This document shows positions 1-64,000 of a stretch of DNA of 64,000 bases, one piece after another. Made by a program: the position numbers and the translations under genes. The notes under the pieces were generated by a model. That model was not told where the DNA came from, searched no databases, and worked only from the letters and a program-made list of their open reading frames with translations. Numbering within the stretch: the stretch's first letter is position 1; every line of letters starts with the position of its first letter. Source of the DNA: Altererythrobacter aquiaggeris (GTDB taxonomy: Bacteria > Pseudomonadota > Alphaproteobacteria > Sphingomonadales > Sphingomonadaceae); contig NZ_JBANRL010000001.1 in the NCBI RefSeq assembly GCF_037154015.1, positions 2,294,001-2,358,000 of the forward strand. The letters run 5' to 3'.

Positions 1-597
1 CCACCGCTGATTGGCCGGATCATCCAGTCGGGCGAACGCAATGAACGGATCACGGTCCGCAAGGTCGAGATCAGGCATTTTGAGCGTGAAGCGAAAATAA
101 TTCTCGATATTCTCAACGATGCCTGGTCGGATAATTGGGGCTTTGTCCCCTTCAGCGATGCCGAGATTGATTATGCTGGCAAGAAGCTGAAACCGCTTGT
201 GAGGGAGGATCTGATCCGGATTGCCGAATATGAGGGAAAACCGGTGGCTTTCATGATCACGCTTCCGGATGTAAACGAACCCATCAAGGCGATCGGCGGG
301 AAGCTGTTTCCGTTTGGCTGGGCGAAAATGCTGTGGTGGCTACGCAAACCCAAAGTGCAGTCCGTAAGAGTACCGCTGATGGGTGTCGTGAAACGTTTGC
401 AATCGACGCGCATGGCCAGCCAGCTGGCGTTTATGATGATCGAGTATATCCGCCGCGCCGCTGTGGAGGAATATGGCGCCACGCGCGGTGAAATCGGCTG
501 GATTCTCGACGATAATCAGGGAATGGTCGCAATCGCCGATGCATTGAAGACGCAGGTTAACCGCGAATATCTTCTGTATGAAAAGTCCCTGACATAG
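1..597 (+). CDS. GNAT-like acyltransferase domain protein, C-terminal part (5' end outside window)
   Basis: The reading frame is open from base 1 to a TAG at 595-597, giving 198 residues with no start in sight, so the gene begins upstream. The visible part has a GNAT-like layout: an aromatic stretch with NDAWSDNWGF, then an acceptor-fold beta strand GKPVAFMITLPDVNE. Near the C-terminus GEIGWILDDNQGM fits the family ending often annotated as N-acetyltransferase in sphingomonads. The substrate is unknown. No partner gene is visible upstream; the next gene is a receiver protein 130 bases downstream on the same strand. The family call rests on general resemblance and no catalytic residue is secure. 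Confidence 0.6.
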   Translation, partial: PPLIGRIIQSGERNERITVRKVEIRHFEREAKIILDILNDAWSDNWGFVPFSDAEIDYAGKKLKPLVREDLIRIAEYEGKPVAFMITLPDVNEPIKAIGGKLFPFGWAKMLWWLRKPKVQSVRVPLMGVVKRLQSTRMASQLAFMMIEYIRRAAVEEYGATRGEIGWILDDNQGMVAIADALKTQVNREYLLYEKSLT

Positions 598-727
598 CGC
601 CTGCGCCGTTTGTTGCGGTTTGGCCACTGGCGCGGGCAGAACGGATTGCAGCGGGAACTATTCTCGTCGCCCGACCATTGCATTTTCAGCGGGCCAATGG
701 GGCGACCGCGACGGAGTTTCGGCAGCG

Positions 728-1171
728 ATGCGCGCAAAATCCAATGCACGTTCGGCCAGAAAAAAAGCGAAACCTTCGCTCGGGCGGATATTGGTGCTGG
801 AAGACGACGCCATTCTCGCGATGGCGCTGGAGGATGCGCTGCTCGAAGGCGGAGCGCGCGAAGTCGTGATTTTTTCCCGCGCAGATCAGGCGTTGGCGGA
901 TCTGAAGGAAACCCGGCCCGATGTGCTGATCCTGGACGTCCATATCGCCGATAGCGATGATGGCTGGGCAATGGCCGAACTCGCCACGATGCTTGGTCCC
1001 AAACCTCCCCGGATTGTATTTTCCACCGGCGCGCCCGAAGCAATCCCGGCGGCAATTGCCAGCCTTGGTCTGGTGTTTGAAAAACCTTATGACACCACAC
1101 GTCTTATCGATGCGCTGCAAAACAACACCCGCAAAGGTATCTTCAGCCGTTTACGGACCGCGATCTCCTGA
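728..1171 (+). CDS. Stand-alone response regulator receiver domain protein
   Basis: A single CheY-like receiver of 147 residues with no output domain. After a basic tail (residues 1-19) come strand ILVLEDD with the acidic pocket E25-D26-D27, the phosphoacceptor D70 in LILDVHIAD, the switch residue S99 or T100 in IVFSTG, and the conserved lysine K119 in EKPYD. I chose the ATG at 728; an upstream in-frame extension to 620 is possible but adds low-quality sequence. Single-domain regulators such as SdrG modulate the general stress response in Sphingomonas, and this gene lies about 315 bases before phyR, so such a role is plausible. It lacks the exact FATGY/G motif of the FAT GUY subgroup. A strong hairpin follows at 1222-1260. 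Confidence 0.85.
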   Translation: MRAKSNARSARKKAKPSLGRILVLEDDAILAMALEDALLEGGAREVVIFSRADQALADLKETRPDVLILDVHIADSDDGWAMAELATMLGPKPPRIVFSTGAPEAIPAAIASLGLVFEKPYDTTRLIDALQNNTRKGIFSRLRTAIS

Positions 1172-1221
1172 TATTTGCACGCGGGCACGCTATCCGCTCG
1201 ATTCTGTGACATGATAAAGAA

Positions 1222-1260
1222 AAAGGGTCTTCTCTCGATTGATGCGAGAGAAGACCCTTT
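1222..1260 (+). terminator. Perfect 16-bp hairpin, likely terminator
   Basis: Bases 1222-1237 pair perfectly with 1245-1260 around a 7-base loop. The stem begins with AAA and ends with TTT, and an A-rich run at 1216-1224 would give a U-rich tail on the minus-strand transcript. It sits 50 bases after the receiver stop codon, so termination of that transcript is the simplest role. The plus-strand U tract lies inside the stem, so termination there may be less efficient. Confidence 0.7.
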
Positions 1261-1428
1261 GAAAATTATCACCGGCCGGTTTGGACGGGAGGGGGGTCTC
1301 GGCGGTGATATTAGGTAAATGCAGCCAACCGGAAGCGGTTCCGGTAAAATTCGCAAAAAAGCAAAAAAGTGGATTTTAGCTTATCTTTTTGGCCGGTTCG
1401 CGCCTATCCGATATTCGCGAATTCGGGC

Positions 1429-1453
1429 GGAACCAAGCGTGCAATAGGCCGTT
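1429..1453 (+). promoter_or_regulatory. EcfG (general stress sigma) promoter of phyR
   Basis: GGAAC at 1429-1433, a 16-base spacer, then CGTT at 1450-1453. This is an exact match to the alphaproteobacterial EcfG consensus GGAAC-N16/17-CGTT. The -10 element ends 33 bases before the phyR ATG, a normal 5'-UTR distance. A matching site with the same 16-base spacer precedes nepR-ecfG, which supports a real autoregulatory circuit. Confidence 0.88.
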
Positions 1454-1486
1454 CTATCCGCTAAATCATCCGGGAAGGGAATTTGA

Positions 1487-2278
1487 ATGTCCATTGGTGA
1501 CAAAGTTGCATCCGATCTGCCTTATCTGCGCCGTTATGCGCGTGCGCTGACCGGATCTCAATCAACCGGAGACGCGTTTGTGCGCGCCACGCTCGAAGCT
1601 GCTTTGGCTGATGATGAATTGAAGGCCTCGCTGGATGAAGGCCGGGTCGCACTTTACAAGGCATTCAACAAGGTTTGGGGTAGTGCATATCTGGAGGTTG
1701 ACAAAGACCCCGATGTCGCACCGCACGAACTCGCCGCGACAGAGCGGCTGAGCGCGATCACACCGCTCAATCGCCAGGCACTGCTGCTGACGACGCTGGA
1801 AGACTTCAGCACGTCCGATACCGCGGCAATCATGGACATGAGCGAAGACGAGGTGACGCGCCTTGTCCAGGAGGCTGTGGCCGAAATTGACCGCGAATCG
1901 ACAACCAGTGTGCTGATCATTGAAGATGAGCCACTGATATCCATGCAACTGGAAGATCTGGTTCGCTCGCTTGGCCATGATATTTGCGGTACGGCGGCCA
2001 CCCGCACGCAGGCGCAGGATATCGTCGCGGAGAAAACTCCGGGACTGGTGCTGGCCGACATTCAACTGGCCGACGGCAGCTCGGGTCTGGACGCGGTGGA
2101 TGATATTCTCGCAATCGGCAGCGTGCCGGTGATTTTCATCACCGCCTATCCCGAGCGGCTGCTGACAGGCGACCGTCCCGAACCGACCTATCTTGTGACC
2201 AAGCCGTTTCAGGAAAAGACGGTGCGTGCAGCTGTCAGCCAGGCGCTGTTTTTCGGTTCCAGCAAACCGATGAAGTAA
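1487..2278 (+). CDS. phyR: PhyR, anti-anti-sigma response regulator of the general stress response
   Basis: 263 residues with the two-part PhyR layout. Residues 1-135 are a sigma-like domain mimicking EcfG sigma2 and sigma4, and residues 141-260 are a receiver. The receiver has acidic residues E146-D147, phosphoacceptor D191 in LADIQLADG, the switch threonine in FITAYPERLL and the lysine in VTKPFQ. In the known mechanism, phosphorylated PhyR exposes its sigma-like domain, binds the anti-sigma factor NepR and frees EcfG. The gene is preceded by a perfect EcfG promoter at 1429-1453, so it should be under positive feedback. A GGGAAGGGAA purine run lies just before the ATG. It is convergent with the HWE kinase gene, and a shared terminator lies between them. 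Confidence 0.96.
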   Translation: MSIGDKVASDLPYLRRYARALTGSQSTGDAFVRATLEAALADDELKASLDEGRVALYKAFNKVWGSAYLEVDKDPDVAPHELAATERLSAITPLNRQALLLTTLEDFSTSDTAAIMDMSEDEVTRLVQEAVAEIDRESTTSVLIIEDEPLISMQLEDLVRSLGHDICGTAATRTQAQDIVAEKTPGLVLADIQLADGSSGLDAVDDILAIGSVPVIFITAYPERLLTGDRPEPTYLVTKPFQEKTVRAAVSQALFFGSSKPMK

Positions 2279-2300
2279 CATGTGTATTAAAAAGACAAAC

Positions 2301-2339
2301 AAAAAGGGCTGGAGGGAACGTGTTCCCCCAGCCCTTTTT
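2301..2339. terminator. Bidirectional terminator between phyR and the HWE kinase gene
   Basis: A long stem begins with AAAAAGGGCTGG and ends with CCAGCCCTTTTT, and contains an inner GGGAAC/GTTCCC stem. The A and T tracts on either side allow factor-independent termination in both directions, as expected between convergent genes. The GGAAC inside this stem is not a promoter. Confidence 0.88.
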
Positions 2340-2367
2340 CCTGTCTGCTTTTGATGCCGGCTAGTGG

Positions 2368-4017
2368 CTAGTCCGGTTTTATCCGGCGCTCCGCCCGGAT
2401 GGCGAACTCCCTCGGGATCCGAACAGGGAGTATGAGCGAGCAGATAACACCTTCGGTATTGAACCTGAGATCGACCGGGTTTTTCAGCTCATGCGCGACG
2501 ATCTTCTCGATCAATTCTGTGCCGAAACCGCGCTTGCGATCTGCCGAAACAGTCGGACCGCCACTTTCCGACCACTTGATGCGAGCCAGGTCTTCGCTGA
2601 TGAGTTTCCATGTGACCGAAACCTGACCGCCCGGCTGGCTCAGAGCGCCAAATTTTGCCGCATTTGTCGCCAGTTCGTGAAGCGCCAGCCCCAGAGACAG
2701 CGCATCGCTGGGTGCAAGTTCGACCTCGGGCCCGTCGAGCCGGATTGTCAGTTCGGAATTGTGAAAATAGGGTGCCAGTTCGGCCCGCACAACGGACGCG
2801 ACAGGAGTCGTCCCCCACTCGGACTGCGTCAACAGATCATGGGTGGCCGACAAGGAACGTATGCGTCCGTCCAGTCCATCGGCAAAATCATCAAGATTTT
2901 TTGCCCTGCGCCGCGTCAACGAGACAATCGACAGTACATTTGCCAGAGTGTTTTTCACCCTGTGGTTGAGTTCACGCGTAAGCGAATTACGGATTGATGC
3001 CTGTTCCTCGAACCATGCCAGTGCCGCCGCATCTTCGAGCGCCTGCCGTGTCACCATCCGCGCGATGCCCAATAACAGCGCAGCAACAAGCATTCCGAAA
3101 AACAGTGTCGCCATTGACAGGGGCGAAAGCATATTCGTTTCCGCCGATCTGACTTCAAGCAGAAATTGCCGGTTGGCGATGATCACTTCTTCGACGATGC
3201 TCGACCCCGACAACGATGTCTGGACCGCCGACGCCAGCAAGTCCTCTTCTTCCAACTCGCCATCGTAAAGGAGCAGGCCATATTTGCCTAACTGTTCGCC
3301 CTCCAGCGCGGAATCGAGGAAGATCTGGGCATTGAATGGGCTGTAGATGAAGCCTTTTACCACCCGCCCGGAATCGGTATTCCGAAACACCGGCATATAG
3401 ACGATGAACCCGGGTTTGCCGGTCCCGTTTTCCTGCTTCAGCGTTAACCGGCCGCTGGCTGTGGGCCGCGAACTGCGCGCCGCGGCATCCATCGCATCGC
3501 GCCGGACAGGTTCCGAGTACATATCGAAGCCAACCGCACGGCGGTTACGTTCGGAGTCGGGCAGCAAGAATGTCACAGGTGTGCTGAAGGTGGTTTGGGT
3601 AATTACGGGATCAAATTCTTCCGCCAGATCGCCTGTGCGGCTATTGGCTGCGCCTGCCGGACGCAGCCGAGGTGCCCAGCCGATCCCGTCAGCCCCGCGA
3701 TAACCTGAATCGATCCGCAATTGTTCGACAAACCGCCTGAACACGCTTTCGGATACGGTATCCAGCGACGAAAACATCGCCGATCCGGCACGCAAGTTGG
3801 CCGAATTGGCGCTTGCGCGGCGTTCCAGCGCGGCGGCAATGGTTTGTGCCTTGGATTCCAGTTCGGCCCGTTCGCGTTGCATAACGCCGCGTTCGATGCC
3901 GAATACGCTCGCAATAGTAATTGCCGCGACCAGCAAAAAAATCGTCAGCGGTACGATCCGCGGAAATTTCGCGAACCACCTCCGTGACCATTTTCTTGAA
4001 ACCACTTCCTGGCGCAA
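2368..4017 (-). CDS. CHASE-domain HWE-family sensor histidine kinase
   Basis: 549 residues. A membrane helix at about 21-41 and a second at about 298-320 enclose a periplasmic CHASE-like sensor (about 75-235, with DGIGWAPR and FIVYMPVFRN). The cytoplasmic part has the HWE H-box with H352 in LNHRVKNTLANV, the N-box HELATNAAKFGAL, and the WSE triplet that defines HWE kinases. HWE/HisKA_2 kinases are the usual phosphodonors or phosphatases of PhyR, and this gene is convergent with phyR and next to nepR-ecfG. Its position recalls PhyP of Sphingomonas and GsrP-type kinases of Erythrobacter. Whether it acts as kinase or phosphatase cannot be read from sequence. The ligand is unknown. Confidence 0.92.
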   Translation of the reverse strand: MRQEVVSRKWSRRWFAKFPRIVPLTIFLLVAAITIASVFGIERGVMQRERAELESKAQTIAAALERRASANSANLRAGSAMFSSLDTVSESVFRRFVEQLRIDSGYRGADGIGWAPRLRPAGAANSRTGDLAEEFDPVITQTTFSTPVTFLLPDSERNRRAVGFDMYSEPVRRDAMDAAARSSRPTASGRLTLKQENGTGKPGFIVYMPVFRNTDSGRVVKGFIYSPFNAQIFLDSALEGEQLGKYGLLLYDGELEEEDLLASAVQTSLSGSSIVEEVIIANRQFLLEVRSAETNMLSPLSMATLFFGMLVAALLLGIARMVTRQALEDAAALAWFEEQASIRNSLTRELNHRVKNTLANVLSIVSLTRRRAKNLDDFADGLDGRIRSLSATHDLLTQSEWGTTPVASVVRAELAPYFHNSELTIRLDGPEVELAPSDALSLGLALHELATNAAKFGALSQPGGQVSVTWKLISEDLARIKWSESGGPTVSADRKRGFGTELIEKIVAHELKNPVDLRFNTEGVICSLILPVRIPREFAIRAERRIKPD

Positions 4018-4104
4018 TGTACCCTCTTAACAACGTGTTGTGCAGCTTTGCCGCGTCGCCGGATTTTCCCTGAAAGTTCAATCGAAAATCCGGCTCTCAG
4101 GCAG

Positions 4105-4129
4105 GGAACCTTATGCGCCAGCTTTCGTT
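4105..4129 (+). promoter_or_regulatory. EcfG promoter of nepR-ecfG
   Basis: GGAAC at 4105-4109, a 16-base spacer, then CGTT at 4126-4129, again an exact EcfG consensus. It lies about 90 bases before the chosen nepR start and makes the longer upstream reading of nepR impossible as a product of this promoter. Autoregulation of ecfG by such a site is the rule in alphaproteobacteria. Confidence 0.88.
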
Positions 4130-4219
4130 CCAATCGCATACCAAACAAATCAACGAACAGCTCGGGTCGGGATCGCAAAGCAGTTTTGGCAATATGAAAG
4201 GGCGGACATCCGCAGAACT

Positions 4220-4387
4220 ATGGAACATACAGATGCCAGGGATTCCGGTTCCAAAATGGATAAGTTGGAGGCGGCAAAGCCGGACTGGGCAAACGGGCTT
4301 CGCCAATTGTACGATCAGGTGGTAGAGGAGCCTCTACCCGACAGCTTTCAGGACCTTCTGTCCAGGCTGGATGATGAGAGCGCATGA
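4220..4387 (+). CDS. nepR: NepR, anti-sigma factor for EcfG
   Basis: A 55-residue protein with the NepR core: IGXXL-like helix residues WANGLRQLYDQVVEEPLP followed by DSFQDLLSRLD. NepR holds EcfG inactive until phosphorylated PhyR captures it. The frame is open further upstream, but the EcfG promoter lies inside that extension, so I chose ATG 4220; ATG 4256 is an alternative giving 43 residues. The stop overlaps the ecfG start as ATGA at 4384-4387, implying translational coupling that would balance anti-sigma and sigma factor. The ribosome site is weak (AAAGGG about 16 bases upstream). Confidence 0.88.
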   Translation: MEHTDARDSGSKMDKLEAAKPDWANGLRQLYDQVVEEPLPDSFQDLLSRLDDESA

Positions 4388-5007
4388 GCAAGCCCGAGAA
4401 AAAAGAACTGCCCGAGCGCACCACCGCTGAAAAAGCCGCGTTCAAACACGAATTGACCAGTGTTGTCCCGCATCTGCGTGCATTTGCGCGCGGTCTGTGC
4501 GGCCGGCCCGATATGGCCGATGATCTGGTGCAGGAAGCCATGCTGAAAGCGTGGGCGGCACAGGACCGGTTCGAGCCGGGTACGAGCATGCGCGCATGGA
4601 CCTTCGTCATACTTCGGAACGCCTATCTGACCGATATGCGCCGCAACCGGTTCCGCGGCGAATATGACGAAGGTGTGGCGGAACGAATTCTGACCGCGCC
4701 CGCCGGACAGGAGGAGCCGCTGCATCTGTCAGACATGCACCGTGCGCTGCTTACTCTGCCGCCCGAGCGCAGGGAAGCATTGCTGTTGGTCGGCGCCGGC
4801 GGATTTTCGTATGAAGAAGCAGCCGATATTTGCGGTTGCGCGGTCGGCACTATCAAAAGCAGGGTCGGACGCGCGCGTGCTGCATTGTCCGGGATGCTGG
4901 AAGATGGCGATATTCCACGGCGTTCCATGAATGACGCAACAGCCCACCGGGCTATCCTTGAAGAGCTGGACACTGTTGCCGAAGGCAACGGGGTTACCGG
5001 CAACTAG
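4384..5007 (+). CDS. ecfG: EcfG-type RNA polymerase sigma factor of the general stress response
   Basis: 207 residues. Sigma region 2 spans about 20-90 with ADDLVQEAMLKAW and the -10-recognition end RNAYLTDMRRNRF. Region 4 spans about 115-172 with LPPERREALLLV and the helix-turn-helix FSYEEAADICGCAVGTIKSR. The long tail after 172 (MNDATAHRAILEEL) is seen in this ECF15 group. It directs polymerase to GGAAC-N16/17-CGTT promoters, including the two found here. It is co-transcribed and coupled with nepR. Confidence 0.94.
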   Translation: MSKPEKKELPERTTAEKAAFKHELTSVVPHLRAFARGLCGRPDMADDLVQEAMLKAWAAQDRFEPGTSMRAWTFVILRNAYLTDMRRNRFRGEYDEGVAERILTAPAGQEEPLHLSDMHRALLTLPPERREALLLVGAGGFSYEEAADICGCAVGTIKSRVGRARAALSGMLEDGDIPRRSMNDATAHRAILEELDTVAEGNGVTGN

Positions 5008-5079
5008 ACTGCCCTGATGGCTGCGGTGCATCGGCAGTGAAACCTTGCAGGCGCACTCCTGTTGGCTCAGACAGATCTG

Positions 5080-6252
5080 ATGACCGAGCCTGTTAACGAT
5101 GCACCTGCGCCGCCGGCGCAGCCGAATATGCGAAATGCATTCGCTGAACAGGAAATTCGCCTTATTTCCGCGCTCGTCGTGCTGCTGGGTGCGGGCCTGT
5201 TTCTGGCGCTTCCTTTCGTGCTGTCCATAGGGGCGGTGGTCTTCCTGCCGTTATTTGCGGCGCTGATCCTGACCATTATTCTGTCCCCGATGGCAGATCG
5301 CCTATCCGGCTGGGGCATACCCAACATTCTGGCTTCGCTGTGTTCGCTTATCGCGTTCTTTGCGATTGTTCTGCTGGCACTGGCGCTGGTCTTGCAGCCT
5401 GCGGTTACCCTGCTCGAGAAAGTGCCCGGGATGGCTAAACGGGTGGGTGACCGCTTTTCGCAGATCAGAGACGAGTTTGCATGGCTGGGTAAACTGAACG
5501 ACCAGTTCGCCGAAGGATTGGGGCAAAGCAAAGGCGGTCAGGAGGTCGTTCTCGCGGCTCCGACAGCGATCGAGCAACTGGCGCTCGCTACACCAAGCGT
5601 TGCGATCGGCACGTTGCTTACCTTCCTGATGACATTCTTCATGATCGAGGCACGGGTTCGCTTGCGCCGCCGCATGCTGCTCGATCGCAGCGATTTTGGC
5701 GCCAGCGTCAAGGCTGCACGCGTCCTGCGCGAGATTCAGGACCGTGTCGCAGCCTATATTTTCACTGTCGGGTTGATAAATGCCAGCGTTGGCATTGTCG
5801 TGGCCACGGGCGCATGGCTGCTGGGTGTTGATGCACCGGTCATGTGGGGCGGGCTGGCCATGATTCTTAATTTCCTGCCCTATATCGGACCGTTGGCGAT
5901 GGTCGCTCTGCTCGGCCTGTTTGGTATCGGTACGTCGGAAACTGTCTTGCTCGGCCTGATACCTGCAGCGGCTTACCTTGGGCTGCACACGGTGGAATCC
6001 AATGTCGTCACCCCGTCCATACTGGGTGCAAGATTTACGATGAACCCCGTGCTGATCCTGCTGGCGCTAAGTTATTTTTCATGGATTTGGGGCGTTGCCG
6101 GCGCGTTGCTGTCCGTGCCCATATTGCTCACTCTGACAGCGTTCTTCGACCATGTCGGACGGCCAAACGTGGTCGGGTTTGTATTTGGCGAACCCTTGTT
6201 CGCAACACCGCTGATGGATCTGGCCGCGCCTGGCGACCCTGCGGAGCGATAA
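5080..6252 (+). CDS. AI-2E family transporter (PerM/YdiK-like multispan permease)
   Basis: About 390 residues with the typical plan of this family. Paired hydrophobic helices lie near residues 25-70, then comes a soluble loop of about 70 residues, and then a C-terminal bundle with LNFLPYIGPL and the conserved AAYLGLHTVESNVVTPSILG segment. Members export signalling compounds or ions, or act as Na+/H+ antiporters; the substrate here is unknown. It starts 72 bases after ecfG with no terminator between, so it may be read in part from the stress promoter. A TTG at 5062 would add six residues; neither start has a good ribosome site. An imperfect terminator follows. Confidence 0.85.
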   Translation: MTEPVNDAPAPPAQPNMRNAFAEQEIRLISALVVLLGAGLFLALPFVLSIGAVVFLPLFAALILTIILSPMADRLSGWGIPNILASLCSLIAFFAIVLLALALVLQPAVTLLEKVPGMAKRVGDRFSQIRDEFAWLGKLNDQFAEGLGQSKGGQEVVLAAPTAIEQLALATPSVAIGTLLTFLMTFFMIEARVRLRRRMLLDRSDFGASVKAARVLREIQDRVAAYIFTVGLINASVGIVVATGAWLLGVDAPVMWGGLAMILNFLPYIGPLAMVALLGLFGIGTSETVLLGLIPAAAYLGLHTVESNVVTPSILGARFTMNPVLILLALSYFSWIWGVAGALLSVPILLTLTAFFDHVGRPNVVGFVFGEPLFATPLMDLAAPGDPAER

Positions 6253-6262
6253 ATATTCGCAC

Positions 6263-6299
6263 AAAAAAGCCCGCCCGAACATCGCCGGGCAGGCCTTTT
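6263..6299. terminator. Imperfect bidirectional terminator
   Basis: An A6 run followed by GCCCGCCCG pairs imperfectly with CGGGCAGGCC and TTTT around a short loop. It lies between the convergent permease and superoxide dismutase genes and can serve both. Confidence 0.75.
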
Positions 6300-6318
6300 G
6301 TCAATCCTCTGAGCCAGC

Positions 6319-6930
6319 CTAGCAGGGATATGACCAGACGGAACCGCGGGCCAGGTTTTCAGCCGCAAATTTCCAGTTCAAATGTCCGTCGATCACAGAT
6401 TTGAGATATGCCGGACGCGCATTCTGATGGTCGAGGTAATAGGCATGTTCCCACACGTCGATGGTCAGCAGCGGATTGAAATCGCTATCCGCCAGCGTAT
6501 CGCCGTCATGCGTTTCCTCCAGGCTCAGCTTGCCGTTTTTTTCAGCCAGCCAAACCCAACCCGACGCGAAATGGCCCGCACCCTTATCGGCCAATTTGCC
6601 TTTCAGCTCGTCAAACGAACCGAATGCATCGTCAATTTTCGACGCCAGGTCGCCTTCGGGTGTACAACCATCCGCGCATAGCGAATGCCAGTAGAAACCG
6701 TGGTTCCAGCTTTGTGCGGAATTGTTGAACAATCCCTGATCGCTACCGCGCGCCGCTGCGATCACTTCTTCGAGTGATTTATCCGCGTGGTCGGTCCCTT
6801 CGATCGCGTCGTTTGTTTTGGTGATATAGGCCTGATGATGCTTGCCGTGGTGATACGACAGCGTTTCGGCGGAGACTGCTGGCGCAAGAGCGTCAGAATC
6901 GTATGGAAGATCGATCAGTTTGAAGGACAT
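6319..6930 (-). CDS. sodB: Superoxide dismutase, Fe/Mn family (Fe-type signature)
   Basis: 203 residues, the usual length. It converts superoxide to oxygen and hydrogen peroxide in the cytoplasm. Metal ligands are visible: the histidine in YHHGKHHQAY, the histidine in SWNHGFYWH, and the aspartate and histidine in DVWEHAYYLDHQNARP. The glutamine in NNSAQSWNH is the position typical of iron-type enzymes. I chose ATG 6930 because GGAG stands five bases upstream; the frame extends another 16 codons without a good site. The gene lies 54 bases downstream of the symporter gene on the same strand and could be co-transcribed. Confidence 0.95.
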   Translation of the reverse strand: MSFKLIDLPYDSDALAPAVSAETLSYHHGKHHQAYITKTNDAIEGTDHADKSLEEVIAAARGSDQGLFNNSAQSWNHGFYWHSLCADGCTPEGDLASKIDDAFGSFDELKGKLADKGAGHFASGWVWLAEKNGKLSLEETHDGDTLADSDFNPLLTIDVWEHAYYLDHQNARPAYLKSVIDGHLNWKFAAENLARGSVWSYPC

Positions 6931-6984
6931 GGAAACTCCGTTTATGTTCGAGTGACTGGTTGTAAGCTTAACGCACAAGATGGA

Positions 6985-8274
6985 TTAGGGTTGCAACTGG
7001 GTCGGACTTTCGGCCGCGCTTACCACGCCTCCTGCCCGATCGACGGCGCTGGTGACCGCGACATTCATCGTCACATTGGCAATTGTGCGCATAATATCGG
7101 GCAACATTTCGACCGCTACCAGCAAGGCGAGCGGTTCGACCGGCACCCCCATCGCCAAGGCGATCGGCCCGATCGAGACGACAAAACTGATCGATCCGGG
7201 CAAGCTTACCGACCCGATGCTTATCACAAGCGCCACCGCGATACCGGCTGCGAGGGTGACCGGGGTCAATTCCGTGCCTGTCAGATAGGCGACATATATT
7301 GCCACAGCCAGGTTCATTGCCGGACTGGTGGCGCGAAAAATCGCCACCGCCAGCGGCAGCACGAAATCAGCAGTCGTTTCGCGCAGTTCCAGCCTTCGCG
7401 CACTGTCGAGCATGGCCGGCAGACTGGCGAGCGAACTTTGCGTTGACAGCGCAACCGCCTGCGCGGGGATCATTGCGCGCGCAAATTTCAGCGGGCTTTG
7501 GCCGCCCGCCAAGCCAGCCAGCAAATAGGCAGCGACCAACACAATCGCGCCCATCGCCGAAACAGCAAGAATATAGTGCCCGAGCGCCGCAATCGCGCCG
7601 CCCCCGCTCTTCGCCGCAACTCCCAACGCCAGCGCAAACACGCCTACAGGCGCAACCCACAGCACCCAGCCGATAATCACCAGCATGGCATTGCCCAGCG
7701 CGTGAAAGAAGCCCAGCAATGTCTCGCGCTGCACTGCCGGAATCCGCGACATTGCCACAGAAAACAACACCAGAAAGATGACCAGCGGCAGCATCGCCGT
7801 TTCCGCCGCCGCGGCAAAAATATTCGGCGCAATCAGCGACGCGATAAAATCGCCAATCGGCGGCACCACCTGCTCGCCGATTTCCTGCGTGCCCAGCACA
7901 CCTTGCGCGGAGCCGGGGATCGGAAAGGCCTGCAACAGCAGCGGCATGGCGATAACCGAAGCCGTCCCGCTGAAGATCAACACGGCAAATATCCATCCCA
8001 GGGTCCGCCGCGCAGCCTGACCCGCTCTGGCAGTATCCAGCATTTGCGAAATACCCATCACCAGCAATGCGGCGACCAACGGGATGATGGTCATTTGCAG
8101 CGCGCGCAGCCACAGCGTGCCGACAGGCCCGGCTACGGCCAGAACCGGTTCAATCGCCGGACTTTCCGCCAGCAGCATTCCCGCCGCCAGACCGGCAAGC
8201 AAACCCGCCAGTGTCCAGCCAGCCGGGAGTCTGAGCGACACCAGCTTCCGGTCATCCTGCGCAAGTCTATCCAT
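6985..8274 (-). CDS. Dicarboxylate/amino acid:cation symporter (DAACS), divergent member
   Basis: 429 residues with about eight membrane helices and two hairpin loops. HP1 carries a serine-rich TQSSLASLPAM. Helix 7 has FRATSPAMN instead of the usual NMxGT sodium motif, and the last helix has EMLPDIMRTIANVTMN, which keeps the substrate-binding D, R and N but has N where the usual sodium-coordinating D stands. It likely imports a dicarboxylate or amino acid, but the coupling ion is uncertain. Two adjacent ATGs exist (8277, 8274); AGGGGG five bases before 8274 favours that one. It is divergent from glmM. Confidence 0.85.
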   Translation of the reverse strand: MDRLAQDDRKLVSLRLPAGWTLAGLLAGLAAGMLLAESPAIEPVLAVAGPVGTLWLRALQMTIIPLVAALLVMGISQMLDTARAGQAARRTLGWIFAVLIFSGTASVIAMPLLLQAFPIPGSAQGVLGTQEIGEQVVPPIGDFIASLIAPNIFAAAAETAMLPLVIFLVLFSVAMSRIPAVQRETLLGFFHALGNAMLVIIGWVLWVAPVGVFALALGVAAKSGGGAIAALGHYILAVSAMGAIVLVAAYLLAGLAGGQSPLKFARAMIPAQAVALSTQSSLASLPAMLDSARRLELRETTADFVLPLAVAIFRATSPAMNLAVAIYVAYLTGTELTPVTLAAGIAVALVISIGSVSLPGSISFVVSIGPIALAMGVPVEPLALLVAVEMLPDIMRTIANVTMNVAVTSAVDRAGGVVSAAESPTQLQP

Positions 8275-8359
8275 CATGGCCCCCTGTTACCGCGCGTGAC
8301 ATTAGCGCCGACACGCGGCATGGCAATCCGCGAAACGCAACCCGCATGAAGGCTTGGAA

Positions 8360-9697
8360 ATGACGCGCAAATATTTCGGAACAGACGGTATCCGTGGCCG
8401 GACAAATGAAGGCGTCATGACGCCCGATATCGTCATGCGTGTGGGCCAGGCTGCCGGACGCCATTTTCTGCGCGGAGAACACCGGCACCGCGTGGTGATC
8501 GGTAAAGACACGCGTCTGTCTGGTTACATGATGGAAAGCGCGCTGGTCGCCGGATTTACCAGCGTTGGCATGGATGTGGTTATGACCGGCCCCCTGCCCA
8601 CCCCCGCCGTGGCGCTGCTCACCCGCGAAATGCGCGCCGATATCGGGGTGATGATTTCGGCCAGCCACAATCCCTATGAAGACAATGGCATCAAACTGTT
8701 CGGGCCCGACGGTTTCAAACTTTCGGACGAGGACGAGGTGGCTATCGAAGCCGCGCTGGACCGGCAGTCGCGGCTCGCCCCGGCAACCGAAATCGGCCGC
8801 GCGAGGCGGATCGACGACGCGCGCGGACGCTACATCCACGCAATCAAGCAATCGGTTGCGGAAGATGTCCGGTTCGATAATCTGAAAGTCGTGGTCGATT
8901 GTGCCAATGGTGCGGCGTATCAGGTCGCGCCCTCGGCGATTTGGGAACTTGGTGCGGACGTGATTGCAATCGGCACCGAACCCAACGGCATCAATATCAA
9001 TAAGGATGTCGGTTCGACCTCGCTCGAAGCGCTAAAGGCGCGCGTCCTGTCCGAAAAGGCCGATGTGGGTATTGCGCTGGACGGCGACGCTGACAGGCTG
9101 ATTGTCGTCGATGAAAAAGGCCAGACTGTGGACGGCGACCAACTGATGGCGCTGATCGCTACACGGCGGGCCTTGCGCGGCGATCTGAAAGGCGGCGGGA
9201 TTGTCGCCACGGTAATGTCGAACCTGGGGCTCGAACGTTACCTGACAGAACAGGGTCTGGTGCTTGAACGTACCAAAGTGGGCGACAGGCACGTGCTGGA
9301 ACGGATGCGCGAAGGCGGCTTCAACGTGGGCGGCGAACAGTCGGGACATATGATCCTGCTTGATTACGGCACAACGGGCGATGGCACGGTTGCCGCGCTG
9401 CAAGTCCTATCGGCGCTCGTCAGGATCGGCAAACCCGCGAGCGAAGTTTTGCATTTGTTCGATCCGGTGCCGCAACTGCTCAAGAATGTGCGTTATTCGG
9501 GCGGCGCTCCGCTCGAGAATGAAACCGTGAAAGACTGTATTGCCAGTGCCGAAGCCGAGCTTGCGGGCAAGGGCCGGCTGGTCATCCGCGCATCGGGCAC
9601 AGAACCGGTCATCCGGGTGATGGCAGAAGGCGATGACAAGGCTCAGGTCCACCAGATCGTCGACCGGATATGCACCGCTGTCGAGGCTGCTGTGTGA
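8360..9697 (+). CDS. glmM: Phosphoglucosamine mutase
   Basis: 445 residues, normal for the family. GlmM converts glucosamine-6-phosphate to glucosamine-1-phosphate on the way to UDP-GlcNAc for peptidoglycan and lipid A. Seen: the N-terminal [10 protein letters not shown], the active-site phosphoserine loop [15 protein letters not shown], the Mg2+ site DGDADR, the sugar loop GGEQSGH and the C-terminal phosphate-binding [12 protein letters not shown]. The ATG at 8360 has AAGG seven bases upstream; a TTG two codons earlier is less likely. The stop overlaps the thiD start as TGATG, so the two genes are translationally coupled. Confidence 0.97.
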
Positions 9698-10509
9698 TGG
9701 CAGCGACGAATGCGCCCCCACGGATACCACCGCGCATTCTGTCGATCGCCGGATCGGATAGCTCGGGCGGGGCGGGAATACAGGCTGATATCAAGACAAT
9801 CACGATGCTGGGCGGTTATGCGATGACCGCGATTACCGCGGTCACTGCGCAGAATTCTACCGGGGTGGATGCGATCGAGGTCCTATCGCGCGATCTGATC
9901 GACCGCCAGATCGCCGCATGTGTTGACGATATCGGGGTCGATGCCGTTAAGATCGGGATGCTCGGCTCACCCGAAATTGCCAAAACACTGGCTGACCGCC
10001 TGCAATGGCTGGGCGTCCCGATTGTCTTCGATCCGGTCATGGTCGCAACCAGCGGCGCCATTCTGGCCGATGACAAGACGATCAGCGGGTTTCGCCGCCT
10101 GCTGGGAATGGCGACACTTGTGACTCCCAACCTGCCCGAACTGGAAGCGCTGACCGCGATGCCCGTCAGCAACAAGGACGAGATTTTTGCAGCGGCCACG
10201 GCATTGTCGGATCGCCATGATTGCGCCGTGCTGGCCAAAGGCGGTCACGGGACCGATGGCTCCGTCCGCGATTTGCTGGTCACCCCCCGGTCCCGCGCCG
10301 TGTCGTTCGAACATGCCCGGATCGAAACCCGTCATACGCACGGCACCGGCTGCACGCTATCGAGCGCGATTGCGACGTTGCTTGGACACGGTCAGAGCAC
10401 CGAACACGCCATCCGACTAGCACGGCAATATGTTTTCAAAGCCATCGAAAACGCACCCGGTTTCGGCGCAGGGTCCGGGCCGCTCGGCCATCAGGCGGTC
10501 AGGTTCTGA
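9697..10509 (+). CDS. thiD: Bifunctional hydroxymethylpyrimidine/phosphomethylpyrimidine kinase
   Basis: 270 residues of the ribokinase-like ThiD family. It phosphorylates HMP and HMP-phosphate to HMP-diphosphate for thiamine synthesis. Visible motifs are the N-terminal SIAGSDSSGGAGIQADIKT, the substrate loop TAQNSTGV, DPVMVATSG, and the anion-hole signature HGTGCTLSSAIA with its catalytic cysteine. The ATG at 9697 overlaps the glmM stop. No TPP riboswitch is seen upstream, as expected for a gene coupled to glmM. It is convergent with the LOG-family gene, the two stops lying next to each other. Confidence 0.95.
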   Translation: MAATNAPPRIPPRILSIAGSDSSGGAGIQADIKTITMLGGYAMTAITAVTAQNSTGVDAIEVLSRDLIDRQIAACVDDIGVDAVKIGMLGSPEIAKTLADRLQWLGVPIVFDPVMVATSGAILADDKTISGFRRLLGMATLVTPNLPELEALTAMPVSNKDEIFAAATALSDRHDCAVLAKGGHGTDGSVRDLLVTPRSRAVSFEHARIETRHTHGTGCTLSSAIATLLGHGQSTEHAIRLARQYVFKAIENAPGFGAGSGPLGHQAVRF

Positions 10510-11385
10510 CTAGCTTTCAAGCTCGTAGAACTCGGCGATACATTTCCAGGCCTCATCAGCCGTCTCGCACCATGTGAACAGTTCCAGATCTTCGTGATTG
10601 ATCGTGCCTTCATCGGCCAGCGCTTCGAAATCGATGACTTTGGTCCAGAATTCCTTGCCGAACAAAACAATCGGGATGGGCTTCATCTTGCCGGTCTGGA
10701 TCAACGTCAGCAGCTCAAAGAATTCGTCGAATGTGCCAAATCCGCCAGGAAAAACCGCAACCGCACGCGCCCGTAACAAAAAGTGCATTTTACGCAGGGC
10801 AAAATAATGGAAGTTAAGCGAGAGATAAGGTGTGACGTAGGAATTGGGGGCTTGTTCGTGCGGCAGGATGATATTGAGGCCGATGGATTCGGCCCCCGCA
10901 TCCGATGCCCCGCGATTGGCGGCTTCCATGATTGACGGACCGCCGCCCGAACAAACGACAAATTGCCGTTTTCCGTCCTCGATCAGCGATTTCTCGCTTA
11001 CGAGGCGGGCCAGAGCGCGCGCTTCCTCATAATATTTGGCCTTCGCGGCCAGGCGTTCGGCCACCGCCTTGTTTTCCGGGCTGGCATTCGCAACGCTGGC
11101 CTCGGCTTCTTCCTGCGACGGGATCCGGGCAGATCCGTACATCACCAGCGTGGATCCCACCCCCGCTTCGTCCAGCAACATTTCCGGCTTTAGCAGTTCA
11201 AGCTGAAAACGCACCGGGCGCAATTCTTCGCGCAACATGAAATCCACATCCTGAAACGCCAGCTTATAGGCCGGATGCTGTGTCTGCGGGGTTTGTGCGG
11301 GGGAGGTTACTGCGGTTTTGGCTTCGACTTTTGCCGGATAGAACCTGCGGCCGGTCAATTCGTGATCCTGGTTTTTTTCTGTCAT
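10510..11385 (-). CDS. LOG-family Rossmann-fold protein (TIGR00730 type)
   Basis: 291 residues. The core has GGGPSIMEAANRGA and the family signature PGGFGTFDEFFE, the nucleotide-binding and catalytic motif of LOG (lysine decarboxylase-like) phosphoribohydrolases that cut the ribose-phosphate bond of nucleoside monophosphates. An N-terminal segment of about 90 residues precedes the core, as in the longer bacterial group. I chose ATG 11385; the frame runs on upstream but would cross the tRNA-Gln gene. In bacteria that are not plant symbionts the substrate is uncertain, and a cytokinin role should not be assumed. Confidence 0.88.
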   Translation of the reverse strand: MTEKNQDHELTGRRFYPAKVEAKTAVTSPAQTPQTQHPAYKLAFQDVDFMLREELRPVRFQLELLKPEMLLDEAGVGSTLVMYGSARIPSQEEAEASVANASPENKAVAERLAAKAKYYEEARALARLVSEKSLIEDGKRQFVVCSGGGPSIMEAANRGASDAGAESIGLNIILPHEQAPNSYVTPYLSLNFHYFALRKMHFLLRARAVAVFPGGFGTFDEFFELLTLIQTGKMKPIPIVLFGKEFWTKVIDFEALADEGTINHEDLELFTWCETADEAWKCIAEFYELES

Positions 11386-11442
11386 GTGTTGCGCCCTAAG
11401 CGCGGTGGCCTGACCGGGCAAGACAGGATATGACAGGAAAGC

Positions 11443-11516
11443 TGGATGCCCCGTGAGGATTCGAACCTCAATTGACGGAGTCAGAGTCCGTAGTCTTACC
11501 ATTAGACGACAGGGCA
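11443..11516 (-). tRNA. tRNA-Gln (anticodon CTG)
   Basis: On the minus strand the cloverleaf closes with acceptor arm TGCCCTG/CGGGGCA (one T-G pair), anticodon arm ACGGA-CTCTGAC-TCCGT with CTG anticodon, and T-arm TGAGG-TTCGAAT-CCTCA. The discriminator is T and the CCA end is encoded at 11443-11445. CTG reads CAG codons, so this is glutamine. Confidence 0.96.
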
Positions 11517-11707
11517 ACCGGAAGGGCGCGCATTTAGGTTTGCCAGACGGCGCGGTCAAGACCGGTTTTATAAAGGCCCCTTGTCCCTCCGCGTTTTTCC
11601 GAACCTGCGCTGCACAAATCCTACCGCACTTGCCGCAAAGCCCCGCCCCCGCTAGCGTCCATGACAGGTGCTCGTGATTTTCACGGGTGAAAGTGAAAGC
11701 AAGTGTA

Positions 11708-12904
11708 ATGGCGGATCATTCTCCGCCGGACGGCCGCAGCGGTAGAAAATCCATGCGGGGCAAAAAAGGACGCGGTGTGGCCGATTTCCGGCCCGGTCGC
11801 CCTTCGCAGCCCGAATCCCGGCCCCCCGGCAAACCCGCAGAAGGCTCGTCCAATGGTGCGGCGGGTCAAAAATCCCGTGCAGATGGCAAACAGACATATT
11901 TTGCCCGCCGGCAAGCATATGCAGCGCTGGATCTGGGAACGAACAACTGCCGGCTGCTGATTGCCAGACCTGCAGGCGAAGATTTTACCGTGATCGACGC
12001 GTTCAGCAGAGTGGTAAAACTGGGCGAGGGTCTGGCAGAGAGCGGAAGGCTCAGCGACGAGGCGATGGACCGGGCGCTGGGGGCGCTCAGGGTATGCGCC
12101 GACAAATTGAAACGCCGCAGCGTCCATCTGGCCCGCTCAGTCGCGACAGAGGCGTGTCGCCGTGCGGAAAACGGCGCCGAATTCATCAACCGCGTACGCG
12201 AAGAAACCGGGATCGTCCTCGATATCATCTCTGCACAGGAGGAAGCGCGGCTGGCCGTGCTGGGCTGCCATGTGCTGCTGGCCGAAGGGCCCAGTCCGGC
12301 GGTCATATTCGACATTGGTGGTGGTTCGACCGAACTGGTTCTTATTGAACCCGGCGATCCGATCCCGCGCATTCTGGACTGGCAGTCGGTGCCGTGGGGT
12401 GTTGTCTCGCTGACCGAAACGGTCGGTACCGGCGAAGACACCTCCGAAATCCGTGCGCAGCGCTACGCGCGGATGCGGCAGCTCGTTGGCGACAGCTTTG
12501 CCCAGTTTGCGAAACGGATCGCACCGGCGCAGGTCGATGACATGCGGCTGCTGGGCACCAGCGGGACGGTAACGACGCTTGCCAGTCTGCATCTGCAATT
12601 GCCGCAATATGACCGGCGCGCAGTCGATGGGCTGATTATTCCCACGCAATCGATGCGCGACATCAATAGCCGGCTGGCGACCATGACGCTGGCCGAGCGG
12701 GCACAGCTGCCCACTATCGGCCGCGACCGCGCGGAAATGGTTGTGGCAGGTTGCGCCATTCTTGATGCAATTCTGGATATCTGGCCGGCCCACCGGCTCG
12801 GCGTTGCCGATCGCGGCATCCGTGAAGGCATTTTGCGCAGTCTGATGACAGCAGAAAATGATGGCCGGGCTGCGGCTGAAAAATTGCGCGGAGACAAGCA
12901 ATGA
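11708..12904 (+). CDS. Ppx/GppA family phosphatase (exopolyphosphatase-like)
   Basis: 398 residues. After a basic, low-complexity N-terminal tail of about 70 residues comes an ASKHA-fold domain with phosphate loops AALDLGTNNCRLLIA and VIFDIGGGSTELVL, and LGTSGTVTTLASL. The family removes terminal phosphate from polyphosphate or pppGpp. Only the catalytic ASKHA part is present, as in the short alphaproteobacterial form; the C-terminal HD-like domain of E. coli Ppx is missing. ATG 11708 was chosen over a GTG at 11687; neither has a strong ribosome site. Its stop overlaps the rlmE start as ATGA. Confidence 0.88.
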   Translation: MADHSPPDGRSGRKSMRGKKGRGVADFRPGRPSQPESRPPGKPAEGSSNGAAGQKSRADGKQTYFARRQAYAALDLGTNNCRLLIARPAGEDFTVIDAFSRVVKLGEGLAESGRLSDEAMDRALGALRVCADKLKRRSVHLARSVATEACRRAENGAEFINRVREETGIVLDIISAQEEARLAVLGCHVLLAEGPSPAVIFDIGGGSTELVLIEPGDPIPRILDWQSVPWGVVSLTETVGTGEDTSEIRAQRYARMRQLVGDSFAQFAKRIAPAQVDDMRLLGTSGTVTTLASLHLQLPQYDRRAVDGLIIPTQSMRDINSRLATMTLAERAQLPTIGRDRAEMVVAGCAILDAILDIWPAHRLGVADRGIREGILRSLMTAENDGRAAAEKLRGDKQ

Positions 12905-13605
12905 GCAGATCCGGCAAAAACCCCGATCGCAAGGTCCGGACAGCAAAGAAGCGTACTGCATCATCGACACGCTGGCTGGAACGGCAGTTGAACGACCCCT
13001 ATGTCAAACAGGCGAAAGCCGACGGCTATCGGAGCCGCGCGGCCTACAAGCTGATCGAACTGGACGAAAAGTTCCACATCCTCAAAGGCAGCAAGCGCGT
13101 GGTCGATCTGGGTATTACGCCCGGCGGCTGGAGCCAGGTGGTCCGCAAGGTTGCGCCGAAAGCTGCGATTGTGGGGATCGATCTGCTGGAAACCGATCCC
13201 ATCGAAGGCGTCACGATTTTCCAGATGGATTTCATGGATGACAAGGCGCCCGCCTTATTGGCCGAAACGCTCGACGGGCCGCCCGATCTGGTCATGTCGG
13301 ATATGGCGGCCAACACCGTGGGGCATAAGCAAACCGATCATTTGCGGACAATGGGCCTGGTCGAGGCCGCAGCCTGGTTTGCTGCCGACAATCTGGCCAA
13401 GGGCGGCACGTTCATCGCCAAAGTGCTGGCCGGCGGGACCGACAAGGACTTGCTAGATTTGTTGAAAAAGCATTTCACCACCGTCAAACACGCCAAACCA
13501 CCCGCGAGCCGCAAGGGCAGTTCCGAATGGTACGTGGTTGCTCAGGGATTCAAGGGCAAGCGCGCGCAAACCGCGCCGCCACCCACTCTACTCTGGCCTA
13601 GTTAG
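12901..13605 (+). CDS. rlmE: 23S rRNA (uridine-2552-2'-O) methyltransferase
   Basis: 234 residues of the RrmJ/FtsJ family, which 2'-O-methylates U2552 of 23S rRNA in the 50S subunit using S-adenosylmethionine. Seen: SRAAYKLIELDEKFHIL with the first catalytic lysine, SAM loop DLGITPGGWSQVV, the catalytic aspartate in VMSDMA, the second lysine in FIAKVLAGG, and the glutamate near SSEWYVVAQGF, completing K-D-K-E. The SAM loop reads ITPGG where E. coli has AAPGG. The ATG overlaps the ppx/gppA stop, and the 3' end overlaps the convergent cytochrome gene by 8 bases. Confidence 0.95.
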   Translation: MSRSGKNPDRKVRTAKKRTASSTRWLERQLNDPYVKQAKADGYRSRAAYKLIELDEKFHILKGSKRVVDLGITPGGWSQVVRKVAPKAAIVGIDLLETDPIEGVTIFQMDFMDDKAPALLAETLDGPPDLVMSDMAANTVGHKQTDHLRTMGLVEAAAWFAADNLAKGGTFIAKVLAGGTDKDLLDLLKKHFTTVKHAKPPASRKGSSEWYVVAQGFKGKRAQTAPPPTLLWPS

Positions 13606-14251
13606 CCGGAACCGGCTGCGCCGCGCCCATTGCTCCGGCAGCCTCTACAGCGCTCGCATCGGCACCTTCTACTGCACCCGGGCCGGCACCCGGTGCCTCT
13701 TCAGTTTCGGTCTCCGCCGGCGCTTCTTCGGCAACTGCCGGAAGCGGGATGTTCGACCCCTTGGAGTTCATGTAAACGATGACATCCGCACGGTCTTCGA
13801 TCTTGGACAGTCCGGCAAAGCTCATTTTGGTGCCCGAAGCGAACGCCTTGGGGCTTTTCAGCCAGGCATCCATGTTTTCGAAATCCCAGTTTCCACCGTG
13901 GCCCGACAGAGCCGAACTGTAAACGAAACCTGCCGCATGTTTACCGACCGGCACACCCATGATGCCGTAAAGATTGGGTCCGATGCCGTTGGCGCCGCCC
14001 TGATCGATCGTATGGCAAGACTGGCATTTCGCGAACACCTTCTCGCCCCTGGCTACGTCTGCGGTGGACAATACCATTGCCAGCGAAGGTCCGTCTTCGC
14101 CGCCTTCAGAAGATACCACGCCCTCGATCGGGTAAGCCATTTCTTCCGGGCGTTCGGTCGAAAACACGCGCATCGATATGCTGGAAAGACCAAGGGCCAC
14201 GACCCCTGCAAACAGAACCCAGCCGGCTGTGGTATTGAAACGGTCGCCCAT
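13598..14251 (-). CDS. Membrane-anchored class I cytochrome c
   Basis: 217 residues. An uncleaved N-terminal membrane helix (about 8-28) is followed by a mono-haem cytochrome c domain. The haem attachment site CQSCH is at about residues 76-80 and the distal ligand methionine is in GTKMSFAGL. A tail of about 45 residues rich in Ala, Glu and Pro follows the domain. The layout is like CycM/cytochrome c552, which shuttles electrons between the bc1 complex and terminal oxidases on the periplasmic face. No oxidase genes are in the window. It is divergent from pheA and convergent with rlmE. Confidence 0.9.
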   Translation of the reverse strand: MGDRFNTTAGWVLFAGVVALGLSSISMRVFSTERPEEMAYPIEGVVSSEGGEDGPSLAMVLSTADVARGEKVFAKCQSCHTIDQGGANGIGPNLYGIMGVPVGKHAAGFVYSSALSGHGGNWDFENMDAWLKSPKAFASGTKMSFAGLSKIEDRADVIVYMNSKGSNIPLPAVAEEAPAETETEEAPGAGPGAVEGADASAVEAAGAMGAAQPVPAN

Positions 14252-14377
14252 TGCTTAAATTTTCCGCTTTGTAAAAGTTGATTGGTGCTTTGCCGCCGCA
14301 ATAGGCAGCCCCTGCACCATTCGCAAGGGCCAAGACGCTTGCCGAGTGCGAAGTGCGCCTATAATTGCCGCGCTATC

Positions 14378-15274
14378 ATGCAAAGTTTTCCCGCACCCGC
14401 TCTCGCCATGGTCGAAAAAATGCGCGCCGAGGCCGCCGCCGATCCCATGCGCGCGATCGCATGGCAGGGATCCCCCGGTGCCAATTCGCACCGCGCTGGG
14501 ATGGAGTTTGCGCCCGATGCATTGCCGTTGCCCAGCTTCAGTTTCGAAGACGCCATCGATGCGGTCAAGCAAGGCCGCGCCGGTTGTGCGATCATCCCGA
14601 TAGAAAACAGCCAGCATGGCCGGGTCGCCGATATCCATTTTCTGCTTCCCGAAAGCGGGCTGGCGATTGTGGCCGAACATTTCATGCCGATTACCCATGC
14701 GCTGATGGCGCTGGATACCAAGGGTCCGTTCGAGGCGGCATACAGCCATCCGCAGGCGCTGGGCCAGTCGCGCCACTATCTGCGCGAACGCGATATCGTG
14801 CCGCTCAATTACAGCGACACTGCCGGCGCGGCAGCCTTTGTTGCCGATAGCGGCAATCCGTTTATCGCGGCGATCGCGCCAAAAATTGCGGCCGACCTAT
14901 ATGGCTTGCAGATCATCGATGATCAGGTCGAAGATGCGAGCGACAATATGACCCGGTTTGTCGTGCTGGCAAAGGAAGGGCGCGATCCTGCCGAGCTGAA
15001 GGACGAGGTGGCGATGACCACTTTCATTTTTGAAGTGAAAAACATCCCCGCCGCCTTGTACAAGGCAATGGGCGGCTTTGCGACTAACGGCGTGAACATG
15101 ACCAAGCTGGAAAGTTACCAGAAAGGCGCCAGTTTCGCCGCCACCATGTTTTATGCCGATATCATCGGCGCGCCCGGTGATGCTGCGGTTGACCGTTCGC
15201 TGGATGAACTCGCATTCCACTGCAAGGAATTGCGGATTCTGGGGACTTATGCGCAGGCCAGGGAACGCGGCTGA
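14378..15274 (+). CDS. pheA: Prephenate dehydratase
   Basis: 298 residues. The enzyme converts prephenate to phenylpyruvate in phenylalanine synthesis. The catalytic PDT domain has IAWQGSPGANSHRA, IPIENSQHG and YSDTAGAA. The C-terminal ACT domain (about 200-290) contains FEVKNIPAALYKAMGGFA and LESYQKGASF (the ESRP-type region), the site of feedback inhibition by phenylalanine. There is no chorismate mutase domain. I chose ATG 14378; the frame is open for 32 codons upstream without a better site. Its end overlaps the next gene, so pheA is the likely first gene of the long operon that follows. Confidence 0.95.
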   Translation: MQSFPAPALAMVEKMRAEAAADPMRAIAWQGSPGANSHRAGMEFAPDALPLPSFSFEDAIDAVKQGRAGCAIIPIENSQHGRVADIHFLLPESGLAIVAEHFMPITHALMALDTKGPFEAAYSHPQALGQSRHYLRERDIVPLNYSDTAGAAAFVADSGNPFIAAIAPKIAADLYGLQIIDDQVEDASDNMTRFVVLAKEGRDPAELKDEVAMTTFIFEVKNIPAALYKAMGGFATNGVNMTKLESYQKGASFAATMFYADIIGAPGDAAVDRSLDELAFHCKELRILGTYAQARERG

Positions 15275-16004
15275 TCCGGTCTGCTGCCAACTATCGCCTT
15301 GCAGCCGCGCCCCAGTGACCACCGGGGCTGGTAACAATGCGGCTGTTCCGCCGGTGGAGGTCGTTCCGGCTACTGGATCCGGCGCAGCAACTGCCCGGAA
15401 TGCCGGAGACGAAAGCTGGCGCGACATTCGCGCGGACGAGAGCCTGCAATTTGCGCCCGTCCAGCCGCAGGCCCCTGACCCGCCCCCCGCATGGCTGCAA
15501 AATCTCTTCGACCTGCTGGGCGAGCTTTTTGCGCCTGTCGGGCAGACGATCGTCAATCTCTGGCCCGCCCTGAAATGGGTGCTGCTGGCGTTGGCCATCT
15601 CGCTGGTGCTTTGGCTGGTCTGGCGTCTGGTTGCGCCGCTGATCGGTGTATCGGCCGATGATGCCGAAGCGGATGACGCATGGACCCCGCAGCGTGAAGA
15701 TGTGCTTGCGCTGTTGAGCGAGGCTGACCGTTTGGCCGCGGAAGGACACTATGACGAAGCGGCGCACCTGCTGCTGAAACGCAGCGTTGGCCAGATCGCA
15801 GCCGCGCGCCCCGATTGGCTGGAGCCATCCAGCACCGCGCGGGAGATTGCCGCACTTGCGGCGCTTCCCGATAATGCGCGCCACGCTTTTGCGACCATCG
15901 CGCGACAAGTGGAACACAGCCTGTTCGCGCTGCGCCGGCTCAGCGCAGAAGACTGGCAGATCGCCCGCGCAGCCTATGCCGACTTTGCTTTGGAGCGGCT
16001 ATGA
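15249..16004 (+). CDS. DUF4129-like single-span membrane protein
   Basis: About 251 residues. A poorly conserved, proline-rich N-terminal region leads to one membrane helix near WVLLALAISLVLWLVWRLV. A cytoplasmic DUF4129-like domain follows, with LLSEADRLAAEGHYDEAAHLLLKR and the repeat-like helices typical of this family. Function is unknown; such genes sit beside DUF4350, MoxR and DUF58 genes in many bacteria. The start is uncertain: ATG 15249 overlaps pheA by 26 bases and has GGGG upstream, while GTG 15315 would give a shorter protein. Its stop overlaps the next start as ATGA. Confidence 0.75.
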   Translation: MRRPGNAADPVCCQLSPCSRAPVTTGAGNNAAVPPVEVVPATGSGAATARNAGDESWRDIRADESLQFAPVQPQAPDPPPAWLQNLFDLLGELFAPVGQTIVNLWPALKWVLLALAISLVLWLVWRLVAPLIGVSADDAEADDAWTPQREDVLALLSEADRLAAEGHYDEAAHLLLKRSVGQIAAARPDWLEPSSTAREIAALAALPDNARHAFATIARQVEHSLFALRRLSAEDWQIARAAYADFALERL

Positions 16005-17323
16005 ACGCGCAATCATCCGCCGGCGTGTTCAATCCGCGAACAGTGCTTGTCATGCTGGTTTTCGGCGCGGCGGTGTTTTTTGCCATGCTGTATTTTATCG
16101 GCGCAGGGCTGACCGGAAATACCCCCAATGATGGCGGCGGCCATGGCGGCGGGCGCGGGCTAAACGGTTATTACGCAATGGCTGAATATCTGGAGGCAGA
16201 GGGGCACGATGTCAGTCGGTCGCGAAGCCGCAGCGCGCATGATGATGGTGCCTTACTTGTATTGACCCCGCCGCATTCCGCCGATGCAGGCCAGCTGGCA
16301 CAGATTATCGGGGATCGCCGGTACGTTGGCCCGACGATACTGGTGTTACCCAAATGGCAGGCGGTGGCCATTCCGCGGCAGGCACAGGCCGGTACAGCGA
16401 CGAAAGAAGGCTGGGTCCAGATTATCGGTGCGCAAGTGCCGCGCTGGGCCGAAGGAATATCCGCCACTGCGCCGCTCGACCTCCAGATTTCTCGGGTTGA
16501 AAGCCGAACATGGACTGCTCCCGGACGCGAGGGAGCGCTGCCTGACCCCGAAACGATCCAGACGATGTCCTCGGGCGCGATTGCTGCCATTGCGCGCGAT
16601 GCGAAGGGGCAAACGCTGGCCGGTTACCTTGATGACGGCGATTATCCTTCGCTGGGCGATATGGCCGGCGGCGGCAGACCGGCGGCAAGACCTGAACGCG
16701 GGCCAGACAGAAAAACCGGTAAGTCCTATCACGACATATATCCGCTGGTGATCATTGCAGAGCCCGACCTCGTCAACAACTGGGGTTTCACCGGGCAGGC
16801 CAACGCCGCATTTGTTCACGCATTGGTCGATGCAGCGATGGATGATGCCGATTTGCCGGTTGTGTTCGACATGACGCTAAGCGGATTGGGCACACAAAAG
16901 AATTTGCTCACGCTGGCCTTCGAACCCCCGTTTCTGGCCGCAACAATTTGCCTGATGATCGCCTTGATCGCGGTTGGCTGGCGCAGTTTTCGCAGGTTCG
17001 GGCCGCCATTGGCAGAAGGCCCCGCGATCGCGTTCGGCAAACACCAGCTCGTTACCAATGCCGCGGCAATTATACGCAAGACGGGCCGATACCATTTGCT
17101 CGGTCCGCCCTATGCGGTGCTTGTCGCCGGACGGATAGCGGCCGCATTGGGCATGAAACACACGGTGGATGATGCGGCGCTCGACAGGGCATTGGCCGGC
17201 AGAATCAAAAACGCCCCGTCATTCGCCGATAATGCCCGGATATTGCGCACATCGCGTAACCCGGGCGAGTTGCTGCGTGCCTCGCAAGCGCTCAAATCCA
17301 TAGAGAGGCTGTTGTATCAATGA
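16001..17323 (+). CDS. DUF4350 domain-containing membrane protein
   Basis: 440 residues. A membrane helix at about 13-36 is followed by a large extracytoplasmic-type domain (about 45-290) resembling DUF4350, with the early LNGYYAMAEYLEAEGHDV segment. A second helix at about 306-325 (FLAATICLMIALIAVGW) leads to a helical cytoplasmic tail. DUF4350 proteins are thought to bind a ligand or partner outside the membrane and accompany MoxR-type ATPases. ATG 16001 overlaps the previous stop, and its own stop overlaps the MoxR start, so expression is tightly coupled. Confidence 0.8.
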   Translation: MNAQSSAGVFNPRTVLVMLVFGAAVFFAMLYFIGAGLTGNTPNDGGGHGGGRGLNGYYAMAEYLEAEGHDVSRSRSRSAHDDGALLVLTPPHSADAGQLAQIIGDRRYVGPTILVLPKWQAVAIPRQAQAGTATKEGWVQIIGAQVPRWAEGISATAPLDLQISRVESRTWTAPGREGALPDPETIQTMSSGAIAAIARDAKGQTLAGYLDDGDYPSLGDMAGGGRPAARPERGPDRKTGKSYHDIYPLVIIAEPDLVNNWGFTGQANAAFVHALVDAAMDDADLPVVFDMTLSGLGTQKNLLTLAFEPPFLAATICLMIALIAVGWRSFRRFGPPLAEGPAIAFGKHQLVTNAAAIIRKTGRYHLLGPPYAVLVAGRIAAALGMKHTVDDAALDRALAGRIKNAPSFADNARILRTSRNPGELLRASQALKSIERLLYQ

Positions 17324-18282
17324 CCATGACACTCGAACAGTTGCAGGAGCTTGCCACAGCAATCCGCAGCGAAGTCGCCAAAGCGATTGTCGGTCAGGAC
17401 AAAACCGTCGACCATCTGCTGGTTGCGCTGGTCAGTCAGGGTCACGTGCTGCTGGAAGGCCCACCGGGAACAGCCAAGACGTTTCTGGCGCAATGTTTCG
17501 CGGGCGCACTTGGACTTGATTACGGACGCATCCAGTTCACCCCCGATTTGCTGCCCGGCGATATTCTGGGCTCCAATCTGTTCAACTTCCAGACCAGCAG
17601 TTTTACACTCACGCGCGGTCCGATCTTTCGCGAATTGTTGCTGGCGGACGAAATTAACCGCACCCCGCCGAAAACGCAGGCCGCTCTGCTCGAGGCGATG
17701 CAGGAACGGCGGGTGACGCTGGACGGCGAAACCCATGCGCTGCCGGACCGGTTCACGGTATTCGCAACACAAAACCCGATTGAAAATCAAGGGGTTTACC
17801 CGCTTCCCGAAGCGCAGCTGGACCGGTTTTTGTTCAAACTGCTGATCGAGTATCCCAGTGAGGCCGAAGAAACCGCGATTGTCACTCGCTTTGCGGATAA
17901 GGGCGGCCCGCCGCGCGCCGCCGATTACGGCATTGGGGCGGTCACCAGTTCCGCCAGACTTGGTGAAGCCGCTGCGGCGCTGGATGAAGTCACGGCAGCG
18001 CCGGAAATCACCGATTATATCGTCCGGCTGATCAGATCTACCCGCGAACACGGCGATCTGGCATCGGGGGCCAGCCCGCGCGCCGCCGTTCTGCTTGCCC
18101 GTGCGTCGCGCGCGCGCGCCGCGCTTTCGGGGCGCGGTTATGTGATCCCCGACGATGTAAAGGCGTTGGCTGCGGCGGTGCTGCGCCACCGTTTGCTGCT
18201 TTCGCCGGCGGCGGAGATCGAGGGCCGCGATATGGAGGAACTTGTCGCCGGGCTTGTCGAAAGCACAGAAGCGCCGCGATAA
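17320..18282 (+). CDS. MoxR-family AAA+ ATPase
   Basis: 320 residues. Walker A is GPPGTAKT at about 48-55, Walker B LLADEINR with NRTPPKTQAALLEAM following, then the sensor-1 region FATQNPIENQG and the lid domain from about 210. MoxR ATPases remodel or activate partners that carry von Willebrand-like or DUF58 domains; the DUF58 protein encoded immediately downstream is the likely partner. The ATG overlaps the DUF4350 stop (ATGA). No substrate is known for this group, so the chaperone role is inferred from family and context. Confidence 0.93.
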   Translation: MTMTLEQLQELATAIRSEVAKAIVGQDKTVDHLLVALVSQGHVLLEGPPGTAKTFLAQCFAGALGLDYGRIQFTPDLLPGDILGSNLFNFQTSSFTLTRGPIFRELLLADEINRTPPKTQAALLEAMQERRVTLDGETHALPDRFTVFATQNPIENQGVYPLPEAQLDRFLFKLLIEYPSEAEETAIVTRFADKGGPPRAADYGIGAVTSSARLGEAAAALDEVTAAPEITDYIVRLIRSTREHGDLASGASPRAAVLLARASRARAALSGRGYVIPDDVKALAAAVLRHRLLLSPAAEIEGRDMEELVAGLVESTEAPR

Positions 18283-18290
18283 GGCACTTG

Positions 18291-19607
18291 ATGAATTTCC
18301 CGATTGTCCCTTCGGCCAGAGCGGCATGGATAGCAGCCGCAGCCGCGCCGATCGCCTTGCTGGCCGCGGCAACCACGCCCGATGCCTGGATCGCCGCGCC
18401 AGCCGCTGCGGCGGCTCTGCTTGTGCTGGTGCTGCTGGACGGCTTTCTGGCGGGCCGGCTGGTGGAAGTCTGGGTGGACGCTCCTGCCGATACCGAAATC
18501 GCCAACCCGGCGTTAATTCAGGTGGCGGCGGTGATCGGCGGCGGCGGCCACCGGGCAACCGCGGCATTGGCCTGCGATCCGCGCCTGTCAGCAGGGGGCC
18601 GGATCGAGATCCCGCTGGTCCGCGGAGATACCGGCTGGCGGGGCAGCGCGCAGCCGGTGCCCGCGCGGCGCGGTACTGCAGCGATAACACGCCTCTGGCT
18701 GCGCTGGCGCGGGCCATTGGGGCTTGGTTGCCGCCAGATCGAGCAGGACATCAACCGCGAGATCAGGATCTGGCCCGACCTTTCACCGGTCAGGTCCCCT
18801 GCCATGCAAACAGTCCTGCGCGATGCGCAATTTGGCCTGATTGCGCGCCGGATGCGCGGCGAGGGTACGCAATTCGAGGCGCTGAGCGAATATCAGCCCG
18901 GCATGGATCGCCGCCGGATCGACTGGAAGGCCAGCGCGCGCCACACCCGCCTGTATGCGCGCGAGAACGAAAGCGAGCGCAACAACCAGATCGTATTCGC
19001 TTTCGACTGCGGTCAGGCAATGTGCGAGCCGGTTGACGGCATCCCGAGGATTGACCGCGCAGTCAGCGCCGCTTTGACCGCCAGCTATGCCGCGCTGAAA
19101 GGCGGAGACAGGGTTGCACTGTTCGGATTTGCCGCGCGCCCAGAAATGGCCACGCCGTTCATCGCCAATGCACGGGAATTCCGTCAGCTGCAAAGTGCCG
19201 CCGCCAGCCTGGACTACCGGTTCGAGGAATCGAACTTCACACTGGCCCTGGCAACTTTGGCTGCGCGGCTGAAGCGCCGCAGCCTGATTGTGCTGTTCAG
19301 CGATTTTCATGATCCGACAGGCGCAGAATTGATGGTGGAAAGCGTTGGCCGGCTGGTGGACAAACATCTGGTGCTGTTTGTTGTCATGCAGGATGCCGAA
19401 CTTGCGGAAATTCGCGGCGCTGTGCCCGGCGATCTTCGCAGTCTTTCAATGGCGGTTACAGCCGATATCTTGTCCCGGCAGCGCGCTGTCGTGCTGCAGC
19501 GGCTGCGGCAGATGGGTGTCGATGTGGTCGAGGCAGGCCATGCCGATGTCGGCAGCCGGCTGATCGACAGATATTTCAGGATCAAGCTGTCAGGAGCAAT
19601 CGGTTGA
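18291..19607 (+). CDS. DUF58 domain-containing protein (vWA-like, degenerate MIDAS)
   Basis: 438 residues. One or two hydrophobic N-terminal helices (about 10-55) precede a linker with REIRIWPD, the DUF58 signature GEGTQFEALSEYQPGMDRRRIDWKA at about 193-218 (read here in parts), and a vWA-like fold from about 235. At the metal-ion site the usual DxSxS is replaced by DCGQA, so metal binding is doubtful. It is a probable partner of the MoxR ATPase encoded just before it. ATG 18291 has AAGG six bases upstream, and its stop overlaps the next gene as TGATG. Confidence 0.88.
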   Translation: MNFPIVPSARAAWIAAAAAPIALLAAATTPDAWIAAPAAAAALLVLVLLDGFLAGRLVEVWVDAPADTEIANPALIQVAAVIGGGGHRATAALACDPRLSAGGRIEIPLVRGDTGWRGSAQPVPARRGTAAITRLWLRWRGPLGLGCRQIEQDINREIRIWPDLSPVRSPAMQTVLRDAQFGLIARRMRGEGTQFEALSEYQPGMDRRRIDWKASARHTRLYARENESERNNQIVFAFDCGQAMCEPVDGIPRIDRAVSAALTASYAALKGGDRVALFGFAARPEMATPFIANAREFRQLQSAAASLDYRFEESNFTLALATLAARLKRRSLIVLFSDFHDPTGAELMVESVGRLVDKHLVLFVVMQDAELAEIRGAVPGDLRSLSMAVTADILSRQRAVVLQRLRQMGVDVVEAGHADVGSRLIDRYFRIKLSGAIG

Positions 19608-20662
19608 TGGCGTTTCCCAATCCGTTTGCGCGCAAGGAAGTGGTGCCGCCTGCCGATATCGAGGCCGCTGCACTTCGCTCTGACCGGTTCAGGCTTGAAC
19701 GTGAGGCCGACTGGCGGCGGCTGGATAAAATCCTTTGGCAGATGGAAAGCGGTAAGATGCGGCGGCTGCCCGATGCAGATGTGCTCGATCTCCCCGTGCT
19801 GTACCGGACTGCCGCATCCAGCCTTTCGGTCGCGCGCGAGACATCGCTGGATAGCTCGGTTACCGCATATCTGGAGGCGCTGGTTCGCCGCGCATGGTTT
19901 CAGATCTATGGCCCGCGCACCGGCTTTATCAACTGGCTGAGCGGTTTTCTGGGCGGCGGATGGAGCCGTTCGGTGCGCGAGATCTGGCTTGAAATATGTA
20001 TCGCTTTGGCGGTGATGGCTGCCGGGACTGCGGTGGGTTGGTTGCTGGCTGCGCGCAGCACCGGATGGTATCACGCGCTTGTCCCCGCGCAATTCGCCGA
20101 TACCCGCGTGCCAGGTGCCAGCCGCGAACAATTGCTGGAGGGGCTTGCGGGCCAGGATACTGCCGCCGGATTGTCGGCATTTTCCGCGATGCTGTTCAAC
20201 AATAACGCGCGGGTCGCGATCCTCGCCTTTGCGCTGGGATTTGCTTTTGGCATCCCGTCGGTGATGCTGCTGGTTCACAACATGGCGGTGCTGGGCGCGA
20301 TGCTATGGCTGTTTTCGACCCAGGACCTTGTGCCTGAATTTGCCGCGTGGCTTTCGGTTCACGGGACCACCGAACTTTTCGCAATATTGCTATCAGGCGC
20401 GGCCGGAATGCATATCGGCAGATCAATGGCATTTCCGGGCAAACGCACAATCATGTCGGCCGCATCGGAGGCCGGACGGCGCGCCGCAGTGGTCATGATC
20501 GGCGTGGTCTTCATGATGGTCATAGCCGGTCTTCTGGAAGCATTCGGGCGTGAACTAGTCACGGATATGCGGGCCAGATACGCCATCGGCGCCGCGATGC
20601 TGCTGTTCTGGATGCTTTATTTCCTCGCCGCCGGGCGCGGCAAGCCGGCAGGCGCGCCGTGA
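19607..20662 (+). CDS. SpoIIM/DUF95-like multispan membrane protein
   Basis: 351 residues. A soluble N-terminal third (about 1-110) is followed by five or so membrane helices, including LEICIALAVMAAGTAVGWLL and VAILAFALGFAFGIPSVMLL, and the family's conserved HNMAVLGAMLWLF and HGTTELFAILLSGAAG. These match the stage II sporulation protein M/DUF95 family. This organism does not sporulate, so the name marks family only. In SpoIIM the fold helps localise peptidoglycan hydrolases, which suggests but does not prove an envelope role here. Starts and stops overlap both neighbours. Confidence 0.85.
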   Translation: MAFPNPFARKEVVPPADIEAAALRSDRFRLEREADWRRLDKILWQMESGKMRRLPDADVLDLPVLYRTAASSLSVARETSLDSSVTAYLEALVRRAWFQIYGPRTGFINWLSGFLGGGWSRSVREIWLEICIALAVMAAGTAVGWLLAARSTGWYHALVPAQFADTRVPGASREQLLEGLAGQDTAAGLSAFSAMLFNNNARVAILAFALGFAFGIPSVMLLVHNMAVLGAMLWLFSTQDLVPEFAAWLSVHGTTELFAILLSGAAGMHIGRSMAFPGKRTIMSAASEAGRRAAVVMIGVVFMMVIAGLLEAFGRELVTDMRARYAIGAAMLLFWMLYFLAAGRGKPAGAP

Positions 20663-21567
20663 GCAGGGCAGCAAACTGGCGCGATGGGGCGGCAAAACGC
20701 GCGCGCACTCTGGTGACCCCCGAAGGCGTCGCCGTGCCGGTAACACTGGCCACAATCGGTTCGCGCGCGGGAGCACTACTGATCGATTTTGTGATTATCA
20801 ATGCAGCTGTGCTGCTGGCGGCCCTGCTGCTGCTGTGGACTGGCATCAGCGTGTTCGGTGCAAGCGGAGAAACCAGCGGACCGATCGAACTGATCATCGT
20901 CTTCTGGATGATTTTCACTTTCGTGGTTTACAATTTCTATTTCGTATTTTTCGAAATGGGGCCGCGCGGTGCGACACCGGGGAAAAGGCTGACGGGCATC
21001 CGCGTCGCGGCGCACGGGACCAGGCGGCTGACCGCAGAAGCGATCGTGGCGCGCAACCTTCTGCGGCAGATCGAGCTGTTCATGCCTTTGCTGTTCATCA
21101 TGGGTGCGCCCTCGGGCGAAGGGGGGGCGGCAGGCTGGGCAGCTGGCGGCTGGTTCGCCATATTCCTGCTGTTTCCGGTGTTCAACCGCGATAATCTGCG
21201 CGCCGGCGATCTGATTGCGGGAACTTGGGTAATCGAAGCCCCGCGGCCGATACTGGCCGAAGCCATGTTCGCCAAACGGGCCGTATCTGCTGCCTGCCCG
21301 AGCATTGTCACCGCCGCTGACTATGTATTTGATGAGGCGGATTTGAGTGTTTATGGTGAATACGAGCTACAGACACTCGAGCGGATATTGCGCGAGGGCC
21401 GCGCAGAAGCAATCGAAGCAGTGCACGATGCCATCTGCCGCAAACTCGGCTGGAATAGCGGTAATGGCGACGAGCGCGCATTTCTGGAAGCGTTTTACGC
21501 CCGGCTGCGCGCCAAACTGGAACAGGATATGCGCTTCGGAAAACGCAAGGCGGACAAATTCACATGA
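20659..21567 (+). CDS. RDD family membrane protein
   Basis: 302 residues. The RDD domain occupies about 20-190. Its first helix has the arginine in TIGSRAGALLIDFVII and the aspartate in the same helix; the later motif FEMGPRGATPGKRLTGIRV is the classic RDD loop, and a second RDD-like aspartate lies in NRDNLRAGDLIAGTWV. A soluble tail of about 100 residues follows, ending in a basic cluster. RDD proteins include ion transporters, but most are uncharacterised. The GTG start overlaps the previous stop, and the stop overlaps the beta-lactamase ATG. Confidence 0.86.
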   Translation: MSRAANWRDGAAKRARTLVTPEGVAVPVTLATIGSRAGALLIDFVIINAAVLLAALLLLWTGISVFGASGETSGPIELIIVFWMIFTFVVYNFYFVFFEMGPRGATPGKRLTGIRVAAHGTRRLTAEAIVARNLLRQIELFMPLLFIMGAPSGEGGAAGWAAGGWFAIFLLFPVFNRDNLRAGDLIAGTWVIEAPRPILAEAMFAKRAVSAACPSIVTAADYVFDEADLSVYGEYELQTLERILREGRAEAIEAVHDAICRKLGWNSGNGDERAFLEAFYARLRAKLEQDMRFGKRKADKFT

Positions 21568-22472
21568 CAGATTATCATCACTGGAACCGCAGAACCATGC
21601 TTGGGGCTGCTGCAGCCAGCATTGCTGCAGTGGGACTTCGCGGCTGCACCTTGCCTGAAAAAGGGTTCGACGGCAGCGCGCGTCTGCGGGCACTCGAAAT
21701 GGAAAGCGGGGGCATATTGGGCGCTGCAATTCTGGACACTGCCAGCGGGCAGATGCTGGGCAACCGGCTTGACGAACGGTTCGCCCATTGCTCGTCGTTC
21801 AAACTTTCTCTGGCGGCGATGGCCTTGCGCGCGGGCGATGCGGTGCTGGACACAAAGGTTTCTATCGCGGACAGCGACATCACCACCTATTCTCCGGTTA
21901 CGCAGCCGCTGGTGGGCCGGTCCATGACCATCCGCGAACTGGCGAAAGCCGCACTTGTCGCCAGCGACAATGCAGCGGCTAATCTGGTGCTCCGCCAGTT
22001 GGGCGGGCCGGGCGCGCTTACCGGGTTCTGGCGCTCTATCGGTGATGATGTCAGCCGGCTGGACCGCACCGAACCATCGCTCAATTATGTTCCGCCGGGG
22101 GAAGTGCGCGATACGACGACCGCGCGTGCAATGGCGCAAACGGTCGGCAACCTGCTGTTTGGTGATGCGCTTGACGGCCCGCAGCGCACGATATTGCGCG
22201 GCTGGATGCGCGAGACACAGACCGGAATGAACCGCGTTCGCGGCGGTATTCCGTCAGGCTGGGATTCCGGCGACAAAACCGGCACCGCTTTTGCGCAAGG
22301 CATGGGCAGCATCTACGTCGATCTGGCCTTTGCCGTCCCGCCTGGCGGCGAATCGGTAATCATTGCGGGGTATTTTAAAGTGGCCGAAGTGCACAGCAAG
22401 GTCGAACCCGATAGCGCAGCGGTTCTTGCCGCGCTGGGCGCCATCGCCGCTACCTGGGTCCGGCCTGTCTGA
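21564..22472 (+). CDS. Class A serine beta-lactamase, Tat/lipoprotein-type signal
   Basis: 302 residues with every class A catalytic element. The nucleophile S77 and K80 are in CSSFK, S134-D135-N136 form the SDN loop, E170 to N174 make EPSLN in the omega loop, and K238-T239-G240 form KTG. It should hydrolyse penicillin-type beta-lactams in the periplasm; the spectrum cannot be read. The signal has a twin-arginine pattern (NRRTMLG) and a possible lipobox GLRGC with C28, so it may be exported folded and lipid-anchored. The ATG overlaps the RDD stop (ATGA), making it the last cistron of the MoxR operon, an unusual setting with no ampR-like regulator nearby. Confidence 0.93.
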   Translation: MTDYHHWNRRTMLGAAAASIAAVGLRGCTLPEKGFDGSARLRALEMESGGILGAAILDTASGQMLGNRLDERFAHCSSFKLSLAAMALRAGDAVLDTKVSIADSDITTYSPVTQPLVGRSMTIRELAKAALVASDNAAANLVLRQLGGPGALTGFWRSIGDDVSRLDRTEPSLNYVPPGEVRDTTTARAMAQTVGNLLFGDALDGPQRTILRGWMRETQTGMNRVRGGIPSGWDSGDKTGTAFAQGMGSIYVDLAFAVPPGGESVIIAGYFKVAEVHSKVEPDSAAVLAALGAIAATWVRPV

Positions 22473-22514
22473 ACGGGAGAAGAACCGCTGCCCTCCCGCG
22501 CAGTCAAGCCGCGC

Positions 22515-22964
22515 TTATTTGCGCCACTTCATTTCCTGCATCAAGGTGGTGCCCATAAGTTTGCGGAATTCCGCACGGCCGCCGGACTCTGCCTGTAATG
22601 TCGCGATGTTCTTTTTCATCATCTCGCGATACATCTTGCCGCGGCGTTCGCTCTCGGCCTCATCCGCAAAATCGGCAAACCGGGTGATGAGATATAGGTC
22701 GGGCTCACCGTCGCGGGGATGCACGTTGACCAGAACTTCGTAACTGGAAATCCAGCCCTGCGCGACAGCATAATCCTGGCCCTGGCGCCATTGGGCAGCC
22801 AGATGGTTGGCATATTCCAGCGCATGGCCATCATCGATGCTGATGGCGGAAACTTCGACCCAGTCGCCGCCGGTCATGGGATACTGATCCTGTGCAATCA
22901 CGGGGGTGGCAAAGACAAACCCGGCGGACGCAGCAATGATCGCACCTTTATTAATAAATTTCAT
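22515..22964 (-). CDS. Small secreted protein of unknown function
   Basis: 149 residues. A Sec signal peptide (about 1-24, cleavage after VIA in PVIAQDQ) is followed by a compact domain with repeated aromatic and acidic positions (DWVEVSAISIDDGHALEY, EPDLYLITRFADFADEAE) and a basic helical end. The pattern is reminiscent of ferredoxin-like dimeric barrel proteins, but I do not recognise a family. GAGGGG stands eight bases before the ATG. A plausible promoter with TTGACT and a small inverted repeat lie upstream on the minus strand. It is convergent with the beta-lactamase gene. Confidence 0.75.
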   Translation of the reverse strand: MKFINKGAIIAASAGFVFATPVIAQDQYPMTGGDWVEVSAISIDDGHALEYANHLAAQWRQGQDYAVAQGWISSYEVLVNVHPRDGEPDLYLITRFADFADEAESERRGKMYREMMKKNIATLQAESGGRAEFRKLMGTTLMQEMKWRK

Positions 22965-23051
22965 AGTATTAGCCCCTCAAACTCTGACACAGGAACAATA
23001 CACCATCGGTCCTGCCAGAAGTCCAATCAACAGGAAGAATCGAAATCCCTA

Positions 23052-23065
23052 TTGTCATTGGACAA
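23052..23065. repeat. Small inverted repeat upstream of the secreted-protein gene
   Basis: TTGTC and GACAA flank four bases (23052-23056 and 23061-23065), about 90 bases upstream of the gene starting at 22964. It could be an operator half-site pair, but an arm of five bases occurs often by chance. Confidence 0.25.
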
Positions 23066-23118
23066 GTGTTGATAGGCCCCAAAAACAAAGGGAGTCAAAT
23101 CGAACAACTTTTTACGGG

Positions 23119-24060
23119 TTAGGTCTGATTACTTGAAAATATAGCGACTTCATTAATCCCGCTGCTGTCAGCACGCCCACGATACATGCCGGGCGTGTTC
23201 ATGGCAAAAGCGGTTGTTCCATCGGGGGATGCGACAATCACGCCGCCATCACCGCCCATCGCGCCAACTTCGGCAATCACAGCATCGGCTGCCGCCTGAG
23301 CGGTTTCGCCCTTCATCCGCATTCGCGCGCAGATTTCATGCGCCACGCCTGCGCGGATAAAAAACTCGCCCGCACCCGTCGCGGACACAGCACAGGCGCG
23401 ATTATCGGCATAGGTGCCCGCGCCAATCATCGGGGAATCGCCGATCCGGCCCCAGCGCTTGCCCGTAAGGCCGCCGGTCGATGTGCCGGCGGCAATATTG
23501 CCGTTTTTATCCGTCGCCACGGCGCCGACCGTCCCGTATTTCAGATCGACATCGAACCAGCCCAGCTTTTTTGATTTCAATTCTTCCAACTGCCGCCAGC
23601 GTTCTGCCGTTGCAAACCAGTCGGGATCGACCAGTTCGATATCCTGTTCGCGGGCAAACACTTCCGCGCCTTCGCGGCTGAGGAATACATGCGGGCTGTT
23701 TTCCATGACGGACCGCGCAAGAATGATCGGGTTCCTGACCTGGGTGGTGCCGGTGCAGGCCCCGGCTGTACGGTCGCGGCCGTCCATGATCGCCGCGTCA
23801 TGTTCGTTCACGCCTTGATAGGTAAAGACTGCGCCGCGACCGGCGTTAAAATGGGGGTCATCCTCCAGAACGACGACAGCGGCCTGAACAGCGTCAAGCG
23901 CTTCGCCGCCCGCCGCCAGAACCGCCTTGCCCGCGTCCAGGGCGGATTGCAGCGCGGCTTCGTAACCGGCCTGAACCTCGCCCGTCATCCGCTCGCGCGT
24001 CATTGTGCCGGCGCCGCCGTGGATGGCGATACTCCAGCGGGATTTTTCGGTCGATGTCAT
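23119..24060 (-). CDS. iaaA: Isoaspartyl peptidase/L-asparaginase (Ntn-hydrolase, type 2)
   Basis: 313 residues. The proenzyme cleaves itself before T177 in KYGTVGAVA to give alpha and beta subunits, and then hydrolyses isoaspartyl dipeptides or asparagine. Other landmarks are WSIAIHGGAGT, HFNAGRGAVFT, the substrate-site segment GRIGDSPMIGAGTYAD, and SATGAGEFFIR. A perfect AGGAGG at 24066-24071 fixes the start at ATG 24060. A longer frame to a TTG at 24129 would add a signal-like stretch but has no ribosome site, so the enzyme is taken as cytoplasmic; export remains possible. Confidence 0.92.
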   Translation of the reverse strand: MTSTEKSRWSIAIHGGAGTMTRERMTGEVQAGYEAALQSALDAGKAVLAAGGEALDAVQAAVVVLEDDPHFNAGRGAVFTYQGVNEHDAAIMDGRDRTAGACTGTTQVRNPIILARSVMENSPHVFLSREGAEVFAREQDIELVDPDWFATAERWRQLEELKSKKLGWFDVDLKYGTVGAVATDKNGNIAAGTSTGGLTGKRWGRIGDSPMIGAGTYADNRACAVSATGAGEFFIRAGVAHEICARMRMKGETAQAAADAVIAEVGAMGGDGGVIVASPDGTTAFAMNTPGMYRGRADSSGINEVAIFSSNQT

Positions 24061-24228
24061 GCGAACCTCCTGAGCGCTGGCTGCAGCCGCTATGCTGCAA
24101 AAATGCCGCGCAGAGCACAATAAAATCAATCCTGCCAGCGGGATGTTATCCGCAGGCGGGCTTAAGCCTCTTCGGAAGCGCGACGAACTGTGCTAGGTTG
24201 TCGATTAACAAACAAGGGGAGACTAATC

Positions 24229-25437
24229 GTGCAAGTAGGAAATTACCGGTTTGATTCAGACATGGCGATGCAAATCGCCGAGAAAGTCGGCATCGCAGCC
24301 GTCATTCTGATCGTAACGTGGGCGCTCGCAAAAGCTGCCAAATGGGCATTTGCCAAACTCGTGGACAATGTCACGTTGCTGCAGCGCAGCACGGGTAGCG
24401 GGCAAAGTCTGGGCGAATCGCTGGGCAAGATCGTTTCGCTTCTGATCTGGCTTTTCGGGCTGCTTGCGGTGCTCCAGGTGTTTGATCTGGGCGGCGTCAT
24501 GACACCGGTCCAGACCTTGCTGAACAGCATCATGGCGGTGGTCCCCAATCTTATCGGAGCCGGCCTGATATTCTTCATCGGCCTGATGGTCGCGGGGATT
24601 GTCCGCGATCTGGCGGTGACTGCACTCCAGACACTCGATTTCGACAAGTGGGCCAACCGGGGCGGGGTCGAAACCGCAACCGGCAACAGCACAATCAGCC
24701 GGACCATCGGTACGATCCTGTATGCCCTGATCGTGATTTTCGTATCGATCCTGGCGCTCGACACGCTCAACCTCGACAGCGTTTCGGGCCCTGCCAGCAA
24801 TATGCTGCAACTGATTTTCGATGCCATTCCGCGGATCATCGGCGCAGCAATCCTGCTCGGCATCGGTTATCTTATCAGCCGGTTCGTGGTGCAAATCCTG
24901 ACCGAAGTCCTGACCGGTCTCGGCGTGGATCAATCGCTGGGTTCTGCCGATATCCTGCCAGCCGGCACGACGGCCACGGGCATCATTGCCCGCGTCACAC
25001 AGATCGCAATCATACTGTTCTTTGCCATCGCGGCGACGCGTATGCTGGGCTTCCCCGAACTGACCGCCATCCTCGATCAAGTGCTTGAACTGGGCGGACG
25101 GGTTATCTTCGGTGCGGCAGTTATCCTGATCGGTTACTGGATTGCCGGAATGATCGCCCGGATGATCGGCGGAGCCGACGGTTCCGGCATGGCTGCCAGT
25201 GTGGTGAAATATGCCGCGATGTTGCTGTTCACATTCATGGGTCTGCAATTCATGGGAGTGGGCGAAGACATTGTCCGGCTCGCATTCGGCGCATTGGTTA
25301 TCGGCGGCGCAGTGGCTGCATCGCTGGCGTTTGGCCTTGGCGGCCGGGACTGGGCGGGCCGCAAGCTCGAACAGATGGATACCGATGCCAACAATGTAGC
25401 CAAAACCAGCAAGAAGCCGCTTCCACCGGGCGCATGA
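24229..25437 (+). CDS. Mechanosensitive channel-type membrane protein (conserved TM-helix repeats)
   Basis: 402 residues built of repeated membrane segments: about 10-30, 60-85, 100-125, 160-180, 205-225, 255-275, 290-315 and 325-350. The repeats share the pattern PNLIGAGLIFFIGLMVAGI / PRIIGAAILLGIGYLISRF, characteristic of the conserved TM helix group classed with small-conductance mechanosensitive channels. The usual MscS beta-domain is not evident, so gating by tension is an inference. GTG 24229 was chosen because AGGGGAG lies seven bases upstream. A GNAT gene follows on the same strand. Confidence 0.8.
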   Translation: MQVGNYRFDSDMAMQIAEKVGIAAVILIVTWALAKAAKWAFAKLVDNVTLLQRSTGSGQSLGESLGKIVSLLIWLFGLLAVLQVFDLGGVMTPVQTLLNSIMAVVPNLIGAGLIFFIGLMVAGIVRDLAVTALQTLDFDKWANRGGVETATGNSTISRTIGTILYALIVIFVSILALDTLNLDSVSGPASNMLQLIFDAIPRIIGAAILLGIGYLISRFVVQILTEVLTGLGVDQSLGSADILPAGTTATGIIARVTQIAIILFFAIAATRMLGFPELTAILDQVLELGGRVIFGAAVILIGYWIAGMIARMIGGADGSGMAASVVKYAAMLLFTFMGLQFMGVGEDIVRLAFGALVIGGAVAASLAFGLGGRDWAGRKLEQMDTDANNVAKTSKKPLPPGA

Positions 25438-25484
25438 TCTGCCGGTCACTTCAATTTGACGGCAAATAAAGTTAGGGGCGCGGG

Positions 25485-26003
25485 ATGATGATCCTGCGCC
25501 CCGCTTCGTTGGACGATATACCCGCATTGGCTGCGCTGGGGCGCAGCAGCTTCGTCGCGGCCTTCGGGCATTTATACAAACGCGAAGATCTGGATGCCTT
25601 TCTGGACGCGGCCTATTCACGCGCCGCGGTCAGCCAGGACATGGCCGACCCCAATCGGCTGTACCGGCTGGCAAGCGATGGCAACGCACTGACCGGCTAT
25701 TGCAAGATCAGCCTCGTCAGCCCTTATGCCCAACATTCCGATGCGCGCGACCCGATGGCGATCAACCAGCTTTACACTGCGCCCGGCGCCACCGGTCAGG
25801 GCATTGGTGCCGCATTGATGGAATGGGCGCTGGCCGAAGCAAACCACCGCGGCAAGGATGCCATCCAGCTATCGGTATGGAGCGAAAACCACGGCGCACA
25901 GCGTTTCTATCAGCGATACGGCTTTGCCAAAATCGCCGATATCCACTTCATGGTCGGCAACCACCGCGATGACGAACTGCTGTTCGAATTGCGTCCGGGA
26001 TAG
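25485..26003 (+). CDS. GNAT-family N-acetyltransferase
   Basis: 172 residues with a full GNAT fold. Motif A carries the acetyl-CoA loop QLYTAPGATGQGIGAALM (the Q/RxxGxG/A pattern), and motif B has LSVWSENHGAQRFYQRYGF. The N-terminal RPASLDDIPALAAL is the usual first strand and helix. The substrate is unknown. AGGGG six bases before ATG 25485 supports the start; a second ATG follows at once. It may be co-transcribed with the channel-type gene 47 bases upstream. It is convergent with the zntB-like gene. Confidence 0.9.
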   Translation: MMILRPASLDDIPALAALGRSSFVAAFGHLYKREDLDAFLDAAYSRAAVSQDMADPNRLYRLASDGNALTGYCKISLVSPYAQHSDARDPMAINQLYTAPGATGQGIGAALMEWALAEANHRGKDAIQLSVWSENHGAQRFYQRYGFAKIADIHFMVGNHRDDELLFELRPG

Positions 26004-26023
26004 CCGCGGCCCGGGCCAAGCCG

Positions 26024-27031
26024 CTAGAGCCACTTCCACCATTTGAACAGCATCAGCAATGCGATCAGGATGAAACTGCAACCGGCCACCACAATCCAGA
26101 ATGCGTGCGGATCATCAACCCCGGGTATCCCGCCCACATTGATACCCAGCAGCCCGGTCAGAAAGCCGAGCGGCAGGAAGATCGCGGCCACAATGGTCAG
26201 AAGATAATTCGTCCGGTCGGACCGCGCCAGCGCCCGCGCGCGAATATCGTCCTGCAGGACCAGCGCACTTTCCTTGCTGATGTCCAGATCATCGAGATAG
26301 CGCCGCAGCCGGTCGATGGTTTCCGCAATTTCGCGCCGGTCATGGTCCTCGAACCAGTCAGGCGCATCGCGTGATATCTTCTCCAGCGCCTCGTGCTGGG
26401 GCGACATATGCCGTTTCAGCGCAAGAGTATTGCGCCGTATACTGGCGATTTGCTCAAGCATTTTGCCAGTATTTTCATCAGGGTCGGCATCTTCGAGCCG
26501 GTCGATATTGTCGTTCATATCGACAATCGACTGGTTCATCCGGGCGACAAGCTGTTCGACAATCTGCGTGATCGCAGCCGCAGCATCGCAGGGTCCCCGC
26601 CCCGAATCGAGCAGCGCCAGCACATCACGCGGCGTTTGCATGGGCGCGCGCCGCAAGGTGACCAGCCGCGCGCCATCGCACCACAGCTGCAGTGAAATCA
26701 TGTCTTCGGGCTGCGCATCGGCATTGAAATTTATGCCGCGCAGCGTCGCCACCAGTGTGCCATCTTCGCGGAATGCCCGCGGGCGGGTGCTGTCCGATAC
26801 AAGCAGCGCAGCACTGGTTGGCGGAATACCTGCTGCGCCTTCGAGCCACGGGCGCACTTCGGGATTGTCGCGCCGCAAATGGACCCACAGGACTTCGCCG
26901 GCCGCACCCGGTTTCCAGTTTGCAGCTTCTTCCCATTCGATCGGCCGGCCCCCGCCGTTTCCGTCGAGCACGCGCCCGAAGATCAGCGGCCCCTTGCCGT
27001 CGGCCCAATCTGTGGCGTTCTGTTCGATCAC
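26024..27031 (-). CDS. zntB: ZntB/CorA-family divalent cation transporter
   Basis: 335 residues. A large cytoplasmic N-terminal domain (about 1-265) ends in a long helix, and two C-terminal membrane helices follow. The pore signature between them reads [12 protein letters not shown], the GxN motif of the CorA superfamily in its ZntB-type form. ZntB moves zinc, probably with protons; the direction and metal here are inferred from the family. GTG 27031 is preceded by AAGGGG at six bases and is preferred to the GTG at 27046. It is divergent from ispG, with the two starts about 80 bases apart. Confidence 0.86.
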
Positions 27032-27112
27032 ACCCGTCCCCTTCACACCGAAAATCGCACCAACGCTACACGATGCCTTTCACCCGCAACAGTCTGTCTC
27101 TATAGAGAGGTT

Positions 27113-28240
27113 ATGTCCTCTATCAGACCTTGGCGCGATATCGACCGCCGCAAGAGCCGCCAGATCATGGTCGGCGCTGTGCCGGTGGGCGGCGATGCCC
27201 CCATCACCGTGCAGACGATGACCAACACACCGACATCCGACCCGGTGGCGACGATCGACCAGATCCGCCGCTGCGAGGATGCCGGTGCCGATATCATCCG
27301 CGTATCCTGCCCCGATGTCGAAAGCACCGCCGCGTTTGGCAAGATTGCCAAGGCTGCGCGCGTGCCGCTGGTGGCGGACATCCATTTCCATTACAAACGC
27401 GCATTGGAAGCAGCCGATGCGGGCGCGGCCTGCCTGCGGATCAATCCGGGCAATATCGGATCGGGCGAACGGGTCGCCGAAGTTGTCCGCGCCGCCAAAG
27501 CCAATGGCTGCGCCATCCGTATCGGGGTCAATGCGGGCAGTCTGGAAAAGCACCTGCTTGAAAAATATGGCGAACCTTGTCCCGAAGCGCTGGTCGAAAG
27601 TGCACTCGATCATATCAAGCTGCTGCAGGATCACGATTTTCACGAATACAAGGTGGCCGTGAAAGCAAGCGACGTATTCCTGGCCGTCAGCGCCTATATG
27701 CAATTGGCCGATGCGGTGGATTGCCCGCTTCATCTGGGCATTACGGAGGCCGGCGGATTGATCGGCGGTACTGTCAAAAGCTCAATCGGCATGGGCAATC
27801 TGCTGTGGGCCGGGATTGGCGATACGATCCGCGTTTCGCTGTCGGCAGAACCGGAAGACGAAGTGCGTGTCGGCTTCGAAATTCTCAAATCACTGGGGCT
27901 GAGAACGCGCGGTGTCCGCGTGGTGTCCTGCCCCAGCTGCGCGCGTCAGGGTTTTGACGTTATCCGCACGGTGCAGGCATTGGAGGACCGGCTCGCCCAC
28001 ATCAAGACACCGTTGTCACTGTCGGTCCTTGGCTGCGTGGTCAATGGCCCGGGCGAAGCGCGCGAAACCGATATCGGCATCACCGGCGGCGGGAATGGCA
28101 AACACATGGTGTATCTTTCCGGCGTGACCGATCACACGGTGCAATCTGATGCCATGCTCGATCATATTGTCAAACTCGTCGAAGCCAAGGCGGCCGAACT
28201 GGATGCCGAAGCCGAACGCGTGTCGGTGCCCGCCGAATAG
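27113..28240 (+). CDS. ispG: 4-hydroxy-3-methylbut-2-enyl diphosphate synthase (flavodoxin)
   Basis: 375 residues. IspG makes HMBPP from MEcPP in the non-mevalonate isoprenoid pathway, using a [4Fe-4S] cluster. The cluster cysteines are in CPSCAR and in [11 protein letters not shown], with the glutamate of the last motif as the fourth ligand. The TIM-barrel part has [18 protein letters not shown] and [15 protein letters not shown] lies just before ATG 27113; the open frame continues upstream over the zntB-like gene and is not used. A flavoprotein gene follows 37 bases downstream. Confidence 0.97.
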
Positions 28241-28277
28241 CTCTTAACTCCAGAAAAATCCTATCGGGAAACTTGAA

Positions 28278-29729
28278 ATGGCCGACTTTGAAACAGATTA
28301 CCTCGTCATCGGTGCTGGCGCGGTGGGTCTGGCATTCGTCGATACGCTGCTCGATGAAGACCCCGATTGCCATGTCACCATCGTTGACAAGCACGCCAAG
28401 CCCGGCGGCCATTGGAATGATGCCTATTCCTTCGTCGCGCTGCACCAGCCATCCGCTTTCTACGGCGTCAATTCGGTGGGCTTTGGCGATGATGTGATTG
28501 ACGATCACGGGCCGAACAAGGGTCTGTACCCGCTCGCCAGCGGGACCGAGGTTTCGGCCTATTTCTCGCATCTGATGAACCGCCGGTTCCTGCCCAGCGG
28601 GAGGGTCGGTTACCATCCGCTGTCCGAATATCTGGGCAAGGACGAGGACCTGGTCGGCACGTTCAAGTCGATCCTGTCGGGCCACGAAACCACGGTCAAA
28701 ATCCGCCGCAAGATAGTCGACGCGACCTTCTACAAAACCTCCGTCCCCGCAACGCACAAACGCCAGTATGACGTGGCCGAAGGAACCCCGCTGGCGATCC
28801 CTGGCGATCTGCCCGATCTGTGGATGCGCGGCGATGATCTGCCGGGCCATTATGTGATCGTGGGGGCCGGCAAAACCGCGATGGATGCGGGCGTCTGGCT
28901 GCTCGAAGCGGGCGTGCTGCCCGAAAATATTTCATGGGTCCGCCCGCGCGATTCGTGGCTCATCAACCGGACCTATACGCAGCCCGGACCAGATTTTTTC
29001 GAGGCTGTCGTCGATAACCAGATTGCCCAGCTCAAAGCCGCGGCCCAGGCCGAAACGGGTGACGAGATGTTCGAAATACTGGGACGCGGCGGCTATATGC
29101 TCAGGCTTGATCCGGACGTAAAACCCGAAATGTTCCACTATGCCACGATTTCCGAAGGCGAGGTCGAATTGCTGCGGAAAATCAGGAACGTCATCCGCCA
29201 CGGACGGGTTACCGCGATTGAACGCGGCAAGCTTACCTTTGCCGATCACGTAAAAGCCGTGCCGCAAGACGCGCTGTTCATCGATTGCACCGCGACCGCT
29301 GTTCCCTTTAGCGAGAACCGCGAGCACGGACCGCAATTTCGCGGGGATACGATTGTCCTGCAACCACTGCACGTTCCGCTGGTCACGCTGAGCGCCGCAC
29401 TTTCGGCTTTTCTCGAAGCGAACTTTGATGATGACGCGACCAAAAATGCGCTCGGCACGCCCGCGCCGCTGACAGATACGCCCAATACATATCCGCTGGG
29501 GATGCTGATCAATTTCATGAACCGCGGCGCCTGGTCGCAAAATCCGAAAATCGCCGCATGGCTGGCGAAAGTCAGGCTGGACCCCACCGGCAGAACTGTC
29601 GCCAAGCTGATGGCGCAGGGCAGCCCCAAACTGGCGGTCATGGGCGGTTTTCAGGAAGCCATCGCGGTCGGGATGCCCGGCCTCCAGCGGCTGGCCGTTG
29701 CCGCACGGGCCCAGCACCAGCCGCGATGA
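28278..29729 (+). CDS. FAD/NAD(P)-binding oxidoreductase, flavin-monooxygenase-like
   Basis: 483 residues. An N-terminal FAD-binding loop VIGAGAVGLAF and the acidic end of the second strand (IVDKHAKPGGHWND) mark a two-dinucleotide-fold enzyme. A second Rossmann loop, IVGAGKTAMDAG, at about 195-206 would bind NAD(P)H. No disulfide CxxC pair is seen. The long C-terminal region has no recognised catalytic motif, so the reaction is unknown. ATG 28278 follows ispG closely. Its stop overlaps the start of the thioredoxin-like lipoprotein gene as ATGA, which suggests a shared redox process. Confidence 0.83.
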   Translation: MADFETDYLVIGAGAVGLAFVDTLLDEDPDCHVTIVDKHAKPGGHWNDAYSFVALHQPSAFYGVNSVGFGDDVIDDHGPNKGLYPLASGTEVSAYFSHLMNRRFLPSGRVGYHPLSEYLGKDEDLVGTFKSILSGHETTVKIRRKIVDATFYKTSVPATHKRQYDVAEGTPLAIPGDLPDLWMRGDDLPGHYVIVGAGKTAMDAGVWLLEAGVLPENISWVRPRDSWLINRTYTQPGPDFFEAVVDNQIAQLKAAAQAETGDEMFEILGRGGYMLRLDPDVKPEMFHYATISEGEVELLRKIRNVIRHGRVTAIERGKLTFADHVKAVPQDALFIDCTATAVPFSENREHGPQFRGDTIVLQPLHVPLVTLSAALSAFLEANFDDDATKNALGTPAPLTDTPNTYPLGMLINFMNRGAWSQNPKIAAWLAKVRLDPTGRTVAKLMAQGSPKLAVMGGFQEAIAVGMPGLQRLAVAARAQHQPR

Positions 29730-30232
29730 AATACGCTGTGCTGGCTGCGGCGCTATTTGCAAGCGCGCTTGGCGGATGTGCAGCCACCCGGCCCGGTGCA
29801 GCCGCAACCGCGCCGCTGCATCCCGAAGCCAGACTGTTCGACCCTGCTGGCGACAGCGCGGCAGAGGTCGCGCGCGCGCTGCAACGGGCACGCGAAAACA
29901 GCCGGAATGTTCTGCTGGTGATGGGCGCAAACTGGTGTCACGACAGCCGCGCCTTTGCCGGATGGATGCAAACCCCGCGGTTTGCCGCAATGGCGGCATC
30001 GCGCTTCGAAGTGGTCTATATCGACGTGGGCAATCCGCAGCGCGGCGATGCGCGCAATCTTGAAATAGCGCAGCGTTTCGGGATCGGTGAAATCGTCGGC
30101 ACCCCGACCGTTCTGGTTGTCGCACCGGACGCGGCGTTGCTCAACCGCGGCAGCGCGGGAAGCTGGCGCAATACCGCCAGCCGCAGCGAAGACGAAATCT
30201 TTGCCGAACTGGCCGCGTTTCCTCTGCCCTGA
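29726..30232 (+). CDS. Thioredoxin-fold lipoprotein with a single-cysteine WCHDS site
   Basis: 168 residues. The N-terminus is a lipoprotein signal with lipobox ALGGC. A thioredoxin-like domain follows: strand NVLLVMGANWCHDS, then strand FEVVYIDVG, and the cis-proline region GTPTVLVV. The active site is WCHDS, that is CxxS instead of CxxC, so it could act in mixed-disulfide trapping or isomerisation but not as a normal dithiol oxidase. It is coupled to the flavoprotein gene by an ATGA overlap. I cannot assign a partner. Confidence 0.82.
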   Translation: MKYAVLAAALFASALGGCAATRPGAAATAPLHPEARLFDPAGDSAAEVARALQRARENSRNVLLVMGANWCHDSRAFAGWMQTPRFAAMAASRFEVVYIDVGNPQRGDARNLEIAQRFGIGEIVGTPTVLVVAPDAALLNRGSAGSWRNTASRSEDEIFAELAAFPLP

Positions 30233-30318
30233 CCGGCGTTTTTCGGGCTGTTTGGCGCGCAACACCCGCGCGTCTGTTTACCCTGGATTAAGCACCTAGG
30301 ATTACTCTGATCGTTACG

Positions 30319-30867
30319 ATGGGAAAACAGATCTTTTTTCTGGTGCTTGGCGCGATGATGCTTGGCTGGATCGTGCCCAATTTCATGGCGCCCGGCCTTG
30401 AACGCAGCGACCCGCGCCCCGACCCTGTCAAACGCGAATATGTTGGCGGGGCGGGCGATTGGGGCCGCGGGACAGTATCAGGCCCGGGCAGACTGTCGGT
30501 TTCCGACCATGTGCTGAGCCGTTCGAGTGACGGACATTTTTATGCTGTCGCAACGGTGGATTCGCGCGACTACCGCGTGATGGTCGATACCGGCGCCAGC
30601 ATAGTCGCGCTGACGGGCAGCGACGCGCGCGATATGGGCATATATTGGGACGAAAGCGAAATCCGCCCAATCGGCCGCGGCGCGAGCGGCGACGTGCTGG
30701 GCACGCCCACGGTGATCGACCGGATGACTATCGGCGATCTCGAAGCGCGCAACATTCAGGCGGTCATAATTCCCGAAGGACTGGATGTTTCGCTGCTTGG
30801 CCAGTCGTTTCTGCAGCAAGTCGGCGGAATGCGGGTGGAAGCGGATCAGATGACATTGGGCAGCTAA
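30319..30867 (+). CDS. Retropepsin-like aspartic protease, membrane-anchored (TIGR02281 type)
   Basis: 182 residues. One N-terminal helix (about 5-22) anchors a periplasmic clan AA aspartic protease domain. The catalytic aspartate is in VMVDTGASIVALT, and the hydrophobic flap and second strand VSLLGQSFLQQVGGMRVE match the family. Such single-domain proteases act as dimers, like retroviral proteases; physiological substrates are unknown. It is followed 72 bases later by an L,D-transpeptidase gene on the same strand. Confidence 0.88.
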   Translation: MGKQIFFLVLGAMMLGWIVPNFMAPGLERSDPRPDPVKREYVGGAGDWGRGTVSGPGRLSVSDHVLSRSSDGHFYAVATVDSRDYRVMVDTGASIVALTGSDARDMGIYWDESEIRPIGRGASGDVLGTPTVIDRMTIGDLEARNIQAVIIPEGLDVSLLGQSFLQQVGGMRVEADQMTLGS

Positions 30868-30939
30868 GACCCGGTCCTCAGCGCTTGCAGCAGGGGACGT
30901 TCAGATTTAGGATAGGCTCTGCATGATAAAGCCGATTTT

Positions 30940-31668
30940 ATGACCCAGAAAATTCTATCGAAAATGCCGCGCCGTACCCTGCTCAAGGGGGCGCTGGCGA
31001 TGGGCGGTGTGGCCGCCGTTCCGGGCAAACTGTTTGCGCAGGCGCGTAGCTATGGACTGCGCGATGCCAGATTATTCGAAATTGCCAGGCGCGAGCTCGA
31101 CAAGGCGGGTGAGGCAATATGGCGCAAGGATATGGTCGGTATCGCCGATTTCGGCCTCCATTCGGCCAGCGAGCGGTTCCATTTCGTCAACCTGGAACGC
31201 AGCGAAGTCCGCTCTTTCCTCGTCAGTCACGGGACCGGTTCCGATCCGGAACATGATGGCTGGCTGAACAATTTCTCCAACCGTTACGGCTCCAACGCGA
31301 CCAGCCGCGGCGCCTTTGTGACATGGGAATGGTACAAGGGCCGATTTGGCACTTCGATCCGGCTGGGCGGATTGAACCCCGACAATTCGATGGCGCTGGA
31401 CCGTGCGATCGTGGCCCATGCGGCAACCTATGCCACGCAATCCCATGTCGATCGCTGGGGCAGGCTCGGTCGTTCCAACGGCTGTTTTGCAATGGGGCCG
31501 GACAATTTCCGCGAGGCATTGTGGAACCTGTCGGGCGGGCGGCTGATCTTTGCCGACCGTTTGGGACTGGCCGGCGATGGAAGCATTGTCACGCCTCCGC
31601 CGCCCGTCAGGGATTCCGCGGCGGACAGCGGGCAGCGGCTTGGCGGAATACTTCCACCCGGCCTCTAA
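30940..31668 (+). CDS. Murein L,D-transpeptidase catalytic domain protein (YkuD_2 type), Tat signal
   Basis: 242 residues. The signal has a twin-arginine form (MPRRTLLKGALAMGG). The mature domain has the active-site pattern SHGTGSDPEHDGWLNNFSN and RSNGCFAMG, where the cysteine is the nucleophile. This matches the YkuD_2 branch of L,D-transpeptidase-like proteins rather than the classic YkuD form. It may form or trim 3-3 crosslinks in peptidoglycan. It is convergent with a YcbB-type L,D-transpeptidase gene, 22 bases apart, so two cell-wall enzymes of different subfamily sit together. Confidence 0.88.
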   Translation: MTQKILSKMPRRTLLKGALAMGGVAAVPGKLFAQARSYGLRDARLFEIARRELDKAGEAIWRKDMVGIADFGLHSASERFHFVNLERSEVRSFLVSHGTGSDPEHDGWLNNFSNRYGSNATSRGAFVTWEWYKGRFGTSIRLGGLNPDNSMALDRAIVAHAATYATQSHVDRWGRLGRSNGCFAMGPDNFREALWNLSGGRLIFADRLGLAGDGSIVTPPPPVRDSAADSGQRLGGILPPGL

Positions 31669-31690
31669 CCCGCATTACGCCCTTTCAAAT

Positions 31691-33040
31691 TCAGGTACGC
31701 ATATCGTCGATTATCTCGACCGCTTCCTCGCTCGTCACACGCGGGCGGGTAATTTCGCGTGGCTGCGCAAAACTGGCCAGAACCGGTGCATCACGATCAT
31801 AGATATCGGCAAATGTCGCAAGGTTGCCGTCGATGTCCTGCGCCATCGTGAAATAGGTGATGTAAACCGGCATCTTCTTCTTGATCGGCACGCGCGTATA
31901 TTTGCCCGAAGTCGAAATATCGACCGCTTCCTGCGAGTCGGCGCCCTGCCCGAGAATGGCCATCGTGATGGCCAGTTCCAGCGCCCGTTCGGTACGGATA
32001 CAGCCGTGGCTCAACGCGCGGTCGTCGCGGTTGAACAGGCCTCTGGACGGCGTGTCATGCAGGAAGATCGCGTGGCGATTGGGCATGTCGAGCTTCATCT
32101 GGCCAAGCGAATTGCCCGGGCCGGGCTGCTGCACCACCGTCACCCAGCCATTTTCGCCCTTGGTCGCAGTATATCCGGCGCGGCGCGCCCATGCCGGGTT
32201 GCCCAGGACCTTTGCGCCCAGACCTTCGCCCTTCACGATGCTTTGCGGAACGGTCCAGGTCGGATTGAATACAATCCCTTCAACCTCCTCGGCCAGTTGC
32301 GGCGTCGCGGTGCGGCCGGGTTTGCCGACGATCGTCCTGTAAGTGCGGATAATCTCGTCACCGACTGTCAGCCGCAGCTGATATTCTGGCACATTGGTCA
32401 TCAGATATTGCGGCCCCAGATCGCGCGCAAGCCAGCGCCAGCGATCCATATTCGCACGAATACTGGCAATCCGATCGGGCTGCCTTGCCTTGGCGAGTTC
32501 TTCGCGCAGGCGGGCATAATCGCGGTGCGTCGGTTTCACGCTATCCAGCACGCCGGCGATATCACCGGTTTCCAGCGCACGCGCCATCATTTCGTTGGTC
32601 GGCATCAGATCGGGGTCGGGATCAACGACAAACCACTGCTTGCGCGCGCTCATCGGGGTGCGGCCATCGCGCAAATCCTCGATCAGCCATGCAAAGCTGG
32701 TGCTGGCGGCAGCGTTCACTTCACCGGCAGTACCGCTTGCCATCGCGGCACGCAGTACTTCTGGTTCGTAATCCGCCGGGTTCAGGCCTTCGCCGGTAAT
32801 ATTTTCGATCACATCGAGCAAAGCGTCGAGATCACGGCCGGACCATTCCTGCAGGGCCGGGAAAGTTTCCTGCACAACCGGCTGCGCGTCCTGAACAACC
32901 GGCTCAGCGGTTGGCGCAGGAATATCGCGGATGGGTAACAAATCTTTTGGCGCACCAGCGTCTTGTGCGGCAAGCACGGCCGGCATTGCCAGCGCGGCCA
33001 TGCCGAGCATCAGTTTCTGCGAAAATTTACGCGATATCAT
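31691..33040 (-). CDS. L,D-transpeptidase, YcbB/LdtD type
   Basis: 449 residues with a Sec signal peptide (cleavage near LAAQDAG). A helical and peptidoglycan-binding-like N-terminal half (DALLDVIENI...DYEPEVLRAA) leads to the catalytic domain with HDTPSRGLFN and the signature SHGCIR, whose cysteine is the acyl-enzyme nucleophile. YcbB-type enzymes make 3-3 crosslinks and resist most beta-lactams other than carbapenems. I chose ATG 33040 over an upstream extension that has no good start. It is convergent with the YkuD_2 gene. Confidence 0.93.
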   Translation of the reverse strand: MISRKFSQKLMLGMAALAMPAVLAAQDAGAPKDLLPIRDIPAPTAEPVVQDAQPVVQETFPALQEWSGRDLDALLDVIENITGEGLNPADYEPEVLRAAMASGTAGEVNAAASTSFAWLIEDLRDGRTPMSARKQWFVVDPDPDLMPTNEMMARALETGDIAGVLDSVKPTHRDYARLREELAKARQPDRIASIRANMDRWRWLARDLGPQYLMTNVPEYQLRLTVGDEIIRTYRTIVGKPGRTATPQLAEEVEGIVFNPTWTVPQSIVKGEGLGAKVLGNPAWARRAGYTATKGENGWVTVVQQPGPGNSLGQMKLDMPNRHAIFLHDTPSRGLFNRDDRALSHGCIRTERALELAITMAILGQGADSQEAVDISTSGKYTRVPIKKKMPVYITYFTMAQDIDGNLATFADIYDRDAPVLASFAQPREITRPRVTSEEAVEIIDDMRT

Positions 33041-33241
33041 CCCTGCACCCTTTGAGTTGCGAGTCCCGGCAGCCAACGTCTTGTTATAATGCCGGCCACT
33101 TGTCGGCAAACATACTGCCAAATCAGCGCATTCATCAAGGCCGGCGACTGACTGTTTCCTGAATATCCTGAAATTCAGGCAATTTCCGCCCCGCCGATCA
33201 ATTGAGATGACGGCGCGGCACTGCGTGATTACACCCCGCCC

Positions 33242-34150
33242 ATGCCGTCTGCCAGGTTTTCCAGCGTCAACCGCGACCATCATCTGATGCCGTATCTGGC
33301 CACGTTCATCGGGGTCGGGCTGTTTTCGCTGATGGACGCGCTCATGAAATCAGCGTCCATCGCGGTCGGGGCGTATAGTGCGCTGATGCTGCGCTCACTG
33401 ATCGGCATTGCGATCATCGGCCCGATCTGGTGGTTTGGCGGCGGCAAATGGCCCGCCGGACCGGTTTTGAGAATCCATATCCGGCGCGGCTTCGTGGGCG
33501 CGGCGATGGCTTTCACTTTTTTCTTCGCGCTGGTCCGCCTGCCGCTGGCCGAAGCCATCGCCATCTCGTTCATCGCACCCCTGCTTGCCCTGTATCTCGC
33601 AGCCATTCTGCTGGGCGAGAAAATCGAGCGCAAAGCGATCATCGCTGCCATTCTGGGACTGATCGGTGTGGCCATTATTGCAGGTTCGCGGATCGACCAG
33701 ACCGAAATGTCGCGCGATGCGCTGCTCGGGCTTGGCGCGATCACCCTGTCCGCGCTGCTCTACGCTTACAATCTGGTCCTGCAGCGCGAACAGGCTCTGG
33801 TCGCGCGGCCACGGGAAGTTGCCGCGTTTCAGAACGCGATCGTCAGTCTGATCCTGCTCGTCGCCGCACCCTTCGCGCTGGTATGGCCCGACAACAGCCG
33901 CGTCTGGATCGATATTTCCGGCGGAGCGGTGCTGGCAGTGGCTGCGGTAATCGTGCTGAGCTGGGCATATAGCAGGGCCCAGGCCCAGGCGCTGGTGCCT
34001 ATCGAATATAGCGGACTTTTGTGGGCAGCCTGGTTTGGCTGGCTGTTTTTTGCCGAGCCTGTCACGGTACCGACGATTGCCGGTGCCGGGCTGATTGTCA
34101 TCGGCTGCTGGATTGCCACCCGCAAACGCACGATCCAAACCGCACTTTAG
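33242..34150 (+). CDS. DMT-superfamily EamA transporter
   Basis: 302 residues with ten membrane helices in two EamA repeats, for example [19 protein letters not shown] at the start and [16 protein letters not shown] at the end. Conserved glycines and the ESxF-like segment of the second repeat ([24 protein letters not shown]) fit drug/metabolite exporters. The substrate is unknown. ATG 33242 is used; ATG 33287 is an alternative. It lies upstream of acnA on the same strand but is separated by a 140-base gap. Confidence 0.85.
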
Positions 34151-34292
34151 CGGGCTTTCTGGCCGCAAAGGGGGTGTTTTTGGGCTCGCTCCCCTTGACC
34201 TCGGGGCCGCTACCGCGCAGTTGCAGCATCACACTGCTCCCCACCATTTTCGCGGGTACGAGCACCGGAACAATGAAAGGAATATCCTCTCC

Positions 34293-36965
34293 ATGACCAA
34301 GGTCGGCAAGGACACACTCTCAACCCGCAGCACCATGACTGTCGAAGGAAGGGAATACGCCTATTATTCGCTCGCCAAGGCGGCGGAGACGATCGGCGAT
34401 GTCAGCCGGCTGCCGTTCAGCATGAAAGTGCTGCTGGAAAATCTGCTGCGCTTCGAAGACGCCGGATTTACCGTGTCGCAGGACGACATCCAGAAGATCG
34501 CCGACTGGCAGAAAGACCCCAGGACGGGCAGCGAAATCCAGTATCGCCCCGGACGCGTCCTGCTGCAGGATTTCACCGGCGTGCCGTGCGTGGTCGATCT
34601 GGCCGCGATGCGCGATGCCATTGCGAAACTGGGCGGCGATACGTCGAAGATCAATCCGCAGGTGCCGGTCCATCTCGTCATCGATCACTCGGTCATGGTT
34701 GACGAGTTTGGCCATCCCAAGGCGTTCGAGCACAATATGGCGATGGAATACCAGCGCAATGCGGAGCGGTACGACTTTCTGAAGTGGGGTTCCAAGAGCC
34801 TCGACAATTTCAGCGCAGTCCCTCCCGGCACCGGTATTTGCCATCAGGTGAACCTTGAAAACATCGGCCGCTGCGTGTGGGCTACGGAAGATCCGGACGG
34901 CACGATGGTCGCCTATCCCGACACTTGCGTGGGGACCGACAGCCACACCACGATGATCAACGGTCTGGGCATTCTTGGCTGGGGTGTCGGCGGGATCGAA
35001 GCCGAAGCGGCAATGCTCGGCCAGCCGATATCGATGCTCTTGCCCGAAGTGGTCGGCTTCAAACTGACCGGCGCAATGGCCGAAGGCGTGACCGCAACCG
35101 ACCTGGTGCTGACCTGCGTGCAGATGCTGCGCGAAGTGGGCGTGGTGGGCCGCTTCGTCGAGTTTTACGGCCCCGGCGTTTCCTCCCTGTCGCTGGCCGA
35201 CCGGGCCACTATCGCCAACATGGCCCCCGAATATGGCGCAACCTGCGGCTTTTTCGGCATCGACGACAAAACGCTGGAATATCTGCGCCTTACCGGCCGC
35301 GAGGAAAGCCAGCTTGCGCTGGTCGAAGCCTATGCCAAAGAACAGGGCATGTGGTTTACGCCTGAAAACGAGCCGGTGTTTACCAGTACGCTCGCTCTCG
35401 ATATTGCCAGCGTCGTCCCCTCGCTCGCCGGGCCCAAGCGGCCGCAAGACAAGGTGGCGCTGCCCGACGTGGACGAATTGTTCAATTCGGATCTGACCAA
35501 ACTGTTCAAGAAATCCGGACCCGAGCGCGTCGCGGTCGAAGGCAAGGATCACGACATCGGCGACGGTGACGTGGTGATCGCAGCCATCACCAGCTGCACC
35601 AACACGTCCAACCCCGATGTCCTGATTGCAGCCGGGCTTGTTGCCAAAAAGGCCAACGAGCGCGGGATGTTGCCCAAGCCATGGGTGAAAACCAGCCTCG
35701 CCCCCGGATCGCAGGTGGTTACCGATTATCTGGTCAAAGCCGGCCTGCAGGAACATCTTAATGCCATCGGCTTTGATCTGGTGGGCTATGGCTGCACAAC
35801 CTGCATCGGCAATTCCGGGCCGCTGGCCCCGCCGATCAGCAAGGCGATCAACGCCAACAACATCGTCGCTGCATCGGTCCTGTCGGGGAACCGCAATTTC
35901 GAAGGCCGCGTATCGCCCGATGTGCAGGCAAACTTTCTCGCATCACCGCCGCTTGTGGTTGCCTATGCGCTGCGCGGCACGGTCACGACAGACATGGTCG
36001 ATACCCCGATCGGTCAGGACCGTGACGGCGCCGATGTCTATCTGAAAGACATCTGGCCCAGCAATGCCGAAATCAACGAACTGCGCATGAGCTCGATCGA
36101 TCGCGGGATGTTCGAAGCGCGCTATGCCAACGTCTATGAAGGCGATGAACACTGGCAGGCAATCGATGTGACCGGCAGCGACACATACCAGTGGCGCCCG
36201 GGCAGCACCTATGTCGCCAACCCGCCCTATTTCGAAGGGATGGAAATGAAGCCGGAACCGGTTGCGGATATCATCGACGCGAAGCCGCTGGCTGTGCTGG
36301 GCGATTCGGTCACCACGGACCATATTTCGCCCGCGGGTTCGATCAAGGAAGATTCGCCGGCTGGCGAATATCTCAAATCCAACCAGGTCGCGAAGGCCGA
36401 TTTCAATTCCTACGGTTCGCGCCGCGGCAATCACGAAGTGATGATGCGCGGCACCTTTGCCAACATCCGGATCAAGAACGAAATGGTCCCCGGCGTCGAA
36501 GGCGGCGTGACCAAATACAATGGCGAACAGATGGCGATTTACGACGCCGCCATGAAACACAAGGCCGACGGCACACCGCTGGTGGTGATCGGCGGCAAGG
36601 AATACGGCACCGGCTCCAGCCGCGACTGGGCGGCCAAGGGCACGATTTTGCTTGGTGTGCGCGCGGTGATGGTCGAAAGCTTCGAGCGTATTCACCGCTC
36701 CAACCTGATCGGGATGGGCGTGTTGCCGCTTCAGTTCAAAGCCGGCGACACGCGCGAAACGCTCGGCCTGACGGGCGATAGCAGCTTCACGATCAAGGGG
36801 CTGGCCGATCTTGCGCCCGGCCAGGAAGTCGAAGTCGAAGTGAAGCGCGCAGACGGGTCGGTTGGCAGCTTCATGGCCCACTGCCGCATCGATACGGCCA
36901 ACGAGATGGAGTATTACCGAAACGGCGGCATCCTGCAGTACGTTCTGCGGAATTTAGCGGTCTGA
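34293..36965 (+). CDS. acnA: Aconitate hydratase A
   Basis: 890 residues, the usual AcnA length. It isomerises citrate to isocitrate in the TCA cycle through a [4Fe-4S] cluster. Cluster cysteines are in [10 protein letters not shown] (about residue 434) and [12 protein letters not shown] (about 498-501). Other landmarks are [19 protein letters not shown] and [11 protein letters not shown] in the swivel domain, and [13 protein letters not shown] 34293 was chosen; the frame is open upstream but AAAGGA lies just before this start and the N-terminus then matches the family. A strong terminator follows. Confidence 0.97.
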
Positions 36966-37012
36966 TTATCAGGCATCCGGCGCGGCGCAGGCAGTCGCCG
37001 GGGCAGATATAA

Positions 37013-37047
37013 AAAGGGCGGCCTCCCGGTTTGGGGGGCCGCCCTTT
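37013..37047. terminator. Strong bidirectional terminator
   Basis: Bases 37013-37027 pair with 37033-37047 (15 pairs, one G-T) around GGTTT, with A-run and TTT at the base. It lies between the convergent acnA and PEP-CTERM protein genes. Confidence 0.85.
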
Positions 37048-37077
37048 CCATCAGGTGGTTGGCTCAGGGTGGCGGGC

Positions 37078-38175
37078 TCAACGCACCTTCTTACGGCGCA
37101 GTTTGCGGCGGCCGAGGATGGCGGCTGCCCCCGCACCGAAAAGAATCATCATCGGCGGAGCGGGCACTTGCGTACCGCTGGTGGAGCTCATGCCGCTGGT
37201 AGAAATATCTCCGCTGGTCGAAGAACTGCTTGAACTGCTCGAACTTGTCGAACTGGATGTCGATGTCGAACTGGACGTCGAAGACGAGGTTGATGACGAT
37301 GTCGAACTGCTGGTGGACGATGTGACGTTACCCGAAGTCGAACTGGTGCTGGTGACACCGCCGGTCGTGCTGGTCACGCCGCCGGTAGTGCTGGTCACGC
37401 CGCCAGTGGTGCTCGTGATACCGCCAGTGGAGCTTGAGGTCGAACTGCCGCCCGTGGAACTGCCACCTGTCGAACTTGTCGTGGTGCTGCTCAGACCGCC
37501 GGTTGAAGTCGAGCTGCCGCCCGAAGACGTCGATGTCGAACCACCGCCTGAGGAGGTCGAGGTGGAGCCGCCGTTATTGCTGTTATCGATATCGATGTTG
37601 ATGGCTTCACCCTCACCGCCCGAAGACGATGTCGAGGTGGAAGTGGATGTCGAATTATCGACCACCACACTGCCACCGCTCGATCCGCCGCCAAAGAAAC
37701 CGCCGCCAAATCCGCCGCCAAATCCGCCGCCAAATCCGCCGCTGCCGCCAACCACGGTTACACCGCCGCCGCCGCCGCCGGCAAAGCCTGGCTGCGGGGG
37801 AAGCGGAACGGGCATCGGCACCGGTGCCATGGCATAACGGTAAAGCGGCGGGCATCCGTCGGCGCCAACGACATTGGCCCCACCCGCACGGGCGCCGTTT
37901 GCTTCAACCGGGTAGGAATGTCCGGCCCCGCCCATCGGAACGGGGACACATTCGGTCACCTCGCGCACGATGCGGCGATTGCGCTTGACCTGCCTGGGCA
38001 CATGACGCGTCACACGAGGTGGGCGTTCCTTGACGTACTTAACCGCCTTCACGCTCTTGTTATAGGACGGGCTGTCGGTCGCCGGTTTCTCCGCAACGTG
38101 GACTGCGCCACCTGCGAGCAGCGCGCCACCGGCCGCGGTCGCGGACAATTTTGCTAAGGCCATACGTACGGACAT
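37078..38175 (-). CDS. Ser/Thr/Gly-rich PEP-CTERM-type surface protein
   Basis: 365 residues. A signal-like N-terminus (about 5-28) is followed by a basic region, then a glycine-rich block (about 140-170) with repeated GFGGG units, then about 135 residues made almost only of Ser, Thr and Gly with short acidic inserts (GEAINIDIDNSNN) and GGVTSTT repeats. The end is VPAPPMMILFGAGAAAILGR followed by basic residues, a PEP-CTERM sorting signal in the VPxP form, so an exosortase would anchor or process it. The Ser/Thr tract is a likely glycosylation target. I chose ATG 38175. Function is unknown; a role in exopolysaccharide-linked surface material is an inference. Confidence 0.82.
   Translation of the reverse strand: MSVRMALAKLSATAAGGALLAGGAVHVAEKPATDSPSYNKSVKAVKYVKERPPRVTRHVPRQVKRNRRIVREVTECVPVPMGGAGHSYPVEANGARAGGANVVGADGCPPLYRYAMAPVPMPVPLPPQPGFAGGGGGGVTVVGGSGGFGGGFGGGFGGGFFGGGSSGGSVVVDNSTSTSTSTSSSGGEGEAINIDIDNSNNGGSTSTSSGGGSTSTSSGGSSTSTGGLSSTTTSSTGGSSTGGSSTSSSTGGITSTTGGVTSTTGGVTSTTGGVTSTSSTSGNVTSSTSSSTSSSTSSSTSSSTSTSSSTSSSSSSSSSTSGDISTSGMSSTSGTQVPAPPMMILFGAGAAAILGRRKLRRKKVR
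37350..37425. repeat. Short in-frame tandem repeats inside the PEP-CTERM protein gene
   Basis: Copies of a unit encoding GGVTSTT (GGITSTT for the first) occur at about 21-base spacing. They keep the reading frame, so the copy number can vary without breaking the protein. This is a coding tandem repeat, not CRISPR: there are no unique spacers. Confidence 0.7.
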
Positions 38176-38391
38176 ATGCAAACTCTCTTGTTCATCCTTG
38201 AGGAAGCTACGAAGCGGCGGGTCCGGTCCGGGGGCTTCCCTGTCATGCCAGAGAACGGGATAAGCGGCGTCGCTACAATGCTGTTAACCGCGTTTTCACG
38301 CGGTTCGGGCCGTTTTTATCGATTGAGAGGGGCGGTCCTGCATGACCTGTCCCATAGTGGAACCGTTCGGGAGACAAATCCGAAGCGGTTG

Positions 38392-39432
38392 TTAACTTTT
38401 ATCGTCAAACAACCCTGTCTGGCCGGTCTGCGGGTCCGGCCGCGGAGGGGTCATGTCGAGGTGTGCCCACGCCGAGTCGTTCAGACACCGCCCGCGCGCC
38501 GTCCGCGCGACCAGACCCAGCTGGATCAGGAAAGGTTCGATCACTTCCTCTACCGTATCGCGCGGCTCCGAAAGGCCGGCGGCAAGCGTTTCTACGCCTA
38601 CCGGCCCGCCTTTGTAGATATCGGCAATCATGGTGAGATAGCGGCGATCCATCGCATCGAGGCCAAGCCGGTCAACCTCCAGCCGGGTCAACGCTTCGTC
38701 CGCCACCTTGCGATTCACGATCCCGTCACCCGCGACATGGGCAAAGTCGCGCACCCGGCGCATCAACCGGCCTGCAACGCGCGGCGTTCCGCGGGCCCGG
38801 CGGGCAATTTCCAAAGCGCCCGCTGGGTCAATTGTCACATCCAGCTTGCCCGCAGCACGAGTGACGACGCGGGTCAGCTCTTCCTCGGTGTAGAAATTCA
38901 GCCGCACCGGAATGCCGAAGCGGTCGCGCAGTGGCGTTGTGAGCAGCCCCTGCCGCGTGGTTGCCCCCACCAGCGTAAAGGGAGGCAGATCGATCCGCAC
39001 GCTGCGCGCCGATGGCCCCTCGCCGATAATCAGATCGAGCGCGCGGTCTTCCATTGCGGGATAGAGCACTTCTTCGACCACCGGATTAAGCCGGTGAATC
39101 TCGTCGATGAACAGGACATCGCCCTCTTCCAGATTGGTCAGCAATGCCGCAAGATCACCAGCCTTGCCGATAACCGGGCCGGAAGTGGCGCGGAACCCCA
39201 CGCCCAGTTCCTTGGCCACAATTTGCGCCAGCGTGGTTTTCCCAAGACCGGGCGGTCCGAAAAACAACACATGGTCCAGCGCCTCGGCGCGCGATTTCGC
39301 GGCCTCGATAAAAACCCGCAGATTACCGCGCGCCGCCTCCTGCCCGATAAATTCGTCAAGCGTTTTGGGCCGAAGCGCCGCATCCGGATCCTCCGGTGCG
39401 CGTTCGGGGTTGAGGATGGGGTTATCGGTCAT
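38392..39432 (-). CDS. ruvB: Holliday junction branch migration DNA helicase RuvB
   Basis: 346 residues. RuvB is the hexameric AAA+ motor of RuvABC. Walker A is [11 protein letters not shown], Walker B LFIDEIHR, followed by the arginine-finger region and the C-terminal winged helix ([24 protein letters not shown]). It is encoded downstream of ruvA on the same strand, with 142 bases between. ruvC is not in the window. Confidence 0.97.
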
Positions 39433-39470
39433 TCAACAGGGCAGTTTTCTGATGTGTAATGCCGCGCACC

Positions 39471-39507
39471 ACAACTGTCCGGGAAGTTGTCCGTGTCCAA
39501 TCGGACA
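39471..39507. repeat. Inverted repeats in the ruvA-ruvB gap
   Basis: ACAACT (39471-39476) and AGTTGT (39485-39490) form a 6-bp stem with an 8-base loop, and TGTCC/GGACA (39494-39498 and 39503-39507) a second short stem. They lie 40-100 bases before the ruvB start and could be part of a regulatory leader. No LexA box of the alphaproteobacterial GTTC-N7-GTTC type was found here. Confidence 0.3.
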
Positions 39508-39574
39508 TCGTCCTGTGCCCAGGTATTGGCGGATGAAACGCAGTTGAAAAATGCTGCGACTGTCTTCCCCGCGG

Positions 39575-40177
39575 TCACTTCGACGCCCTTTTCAATGCCG
39601 CCCGCACTAGCGCATTCAGATCCGCGCCCTCGCCCAACTCGCCTTGTGCCTCCGCCACTGCTTGCGCGGCAATCGCGGGTTTGAAGCCCAAGTTCTGCAA
39701 GGCTGAAACCGCATCCGCGCTCGCACCGCTTTTCGGCAAAGCTGCGCCGCCGCCGCCCGGACCCAAAGCAGGCAATGCGCCCGCCTTGTCCTTCAATTCA
39801 TTGACGATCCGGCCCGCCAGTTTCGGCCCCACGCCGTTCGCGCGTGCTACCATTGCGGCATCACCGCCAGCGCAGGCATCGCGGATTTCACCGGGGGAAA
39901 GCGCCGAAAGGATCGCCAGCCCGACTTTTGAGCCCACCCCCTGCACGCTGGTGAGCAAACGGAACCAGTCACGCTCGCCCGCTTCCGCAAAGCCAAGCAG
40001 CCGCATGTCGTTTTCGCTGACCTGCAAATCGGTGAAGACGGTGCAGGCTTCTCCCTGATCACCCAGCGCCGCAAGCGTCCGCGCACTGCAATGGACGAGA
40101 TAGCCAACACCCTGCACATCGATCACCGCCCAGTCGGAACCGGTTTCGTCGAGCAGGCCCTTCAGCTTTGCAATCAT
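39575..40177 (-). CDS. ruvA: Holliday junction branch migration protein RuvA
   Basis: 200 residues. RuvA binds the four-way junction as a tetramer and loads RuvB. The N-terminal OB fold ([20 protein letters not shown]), the helix-hairpin-helix pair ([19 protein letters not shown] and [17 protein letters not shown]) and the flexible link to the small C-terminal domain III ([17 protein letters not shown]) are all visible. AGGGA stands six bases before the ATG. It is upstream of ruvB and divergent from aroC. Confidence 0.97.
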
Positions 40178-40286
40178 CTCGGTTCCCTGGGCATGGTTTG
40201 TTCCTGCCCGCTCCCAAGCGTTTTGACCAGAGCTTTAACCGCATAGCTTATGGACAGATTTACGCGAATCCGACAGGAACACCCGC

Positions 40287-41357
40287 ATGAGCGTCAACAC
40301 ATTCGGTAGAACCTTCCGTTTTTCAACCTGGGGCGAAAGCCATGGGCCGGCCATCGGTGCGATGGTTGACGGGTGCCCGCCGGGTCTCCAGCTAAGCGAA
40401 GCAGACCTTCAGCCGTTTCTGGATGCGCGCAAACCCGGCACGTCCAAATTCACGACGCAGCGTAAGGAGCCCGATCAGGTCAAAATCCTCTCTGGCGTAT
40501 TCGAAGGCAAAACCACCGGCACATCGATCGGCTTGATGATCGACAATGTTGACCAGCGATCAAAGGATTATTCCGAAGTCGCCAAGGCATATCGGCCCGG
40601 CCATGCAGATTATTCCTATGACGCGAAATATGGTTTTCGCGACTATCGCGGCGGCGGGCGCAGTTCTGCGCGTGAAACCGCGATGCGCGTTGCTGCTGGC
40701 GGGGTTGCAAGGCTGGTCATCCCCGGGGTTAAGATAACCGCCTATGTCAGCGAGCTCGGCGGCGACGCCATCGACCGCGAAGCCATGAATTTTGACGAGA
40801 TTGGCAATAATCCCTTCTTCTGTCCCGATGCGTGGGCCGCCAAACGCTGGGAAAAACTGGTTGATGATGCCCGCAAGGCAGGCTCTTCGCTGGGAGCAAT
40901 CGTCGAATGCGTGGCGGAAGGTGTGCCTGCCGGATGGGGAGCGCCGGTTTATGCCAAGCTGGATGCTGACCTGGCGGCGGGTATGATGGGCATCAATGCG
41001 GTCAAGGCATTCGAAGTCGGTGACGGTTTCGGCGCTGCGCGGCTATCGGGTGAGCAAAATGCTGACGCCATGCGGCCCGGTCATGATGGTGATCCCCAAT
41101 TCAAGGCCAATCATGCCGGGGGCATTGCAGGCGGTATTTCAACCGGACAGCCGGTCGTGTGCCGCGTGGCTTTCAAACCGACCAGTTCCATCCTCACGCC
41201 GGTCGAGACCATCGACAATGAAGGCAACGCAGCTGAAATCCGTACCAAAGGGCGCCATGATCCCTGCGTCGGAATTCGCGGAACACCGGTGGTGGAAGCG
41301 ATGATGGCGCTGGTTCTGGCAGATCACAAACTGCTGCACCGCGCGCAATGCGGCTGA
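40287..41357 (+). CDS. aroC: Chorismate synthase
   Basis: 356 residues. AroC makes chorismate from EPSP, the last step of the shikimate pathway, using reduced FMN. Landmarks: [19 protein letters not shown] at the N-terminus, [20 protein letters not shown] in the middle, and [17 protein letters not shown] at the end. AGGA lies eight bases before the ATG. Chorismate feeds the phenylalanine branch, including pheA elsewhere in the window. It is convergent with the smr gene. Confidence 0.97.
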
Positions 41358-41372
41358 TGCTGCAGACTGGCT

Positions 41373-41939
41373 TCAGCGCTGGCGTTTGAGCACGATATAC
41401 AACGCGCCTTCACCCCCGTGGCGGCGGTGCGCATTGCGGATCGCGGCGATGGCTGAACCATGTGACCCAGCGGCCAGCCAATCGAGTATCTTGGCCCTGA
41501 TCGCGCCGCGCATCGATCCGCGGTCGGCAGCATCGACCGGGCGCGGCTTTCCGGTAATCACCAGCACCAGACGCGCATCCATTGCGCGGGCCTGACGCAA
41601 GCCGCGATCAAGCCGGACATAAGCCGCGTCAAGATTGTGACCGTGCAGGTCCAGCGTGTAATCCGGGTCGATGGAGGCCCTGGACAGTTTGCGTTCCCAC
41701 GATGCATCAAGTCCGGTCCGGCCGGTTTGCGGCGGGGGTTGCGGGTTTGCCTTGGGCGGTGCGGGGGCAGGAACCCGCCCCTGAATACGCTTGTCCGGCG
41801 CTAACGATCGTGGTGGTGGTGGATTAGCCGGAAGGAGGGTCTTTCGCACAGTTGGCCCGCGGTCCAGCGGGACAACTGTCGCCGCGACTTGCTCCCACAG
41901 CGCAGCCTCGTCAGCGCTCAAGCCGCGCGGATGGGTCAT
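41373..41939 (-). CDS. Smr/MutS2 C-terminal-type domain protein
   Basis: 188 residues. A disordered proline-rich N-terminal half (LLPANPPPPRSLAPDK) is followed by an Smr domain with the signature TLDLHGHNLDAA (the LDLHG motif) and RHGGEGALYIVLKR at the C-terminus. Smr domains bind or nick RNA or DNA. The alphaproteobacterial stand-alone protein has no known substrate. Its start overlaps the mltA stop by four bases, so it is the last gene of a timA-mltA-smr operon. Confidence 0.9.
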   Translation of the reverse strand: MTHPRGLSADEAALWEQVAATVVPLDRGPTVRKTLLPANPPPPRSLAPDKRIQGRVPAPAPPKANPQPPPQTGRTGLDASWERKLSRASIDPDYTLDLHGHNLDAAYVRLDRGLRQARAMDARLVLVITGKPRPVDAADRGSMRGAIRAKILDWLAAGSHGSAIAAIRNAHRRHGGEGALYIVLKRQR

Positions 41940-43183
41940 CGCTTTAGAAGGCGATTGACGCTCGGTTTTGGCAACAACAGCAATGCCTGGCCGCGCCCGC
42001 TCATCCCGCCGGCAATTTGCCGTGCATCATCGCCGGCGCCCCAGAAAGTGTCAAACCGGTTGGGACCCTTGATTGCCCCGCCCGTATCTTGCGCGATCCA
42101 CAGCCCGTTGGCCTCGCCGCGATCAAGCTGCAGCCAGACCGGCGCGCCCAGCGGAACGTATTGCGGGTCTGCTGCAACCGACGATTCGCGGCGCACCGGC
42201 ACGTTCAGCGCGCCAAGCGGACCGTCACCGGTCAATTCACGAAAAAAAATCCAGCTCTGGTTGAGCCGCATCAGATCGCGCCCATCTTCAGGATTGTCGC
42301 GGATATATTGCACGATACCTTGCATCGAACCGGCATATTGGCCCGGCCCATCGCCCAGCAGACCGCGTTCGCGCATAACGCCGCCTATGCCTGTGTAACC
42401 GCGCCCGTTCTGCCCGGCATAGCCGATACGCATAACCGTGCCGTCAGGCGCGCGCAGGCGCCCTGAGCCCTGGATTTGCAGGAAGAACATCTCCACCGGA
42501 TCGGCCGCCCAGCCGATTTCGAGACCGCGTCCGGCCAACGCGCCCTCTTCGATCTGCGTGCGATCAAAATACGGCACGAATTCACCATTTTCATCATAAC
42601 GGCCAAGCGGGGCGCGCCCCGTCCGCTCCGTTTCTGGAGTGTCGGCTGGCCATCCGCGCACCAGATCATCCGGTAAACGGTAAACGGGCACATCGAAGCC
42701 GGCGCGTTTGTCACGAACGCCGGCAATTTCGGGTTCGAAGTAACCCGTCGCAAACGCCTTTCCTTCGCCAATCTGCACAGCTTCGAAATAGCGCGTAAAA
42801 AATGCCGCGCCCTCGAGCACCGGCCAGCCTGCGGCGGCGGCGCAGGCCTCGCGCCAGTCTTCGTTCAACGTCAGGCCGCTTTGGTCGCTGCGCGACAACA
42901 CGCGGGGGCAGCTTTCGATAAAGGAGCCCAGCGCAGTCCGCGCATCCTCGATAGACAAACCCAGCGCAGCGATGCCCGGGCCAGCGCTCACACCGGTCAG
43001 CACCGCGGTCGCCGCGGCGGGCAGCGGGGCCGGCGTAAGGACGGTGGTATTGGCAGCGGTAGGCGGCAGCGGAACCGGTGCCGGCCCAGCCACCGGCGCA
43101 CCGGTTTCGGGAATTATCCCGGCGCATCCGCCCAACAGCGCCAATGCTGCGCCGATACCAAGGCCGCGCAGCAATCGCGTCAT
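41936..43183 (-). CDS. mltA: Membrane-bound lytic murein transglycosylase A
   Basis: 415 residues. MltA cleaves the glycan strands of peptidoglycan from the outer membrane. It has a lipoprotein signal with lipobox LLGGC. The catalytic region shows FFTRYFEAVQIGEGKAFATG, GYFEPEIAG, and, near the end, the 3D-fold segment LWIAQDTGGAIKGPNRFDTF with its active-site aspartates. An unusually long Ala/Pro-rich linker (about 30-80) follows the signal. The ATG at 43183 follows timA by 7 bases, and the stop overlaps smr. Confidence 0.94.
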   Translation of the reverse strand: MTRLLRGLGIGAALALLGGCAGIIPETGAPVAGPAPVPLPPTAANTTVLTPAPLPAAATAVLTGVSAGPGIAALGLSIEDARTALGSFIESCPRVLSRSDQSGLTLNEDWREACAAAAGWPVLEGAAFFTRYFEAVQIGEGKAFATGYFEPEIAGVRDKRAGFDVPVYRLPDDLVRGWPADTPETERTGRAPLGRYDENGEFVPYFDRTQIEEGALAGRGLEIGWAADPVEMFFLQIQGSGRLRAPDGTVMRIGYAGQNGRGYTGIGGVMRERGLLGDGPGQYAGSMQGIVQYIRDNPEDGRDLMRLNQSWIFFRELTGDGPLGALNVPVRRESSVAADPQYVPLGAPVWLQLDRGEANGLWIAQDTGGAIKGPNRFDTFWGAGDDARQIAGGMSGRGQALLLLPKPSVNRLLKR

Positions 43184-43190
43184 GTGCCGA

Positions 43191-43847
43191 TTATCCTTCG
43201 TCTGTTTCGTCGAGTATCCAGTCCGGCCCCGCAGCATTCAAGTCGCGCGAGAATGTCCAGATGTCGCGGCTTTCGGCGGCGTCGTCCAGCGAACCGGCAA
43301 TGAGATTGCCATCCTTGTCACGCACGACCGTGGCAATATCCGCAACAAACCGCACGGCGACGCGCGCAACCCGTCCGTCAAGCATGGCAGAATGGATCAG
43401 CGCGTCTTCGATCCGGATCAATTTGTTGTCGAGCGTTTGACCAGCTTCTTCGCGGGCGGCAATCGCGGTATCGAAACTGGTATAAACATCGTCATCGCAC
43501 AGTTCGCGCAATGTCTCGCGGTCGCCGCTCCAGAATGCCTCGAGCACCATTTCGTACGCGCCTTTTGCGCCATCGAGGAAACGGAGAATGTCAAAACTGC
43601 GATCGGCAGCGGCGATATCACGAACCCCGGTTTCCACAGCCGGAGCGATTCCGGGGAGTGCCCTTTTGGGCACTGCAACAGGCGCAGGCGCCAGTCGCGG
43701 CGCGCCGCCGGACTTTGTTTGCGGCCCGTCAAACCGGCTGGGCGCGTGCTCTTCTTCGTGTTCTGCCCGCTGGCCCAGCACCGAATACAGGCGAAGACCC
43801 AGAAATGCCGCGATCATGGCAAGGATGACAATTTCAATGATACCCAC
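43191..43847 (-). CDS. Tim44/TimA-like domain adaptor protein
   Basis: 218 residues from GTG 43847; an ATG further upstream (43946) is open but gives an atypical N-terminus. An N-terminal membrane helix (IIEIVILAMIAAFLGLRLYSVLG) is followed by a linker and a Tim44-like domain with FLDGAKGAYEMVLEAFWSGD and VAVRFVADIATVVRDKDG. The alphaproteobacterial TimA-type adaptor is related to mitochondrial Tim44, but its job in bacteria is not settled. It is divergent from secB and leads a three-gene operon with mltA and smr. Confidence 0.85.
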   Translation of the reverse strand: MGIIEIVILAMIAAFLGLRLYSVLGQRAEHEEEHAPSRFDGPQTKSGGAPRLAPAPVAVPKRALPGIAPAVETGVRDIAAADRSFDILRFLDGAKGAYEMVLEAFWSGDRETLRELCDDDVYTSFDTAIAAREEAGQTLDNKLIRIEDALIHSAMLDGRVARVAVRFVADIATVVRDKDGNLIAGSLDDAAESRDIWTFSRDLNAAGPDWILDETDEG

Positions 43848-44106
43848 GTAAAACCCGTTTCCCGATATGCTTTTGGCGGCCCAGTGCGTGAGCCGCGACC
43901 AATGCTTCAATCGTGCCTTAAATGGTAAGCAATTACAAATGAACAAGCGATGTGCAGCACAATAATCTTGGCTTAGGCGGTATTTTCGCGGTGCAAAGCC
44001 ATATTCGCCAAGTTGCCCTGCATAGTAGTCGGTGCTAATCGCGCCGCCGACCCGGCCGCCAAATACCTGCGCGGCTGTTTAGTGAATCAACCGAAAGCAT
44101 ACAGAC

Positions 44107-44628
44107 ATGGCCGACGAAGGCGACATCATTACCGATATTAACGAAAACCCTTCAGCCAATGGCGCGGACAATCAGCCGGTGGCAGGCATAATTTCGCAAT
44201 ATGTGAAAGATCTGTCGGTCGAAAATCCCAATGCGCCCGACTGTTTCAATTACCAGTCGCAGCCCGATGTGAACTTGCAATTCAATATTGCCGCAACCGA
44301 AGTGAACGATGAAATCCGCGAAGTCGAACTGAAGATCAATTGCAGCGCCAAGGCCGACGAAGGCGATCTTTATATGGTCGAACTGAGCTATTGCGGCCTT
44401 GTCGGGATGCGCAATTTGCCCGACGACCAGGCGCATGCCTTTCTGTATGCCGAAGCGCCGCGGATACTGTTTCCCTTCGCGCGGCGGGTGATCGCTGATG
44501 CCATCCGCGATGCAGGCTTCCAGCCGCTAATGCTTGACCCGATCGATTTCAACGGATTGTATCTGCAGCAGTTGCAGCAAAAACAGGCTGAAGAAGCTGG
44601 TGCAGCGCCTGCTCCCGGCAACGCCTGA
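44107..44628 (+). CDS. secB: Protein-export chaperone SecB
   Basis: 173 residues. SecB holds precursors unfolded and hands them to SecA. The core has VKDLSVENPNAPDCF, the beta-sheet segment EVELKINCSAKAD, YMVELSYCGLVGM and ILFPFARRVIADAIRDAGFQP, with the C-terminal LDPIDFNGLY. An N-terminal acidic tail and a Gln-rich C-terminal tail are normal for alphaproteobacteria. It starts a likely operon with murJ and trpS. Confidence 0.96.
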   Translation: MADEGDIITDINENPSANGADNQPVAGIISQYVKDLSVENPNAPDCFNYQSQPDVNLQFNIAATEVNDEIREVELKINCSAKADEGDLYMVELSYCGLVGMRNLPDDQAHAFLYAEAPRILFPFARRVIADAIRDAGFQPLMLDPIDFNGLYLQQLQQKQAEEAGAAPAPGNA

Positions 44629-44662
44629 GCTATTTCGGGCATAGGGTGAACAGGCTAGCGGC

Positions 44663-46258
44663 ATGAGCCTCGTCAAAAATGTCGGAACAATCGGCGGGTT
44701 GACTGCAGTCAGCCGGGTGTTTGGCTTCGTTCGCGATATGTTGCTCGCCCGCGCTCTGGGCGCTGGCGCGGCGGCCGACGCGTGGCAGATTGCCTTTATC
44801 CTGCCTAACACATTCAGGCGGCTGTTTGCCGAAGGCGCTTTTTCGGTCGCCTTTGTGCCGATGTATTCGCGCGCTTTGCACGAAGAAGGCGGTGGCGAGG
44901 CCGCAGCGCAAAAATTTGCCAATGATGTCATGGCCGTATTTGTCTGGGTGTTATTGGGCTTTTCTGCTGCCGCGATGCTGGCGATGCCAGGCCTGGTATG
45001 GCTTCTTGCGCGCGACTATCAGGATGTGCCGGGGAAATTCGAACTTGCAGTCAGCCTGTCACGCATAACTTTCCCCTATCTGGCGCTGGTCAGTCTGGTG
45101 GCGATGCTGTCGGGAGTGCTTAATGCGCGATCACGCTTCGCGCCCGGGGCATTCGCGCCGGTTTTGCTAAATGTTGTGCTGATAGCTTCAATCGGCACAG
45201 GATATTGGCTGCGCGGCGACACGATGAATGATGAAGTGCTGGCCTATGCGCTCGCTTTCGGCCTGGCTATCGCGGGTGCGGCGCAGGTTGCTTATATGGT
45301 CTGGGCTACGCGCAAGGCGGGGGTTCAGCTGAAATTGCGCCGCCCTGCGATCACGCCCCAGGTCAAGCGGCTCTCCGTCCTGATCTTGCCGGCTACCTTC
45401 GGTGCGGGCATTTACCAGATTAGCCAGTTCGTCGACACATTCTTCGCAACGACTTTGCCGCAAGGTTCACTTACCCTCCTCAAATTTGCTGACCGGCTTA
45501 ACCAGATGCCCCTCGGCATCATCGGCATTGCACTGGGAACGGCGATTTTGCCGATGCTGGCCCGCCATATCCAGTCGGGCGACGACCGCGAGGCCCAGCG
45601 GCTGCAGGCCAATGCTGTGGAGATGGCCCTGCTTCTCACGCTGCCCGCCGCGGCTGCACTGGCGGTGTGCGCCGGAGCATTCACGACAGCTTTCTTCGAA
45701 GCGGGGAAAATGACCGCCAGCGATACCGGCATCATGGCGAGCATCACCGTTGCACTGGTGATTGGTCTGCCCTCCTATGTGTTGGTCAAGGTATTCCAGC
45801 CCGCATTTTTCAGCCGCGAAGATACCAAAACGCCGGTCTGGATCGCGGCGGGCGCCCTGATCGTAAACATCGCGATTAATTTCTACGTCGTTCCGCGTTA
45901 CGGGATCGTCGGTCTTGCCGGCGCGACAGCCTTTACAGCCAGCCTTAACGTGTTGCTGCTCTACACGATCCTCCAGCGCCGCGGCTGGTTTCACTGGAGC
46001 TGGAAACTGACAGGCAAGATCGCCCGGCAAATCGTAGCGACCGCGGCCATGGCGGCTGCACTTTATTTGCTGATGCCGGTGCTGACACCCTATTTTGGCG
46101 GGACAGTGCTCGACCGGGTATGGTCGTTAAGCGCGCTTGTTTTGGCCGGGATGATCGTGTTTTTTGGCGTAGCCTTGCTGATCGGCGCTATCGACAAAGA
46201 CCTGCTCGCCCAGCTACGCCGCAAAAAAGCCGTCCAGCCGGCCGACCCTCAAGAGTAG
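44663..46258 (+). CDS. murJ: Lipid II flippase MurJ
   Basis: 531 residues with about 14 membrane helices. MurJ flips lipid II across the inner membrane for peptidoglycan synthesis. Conserved charged residues occur in SRVFGFVRDMLLARALG and FRRLFAEGAFSVAFVPMYSR, and in helix 7-8 FFATTLPQGSLTLLKFADRL and QMPLGIIGIALGTAILP. ATG 44663 lies 34 bases after secB and 15 bases before trpS. Confidence 0.96.
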   Translation: MSLVKNVGTIGGLTAVSRVFGFVRDMLLARALGAGAAADAWQIAFILPNTFRRLFAEGAFSVAFVPMYSRALHEEGGGEAAAQKFANDVMAVFVWVLLGFSAAAMLAMPGLVWLLARDYQDVPGKFELAVSLSRITFPYLALVSLVAMLSGVLNARSRFAPGAFAPVLLNVVLIASIGTGYWLRGDTMNDEVLAYALAFGLAIAGAAQVAYMVWATRKAGVQLKLRRPAITPQVKRLSVLILPATFGAGIYQISQFVDTFFATTLPQGSLTLLKFADRLNQMPLGIIGIALGTAILPMLARHIQSGDDREAQRLQANAVEMALLLTLPAAAALAVCAGAFTTAFFEAGKMTASDTGIMASITVALVIGLPSYVLVKVFQPAFFSREDTKTPVWIAAGALIVNIAINFYVVPRYGIVGLAGATAFTASLNVLLLYTILQRRGWFHWSWKLTGKIARQIVATAAMAAALYLLMPVLTPYFGGTVLDRVWSLSALVLAGMIVFFGVALLIGAIDKDLLAQLRRKKAVQPADPQE

Positions 46259-46273
46259 TAACGGACAAGTACA

Positions 46274-47290
46274 ATGCGTGTAGTTTCCGGCATCCAGCCG
46301 ACCGGCAATCTCCATCTCGGCAACTATCTGGGCGCGATCCGCAACTGGGTGCGTATGCAGGACGAGATTTCGGATCACGGCCAGTGCCTGTTTTTCCTTG
46401 CAGACCTGCACGCAATTTCGATGCCGCATGATCCGGCCGAACTGCGTTCGGGCACCCGCGACATGGCCGCTGCACTGGTGGCCTGCGGGATCGATCCCGA
46501 CCGCTCGATCCTGTTCAATCAGGCACAGGTTCCGGCCCATGCCGAATTACAATGGTTGCTGAGCGGGACCGCCCGGATGGGGTGGCTGAACAGGATGACC
46601 CAGTTCAAGGATAAATCGGGCAAGAACCGCGAAAGCGCCAGCATCGCGCTTTACGCCTACCCCATCCTGCAGGCAGCAGATGTCCTGCTGTATCAGGCGA
46701 CGCATGTGCCCGTTGGTGATGATCAGAAACAACATCTGGAACTGGCGCGCGACATTGCGCAGAAATTCAACAATGATTTTTGCCCTGATGACAAACCGGT
46801 ATTCACGCTGCCCGACCCGATCATGCCGCCCCATGCTGCGCGGATCATGTCCCTGCGCGACGGCGAGGCAAAGATGAGCAAATCCGATCCTTCCGATGCG
46901 AGCCGCATCAATCTGGTCGATGATGCCGATACGATCATGAAGAAAGTGAAAAAGGCCAAAACGGATTCCGACCCGTTGCCTGCGGCGTCAAAGGAATTGG
47001 AAGGTCGGCCCGAGGCGCGCAATCTGGTCACGATATATGCCGCGCTGGCGGGTAAGACAGCGGACGAGGTGCTGGCAGATTTCGTTGGCGAAGGCTTTGG
47101 CAAATTCAAGCCGGCACTGGGAGAATTGATGGTCGAAGTACTCAGTCCGATATCGGAGCGTTACAAGACCCTTCGCGGCGATGATGAAGCGCTCGATGCG
47201 ATCCTCGCCAAGGGAGCGTCCAGGGCGCGCGAGATTGCTGCACCCACGTTGGCCGCGTCATATGGCGCGCTGGGCCTGTTGCGCGGTTAA
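46274..47290 (+). CDS. trpS: Tryptophanyl-tRNA synthetase
   Basis: 338 residues of class I aminoacyl-tRNA synthetase. The HIGH-type motif is in PTGNLHLGNYLGA, and the KMSKS loop reads KMSKSDPSD, with the family's GEAK just before. The enzyme charges tRNA-Trp. It follows murJ by 15 bases, so it should be co-transcribed with secB and murJ. No attenuator-like leader is seen. Confidence 0.97.
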   Translation: MRVVSGIQPTGNLHLGNYLGAIRNWVRMQDEISDHGQCLFFLADLHAISMPHDPAELRSGTRDMAAALVACGIDPDRSILFNQAQVPAHAELQWLLSGTARMGWLNRMTQFKDKSGKNRESASIALYAYPILQAADVLLYQATHVPVGDDQKQHLELARDIAQKFNNDFCPDDKPVFTLPDPIMPPHAARIMSLRDGEAKMSKSDPSDASRINLVDDADTIMKKVKKAKTDSDPLPAASKELEGRPEARNLVTIYAALAGKTADEVLADFVGEGFGKFKPALGELMVEVLSPISERYKTLRGDDEALDAILAKGASRAREIAAPTLAASYGALGLLRG

Positions 47291-47438
47291 GATCCTATTA
47301 TGGTTGACGTTTGTCAGTCGCTATATTCAACGTAGGTTCAGTCATGTTAGGATAGACCCCGCACATCCAGATGAATGCGCGAAGCCCTGAGTCCTTGTTT
47401 CAGAGCCGCTGTTTGTTCTGTTTTCAAAGGGGTTTATG

Positions 47439-48122
47439 ATGACCGGATTTTCGACCAGGTGGGGCCGCACCGCAAAACTGGCCACCGCGCCACTGTTGCT
47501 GGCTGGGCTTGCTGCCTGCGCCACGCCGTTCAACGCAGATGTTTCCCGCTTCCAGACACAGCTTCCTGCTCCGCAGGGCCAGACCTTCGCTGTAATCGCG
47601 GATGATCCCGCGCTTGCCGGCGGGCTGGAATTTTCGCGCTATGCCGACTTTGTCGAAGCCGAGATGCTTCAGCTCGGCTATACCGAAAGTTCGCCTGAAA
47701 ATGCCACGTTGCTGGTCCGCTTCGATTATGGAGTGGACAAGGGGCGCGAGCGTATCCGCCGGACCGGATTTGGCTATGCCGACCCGTTCTATCGGCCATG
47801 GTTCGGCTACAACCGCTATCGCAGCAGGTTTTATCATCCCGGATTTTCGCGGTGGGGATATGGCTGGCATGATCCGTTTTTCGATGACGGCCTGACCAGC
47901 CAGACCGTTTACACCAGCGGGATCGACCTGAAGATCGACCGTGCGGCCGACGGCGAACGGATCTTCGAGGGTAAAGCCCAGGCGGCATCGACCAGCAACC
48001 GTTTGCAATATCTGGTGCCCAACCTGGTCGAAGCCATGTTCACTGACTTCCCCGGCCAGTCGGGCGAAACAGTCCGCATCTCGATTGCGCCGGAGGATAA
48101 AAAGGTCCGCCGGATCGATTGA
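47439..48122 (+). CDS. DUF4136-type lipoprotein
   Basis: 227 residues. The signal ends in a lipobox LAAC. The domain matches DUF4136 in its layout: QTFAVIADDP, FSRYADFVEAEMLQLGY and ATLLVRFDYGVDKG, then an aromatic, Arg-rich middle (YRPWFGYNRYRSRFYHPG) and YTSGIDLKIDRAADGERIFEGKAQA. Outer-membrane location is likely; function is unknown. AAAGGGG is followed by two ATGs; the second (47439) has the better six-base spacing. A strong terminator follows at 48146. Confidence 0.87.
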   Translation: MTGFSTRWGRTAKLATAPLLLAGLAACATPFNADVSRFQTQLPAPQGQTFAVIADDPALAGGLEFSRYADFVEAEMLQLGYTESSPENATLLVRFDYGVDKGRERIRRTGFGYADPFYRPWFGYNRYRSRFYHPGFSRWGYGWHDPFFDDGLTSQTVYTSGIDLKIDRAADGERIFEGKAQAASTSNRLQYLVPNLVEAMFTDFPGQSGETVRISIAPEDKKVRRID

Positions 48123-48145
48123 GCGGTTAAAGCGACGTGATTACA

Positions 48146-48178
48146 GGGCGGTTCCGGAAACGGAGCCGCCCTTTTTTT
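48146..48178. terminator. Rho-independent terminator
   Basis: GGGCGGTTCCG pairs with CGGAGCCGCCC around GAAA, followed by seven Ts at 48172-48178. It ends the DUF4136 gene; on the opposite strand it would stop the dut transcript less well for lack of a T run. Confidence 0.9.
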
Positions 48179-48179
48179 A

Positions 48180-48641
48180 TCAAACCAGCTTTGCCGAACC
48201 GCCGGTAGAGCCAAATCCGCCTTCACCGCGATCTGTATCATCCAATTGGGCCACTTCTTCCCATCTGGCACGTGTAACCGGTGCCAGCATCAACTGGGCG
48301 ACACGGTCGCCGCGCTGGATTGCAAAGGTGTCTTCACCGTGGTTTATCAGGATGATCTTCAATTCACCGCGATAGTCGCTGTCGATTGTGCCTGGCGTAT
48401 TGGGAACCGTAATTCCGTGTTTAAGGGCAAGACCCGAACGGGGGCGCACCTGAATTTCATAGCCCGCGGGGATTGCCACCGACAGGCCTGTCGATACTGC
48501 GTGCCGGCTTCCCGGCCGTATATTGATGGTCTCTGCTGCAACCACATCCATTCCTGCGGCGCCCCGCGTTGCATAAGCGGGCAATCCCAGCCCGGCACCA
48601 TGGGGCAATCTTTTCAGTTTCACGATTACATCATCAGTCAT
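48180..48641 (-). CDS. dut: dUTP diphosphatase
   Basis: 153 residues of the trimeric dUTPase family, which removes dUTP and supplies dUMP. The five motifs are visible: [43 protein letters not shown] and the C-terminal [10 protein letters not shown] that closes over the active site. Its start overlaps the coaBC stop by 8 bases, an order common near dnaA in alphaproteobacteria. Confidence 0.97.
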
Positions 48642-50337
48642 CGTCGCTCTCCGCTGGTTTGTTGAGCGCTTCGGCGATGCGTTCGATCAAAGCACGGGCC
48701 ACAGCAGGTTTGGGCATTTCTTCCAGGCTTTCGACCGTATCAGCTGTCACGATATGAATCAGATTGTCCTGCCCGCCCATCACGCTGTTTCCGACACCGC
48801 CAGACACATCATTTGCGATGATCCAGTCAACACCCTTGCGCTTGCGTTTAAGTTTGGCATTGCCGACCACATCGTCAGTCTCGGCTGCGAACCCGATCAA
48901 CAGCGCGGGGCGTTTATCGGAAGCAGACAGGTTCGCAAGGATATCGGGGTTCTCGCGCAGGAGCAGCGCCGGCGGGGCAGACCCGCGCTTTTTCATCTTG
49001 CTTTCGGCATATTCCTTGGTGCGCCAGTCGGACACTGCTGCCACCATCACCGCCACATCGCAGGGCAGTGCCGCCTTGACCGCCTTGGCCATTTCTTCAG
49101 CCGATTCGACATCGACACGGTCCACGCCGGGCGGCGTGGCCAGTGTGACCGGACCCGATACCAGTGTCACACGCGCACCCGCTGCAGCAGCCGCAGCAGC
49201 TATGGAATAGCCCTGCCGGCCTGACGAACGGTTGGCGATATAGCGCACCGGATCGATCGGCTCATGCGTCGGTCCGGCAGTGACCAGAACATGCTTGCCA
49301 AACAGCGGCCTGTGCTCAGGATCGTCTTCGAAGTCCGGCTGCCCCTCCAGCGGGTCAAATTCGGGGAAGGCATCTTCCGGTTCGCCGGCAAGCGCTTCAG
49401 GTATCCCCGCTGTGCTGTTTGCGACCTCGTGATTGATTGCCTGCGGATCGGTGGGCGGCGCCGAGCGCGCGGCGCCTTTCTTGGCCATCATCGGCGCGCC
49501 TAAATCTGGGGTGGGCAAATCAGGGGTGGGCCAGTCCGGGTCGGGCCAGTCGGGATCGGCATCCGGTTCACCCGGCATTTCGGACAGTGCCTCGGGGTTC
49601 GCTGCACCGCCTTCGAAAGCCTCGTCATACTCGATCTCGTCGTCCTGGATTCTACGCGGCATACTGCGCGAAATGATCGAAGACAGCATTCCGCCAAGGC
49701 CGCCCCTGGGCTCGGGTATTTCCGGCGAATCGTCTTCCGGTTCCAACGCTTCGACAAACTCTTCAATGTCGGCCTCGCCAGCCTCGCCAGGATCGAGAGT
49801 GAGGAAATCGGCAATCTCGAGCCAGATTGCCTCTGGCTCGGGCAGGCGGCCTGGGCCAAACTCACCACAGGCCATCGCTCCCTCGTCGGGATCGATTACC
49901 GTGACGCCGGCCTGGCGCAGCCACCCGACATTGCGCTGCGTAGCTTCGTGCTGCCACATCCGCACATTCATGGCGGGCACGGCCATCACCGGCTTATCGG
50001 TCGCCAGAATGAGCGTGGTGGCCAGATCATCGGCAATCCCCGACGCCATTTTGGCCAGCAGGTCTGCCGTGGCGGGGCAGACGACAACCAGATCAGCCTC
50101 CCGGCTCAGCTGGATATGCCCCATCTCCGCTTCGTTCTTCAGGTCCCACAACGTGGTATGAACCGGATTTTCGGAAAGCGCGGCCAGCGTCATCGGCGTG
50201 ACGAACTGGGCGCCGCCATTGGTCAAAACACAGCTTACTTCGGAACCGCTGCGTTTTATCAGCCGGATCAACTCGCATGATTTGTAGGCCGCGATACCGC
50301 CGCCGATCACCAAAAGAATACGTGCAGGTCGGCTCAT
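48634..50337 (-). CDS. coaBC: Bifunctional phosphopantothenoylcysteine decarboxylase/phosphopantothenate-cysteine ligase, with large insert
   Basis: 567 residues against about 400 in typical CoaBC. CoaC (about 1-178) has the catalytic H74 in MGHI, N124 in PAMN and C157 in [13 protein letters not shown]. CoaB (about 347-560) has [26 protein letters not shown] and [20 protein letters not shown]. Together they turn phosphopantothenate and cysteine into 4'-phosphopantetheine for coenzyme A. Between them lie about 165 extra residues (about 180-345), acidic and proline-rich, with [20 protein letters not shown]-type repeats. The 3' end overlaps dut by 8 bases. Confidence 0.93.
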
Positions 50338-50557
50338 CCAGCGACCCTCGTAACCGCGGGGTGGCGGGCCGCTGTTGCAGCCTTGGCACGATTATTACTG
50401 AACACGGCGGCTCCTCCCCTGCGCGCAAACACGAAAATGCGCCTTTTGCACAGGCAGCCCTAGCGTTTGCAGCCCCGCCTTGCCAACAAGATGGTTAAGG
50501 TTTGCCTGACGCCAAAGATTAAGACAATCGGGCGCGGGGTTAATAAGGGATAGAATT

Positions 50558-50962
50558 ATGCGTCTCATCTTGACCGGAATCATCTTTTTGGGCGGTATGC
50601 TGTTCACTTATATGGGGTTCGACTTCCTGATCCGTCCCGATGGTGCCGGAGCAGGTCTGGGAATCGGTGCACTAACCACAACGGGAATTGCCGCAATTCG
50701 CGGCGATATGACCGCGTTCTTCCTGATTACAGGCCTGTCGATGCTGTACGGGTCCTGGAAGCGAAACGGCGACATCTTGTTAATCCCCGCATTCATGCTC
50801 GGCTGTGCGCTGTTCGGCAGAACGATCACTTTTTTCGTCAATGGCGGCGAGGAAGGATTTTTCATACCGATGATGGTCGAGGCTTTGTTCTGCATCGCCG
50901 CGTTAATCGGTAGCCGGCTTCTGCCCCACCCCGTCACCGATACCGGGACCGGGAGCGACTAA
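50558..50962 (+). CDS. DUF4345 family membrane protein
   Basis: 134 residues with about four membrane helices (for example LILTGIIFLGGMLFTYMGF and PMMVEALFCIAALIGSRLL). The layout matches the DUF4345 family: short N-terminal helix, GIGALTTTGIAAIRGDMTAFFL with a conserved RGD, and SMLYGSW. Function is unknown. AAGGGA stands before the ATG. It is convergent with ubiB, overlapping by four bases, and isolated in orientation between coaBC and ubiB. Confidence 0.82.
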   Translation: MRLILTGIIFLGGMLFTYMGFDFLIRPDGAGAGLGIGALTTTGIAAIRGDMTAFFLITGLSMLYGSWKRNGDILLIPAFMLGCALFGRTITFFVNGGEEGFFIPMMVEALFCIAALIGSRLLPHPVTDTGTGSD

Positions 50963-52515
50963 CCTGCCCAGCCCATAGCCAGCGCGCCGGCCACTATGCC
51001 GCCGCCGACAATCGCGGAAAACAGATAACCGGGCCAGCGCCGATCTTTCTGGATGCGGCGTTCCCACATTAACGCCACATCGGGCAGCGGCGGCGGTTCC
51101 GGCGCGCCGCCCTTTGGCGGATATTGATCTTCCAGCCGGCGAACCAGCGCCGGGATACGCAGCAGCGTGTCGGTATCTTCCTTTATCCGGTCGGCAATCG
51201 CGGCCTCCGGCCCCAATTCATCGCGGATCCAGTTGCGGACGTATGGCGCGGATACGTCCCACATGTTGATATCAGGATCCAGCGCAGTCGCGATGCCTTC
51301 GACCATCACCATGGTTTTTTGCAGCAGCAACAGATGCGGCTGCGTTTGCATGTCGAAATCGCGGGTAATAGCGAAAAGTCCGTCGAGCATTTGACCGACG
51401 CTGAGTTCTTTCACCGGCTTGCCGCGCATCGGTTCGCCAACCGCCCTGAGCGCGGTCGCGAATTCTTCGACCGAATGATAACTTGGCACATATTGCGCTT
51501 CGAAGTGGATTTCGGCGACGCGTTTGTAATTGCCCGTCGTCAAACCATAGAGGATTTCGGCAAGCCATTGCCGGGCGCGGCGGTCGATCCGGCCCATAAT
51601 CCCGAAGTCAATTGCCACAATGGTTCCGTCGGCGCGCACAAACAGGTTTCCCTGATGCATATCGGCGTGGAAATAACCCGCGCTGATCGCCTGCGTCAAA
51701 AACGCCAGTACCAATCGCCGCGCCAGCGCTGGCAGATCATGACCGGCGGCGCGCAAGGCATCGATTTCACTGATCTTTACGCCGTCGATCCAGTCGATTG
51801 TCATGACGGCGCCATTGGTGCGGTCCCAATCGACATCGGGCACCATATATCCTTCGAAGCCCTTCATCGCTTCGGCAAGTTCGCTTGCCGAGGCGGCTTC
51901 CCGCCGCAGATCAAGCTCGCGCGCAGTCCAGCGTTTGAAGTTGGCGATTGTAAGGCGAGGCCGCAAACGCTGCGCCTCGCCGCCCAGCGCCTCCAGATGG
52001 GCCGCCGACCATTCATAGGTGGCAATGTCTCGCTCGAACCGTTCGCGGATACCCGGACGGCGAACCTTGATCGCAACGTGGCGACCCTCGGTCGTTACCG
52101 CGCGGTGCACCTGGGCAATCGACGCCGACCCGACAGGTTCGGGATCGATCGAAGAATACAGCGTATCGATCGGGCGGGCAAAACTTGCCTCGATGGCGCG
52201 TTGGATATCGGCGAACGGGAGCGGCGGTAAATTATCCTGCAGCGACAGCAAATTGCGCGCCGCCACATCGCCCACCAGGTCTGGCCGGGTGGCAAGTGTC
52301 TGGCCCAGCTTGATCGCAGCGGGGCCGATATCGGTAAACGCGCCGGCATAATCGGGCTCACCCGCCTGGAATGTCCCGAAGCGCGCAATTTTGGCAAGCC
52401 GGCTGACTTGCGGCGGCGTATTGGGATCGCGTTCTATTCCGCGCAATGCCCCGTGACGCGCCAGTGTACGCCCCCATTTCAGTAGCCGCCAGATATGCGT
52501 CGATGGACGGGTCAC
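50959..52515 (-). CDS. ubiB: UbiB-family kinase-like protein of ubiquinone synthesis
   Basis: 518 residues of the ABC1/ADCK kinase-like family. The KxGQ motif is in AIKLGQTLATRPDLV; the ATP-binding lysine is in VAIKVRRPG; the catalytic-loop-like segment YFHADMHQGNLFVRADG and metal site AIDFGIMGR follow. Two C-terminal membrane helices anchor it. It supports ubiquinone synthesis; older annotation as a hydroxylase is not supported by family knowledge. GTG 52515 is used; it is encoded five bases after ubiE. Confidence 0.95.
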   Translation of the reverse strand: MTRPSTHIWRLLKWGRTLARHGALRGIERDPNTPPQVSRLAKIARFGTFQAGEPDYAGAFTDIGPAAIKLGQTLATRPDLVGDVAARNLLSLQDNLPPLPFADIQRAIEASFARPIDTLYSSIDPEPVGSASIAQVHRAVTTEGRHVAIKVRRPGIRERFERDIATYEWSAAHLEALGGEAQRLRPRLTIANFKRWTARELDLRREAASASELAEAMKGFEGYMVPDVDWDRTNGAVMTIDWIDGVKISEIDALRAAGHDLPALARRLVLAFLTQAISAGYFHADMHQGNLFVRADGTIVAIDFGIMGRIDRRARQWLAEILYGLTTGNYKRVAEIHFEAQYVPSYHSVEEFATALRAVGEPMRGKPVKELSVGQMLDGLFAITRDFDMQTQPHLLLLQKTMVMVEGIATALDPDINMWDVSAPYVRNWIRDELGPEAAIADRIKEDTDTLLRIPALVRRLEDQYPPKGGAPEPPPLPDVALMWERRIQKDRRWPGYLFSAIVGGGIVAGALAMGWAG

Positions 52516-52520
52516 TCGTT

Positions 52521-53252
52521 CTAAATCTTCCAGCCGGAGTGAATTGCAACGGCACCGCCTAATATCGGTTCCGCTTTGGTACGGGCAAAACCGGCGGCCC
52601 GTATCATCCGTTCAAATTCGGGCATGGGCGGAAAACGGCGGATCGATTCTGCGAGATAGCGATAGGACGCTTCGTCATCGGCGATGGCCTTGCCTATCTT
52701 TGGCATCAATCGGTGAGAGTATAGATCATATACCTGCTTGAACCCCGGCCAGTTTGTGGTCGAAAACTCCATACAATAAAACCGCCCGCCATGTTTTAGA
52801 ACGCGGTGCGCTTCGGCCAGAGCCTTGTCGATATGCGTAACATTCCGGATACCGAACACGATGGTATAGGCATCAAAAGTGCCGCCGGGATAGGATAACT
52901 CCTCCGCATTTTGCCGCGACCAGACCAGCGAATCGATTCCGCGCCCGATCGCCCGGGCAACGCCGACATCGAGCATTTCCTGGTTGATATCGGCCACCGT
53001 TACTTCGGCTCCGAATGGTTCCATGCGAAAGGCGATATCGCCTGTCCCGCCGGCCATATCGAGTATCGCCTCGCCCGGCCGGGGCTTTACGCGGCGCACG
53101 AAGCGGTCCTTCCACAAACGGTGCATCCCGCCTGACATGGCATCATTCATGATGTCGTATTTTTCAGCAACCTTGGAGAAAACCTCGCCTACCCGCGCGG
53201 TTTTCTCTTCTGTGGCGATATCTTCATATCCAAAGGACGTTTTCTCACTCAT
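52521..53252 (-). CDS. ubiE: Ubiquinone/menaquinone biosynthesis C-methyltransferase UbiE
   Basis: 243 residues. UbiE methylates 2-polyprenyl-6-methoxy-benzoquinol. Signatures: FSKVAEKYDIMNDAMSGGMHRLWKD at the N-terminus (read in parts), SAM-binding DMAGGTGDIAFR, and VFGIRNVTHIDKALAEAHRVLKHGGRF. It is followed by ubiB on the same strand, and divergent from mutM. Confidence 0.97.
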   Translation of the reverse strand: MSEKTSFGYEDIATEEKTARVGEVFSKVAEKYDIMNDAMSGGMHRLWKDRFVRRVKPRPGEAILDMAGGTGDIAFRMEPFGAEVTVADINQEMLDVGVARAIGRGIDSLVWSRQNAEELSYPGGTFDAYTIVFGIRNVTHIDKALAEAHRVLKHGGRFYCMEFSTTNWPGFKQVYDLYSHRLMPKIGKAIADDEASYRYLAESIRRFPPMPEFERMIRAAGFARTKAEPILGGAVAIHSGWKI

Positions 53253-53305
53253 GGGCGCGCTTTAGGGGTAATTGCTCCAGCGGCAAAGGGTGTTAGGAGT
53301 GCGCG

Positions 53306-54118
53306 ATGCCAGAGCTTCCCGAAGTCGAAACAACCGTGCGCGGTCTTGCCCGCTTTCTTCAGGGCGAACGATTGGCGCGCGTCACGCTGAACCGCGCGGA
53401 TTTGCGCCGCCCTTTCCCGCAAGATCTGGTGCAAGTGCTGACCGGCGCACGCGTAACCACGCTGGCCCGGCGGGCAAAATATGGATTGATCCACACTGAT
53501 CGCGCGCAGACGATGATATTCCATCTGGGGATGAGCGGGCGCTGGCGCATCGATCCCGATACTATCGATAAACATGACCATCTGGTGATCGAAACAGCCA
53601 ACCACAGGTTTGCGCTATGCGATCCGCGGCGCTTTGGGTCGGTCGATCTCGTGGCCGAAAATGCGCTCGACCTGTGGCCGCAATTTGCCGCGATGGGCCC
53701 CGAACCGCTCGAGGATGATTTCACGCCTGCACATCTTTACGCTGCCTTTGCTGGCCGCAGGCAAGCCATCAAGCTGATGTTGCTTGATCAGCGAATCGTC
53801 GTCGGCCTTGGCAATATATATGTCTGCGAAGCTCTCTACCGCGCCCGGATAAATCCCCGCCGCGCGGCGGGCCGGGTTTCGCATGCGGCCCTTCAACGGC
53901 TGGTTCCGGCAATCAGGGAAGTGCTCAATGCCTCGATCGAGGATGGTGGTTCGTCGCTGCGCGACTATGCCCGGCCTGATGGCGAGCTGGGATATTTTGC
54001 CACCCGGTTTGACGTCTATGGGCGCGAAGGCGAAGCGTGCAAACGCGGTGACGGAACTGTGCGGCGGATCGCTCAGGGCGGGCGCAGCACATGGTATTGC
54101 GCCAGCTGCCAGCGGTAA
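53306..54118 (+). CDS. mutM: Formamidopyrimidine-DNA glycosylase (Fpg)
   Basis: 270 residues. MutM removes 8-oxoguanine and cuts the abasic site. The catalytic N-terminal proline lies in MPELPEVETTVRG (P2 and E3), and the helix-two-turn-helix segment is near GLGNIYVCEALYRA. The C-terminal zinc finger reads GEACKRGDGTVRR...RSTWYCASCQR, so only three of the four expected cysteines are present. The ATG is near GTTAGGAG upstream. It is divergent from ubiE and upstream of rpsT. Confidence 0.95.
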   Translation: MPELPEVETTVRGLARFLQGERLARVTLNRADLRRPFPQDLVQVLTGARVTTLARRAKYGLIHTDRAQTMIFHLGMSGRWRIDPDTIDKHDHLVIETANHRFALCDPRRFGSVDLVAENALDLWPQFAAMGPEPLEDDFTPAHLYAAFAGRRQAIKLMLLDQRIVVGLGNIYVCEALYRARINPRRAAGRVSHAALQRLVPAIREVLNASIEDGGSSLRDYARPDGELGYFATRFDVYGREGEACKRGDGTVRRIAQGGRSTWYCASCQR

Positions 54119-54175
54119 TACGTCTGCAGCCTATGGTAATTTCCGGTGGCGGCGCTTATTTGACCAACACAATTC

Positions 54176-54203
54176 TTGACGATTCGCCCGGCGCTGGTTA
54201 AGG
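54176..54203 (+). promoter_or_regulatory. Candidate sigma-70 promoter of rpsT
   Basis: TTGACG at 54176-54181 is followed after 16 bases by TTAAGG at 54198-54203. The -35 element is close to consensus but the -10 element is weak. It lies about 90 bases before the rpsT ATG. Offered as a candidate only. Confidence 0.3.
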
Positions 54204-54292
54204 CGCGCGCTTTCCGGCGGCTCGTCTGTCGTTTTCACAAGTTTCAAAAAGAATTCCGGCCGCGATTGTGGCGGCCCGAAGTAAGGACAAAC

Positions 54293-54553
54293 ATGGCCAA
54301 TACGCCGCAAGCCAAAAAACGTATCCGTCGCAACGATCGCCGCGCCGAAGTCAACGGTGCCCGCGTCAGCCGCATCCGCGGCTTCGTGAAGAAGGTCGAA
54401 GCCGCCATCGAAGGCGGTGACAAGAAAGTCGCGCAAGCTGCACTTAAAGACGCCCAGCCTGAACTGGCCCGCGGTGTTGCACGCGGCGTGATGCACAAGA
54501 ACACGGTTGCGCGCAAAATGTCGCGACTGTCGAAGCGAGTGGCAGCGCTCTGA
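54293..54553 (+). CDS. rpsT: 30S ribosomal protein S20
   Basis: 86 residues, highly basic, of the bS20 family. It starts [17 protein letters not shown] and shows the typical [16 protein letters not shown] helix. TAAGGA lies six bases before ATG 54293. S20 binds 16S rRNA. Placement before dnaA is a conserved alphaproteobacterial order. A rho-independent terminator follows. Confidence 0.97.
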
Positions 54554-54604
54554 TTCGCATCTGACAGACCGTTCACCGGCCAATCGGTGGAACGAAAATC
54601 GAAC

Positions 54605-54633
54605 AGGCCGGCGTTAACCACGCCGGCCTTTTT
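54605..54633 (+). terminator. Rho-independent terminator after rpsT
   Basis: AGGCCGGCG pairs with CGCCGGCCT around TTAACCA, followed by TTTTT ending at 54633. It separates rpsT from dnaA. Confidence 0.9.
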
Positions 54634-54661
54634 CGTATCTGCCGATGGTGCATTGCAGCGC

Positions 54662-54670
54662 ATATCCACA
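54662..54670 (+). promoter_or_regulatory. DnaA-box-like site upstream of dnaA
   Basis: ATATCCACA differs at one position from the DnaA box TTATCCACA. TTGCCCACA near 54822 is a weaker look-alike. One or two boxes fit autoregulation of dnaA better than a replication origin. Confidence 0.35.
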
Positions 54671-54871
54671 AGCCTAGGCAAACCCGCGATTCGCGGCTGC
54701 TCCTTTGGTGAATATTGTTCGTAAACAGATGTTTAAACGGGGGGCTGCGGGCTAGAGGCGAGTCAAGCCAGTATATTTCAATTTTTTTACATTTGTTCTC
54801 TTGCCCACAGAAATTTCCCGTCCATAAATGGCCTTGCCGAACACGGGGGATTCGTTGTCGGCACACACATT

Positions 54872-55054
54872 ATGGGTTACCCGAGACGTATGCTCCGGAG
54901 GCGACTTCCGGACATCGGCGGAGCATTGCCTGCACGGTATGCAGCGCAAAGATCGGCGGGTCCGATAATGATAATGTGTGGGAAGGGGATGCGGCCCGTA
55001 CAGATCGGGAAGCGGCCAGACGACTTGAACCGAGAGGCAGGGACCAGAGAATGA
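54872..55054 (+). other. Possible upstream ORF in the dnaA leader
   Basis: An ATG at 54872 opens 60 codons ending in a TGA at 55052-55054 that overlaps the dnaA ATG as ATGA. The peptide would be strongly basic (PRRMLRRRLP near the start). No ribosome site precedes it, and any frame passing here would stop at the same TGA, so it may not be translated. Treated as a candidate only. Confidence 0.25.
54890..54926 (+). promoter_or_regulatory. Inverted repeat in the dnaA leader
   Basis: ATGCTCCG (54890-54897) pairs with CGGAGCAT (54919-54926) around 21 bases that contain a further TCCGGA palindrome. It sits about 125 bases before the dnaA start and could form a leader hairpin. Confidence 0.4.
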
Positions 55055-56487
55055 AGGGCGAAAAGCAGGAAGACACAGAAGCGGTGACGCTGGCTGCCGA
55101 TTGGGGCGATATCAGCCAGGGACTTCGCAAGGATCTGGGTCACCAACTGCATAGCCAGTGGATCAAGCCGATCCAGATTGGCGGCTTCTGCAAGGAAACC
55201 GGCACGCTCGATCTGTTTCTCCCGACCGATTTTTCCGCAACCTGGGTCCAGGACCGTTTTGCCGACCGTCTTTCACTTGCCTGGAAAATCGCCCGCAGCG
55301 AAGTCCGCAATGTCCGCATCCAGGTCCATCCGGGCCGCCGGCAGCTGCCCGAATTGCGGCTTGGCCATAATGGCCGGCGTCCGGCGAATGACGGGATGGG
55401 AATGGGCATTGGCGGCGCCATGTCACTGTCCGCAGGCACGATCGGCGAACGCGGTTTTACATCCTCGGTCGGCCTTGACCCTTCGCTGACATTTGCCGCC
55501 TTCGTAACCGGTACGACCAATGTGCTGGCCTGCAACGCGGCGCAGCGCATGGCCGCAACCGATACGCCGCAGTTCAGCCCGCTTTACCTCAAGGCTGCGA
55601 CCGGACAGGGCAAGACACACCTGCTGCACGCAATCGGTCATTCCTATCTGGCGGCGCATCCGCGCGCGCGCATATTCTATTGCAGCGCAGAACGGTTCAT
55701 GGTCGAATTTGTCCAGGCTTTGAAACAGAACCAGATGATCGAATTCAAGGCCCGGCTGCGCAGCTTCGATCTGCTGCTGGTTGACGATATCCAGTTCATC
55801 ATCGGCAAGGCGTCCGCGCAGGAAGAACTGCTTTATACGATCGATGCGCTGCTGGCGGAAGGCAAACGGCTGGTATTTGCCGCCGACCGCGCACCGCAGG
55901 CACTCGACGGTGTCGAACCGCGCCTTCTCAGCCGCCTTTCAATGGGGCTGGTGGCCGATATCCAGCCGGCCGATATCGAATTGCGCCGCCAGGTGCTGGA
56001 TTCCAAGCTGACCCGCTTCGCTCCGCTCGAAGTGCCCGCGGATGTCATCGAATTTCTCGCCCGCACCATCACGCGCAATGTCCGCGAGCTGGTTGGCGGC
56101 CTGAACAAACTGATCGCCTATGCCCAGCTGACCGGGCAGGAAGTCTGCCTGAAACTGGCCGAAGAACAATTGACCGATATCCTGTCGGCCAATCGCCGGC
56201 GGATCACGATCGACGAAATCCAGCGCACGGTCTGCCAGTTCTACCGGCTCGACCGCAGCGAGATGTCGTCCAAACGCCGCGCCCGCGCTGTGGTGCGCCC
56301 GCGTCAGGTGGCGATGTATCTTGCCAAAGTGCTCACGCCGCGTTCCTATCCCGAAATCGGCCGCAAATTCGGCGGCCGCGATCATTCCACCGTCATCCAT
56401 GCGGTTCGCCTGATCGAGGATTTGCGCAAGCGCGATGCCGATATGGACGGCGATGTTCGCAGCCTGCTGCGACAGTTGGAAAGCTGA
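55051..56487 (+). CDS. dnaA: Chromosomal replication initiator protein DnaA
   Basis: 478 residues. Domain I (about 15-85) has WGDISQGLRKDLGHQLHSQW; domain II is a short linker; domain III has Walker A GQGKTHLLHAIG (about 185) and Walker B LLLVDDIQFI (about 245) and sensor II; domain IV ends with the box-binding signature GGRDHSTVIHAV. DnaA opens oriC. I chose ATG 55051, preceded by GAGA and a structured leader; the frame is open upstream without homology. rpsT lies upstream; dnaN and recF are not adjacent, as usual in this order. Confidence 0.97.
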   Translation: MKGEKQEDTEAVTLAADWGDISQGLRKDLGHQLHSQWIKPIQIGGFCKETGTLDLFLPTDFSATWVQDRFADRLSLAWKIARSEVRNVRIQVHPGRRQLPELRLGHNGRRPANDGMGMGIGGAMSLSAGTIGERGFTSSVGLDPSLTFAAFVTGTTNVLACNAAQRMAATDTPQFSPLYLKAATGQGKTHLLHAIGHSYLAAHPRARIFYCSAERFMVEFVQALKQNQMIEFKARLRSFDLLLVDDIQFIIGKASAQEELLYTIDALLAEGKRLVFAADRAPQALDGVEPRLLSRLSMGLVADIQPADIELRRQVLDSKLTRFAPLEVPADVIEFLARTITRNVRELVGGLNKLIAYAQLTGQEVCLKLAEEQLTDILSANRRRITIDEIQRTVCQFYRLDRSEMSSKRRARAVVRPRQVAMYLAKVLTPRSYPEIGRKFGGRDHSTVIHAVRLIEDLRKRDADMDGDVRSLLRQLES

Positions 56488-56510
56488 TTTTCGCGGGCCG
56501 GACACGCAAA

Positions 56511-56542
56511 CAGGGTTACACTAGTTACACCCTGTAACCCTG
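56511..56542. repeat. Perfect 10-bp inverted repeat downstream of dnaA
   Basis: CAGGGTTACA (56511-56520) and TGTAACCCTG (56533-56542) flank 12 bases that carry a further GTTACA copy. There is no T tract, so it is not a classic terminator. It could be an operator for the following gene or a rho-aided stop for dnaA. Confidence 0.6.
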
Positions 56543-56734
56543 CAATTGCGCATGAAAATCACCGCTAATCAATGATTTATTCCGCACTGGCCAGAGTGAC
56601 AGTGCTCCGGCACGGTTTTCGGCGCGGCATTCGCGGGGGTAGGCTGACAATTTCAAAGAGCCTTCACCCCATGCCCGCCAATTGGCGGTGTAGGAAAGTT
56701 TTACCGCAGCCCGTTTGCGGCTAAGGGAGGCGTC

Positions 56735-57502
56735 ATGCCGCTCCCGCCCGAACGCCTCGACCGATTTGCCCGCCATATCGTGCTGCCCGAAATCGGCGGT
56801 GCGGGTCAGGTAGCGTTGACCGCGGCGCATATTGTGCTGACCGGGCTGGGCGGGATCGGCTCGCCCGCGCTGCAATATCTGGCGGGCGCCGGTATCGGAC
56901 GGCTGACGCTGATCGACGATGGCGATGTCGAGCTGTCCAATCTGCAACGCCAGACACTTTATACGCAGCGCGACATCGGCCATGCCAAGGCGGTGGCCGC
57001 GCGCGGCTGGCTCGCCAATTTCGACAGCAAGATCGACGTTCACGTCAGCGACGAGCGGATCACCCGCGCCAATGCCCGGGCGATTCTGGCAGGGGCCGAT
57101 CTGGTGCTGGACGGGACGGATAATTTTGCGACACGGCTGGCGGTGTCCGACGCTTGTGTCCGCCTGGCAATTCCGCTGCTCAGCGCAGCGGTCGGGCGGT
57201 TTCAGGGCCAGGTCGCGGCCTTTGCGGGACATTTGCCCGATCAGGCCTGTTATCGCTGTTATGTCGGCGATGCTTTCGATGCCGAAGATTGCGACACGTG
57301 TGCCGAGGACGGGATGCTGGGCGCGATGGCGGGCTGGGCAGGAACCTTTGCTGCAATGCAGGCCATCCGCGTCTTGCTGGACGGCAAGGCCGCGCTGGGC
57401 GATCCCGGGTGGGGCAGGCTGCATATGCTTGACGGAATGAAGCCCGCCATGCGGACACTGAATATTGCCAAAGACCCCGATTGCAAGGGCTGCGGTCAGT
57501 AA
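56735..57502 (+). CDS. ThiF/MoeB-family adenylyltransferase
   Basis: 255 residues of the E1-like family. The ATP loop is LTGLGGIGSPALQYL, followed by the acidic strand LIDDGDVELSNLQRQ and DGTDNFATR. Zinc cysteines are CYRC in the middle and CKGC at the very end. It would adenylate the C-terminal glycine of a ubiquitin-like carrier such as MoaD or ThiS; which one is unknown, and there is no rhodanese domain. GGGAGG lies four bases before the ATG. It is convergent with the GFA gene, overlapping by 7 bases. Confidence 0.9.
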   Translation: MPLPPERLDRFARHIVLPEIGGAGQVALTAAHIVLTGLGGIGSPALQYLAGAGIGRLTLIDDGDVELSNLQRQTLYTQRDIGHAKAVAARGWLANFDSKIDVHVSDERITRANARAILAGADLVLDGTDNFATRLAVSDACVRLAIPLLSAAVGRFQGQVAAFAGHLPDQACYRCYVGDAFDAEDCDTCAEDGMLGAMAGWAGTFAAMQAIRVLLDGKAALGDPGWGRLHMLDGMKPAMRTLNIAKDPDCKGCGQ

Positions 57503-57837
57503 CTGGCCCCGTCGATTTTCCGGCGCGGCAGATTTTGCCACAGCGCCGGATCGAACAGCCGCAGATTGACCGCCATCCGGTCATATTCGGGATCGTCGAT
57601 AATCGTCCAATGGGTAACAATGCCGCAAGTGCCGCAATGCCACGTCGTCAGCATCGCATCCCCCTGCACATATCCCCTGCCCTTGCCGCTCACCGTTACC
57701 AGTTTTGGCGAACAATGATGCCACAGCGCGCCAGTGCGGCGGCACAGGCTGCAATTGCATTCGGCGGCATCAGCGGGATCATCGCGCAATTCTATCGTCA
57801 TCGCGCCGCAGTGGCAGCTGCCGCTATGCCCCGTCAT
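57496..57837 (-). CDS. GFA-family (glutathione-dependent formaldehyde-activating-like) protein
   Basis: 113 residues. Zinc-binding cysteines form SCHCG, ECNCSLCRR and WHCGTCG, the pattern of the GFA/CENP-V fold. The family is named for a formaldehyde-glutathione enzyme, but most members have no proven activity. The start overlaps the sirtuin stop by four bases (ATGA), so the two are probably co-expressed. Confidence 0.9.
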   Translation of the reverse strand: MTGHSGSCHCGAMTIELRDDPADAAECNCSLCRRTGALWHHCSPKLVTVSGKGRGYVQGDAMLTTWHCGTCGIVTHWTIIDDPEYDRMAVNLRLFDPALWQNLPRRKIDGASY

Positions 57838-58553
57838 CCGAGCAATTCCTCCACCCATTCGGGCACGATTTGCGTGGCTGGCCCATGGCGCGATTCGCCA
57901 AACCAGCGCGATCCCTGGCTTGGTTCGAGATTGAGCTCCAGCGTTTTCAGGCCGAGTTTGCGGGCATCGCGCACAAAGCCTGCCGCCGGATAGACCGCGC
58001 CCGATGTGCCGATGGAAACGAACAGATCCGCCTGTTGCAACGCGCCGTAAATCTCCTCCATCCGGTATGGCATTTCGCCAAACCACACGACATCGGGGCG
58101 CAGCGCGCTGGCATTGCAGGCGGGGCATGGCGGGCGTTCGATCAATGTCCCCGTCCACGGCGTACGCGTATCGCAGGATGTGCACCACGCGTTGAGATGC
58201 GTGCCGTGCATATGCAGCACACGCTCTGCCCCGGCGCGCTCGTGCAGATCATCGACATTCTGGGTGACGATCAGCAGCTCGCGCCCTGTTTCTCCGGTCC
58301 AGGCCTTGTCAAGCCGCGCCAGCGCATCATGCGCCGCGTTGGGCTGTTTGGTCTGGATCGCCTCGCGCCGCATATCATAGAACCGCAGCACCAGATCGGG
58401 ATCGCGGGCAAACCCTTCGGGCGTGGCGACATCTTCGACCCTGTGCTGTTCCCACAAGCCGCCTTCGCTGCGGAAAGTGTCGATGCCGCTTTCGGCGCTC
58501 ACACCGGCGCCGGTCAGGATTACGATATTGCGGATATTGGCCATGGCGGCCAT
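57834..58553 (-). CDS. cobB: Sir2-family NAD-dependent deacylase (class III type)
   Basis: 239 residues. NAD site GAGVSAESGIDTFRSEGGLW, catalytic TQNVDDLH and HMHGT histidine, and a zinc ribbon CTSC...CPAC are all present. The YxxR motif of class III sirtuins is in FYDMRRE, which in SIRT5 and CobB favours removal of succinyl or malonyl groups. ATG 58553 or 58544 can start it; neither has a clear ribosome site. It is divergent from dapB with 26 bases between. Confidence 0.93.
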   Translation of the reverse strand: MAAMANIRNIVILTGAGVSAESGIDTFRSEGGLWEQHRVEDVATPEGFARDPDLVLRFYDMRREAIQTKQPNAAHDALARLDKAWTGETGRELLIVTQNVDDLHERAGAERVLHMHGTHLNAWCTSCDTRTPWTGTLIERPPCPACNASALRPDVVWFGEMPYRMEEIYGALQQADLFVSIGTSGAVYPAAGFVRDARKLGLKTLELNLEPSQGSRWFGESRHGPATQIVPEWVEELLG

Positions 58554-58579
58554 GAAGCATGGGACAAGCGGGAGTGGCA

Positions 58580-59308
58580 ATGACCAGAATCGGAATTATC
58601 GGCAGCGAAGGCCGGATGGGGCACGCTCTGGAGATCGCCATTGGCGAGGCCGGACACCGCTTTGCCGGCGGCGCGGACAAGGGCGGCGATCCCGCTGCTC
58701 TGGCCCAAATGTGCGATGTGCTGGTCGATTTTTCCGCGCCCGCCGCTCTGGCTGACAACCTCGCCGCGGCGCAATCTGCGGGTATCCCGGTGCTGATCGG
58801 AACGACCGGCTTAGGTGATGAACATCAAATTGCCCTGGACGAGGCCGCGCAGACCATCGCTGTTCTGCAAACAGGCAACACCTCGCTCGGTGTTACGCTG
58901 CTCGCCCATCTGGTGCGTGAAGCTGCCGGAAAACTGGGCGATGACTGGGATATCGAGATTGTCGAAATGCATCACCGTATGAAGGTGGATGCGCCGTCGG
59001 GCACCGCATTGCTGCTGGGCGAAGCGGCAGCGCAGGGGCGCGGGATCGATCTGTCCGCCAGCATGGAAAGCGGGCGAGACGGACATACCGGTGCGCGGGC
59101 CAAGGGAGCCATCGGCTTCGCCGCGCTGCGCGGCGGCACGGCGGCGGGCGATCATGCGGTCATTCTGGCGGGCGAGCAGGAGCGGATCACGCTGTCGCAT
59201 CAGGCCGAGGATCGTTCGATCTTTGCGCGCGGGGCCGTACGCGGCGCGCAGTGGCTGATTGGCAAAGCCGCCGCACGCTATTCGATGAATGATGTTCTGG
59301 GCCTGTGA
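58580..59308 (+). CDS. dapB: 4-hydroxy-tetrahydrodipicolinate reductase
   Basis: 242 residues. DapB makes tetrahydrodipicolinate for lysine and meso-diaminopimelate. The NAD(P) loop is IGIIGSEGRMGHAL; the substrate site VEMHHRMKVDAPSGTAL holds the catalytic histidine and lysine pair. GGGAG five bases before ATG 58580 fixes the start. It is followed 10 bases later by nth, and dapE of the same pathway lies 2 kb away on the other strand. Confidence 0.97.
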   Translation: MTRIGIIGSEGRMGHALEIAIGEAGHRFAGGADKGGDPAALAQMCDVLVDFSAPAALADNLAAAQSAGIPVLIGTTGLGDEHQIALDEAAQTIAVLQTGNTSLGVTLLAHLVREAAGKLGDDWDIEIVEMHHRMKVDAPSGTALLLGEAAAQGRGIDLSASMESGRDGHTGARAKGAIGFAALRGGTAAGDHAVILAGEQERITLSHQAEDRSIFARGAVRGAQWLIGKAAARYSMNDVLGL

Positions 59309-59318
59309 CCCCTGACCA

Positions 59319-59960
59319 ATGACCAAAGACCAGATTTTCGAGTTTTTCAGCCGATTGGCGGAGGATAATCCCGCGCCCGTGACCGAGCTGGAATACGGCA
59401 ATTGCTATCAGCTGGTGGTGGCAGTGGCGCTATCGGCGCAGGCGACCGATGTGGGCGTGAACAAGGCCACGCGGCGGCTGTTTGCCGAAGTGGAAACGCC
59501 AGAACAAATGGTCGAGCTTGGCGAAGATGGCCTGAAAGAACACATCAAGACGATCGGTCTGTTCAATTCGAAAGCGAAAAACGTCATCCTGCTCTCACAG
59601 CGGCTGATCGATCATTACGGCAGCGAAGTTCCCGAAGACCGCGACGAGCTGGTGACGCTGCCCGGCGTGGGCCGCAAAACCGCCAATGTCGTGCTGAATT
59701 GCCATTTCGGACATGAGACTTTTGCGGTCGATACGCATGTGTTTCGCGTCGGCAACCGCACCGGTCTTGCCAAGGGGAAAACGCCCGAAGCGGTCGAGGC
59801 GAAGCTGGAAAAACGCGTTCCCCAGCCCTTCCGCCGCGACGCGCATCACTGGCTGATCCTCCACGGCCGCTACACCTGCAAAGCGCGGACGCCCGAATGC
59901 TGGCGCTGCAATGTGGCGGAGCTATGCAGTTTCAGGAAAAAGACTATCCGGAAGCCTTGA
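59319..59960 (+). CDS. nth: Endonuclease III
   Basis: 213 residues. Nth removes oxidised pyrimidines and cuts the abasic site. The helix-hairpin-helix LPGVGRKTANVV carries the catalytic lysine, and VDTHVFRV the catalytic aspartate. The [4Fe-4S] cluster cysteines at the C-terminus are in CKARTPECWRCNVAELC (C-x6-C-x2-C-x5-C). It follows dapB closely and is likely co-transcribed. Confidence 0.97.
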   Translation: MTKDQIFEFFSRLAEDNPAPVTELEYGNCYQLVVAVALSAQATDVGVNKATRRLFAEVETPEQMVELGEDGLKEHIKTIGLFNSKAKNVILLSQRLIDHYGSEVPEDRDELVTLPGVGRKTANVVLNCHFGHETFAVDTHVFRVGNRTGLAKGKTPEAVEAKLEKRVPQPFRRDAHHWLILHGRYTCKARTPECWRCNVAELCSFRKKTIRKP

Positions 59961-60006
59961 ATTAGAAGGGGTCATTCCCGCAAAGCACGGGATGGCAAGC
60001 GCGTGA

Positions 60007-61245
60007 TCAAACATCATCTGCGCTAACCATTTCCTTTACGTCGATCTCACCCGTCATGCTGGCCACAGTTGTCGTAATCGCGGCATCGCCCGACACATTC
60101 GTGACCGTGCGCATCATATCCATGATCCGGTCAACGCCCGCGACCAGGGCGATGGTTTCCAGCGGTACGCCGACTGCGCCGAAGACCAGCGCCATCATGA
60201 TCAGGCCCGCGCCGGGGATACCCGCTGCGCCGATTGCTCCGGCTGTCGCAAGGATCGAAATCAGGAAGTAATCCGCCCAGCTCAAATCCACGCCGAACAC
60301 CTGCGCGCCGAACAATGTCGCCAGCCCCAGATACATCGCGGTGCCGTTCATATTCACCGTCGCGCCAAGCGAAACGATAAAGCTCGACACGCTGGGCGAC
60401 ACCCCCAGATTGCGCTGGGTGCAGCGCAGCGTGACGGGCAGCGTGGCGTTGGACGAAGCGGTTGAATAGGCCACCGCCATCGCATCCACGATCCCGCGGA
60501 AGAAATCGATCACGGGCAATTTTGCAAGGAATTTGATCATCGCGGAATACATCACGAAGATAATCAGCAAGCAGCCGATATAATTCAGACCGACCAGCTT
60601 CGCCAGCGCCAGCAGCGCGCCCGTGCCCTGCGTCCCCGCGACCCACGCCATCAGCGCGAACACACCGAACGGGGTCAGTTCCATCACGATCGCGGTGACT
60701 TTCTGCATCACGACAGAGCCCGAATCGAAGATTTTCGCAACCGGCTCGCCGTCCTTTTCGGCCATCAGTATCCCGATCCCGACCAGGGTTGCAAACACGA
60801 TCAGCGGCAGCACGTTGACATCCGCCATCACCTGCACAGGGCTTTGCGGGACAATCCCGAGCAGCATCTCGCGCCAGGTGGTGTCGTTGGGCTCGGGGAT
60901 GGTCCCCGCCTCGATCATGGCCTTGTCCAGCCCGCTACCGGGCGCGAAAAACGTGCCGAGCAGCAGACCCAGCCACACGGCAATCTGTCCGGTGACCAGA
61001 AACAGCAGAATGGCACGGCCGCCCACCGCACCCAGTTTCTTGAGATCGCCGATCGCGGCAACGCCCGACACCAGGCTGAAAAAGATCAGCGGCACGACCA
61101 GCATTTTGATAAAAGCGATAAAAATATCGCCGATGATCTTGATACTTTCCGCGTCCGGGCCCCACAGCAGACCAGCGACAATGCCGAGGATCAGCGCAGC
61201 AATAACCCGCTGCCACAGCGGGATGGCAAACCAGAAACGCATCAT
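60007..61245 (-). CDS. Dicarboxylate/amino acid:cation symporter (canonical DAACS)
   Basis: 412 residues. The serine-rich HP1 is TASSNATLPVT, the sodium motif NMNGTAMY, the HP2 tip GIPGAG, and the last helix DRIMDMMRTVTNVSGD keeps all canonical D, R, N and D residues. It likely imports glutamate/aspartate or C4-dicarboxylates with sodium or protons. GAGGGG stands eight bases before ATG 61245. A second DAACS gene at 6985-8274 lacks several of these residues. Confidence 0.9.
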   Translation of the reverse strand: MMRFWFAIPLWQRVIAALILGIVAGLLWGPDAESIKIIGDIFIAFIKMLVVPLIFFSLVSGVAAIGDLKKLGAVGGRAILLFLVTGQIAVWLGLLLGTFFAPGSGLDKAMIEAGTIPEPNDTTWREMLLGIVPQSPVQVMADVNVLPLIVFATLVGIGILMAEKDGEPVAKIFDSGSVVMQKVTAIVMELTPFGVFALMAWVAGTQGTGALLALAKLVGLNYIGCLLIIFVMYSAMIKFLAKLPVIDFFRGIVDAMAVAYSTASSNATLPVTLRCTQRNLGVSPSVSSFIVSLGATVNMNGTAMYLGLATLFGAQVFGVDLSWADYFLISILATAGAIGAAGIPGAGLIMMALVFGAVGVPLETIALVAGVDRIMDMMRTVTNVSGDAAITTTVASMTGEIDVKEMVSADDV

Positions 61246-61291
61246 ATCAAAGACCCCTCATCCACTGCCATGTCCGGCAGATGACCTGTTA

Positions 61292-62452
61292 TTATCCGGC
61301 CTTGTGCCCGCCCAGCGCCGCCACGGCAATACGCCGGTAAATCCGCCCGAGCGTTTCGAGATCGTCCATCGCCACCGCTTCATCCGTTTTATGCATGGTG
61401 GCATTGACCAGGCCGAATTCGATAACCGGGCAAAGGTCTTTCAAAAAACGCGCATCGGACGTTCCCCCGCTGGTGCTGGCTTCGGGTTCGATACCCGTTT
61501 CGGCCTTTACCGCAGCGGCGATCATCGCTGAAAATTCGCCCGGCGGCGTGAGAAACGGCTCGCCCGAAACTACGGGCACGGCCTTGCCGCCATGTTTTTC
61601 GGCGATGGTGATAACTTGCTGCGACAGCGACGCGCCGCTGTGCAGATCATTGAACCGGATCGAGATGCGCGCGGTGGCCAGTGCAGGGATGACATTGTGC
61701 GCCGGGTTGCCCACTTCCAGCTCGGTTATTTCCAGGTTGGAGGCCTGAAACCATTCGGTGCCTTCGTCGAGCACCAGCGCGTTCAGTTCGGCCAGTTTGG
61801 CCACAAGCCTGGGAATGGGATTATCGGCCAGATGCGGATAGGCCACATGGCCCTGCGATCCCTCGACCTCCAGCCAGATATTTACCGACCCGCGCCGCCC
61901 GATCTTCATCATGTCGCCCAGCCGGTTCACCGATGTCGGTTCGCCCACCAGGCACAGATCGGGCACATCGCCCGTCTCGCGAATATGATCGATCAGCGCG
62001 CGCGTGCCGTATAGCGCCGGGCCTTCCTCATCGCCGGTGATGATGAAGCTGATCGTCCCGGCATCGGCGGGCACATCGGCTGCCGCCGCCACCATGCTGG
62101 CAATCGCGCCCTTCATATCCACCGCGCCGCGTCCGAACAACAAAGCGCCGCGCCGCTCGGGTGCAAACGGCCCGCTGTGCCAATTCTTCCCCGGCGGAAC
62201 CACATCGAGATGGCCAGCAAAGGCAAAGTGTCTGCAGCCGGCCGGACCGCGCCTGATTGCGAACAGGTTTTCCACCGGCCCGTCAGGCGCCTCACCCGCA
62301 GTAAATCTGTGGACATCGAAGCCCAGCGGCGCAAGCATCGCCTCCAGCGCGTCAAACACCAATCCCGTCGCCGGTGTCACGCTGGGGCAGGCAATCAGCG
62401 CTTCGGCAAGTTCGACGGCGCTGCGGCTGACAAGGGTGCTGGTTTCGTCCAT
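61292..62452 (-). CDS. dapE: Succinyl-diaminopimelate desuccinylase
   Basis: 386 residues of the M20 metallopeptidase fold. It removes succinate to give L,L-diaminopimelate. Metal ligands are in FAGHLDVVPPG, GRGAVDMKG, TGDEEGPALYGT and MHKTDE, with STSGGTSDARF near the substrate site. The length and motifs favour DapE over ArgE. It works with dapB in lysine and peptidoglycan precursor synthesis. It is upstream of the DAACS gene on the same strand (46 bases). Confidence 0.96.
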   Translation of the reverse strand: MDETSTLVSRSAVELAEALIACPSVTPATGLVFDALEAMLAPLGFDVHRFTAGEAPDGPVENLFAIRRGPAGCRHFAFAGHLDVVPPGKNWHSGPFAPERRGALLFGRGAVDMKGAIASMVAAAADVPADAGTISFIITGDEEGPALYGTRALIDHIRETGDVPDLCLVGEPTSVNRLGDMMKIGRRGSVNIWLEVEGSQGHVAYPHLADNPIPRLVAKLAELNALVLDEGTEWFQASNLEITELEVGNPAHNVIPALATARISIRFNDLHSGASLSQQVITIAEKHGGKAVPVVSGEPFLTPPGEFSAMIAAAVKAETGIEPEASTSGGTSDARFLKDLCPVIEFGLVNATMHKTDEAVAMDDLETLGRIYRRIAVAALGGHKAG

Positions 62453-62505
62453 AGAGCGAGGGTTAGACCACGTTTTAGTGACGCGCCAGCCGGAGTGTAC
62501 CCGTC

Positions 62506-62970
62506 ATGCCCAAACTTGATCTTGGCAAAATCGAACAAACCAACCGGACAGGCTATCCGCCGCCGTTCGACGCGCCTGTCGCGGGCCGGCTATACCGCCG
62601 CCTGGCCCCGCCATCCGGCTTGACGCAAATGGGCGCCAGCCATGTTACGCTGAGGCCCGGTGCATGGTCATCGCAGCGCCACTGGCACGCGGCGGCGGAC
62701 GAGCTGGTCGTCATGCTGTCGGGCGAAGCGGTGCTGATCGATGATAGCGGCGAGACCATCATGCGCGCAGGCGATATTGCCGCCTTCCCGAAAGGCGAGG
62801 CGAACGGACACCATCTGGTCAACCGCAGCGCTGCAGACTGCGTGTTCGTGGCGGTGAGCGCAGGCGACAGGGATGGTAGCGGCGAATATCCCGATATCGA
62901 TATGCGCTTCACTGCGGACGGTTATTTCCGCAAGGACGGGACGCGCTACGCGACGGACCGCATTCCATGA
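62506..62970 (+). CDS. Cupin-domain protein
   Basis: 154 residues. One cupin barrel with motif 1 RHWHAAADELVVMLSGEAVL (metal ligands H, H and E) and motif 2 around PKGEANGHHLVN. The final third is divergent. The substrate is unknown; many such proteins act as isomerases or sugar-binding proteins. It is divergent from dapE with about 53 bases between and followed by the LysE-type gene. Confidence 0.88.
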   Translation: MPKLDLGKIEQTNRTGYPPPFDAPVAGRLYRRLAPPSGLTQMGASHVTLRPGAWSSQRHWHAAADELVVMLSGEAVLIDDSGETIMRAGDIAAFPKGEANGHHLVNRSAADCVFVAVSAGDRDGSGEYPDIDMRFTADGYFRKDGTRYATDRIP

Positions 62971-62999
62971 TCCGCAAAAACGTTCGTTAGAGCCCGGAT

Positions 63000-63608
63000 G
63001 TGGACTGGCTCGGTTTTGCCATCGCAGTGCTGCTGATCGAGCTGACGCCTGGACCCAATATGGCGTGGCTGGTGGCTTTGACGCTGAGCGCCGGAAAACG
63101 GCACGGGCTGGCGGCAACTGCGGGGATTGCGCTGGGTCTTGCCGGTAATGCCGCGCTGGCGGCAGCCGGGCTGGCGGCACTGTTTGCGGCGGAACCGGCG
63201 GTGGAACGCTGGATCGGTTTTGGCGGCGCGGCAATGATGGTGTGGCTGGCATGGAGCGCGTGGCAAAATTCGGCCGATACTTCGGCGGCGGTTGCCAAAT
63301 GGCAGACCCCGCGGCGCGATTTTGCCGCCGGGTTCCTGATCAACCTGTTCAATCCCAAGGCGGCTGTGTTCTATCTGGCGGTGGTGCCGCAATTTATCGA
63401 CGGAACGCAGCCCACCCTTGCGCAGGCCATAACGCTGGGGATGATCAGCGTGGCCATCGCCACCACTGTTCATCTGGTGCTGGTGCTGGGTGCCACACGC
63501 GCGCGGCCGTTCGTCGCCGATCCTGCGCGCACAAAGTTTATCCGGCGGTTTCTGGCGATCATCATGCTGGCGGTGGCCGCATGGTTTATCCGCGGCGCGC
63601 TATCCTAA
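63000..63608 (+). CDS. LysE/RhtB-family exporter
   Basis: 202 residues with six membrane helices. The family signature LTPGPNMAWLVAL lies in helix 1 and FLINLFNPKAAVFYL in the middle. It exports amino acids or related compounds. GTG 63000 begins the protein at the normal family position. Its 3' end overlaps the convergent nuclease gene by 9 bases. Confidence 0.9.
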   Translation: MDWLGFAIAVLLIELTPGPNMAWLVALTLSAGKRHGLAATAGIALGLAGNAALAAAGLAALFAAEPAVERWIGFGGAAMMVWLAWSAWQNSADTSAAVAKWQTPRRDFAAGFLINLFNPKAAVFYLAVVPQFIDGTQPTLAQAITLGMISVAIATTVHLVLVLGATRARPFVADPARTKFIRRFLAIIMLAVAAWFIRGALS

Positions 63609-64000
63609 TGCCTCGTCCAGCAATCGCGCAATTCTGAGGCCGGCCTGCGTAATGCGCTTTTGCGAGGCACCGATCTGCGCCTCGATATCGGCCAGCGTAA
63701 AAGTGGTGCGTTCGGGCAAGTCGCGGCCGCACACATTGCCGTTTTGCGGCGCATCATAGGCCGCGGGATAAATCAGATCACGCGCAAGCAGCCAGCTTTC
63801 GCGGCCCCATTCAGCAGCGTCTCCGCCCGCCAGTTCGGCACGTTCCGCAGCAGAATAACGGCGGATCAGCCCAGGCTGCGCCGAAGTGATGGCACGTTCT
63901 GCCAAAGGGCCGTCCCAGATCCAGTGCAGATTGAGCTGCGGCACCGCGCCATAATCGACCACGCGGTCATTCCCGCCGCGATCATCGTTATCGCCCGAAT
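63600..64000 (-). CDS. S1/P1 nuclease, C-terminal part (start outside window)
   Basis: About 133 residues are visible, and the frame stays open to the window edge. The S1/P1 family motifs RGGNDR and NLHWIWD, the latter holding a zinc-ligand histidine, identify the C-terminal half of a zinc-dependent single-strand nuclease, normally secreted or periplasmic. The signal peptide and first zinc ligands would lie beyond base 64000. It is convergent with the LysE-type gene. Confidence 0.85.
   Translation of the reverse strand, partial: SGDNDDRGGNDRVVDYGAVPQLNLHWIWDGPLAERAITSAQPGLIRRYSAAERAELAGGDAAEWGRESWLLARDLIYPAAYDAPQNGNVCGRDLPERTTFTLADIEAQIGASQKRITQAGLRIARLLDEALG

Follow-up and report, generated by a model that had tools for sequence, protein, structure and literature searches.

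Introduction

The coaBC gene of Altererythrobacter aquiaggeris lying in the window (the whole 64,000-nucleotide stretch analyzed here) raises the question of what a strongly acidic chain of 166 aa is doing between the two catalytic halves of an essential enzyme of CoA synthesis. The counterpart in Mycobacterium smegmatis CoaBC is a linker of about 10 residues that makes tight contacts with both domains, according to a passage of the report on that protein (PMC7794376). A search of the literature on CoaBC and PPC decarboxylase, covering the best matches by title and abstract opening, with subscription journals thinly represented, returned no publication on the insert or its role. The protein described here is a variant of CoaBC, in which the enzyme itself is ordinary and the new elements are a conserved motif module in the linker and its link to residues of CoaB.

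Results

CoaBC with a long, acidic linker

The coaBC product scored 397 bits against TIGR00521 (cut-off 219.7) and carries PF02441 and PF04127 on one chain, which places it in the CoaBC family (Table 1). H74, N124, C157, and N369, positions of catalytic type, were invariant in a 65-row alignment. The same was true of the lysines of K447-x-K449-K450, the K-X-K-K motif given as a CoaBC feature in a passage of PMC7794376. Judged from the sequence, both catalytic halves look intact, as a first-pass annotation of the locus had stated of the catalytic residues surrounding the insert. The closest solved full-length protein, both by Foldseek and by sequence, was M. smegmatis CoaBC (6TGV).

The same annotation had described the linker as unusually long, rich in D, E, and P, and probably disordered, and these features were borne out. 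With CoaC ending at residue 178 and the Pfam match to CoaB starting at 347, the linker comprises 27% D+E, 16% P, and 5% K+R with a net charge of -36, and its length departs from the usual short linker of about 10 aa, a feature that stands outside the formal family definition. In an AlphaFold2 model of the full protein (65 rows), the CoaC and CoaB cores were confident, and ten-residue averages of pLDDT were 38-52 across residues 201-330, a prediction of disorder. Docking of the motifs M1 and M2, described below, was absent from this monomer model, and they were also undocked, with a pLDDT of 49-67, in a second model that began shortly ahead of M1 and included the rest of the chain (62 rows; CoaB alone), so that the ten-residue means for M1 and M2 spanned 38-67 across both single-chain models.

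The dUTPase gene (PF00692; 48180-48641, minus strand) starts within the 3' end of coaBC, and the 8-base overlap suggests coupled expression. On the other side, a small ORF (50558-50962, plus strand) lies between ubiB and coaBC, shares 4 bases with the end of ubiB, and has a weak match to DUF4345, under the cut-off.

Table 1. Features of coaBC and of linkers in relatives. Positions are those of the window unless the cell names another locus.
Feature	Position	Strand	Remark
coaBC (bifunctional PPC decarboxylase / PPC synthetase)	48634..50337	-	567 aa, ATG start, uninterrupted ORF
CoaC (flavoprotein) domain, residues 6-178	49804..50322	-	Pfam PF02441
A143 codon, CoaC	49909..49911	-	insert-linked; mostly D in short-linker relatives
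Acidic insert between domains, residues 179-344	49306..49803	-	from domain limits, composition, and lengths in relatives
M0 (EALEPE), residues 196-201	49735..49752	-	moderate conservation; depending on the column, 56-81% of 102 rows have the majority residue
M1 (GGLGGLLSSIIPRSTPRR), residues 212-229	49651..49704	-	conserved hydrophobic/small segment with basic cluster at its end
Acidic/proline repeat run, residues 261-279	49501..49557	-	local 15-base repeat expansion; repeat itself unconserved
M2 (LLAxKGxAxSAPPTDPEAINHxV), residues 283-305	49423..49491	-	conservation in 102 rows
M4 (DPLxGQPxFDxDPEHRP), residues 328-344	49306..49356	-	older; present in many short-linker relatives too
CoaB domain, residues 345-567	48637..49305	-	Pfam PF04127 (DFP) match at 347-529
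K421 codon	49075..49077	-	most consistently insert-linked position
R451 codon	48985..48987	-	adjoins K-X-K-K motif; more weakly insert-linked
A454 codon	48976..48978	-	insert-linked
K499 codon	48841..48843	-	insert-linked basic position, less strict
Palindromic linker sequence	L023 2029-2169; L022 2023-2136		
Palindromic linker sequence	L015 2023-2196; L186 632-775	- (both)	

Conserved motifs within the insert

Within the insert, short conserved segments alternate with variable acidic spacers, and M1 and M2 were nearly unchanged across dozens of genera. Among the 102 insert-bearing rows, the M1 residues L214, G216, and L218 were kept in 92%, 85%, and 88%, respectively, and I222 in 100 rows; in M2, K287 and A290 were kept in 101 rows each, A293 and P294 in 100 each, P295 in 98, and T296 in 96, with A300, N302, and H303 at 97%, 89%, and 90%. 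Three residues, R224 of M1 and G288 and D297 of M2, were invariant in all 102. M4 was conserved as strongly (L330, 95%; G332, 94%; F336, 93%; P344, 99%). A decayed M1 was found at one locus (L009) and a decayed M2 at four (L087, L102, L140, and L144).

The pairwise amino acid identity over 71 rows was 0.63 for M1, 0.68 for M2, and 0.70 for M4, compared with 0.22-0.32 for the spacers, 0.83 for CoaC, and 0.74 for CoaB. The fraction of identical residues encoded by different codons in these rows was alike everywhere (0.44-0.57), indicating that the conservation of the motifs results from selection on the protein and not on the DNA. The repeats singled out by the first-pass annotation are indeed there, as two overlapping 15-base tandem repeats (2.0 and 2.5 copies) that form a local expansion, but they are the poorly conserved part of the insert, P277 (94%) being the only widely kept residue of the run; what is conserved is M1, M2, and M4. 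Taken together, the linker was shown to be a predicted-disordered, strongly acidic tether with at least two linear motifs, M1 and M2, upstream of the older M4.

Distribution and origin of the insert

Linkers of 104-216 aa were found in 102 of 193 distinct homologues, from Erythrobacteraceae and several Novosphingobium. A row was counted as insert-bearing when its linker had at least 95 aa, and the 91 other rows therefore include reduced linkers (e.g., 90, 66, and 51 aa) together with 12 rows from other families of the same order, in which the linker had 6-17 aa. In a sample of Pseudomonadota (80 genomes including that of the window, of which 76 were taken and the partial match G452 left out), no linker was estimated to exceed 36 aa, and the median was 6 (72 genomes had both halves among the matches listed, 71 of them from other families). 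The genera carrying the insert included Erythrobacter, Aurantiacibacter, Croceibacterium, Pontixanthobacter, Tsuneonella, Parerythrobacter, and Altererythrobacter besides the several Novosphingobium, and Pelagerythrobacter aerophilus was found with M4 only.

Two motif patterns run against the GTDB species genomes matched at least 120 stretches, of which at least 79 were confirmed as loci and kept, and the 41 unconfirmed ones were left aside; because the scan used two peptide patterns and covered at most 80 loci, it sets no bound on the distribution of the insert. Both CoaBC halves stood in one frame at 76 of the 79 loci, three of which had a short or reduced linker (L114, 90 aa; L123, 51 aa; L125, 26 aa), whereas two ended at a contig edge and one was split. 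At this last locus (L111, on a MAG contig), the frame of CoaC differs from that of CoaB, as a result of either a sequencing error or a real split. We kept 73 of the 76 loci (L060, L065, and L104 were left out, the arrangement of L104 being unclear), of which 64 entered alignment A2 and 61 of those alignment A3; the wider homologue set retained 197 of 208 loci, 175 of them distinct, and the final set held 193 distinct homologues.

The first-pass annotation had named two findings that would speak against its proposal. One, a frameshift giving the extra length, was ruled out together with an assembly error by 102 distinct homologues, spread throughout the clade, whose reading frame runs unbroken through these motifs. 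The other was presence in all relatives with a known role; the insert is common to many relatives, but no role for it appeared among the best literature matches.

Other origins were also considered. A protein model of the insert (E up to 10) matched only coaBC in the window's genome. The encapsulin shell family (PF04454) was present in 0 of 59 genomes including the window's, with the control matched in 3 of 14, and a role of the insert as encapsulin cargo was rejected. An origin from REP-like repeats was likewise rejected, as two patterns taken from relatives had 0 copies and 2 copies, respectively, in the window's genome (G000), the latter outside the window. In short-linker Sphingomonadaceae, we observed palindromic sequence lying in frame in the CoaBC linker (Table 1), and the two linker palindromes searched were interspersed repeats, with 45 copies at up to 2 mismatches in G012 and 29 in G033. 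It seems that repeats can land in the CoaBC linker and be tolerated there.

Probable gain and losses

In a domain tree built from all columns, the insert-bearing genes grouped in a single clade (107 rows), outside which lay most genes with M4 only or no insert; of the 13 rows in the order outgroup, one (L033) comes from the window's own family. When eight insert-linked columns were removed, insert-less rows nested among insert-bearing ones, requiring 9 changes, at least 5 of them forced by starred (well-supported) branches. This reduced tree comprised 85 of the 193 rows, chosen by hand, and was obtained by a short search with SH-aLRT support; the eight dropped columns are those that tell the two forms apart, and the nesting is thus not independent of the claim it bears on.

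The insert was probably gained once, upstream of M4, in the ancestor of the clade, and then lost or reduced several times. Change counts carry no direction, so we infer which changes are gains and which are losses. In the simplest story, the cases of loss or reduction are G086/G212, G203, G298/G091/G010 with their neighbors, L114/L123, G363/G384/G403, and G008/G186/G306. Part of the insert-less genes may reflect replacement by transfer rather than deletion, G010 being placed beside G140 of another genus in the reduced tree. By its occurrence in short-linker relatives too, M4 is older than the insert that carries M1 and M2.

Enzyme residues linked to the insert

The presence of the tether was shown in the alignments to correlate with basic residues at 421 and, less strictly, at 499, as well as with R451, A454, and A143 of CoaC. 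K/R421 was present in 102/102 insert-bearing rows but in 7/91 others; the corresponding counts were 93/102 and 5/91 for K/R499, 102/102 and 12/91 for R/H451, 102/102 and 23/91 for A454, and 97/102 and 21/91 for A/S143. These columns were picked and tested in the same data, and the covariation is therefore exploratory. A basic residue at 499 was absent from 9 of the 102 insert-bearing rows. The seven rows having K/R421 without the insert consisted of two with reduced linkers of 66 aa, three from other families, G232, and G212.

Several of these rows are of interest in themselves. G232 has K421 without the insert. The G212 locus (L230) has a 45-aa linker from which the insert is absent and still has R421 and K499, perhaps because the loss is recent. 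G008 and G186 (L013 and L177) have a 66-aa linker of charge 0 and -3, respectively, with M1 kept and M2 broken, and they keep R421 and R451 with A at position 499, a natural partial loss.

At least six genera hold both forms, with genera assigned by the search genus codes from the matches listed, and six of them were compared. By mean frequency, 421 and 499 tracked the insert in 6/6 mixed genera and were the only two of 392 columns to do so; A454 and A143 reached 5, and 451 reached 3. Under a strict rule, by which a residue had to occur in every bearer and in no non-bearer of the genus, 421 alone was on top (5/6, the miss being G212), followed by 459, 454, and 143 (4/6) and by 499 and 451 (3/6). 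In a seventh genus, with a reduced insert versus none, 421 fitted and 499 did not.

An independent-pairs test on the reduced tree, in which columns with a frequency difference below 0.1 were scored 0, placed 421 and 143 at the top of 209 variable columns, then 454, 499, 459, and 451. Starred branches held only 5 of the pairs, too few for significance (best attainable p, 0.0625), and the first tree, with only 2 starred pairs, was little informative. Compensation of charge over the whole domain was rejected, since CoaB charge correlated only weakly with linker charge overall (rho -0.24) and not significantly within the insert-bearing rows (0.11). In the AlphaFold2 model, 421 and 499 each lie towards the C-terminal end of a CoaB helix (413-423 and 490-501, respectively), which, from the topology of the Rossmann-type fold rather than from coordinates, would be its linker-entry side.

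Discussion

The explanation we favor, tentatively and at somewhat less than an even chance, is that the linear-motif tether acts together with the CoaB of its own enzyme, with docking inside the dodecamer as the likeliest mode. In the M. smegmatis enzyme, the loop that closes the CoaB site carries K-X-K-K and comes from the opposing protomer, according to a passage of PMC7794376. Residues R451 and A454 come directly after the K-X-K-K motif in the protein studied here, and it is their position beside this loop, together with that of 421 and 499 at the presumed linker-entry side, that leads us to favor a tether acting on its own CoaB. The covariation, as a signal in sequences, points at least as much to the own enzyme as to an outside partner. 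The tether and the linked CoaB positions would form one unit, in which M1 and M2 would dock on CoaB of the same or a neighboring subunit, taking over from the tight contact that a linker of about 10 residues normally provides. Such docking could perhaps hold the CoaB dimers against the CoaC core or bias the loop that closes the CoaB site, and the outcome would be a tuning of CoA synthesis. A more specific version, which we consider rather unlikely, is that an essential CoA enzyme has acquired a built-in regulatory tether, M2 and/or M1 being a ligand tethered to the enzyme that would dock in trans on the CoaB dimer and gate its nucleotide/substrate loop. Such control or scaffolding of CoA synthesis would be confined to one clade, in which the tether and its docking residues would have been lost together several times.

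The main rival, which we rank below a tether acting on its own CoaB while considering it a real possibility, is that M1 and M2 serve for docking to a second protein, such as a CoA-pathway enzyme or a regulator of the PII type, or to the membrane, with the linked CoaB positions belonging to the same site and reverting once this contact disappears. The first-pass annotation had likewise suggested that the insert may recruit a partner. A disordered chain with two short conserved motifs set apart from each other is what partner binding typically looks like; neither AlphaFold2 model places these motifs on the chain itself, and in M1 hydrophobic residues recur at intervals of 3-4 and the tail is basic, with a hydrophobic moment (0.43-0.49) that is unremarkable taken alone and lies below the maximum of the insert (0.58, near residue 189). 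Furthermore, the PII protein GlnZ of Azospirillum binds CoaBC weakly, as stated in a passage of PMC7646526, but this contact comes from a bacterium outside the clade. Also against this rival, the insert model matched solely coaBC in the window's genome, and encapsulin, one candidate host for such a peptide, was found in none of the 59 relatives.

It is improbable that the insert is a passive acidic spacer and that the basic residues of CoaB just relieve charge repulsion. Spacer length and sequence do vary freely, short-linker relatives tolerate repeat elements at this place, and the insert is missing in several lineages, all of which would suit a spacer. However, conservation is far higher in M1 and M2 than in the spacers around them, and G008 and G186 keep M1, R421, and R451 although their linker is no longer acidic. 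The suggestion that the insert serves purely to space the two halves is thus countered by the conservation of M1, M2, and M4. An artefact, by frameshift, assembly error, or the recent insertion of a repeat element, has practically no likelihood, as REP-like repeats do occur in this linker of other sphingomonads but the same motifs recur in one frame across the clade and neither repeat tested has a copy in the window.

A tethered peptide co-evolving with CoaB would expose a control surface on CoaBC and would be an example of linear motifs arising within a metabolic enzyme. As forms with and without the insert exist inside single genera, the mechanism is directly testable.

Among known systems, M. 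smegmatis CoaBC (Dfp, 6TGV) is alike in both domains and catalytic motifs, with the present protein far above the TIGR00521 cut-off, and different in that the present protein joins the domains by 166 aa rather than about 10 and has conserved motifs and linked CoaB residues. Yeast Hal3/Sis2, a moonlighting relative of PPCDC, has an acidic tail and is not known to carry a fused CoaB. It resembles the case described here as a CoaC-type protein that regulates another protein, the phosphatase Ppz1, according to the abstracts of two reports (PMC9604783, PMC6168597). Hal3/Sis2 is eukaryotic, and the likeness is drawn from descriptions of its function. SSB tails are disordered tethers with conserved peptide ends, and the insert shares with them an acidic disordered chain bearing short conserved motifs; here, by contrast, the tether is internal and lies between the two halves of a metabolic enzyme.
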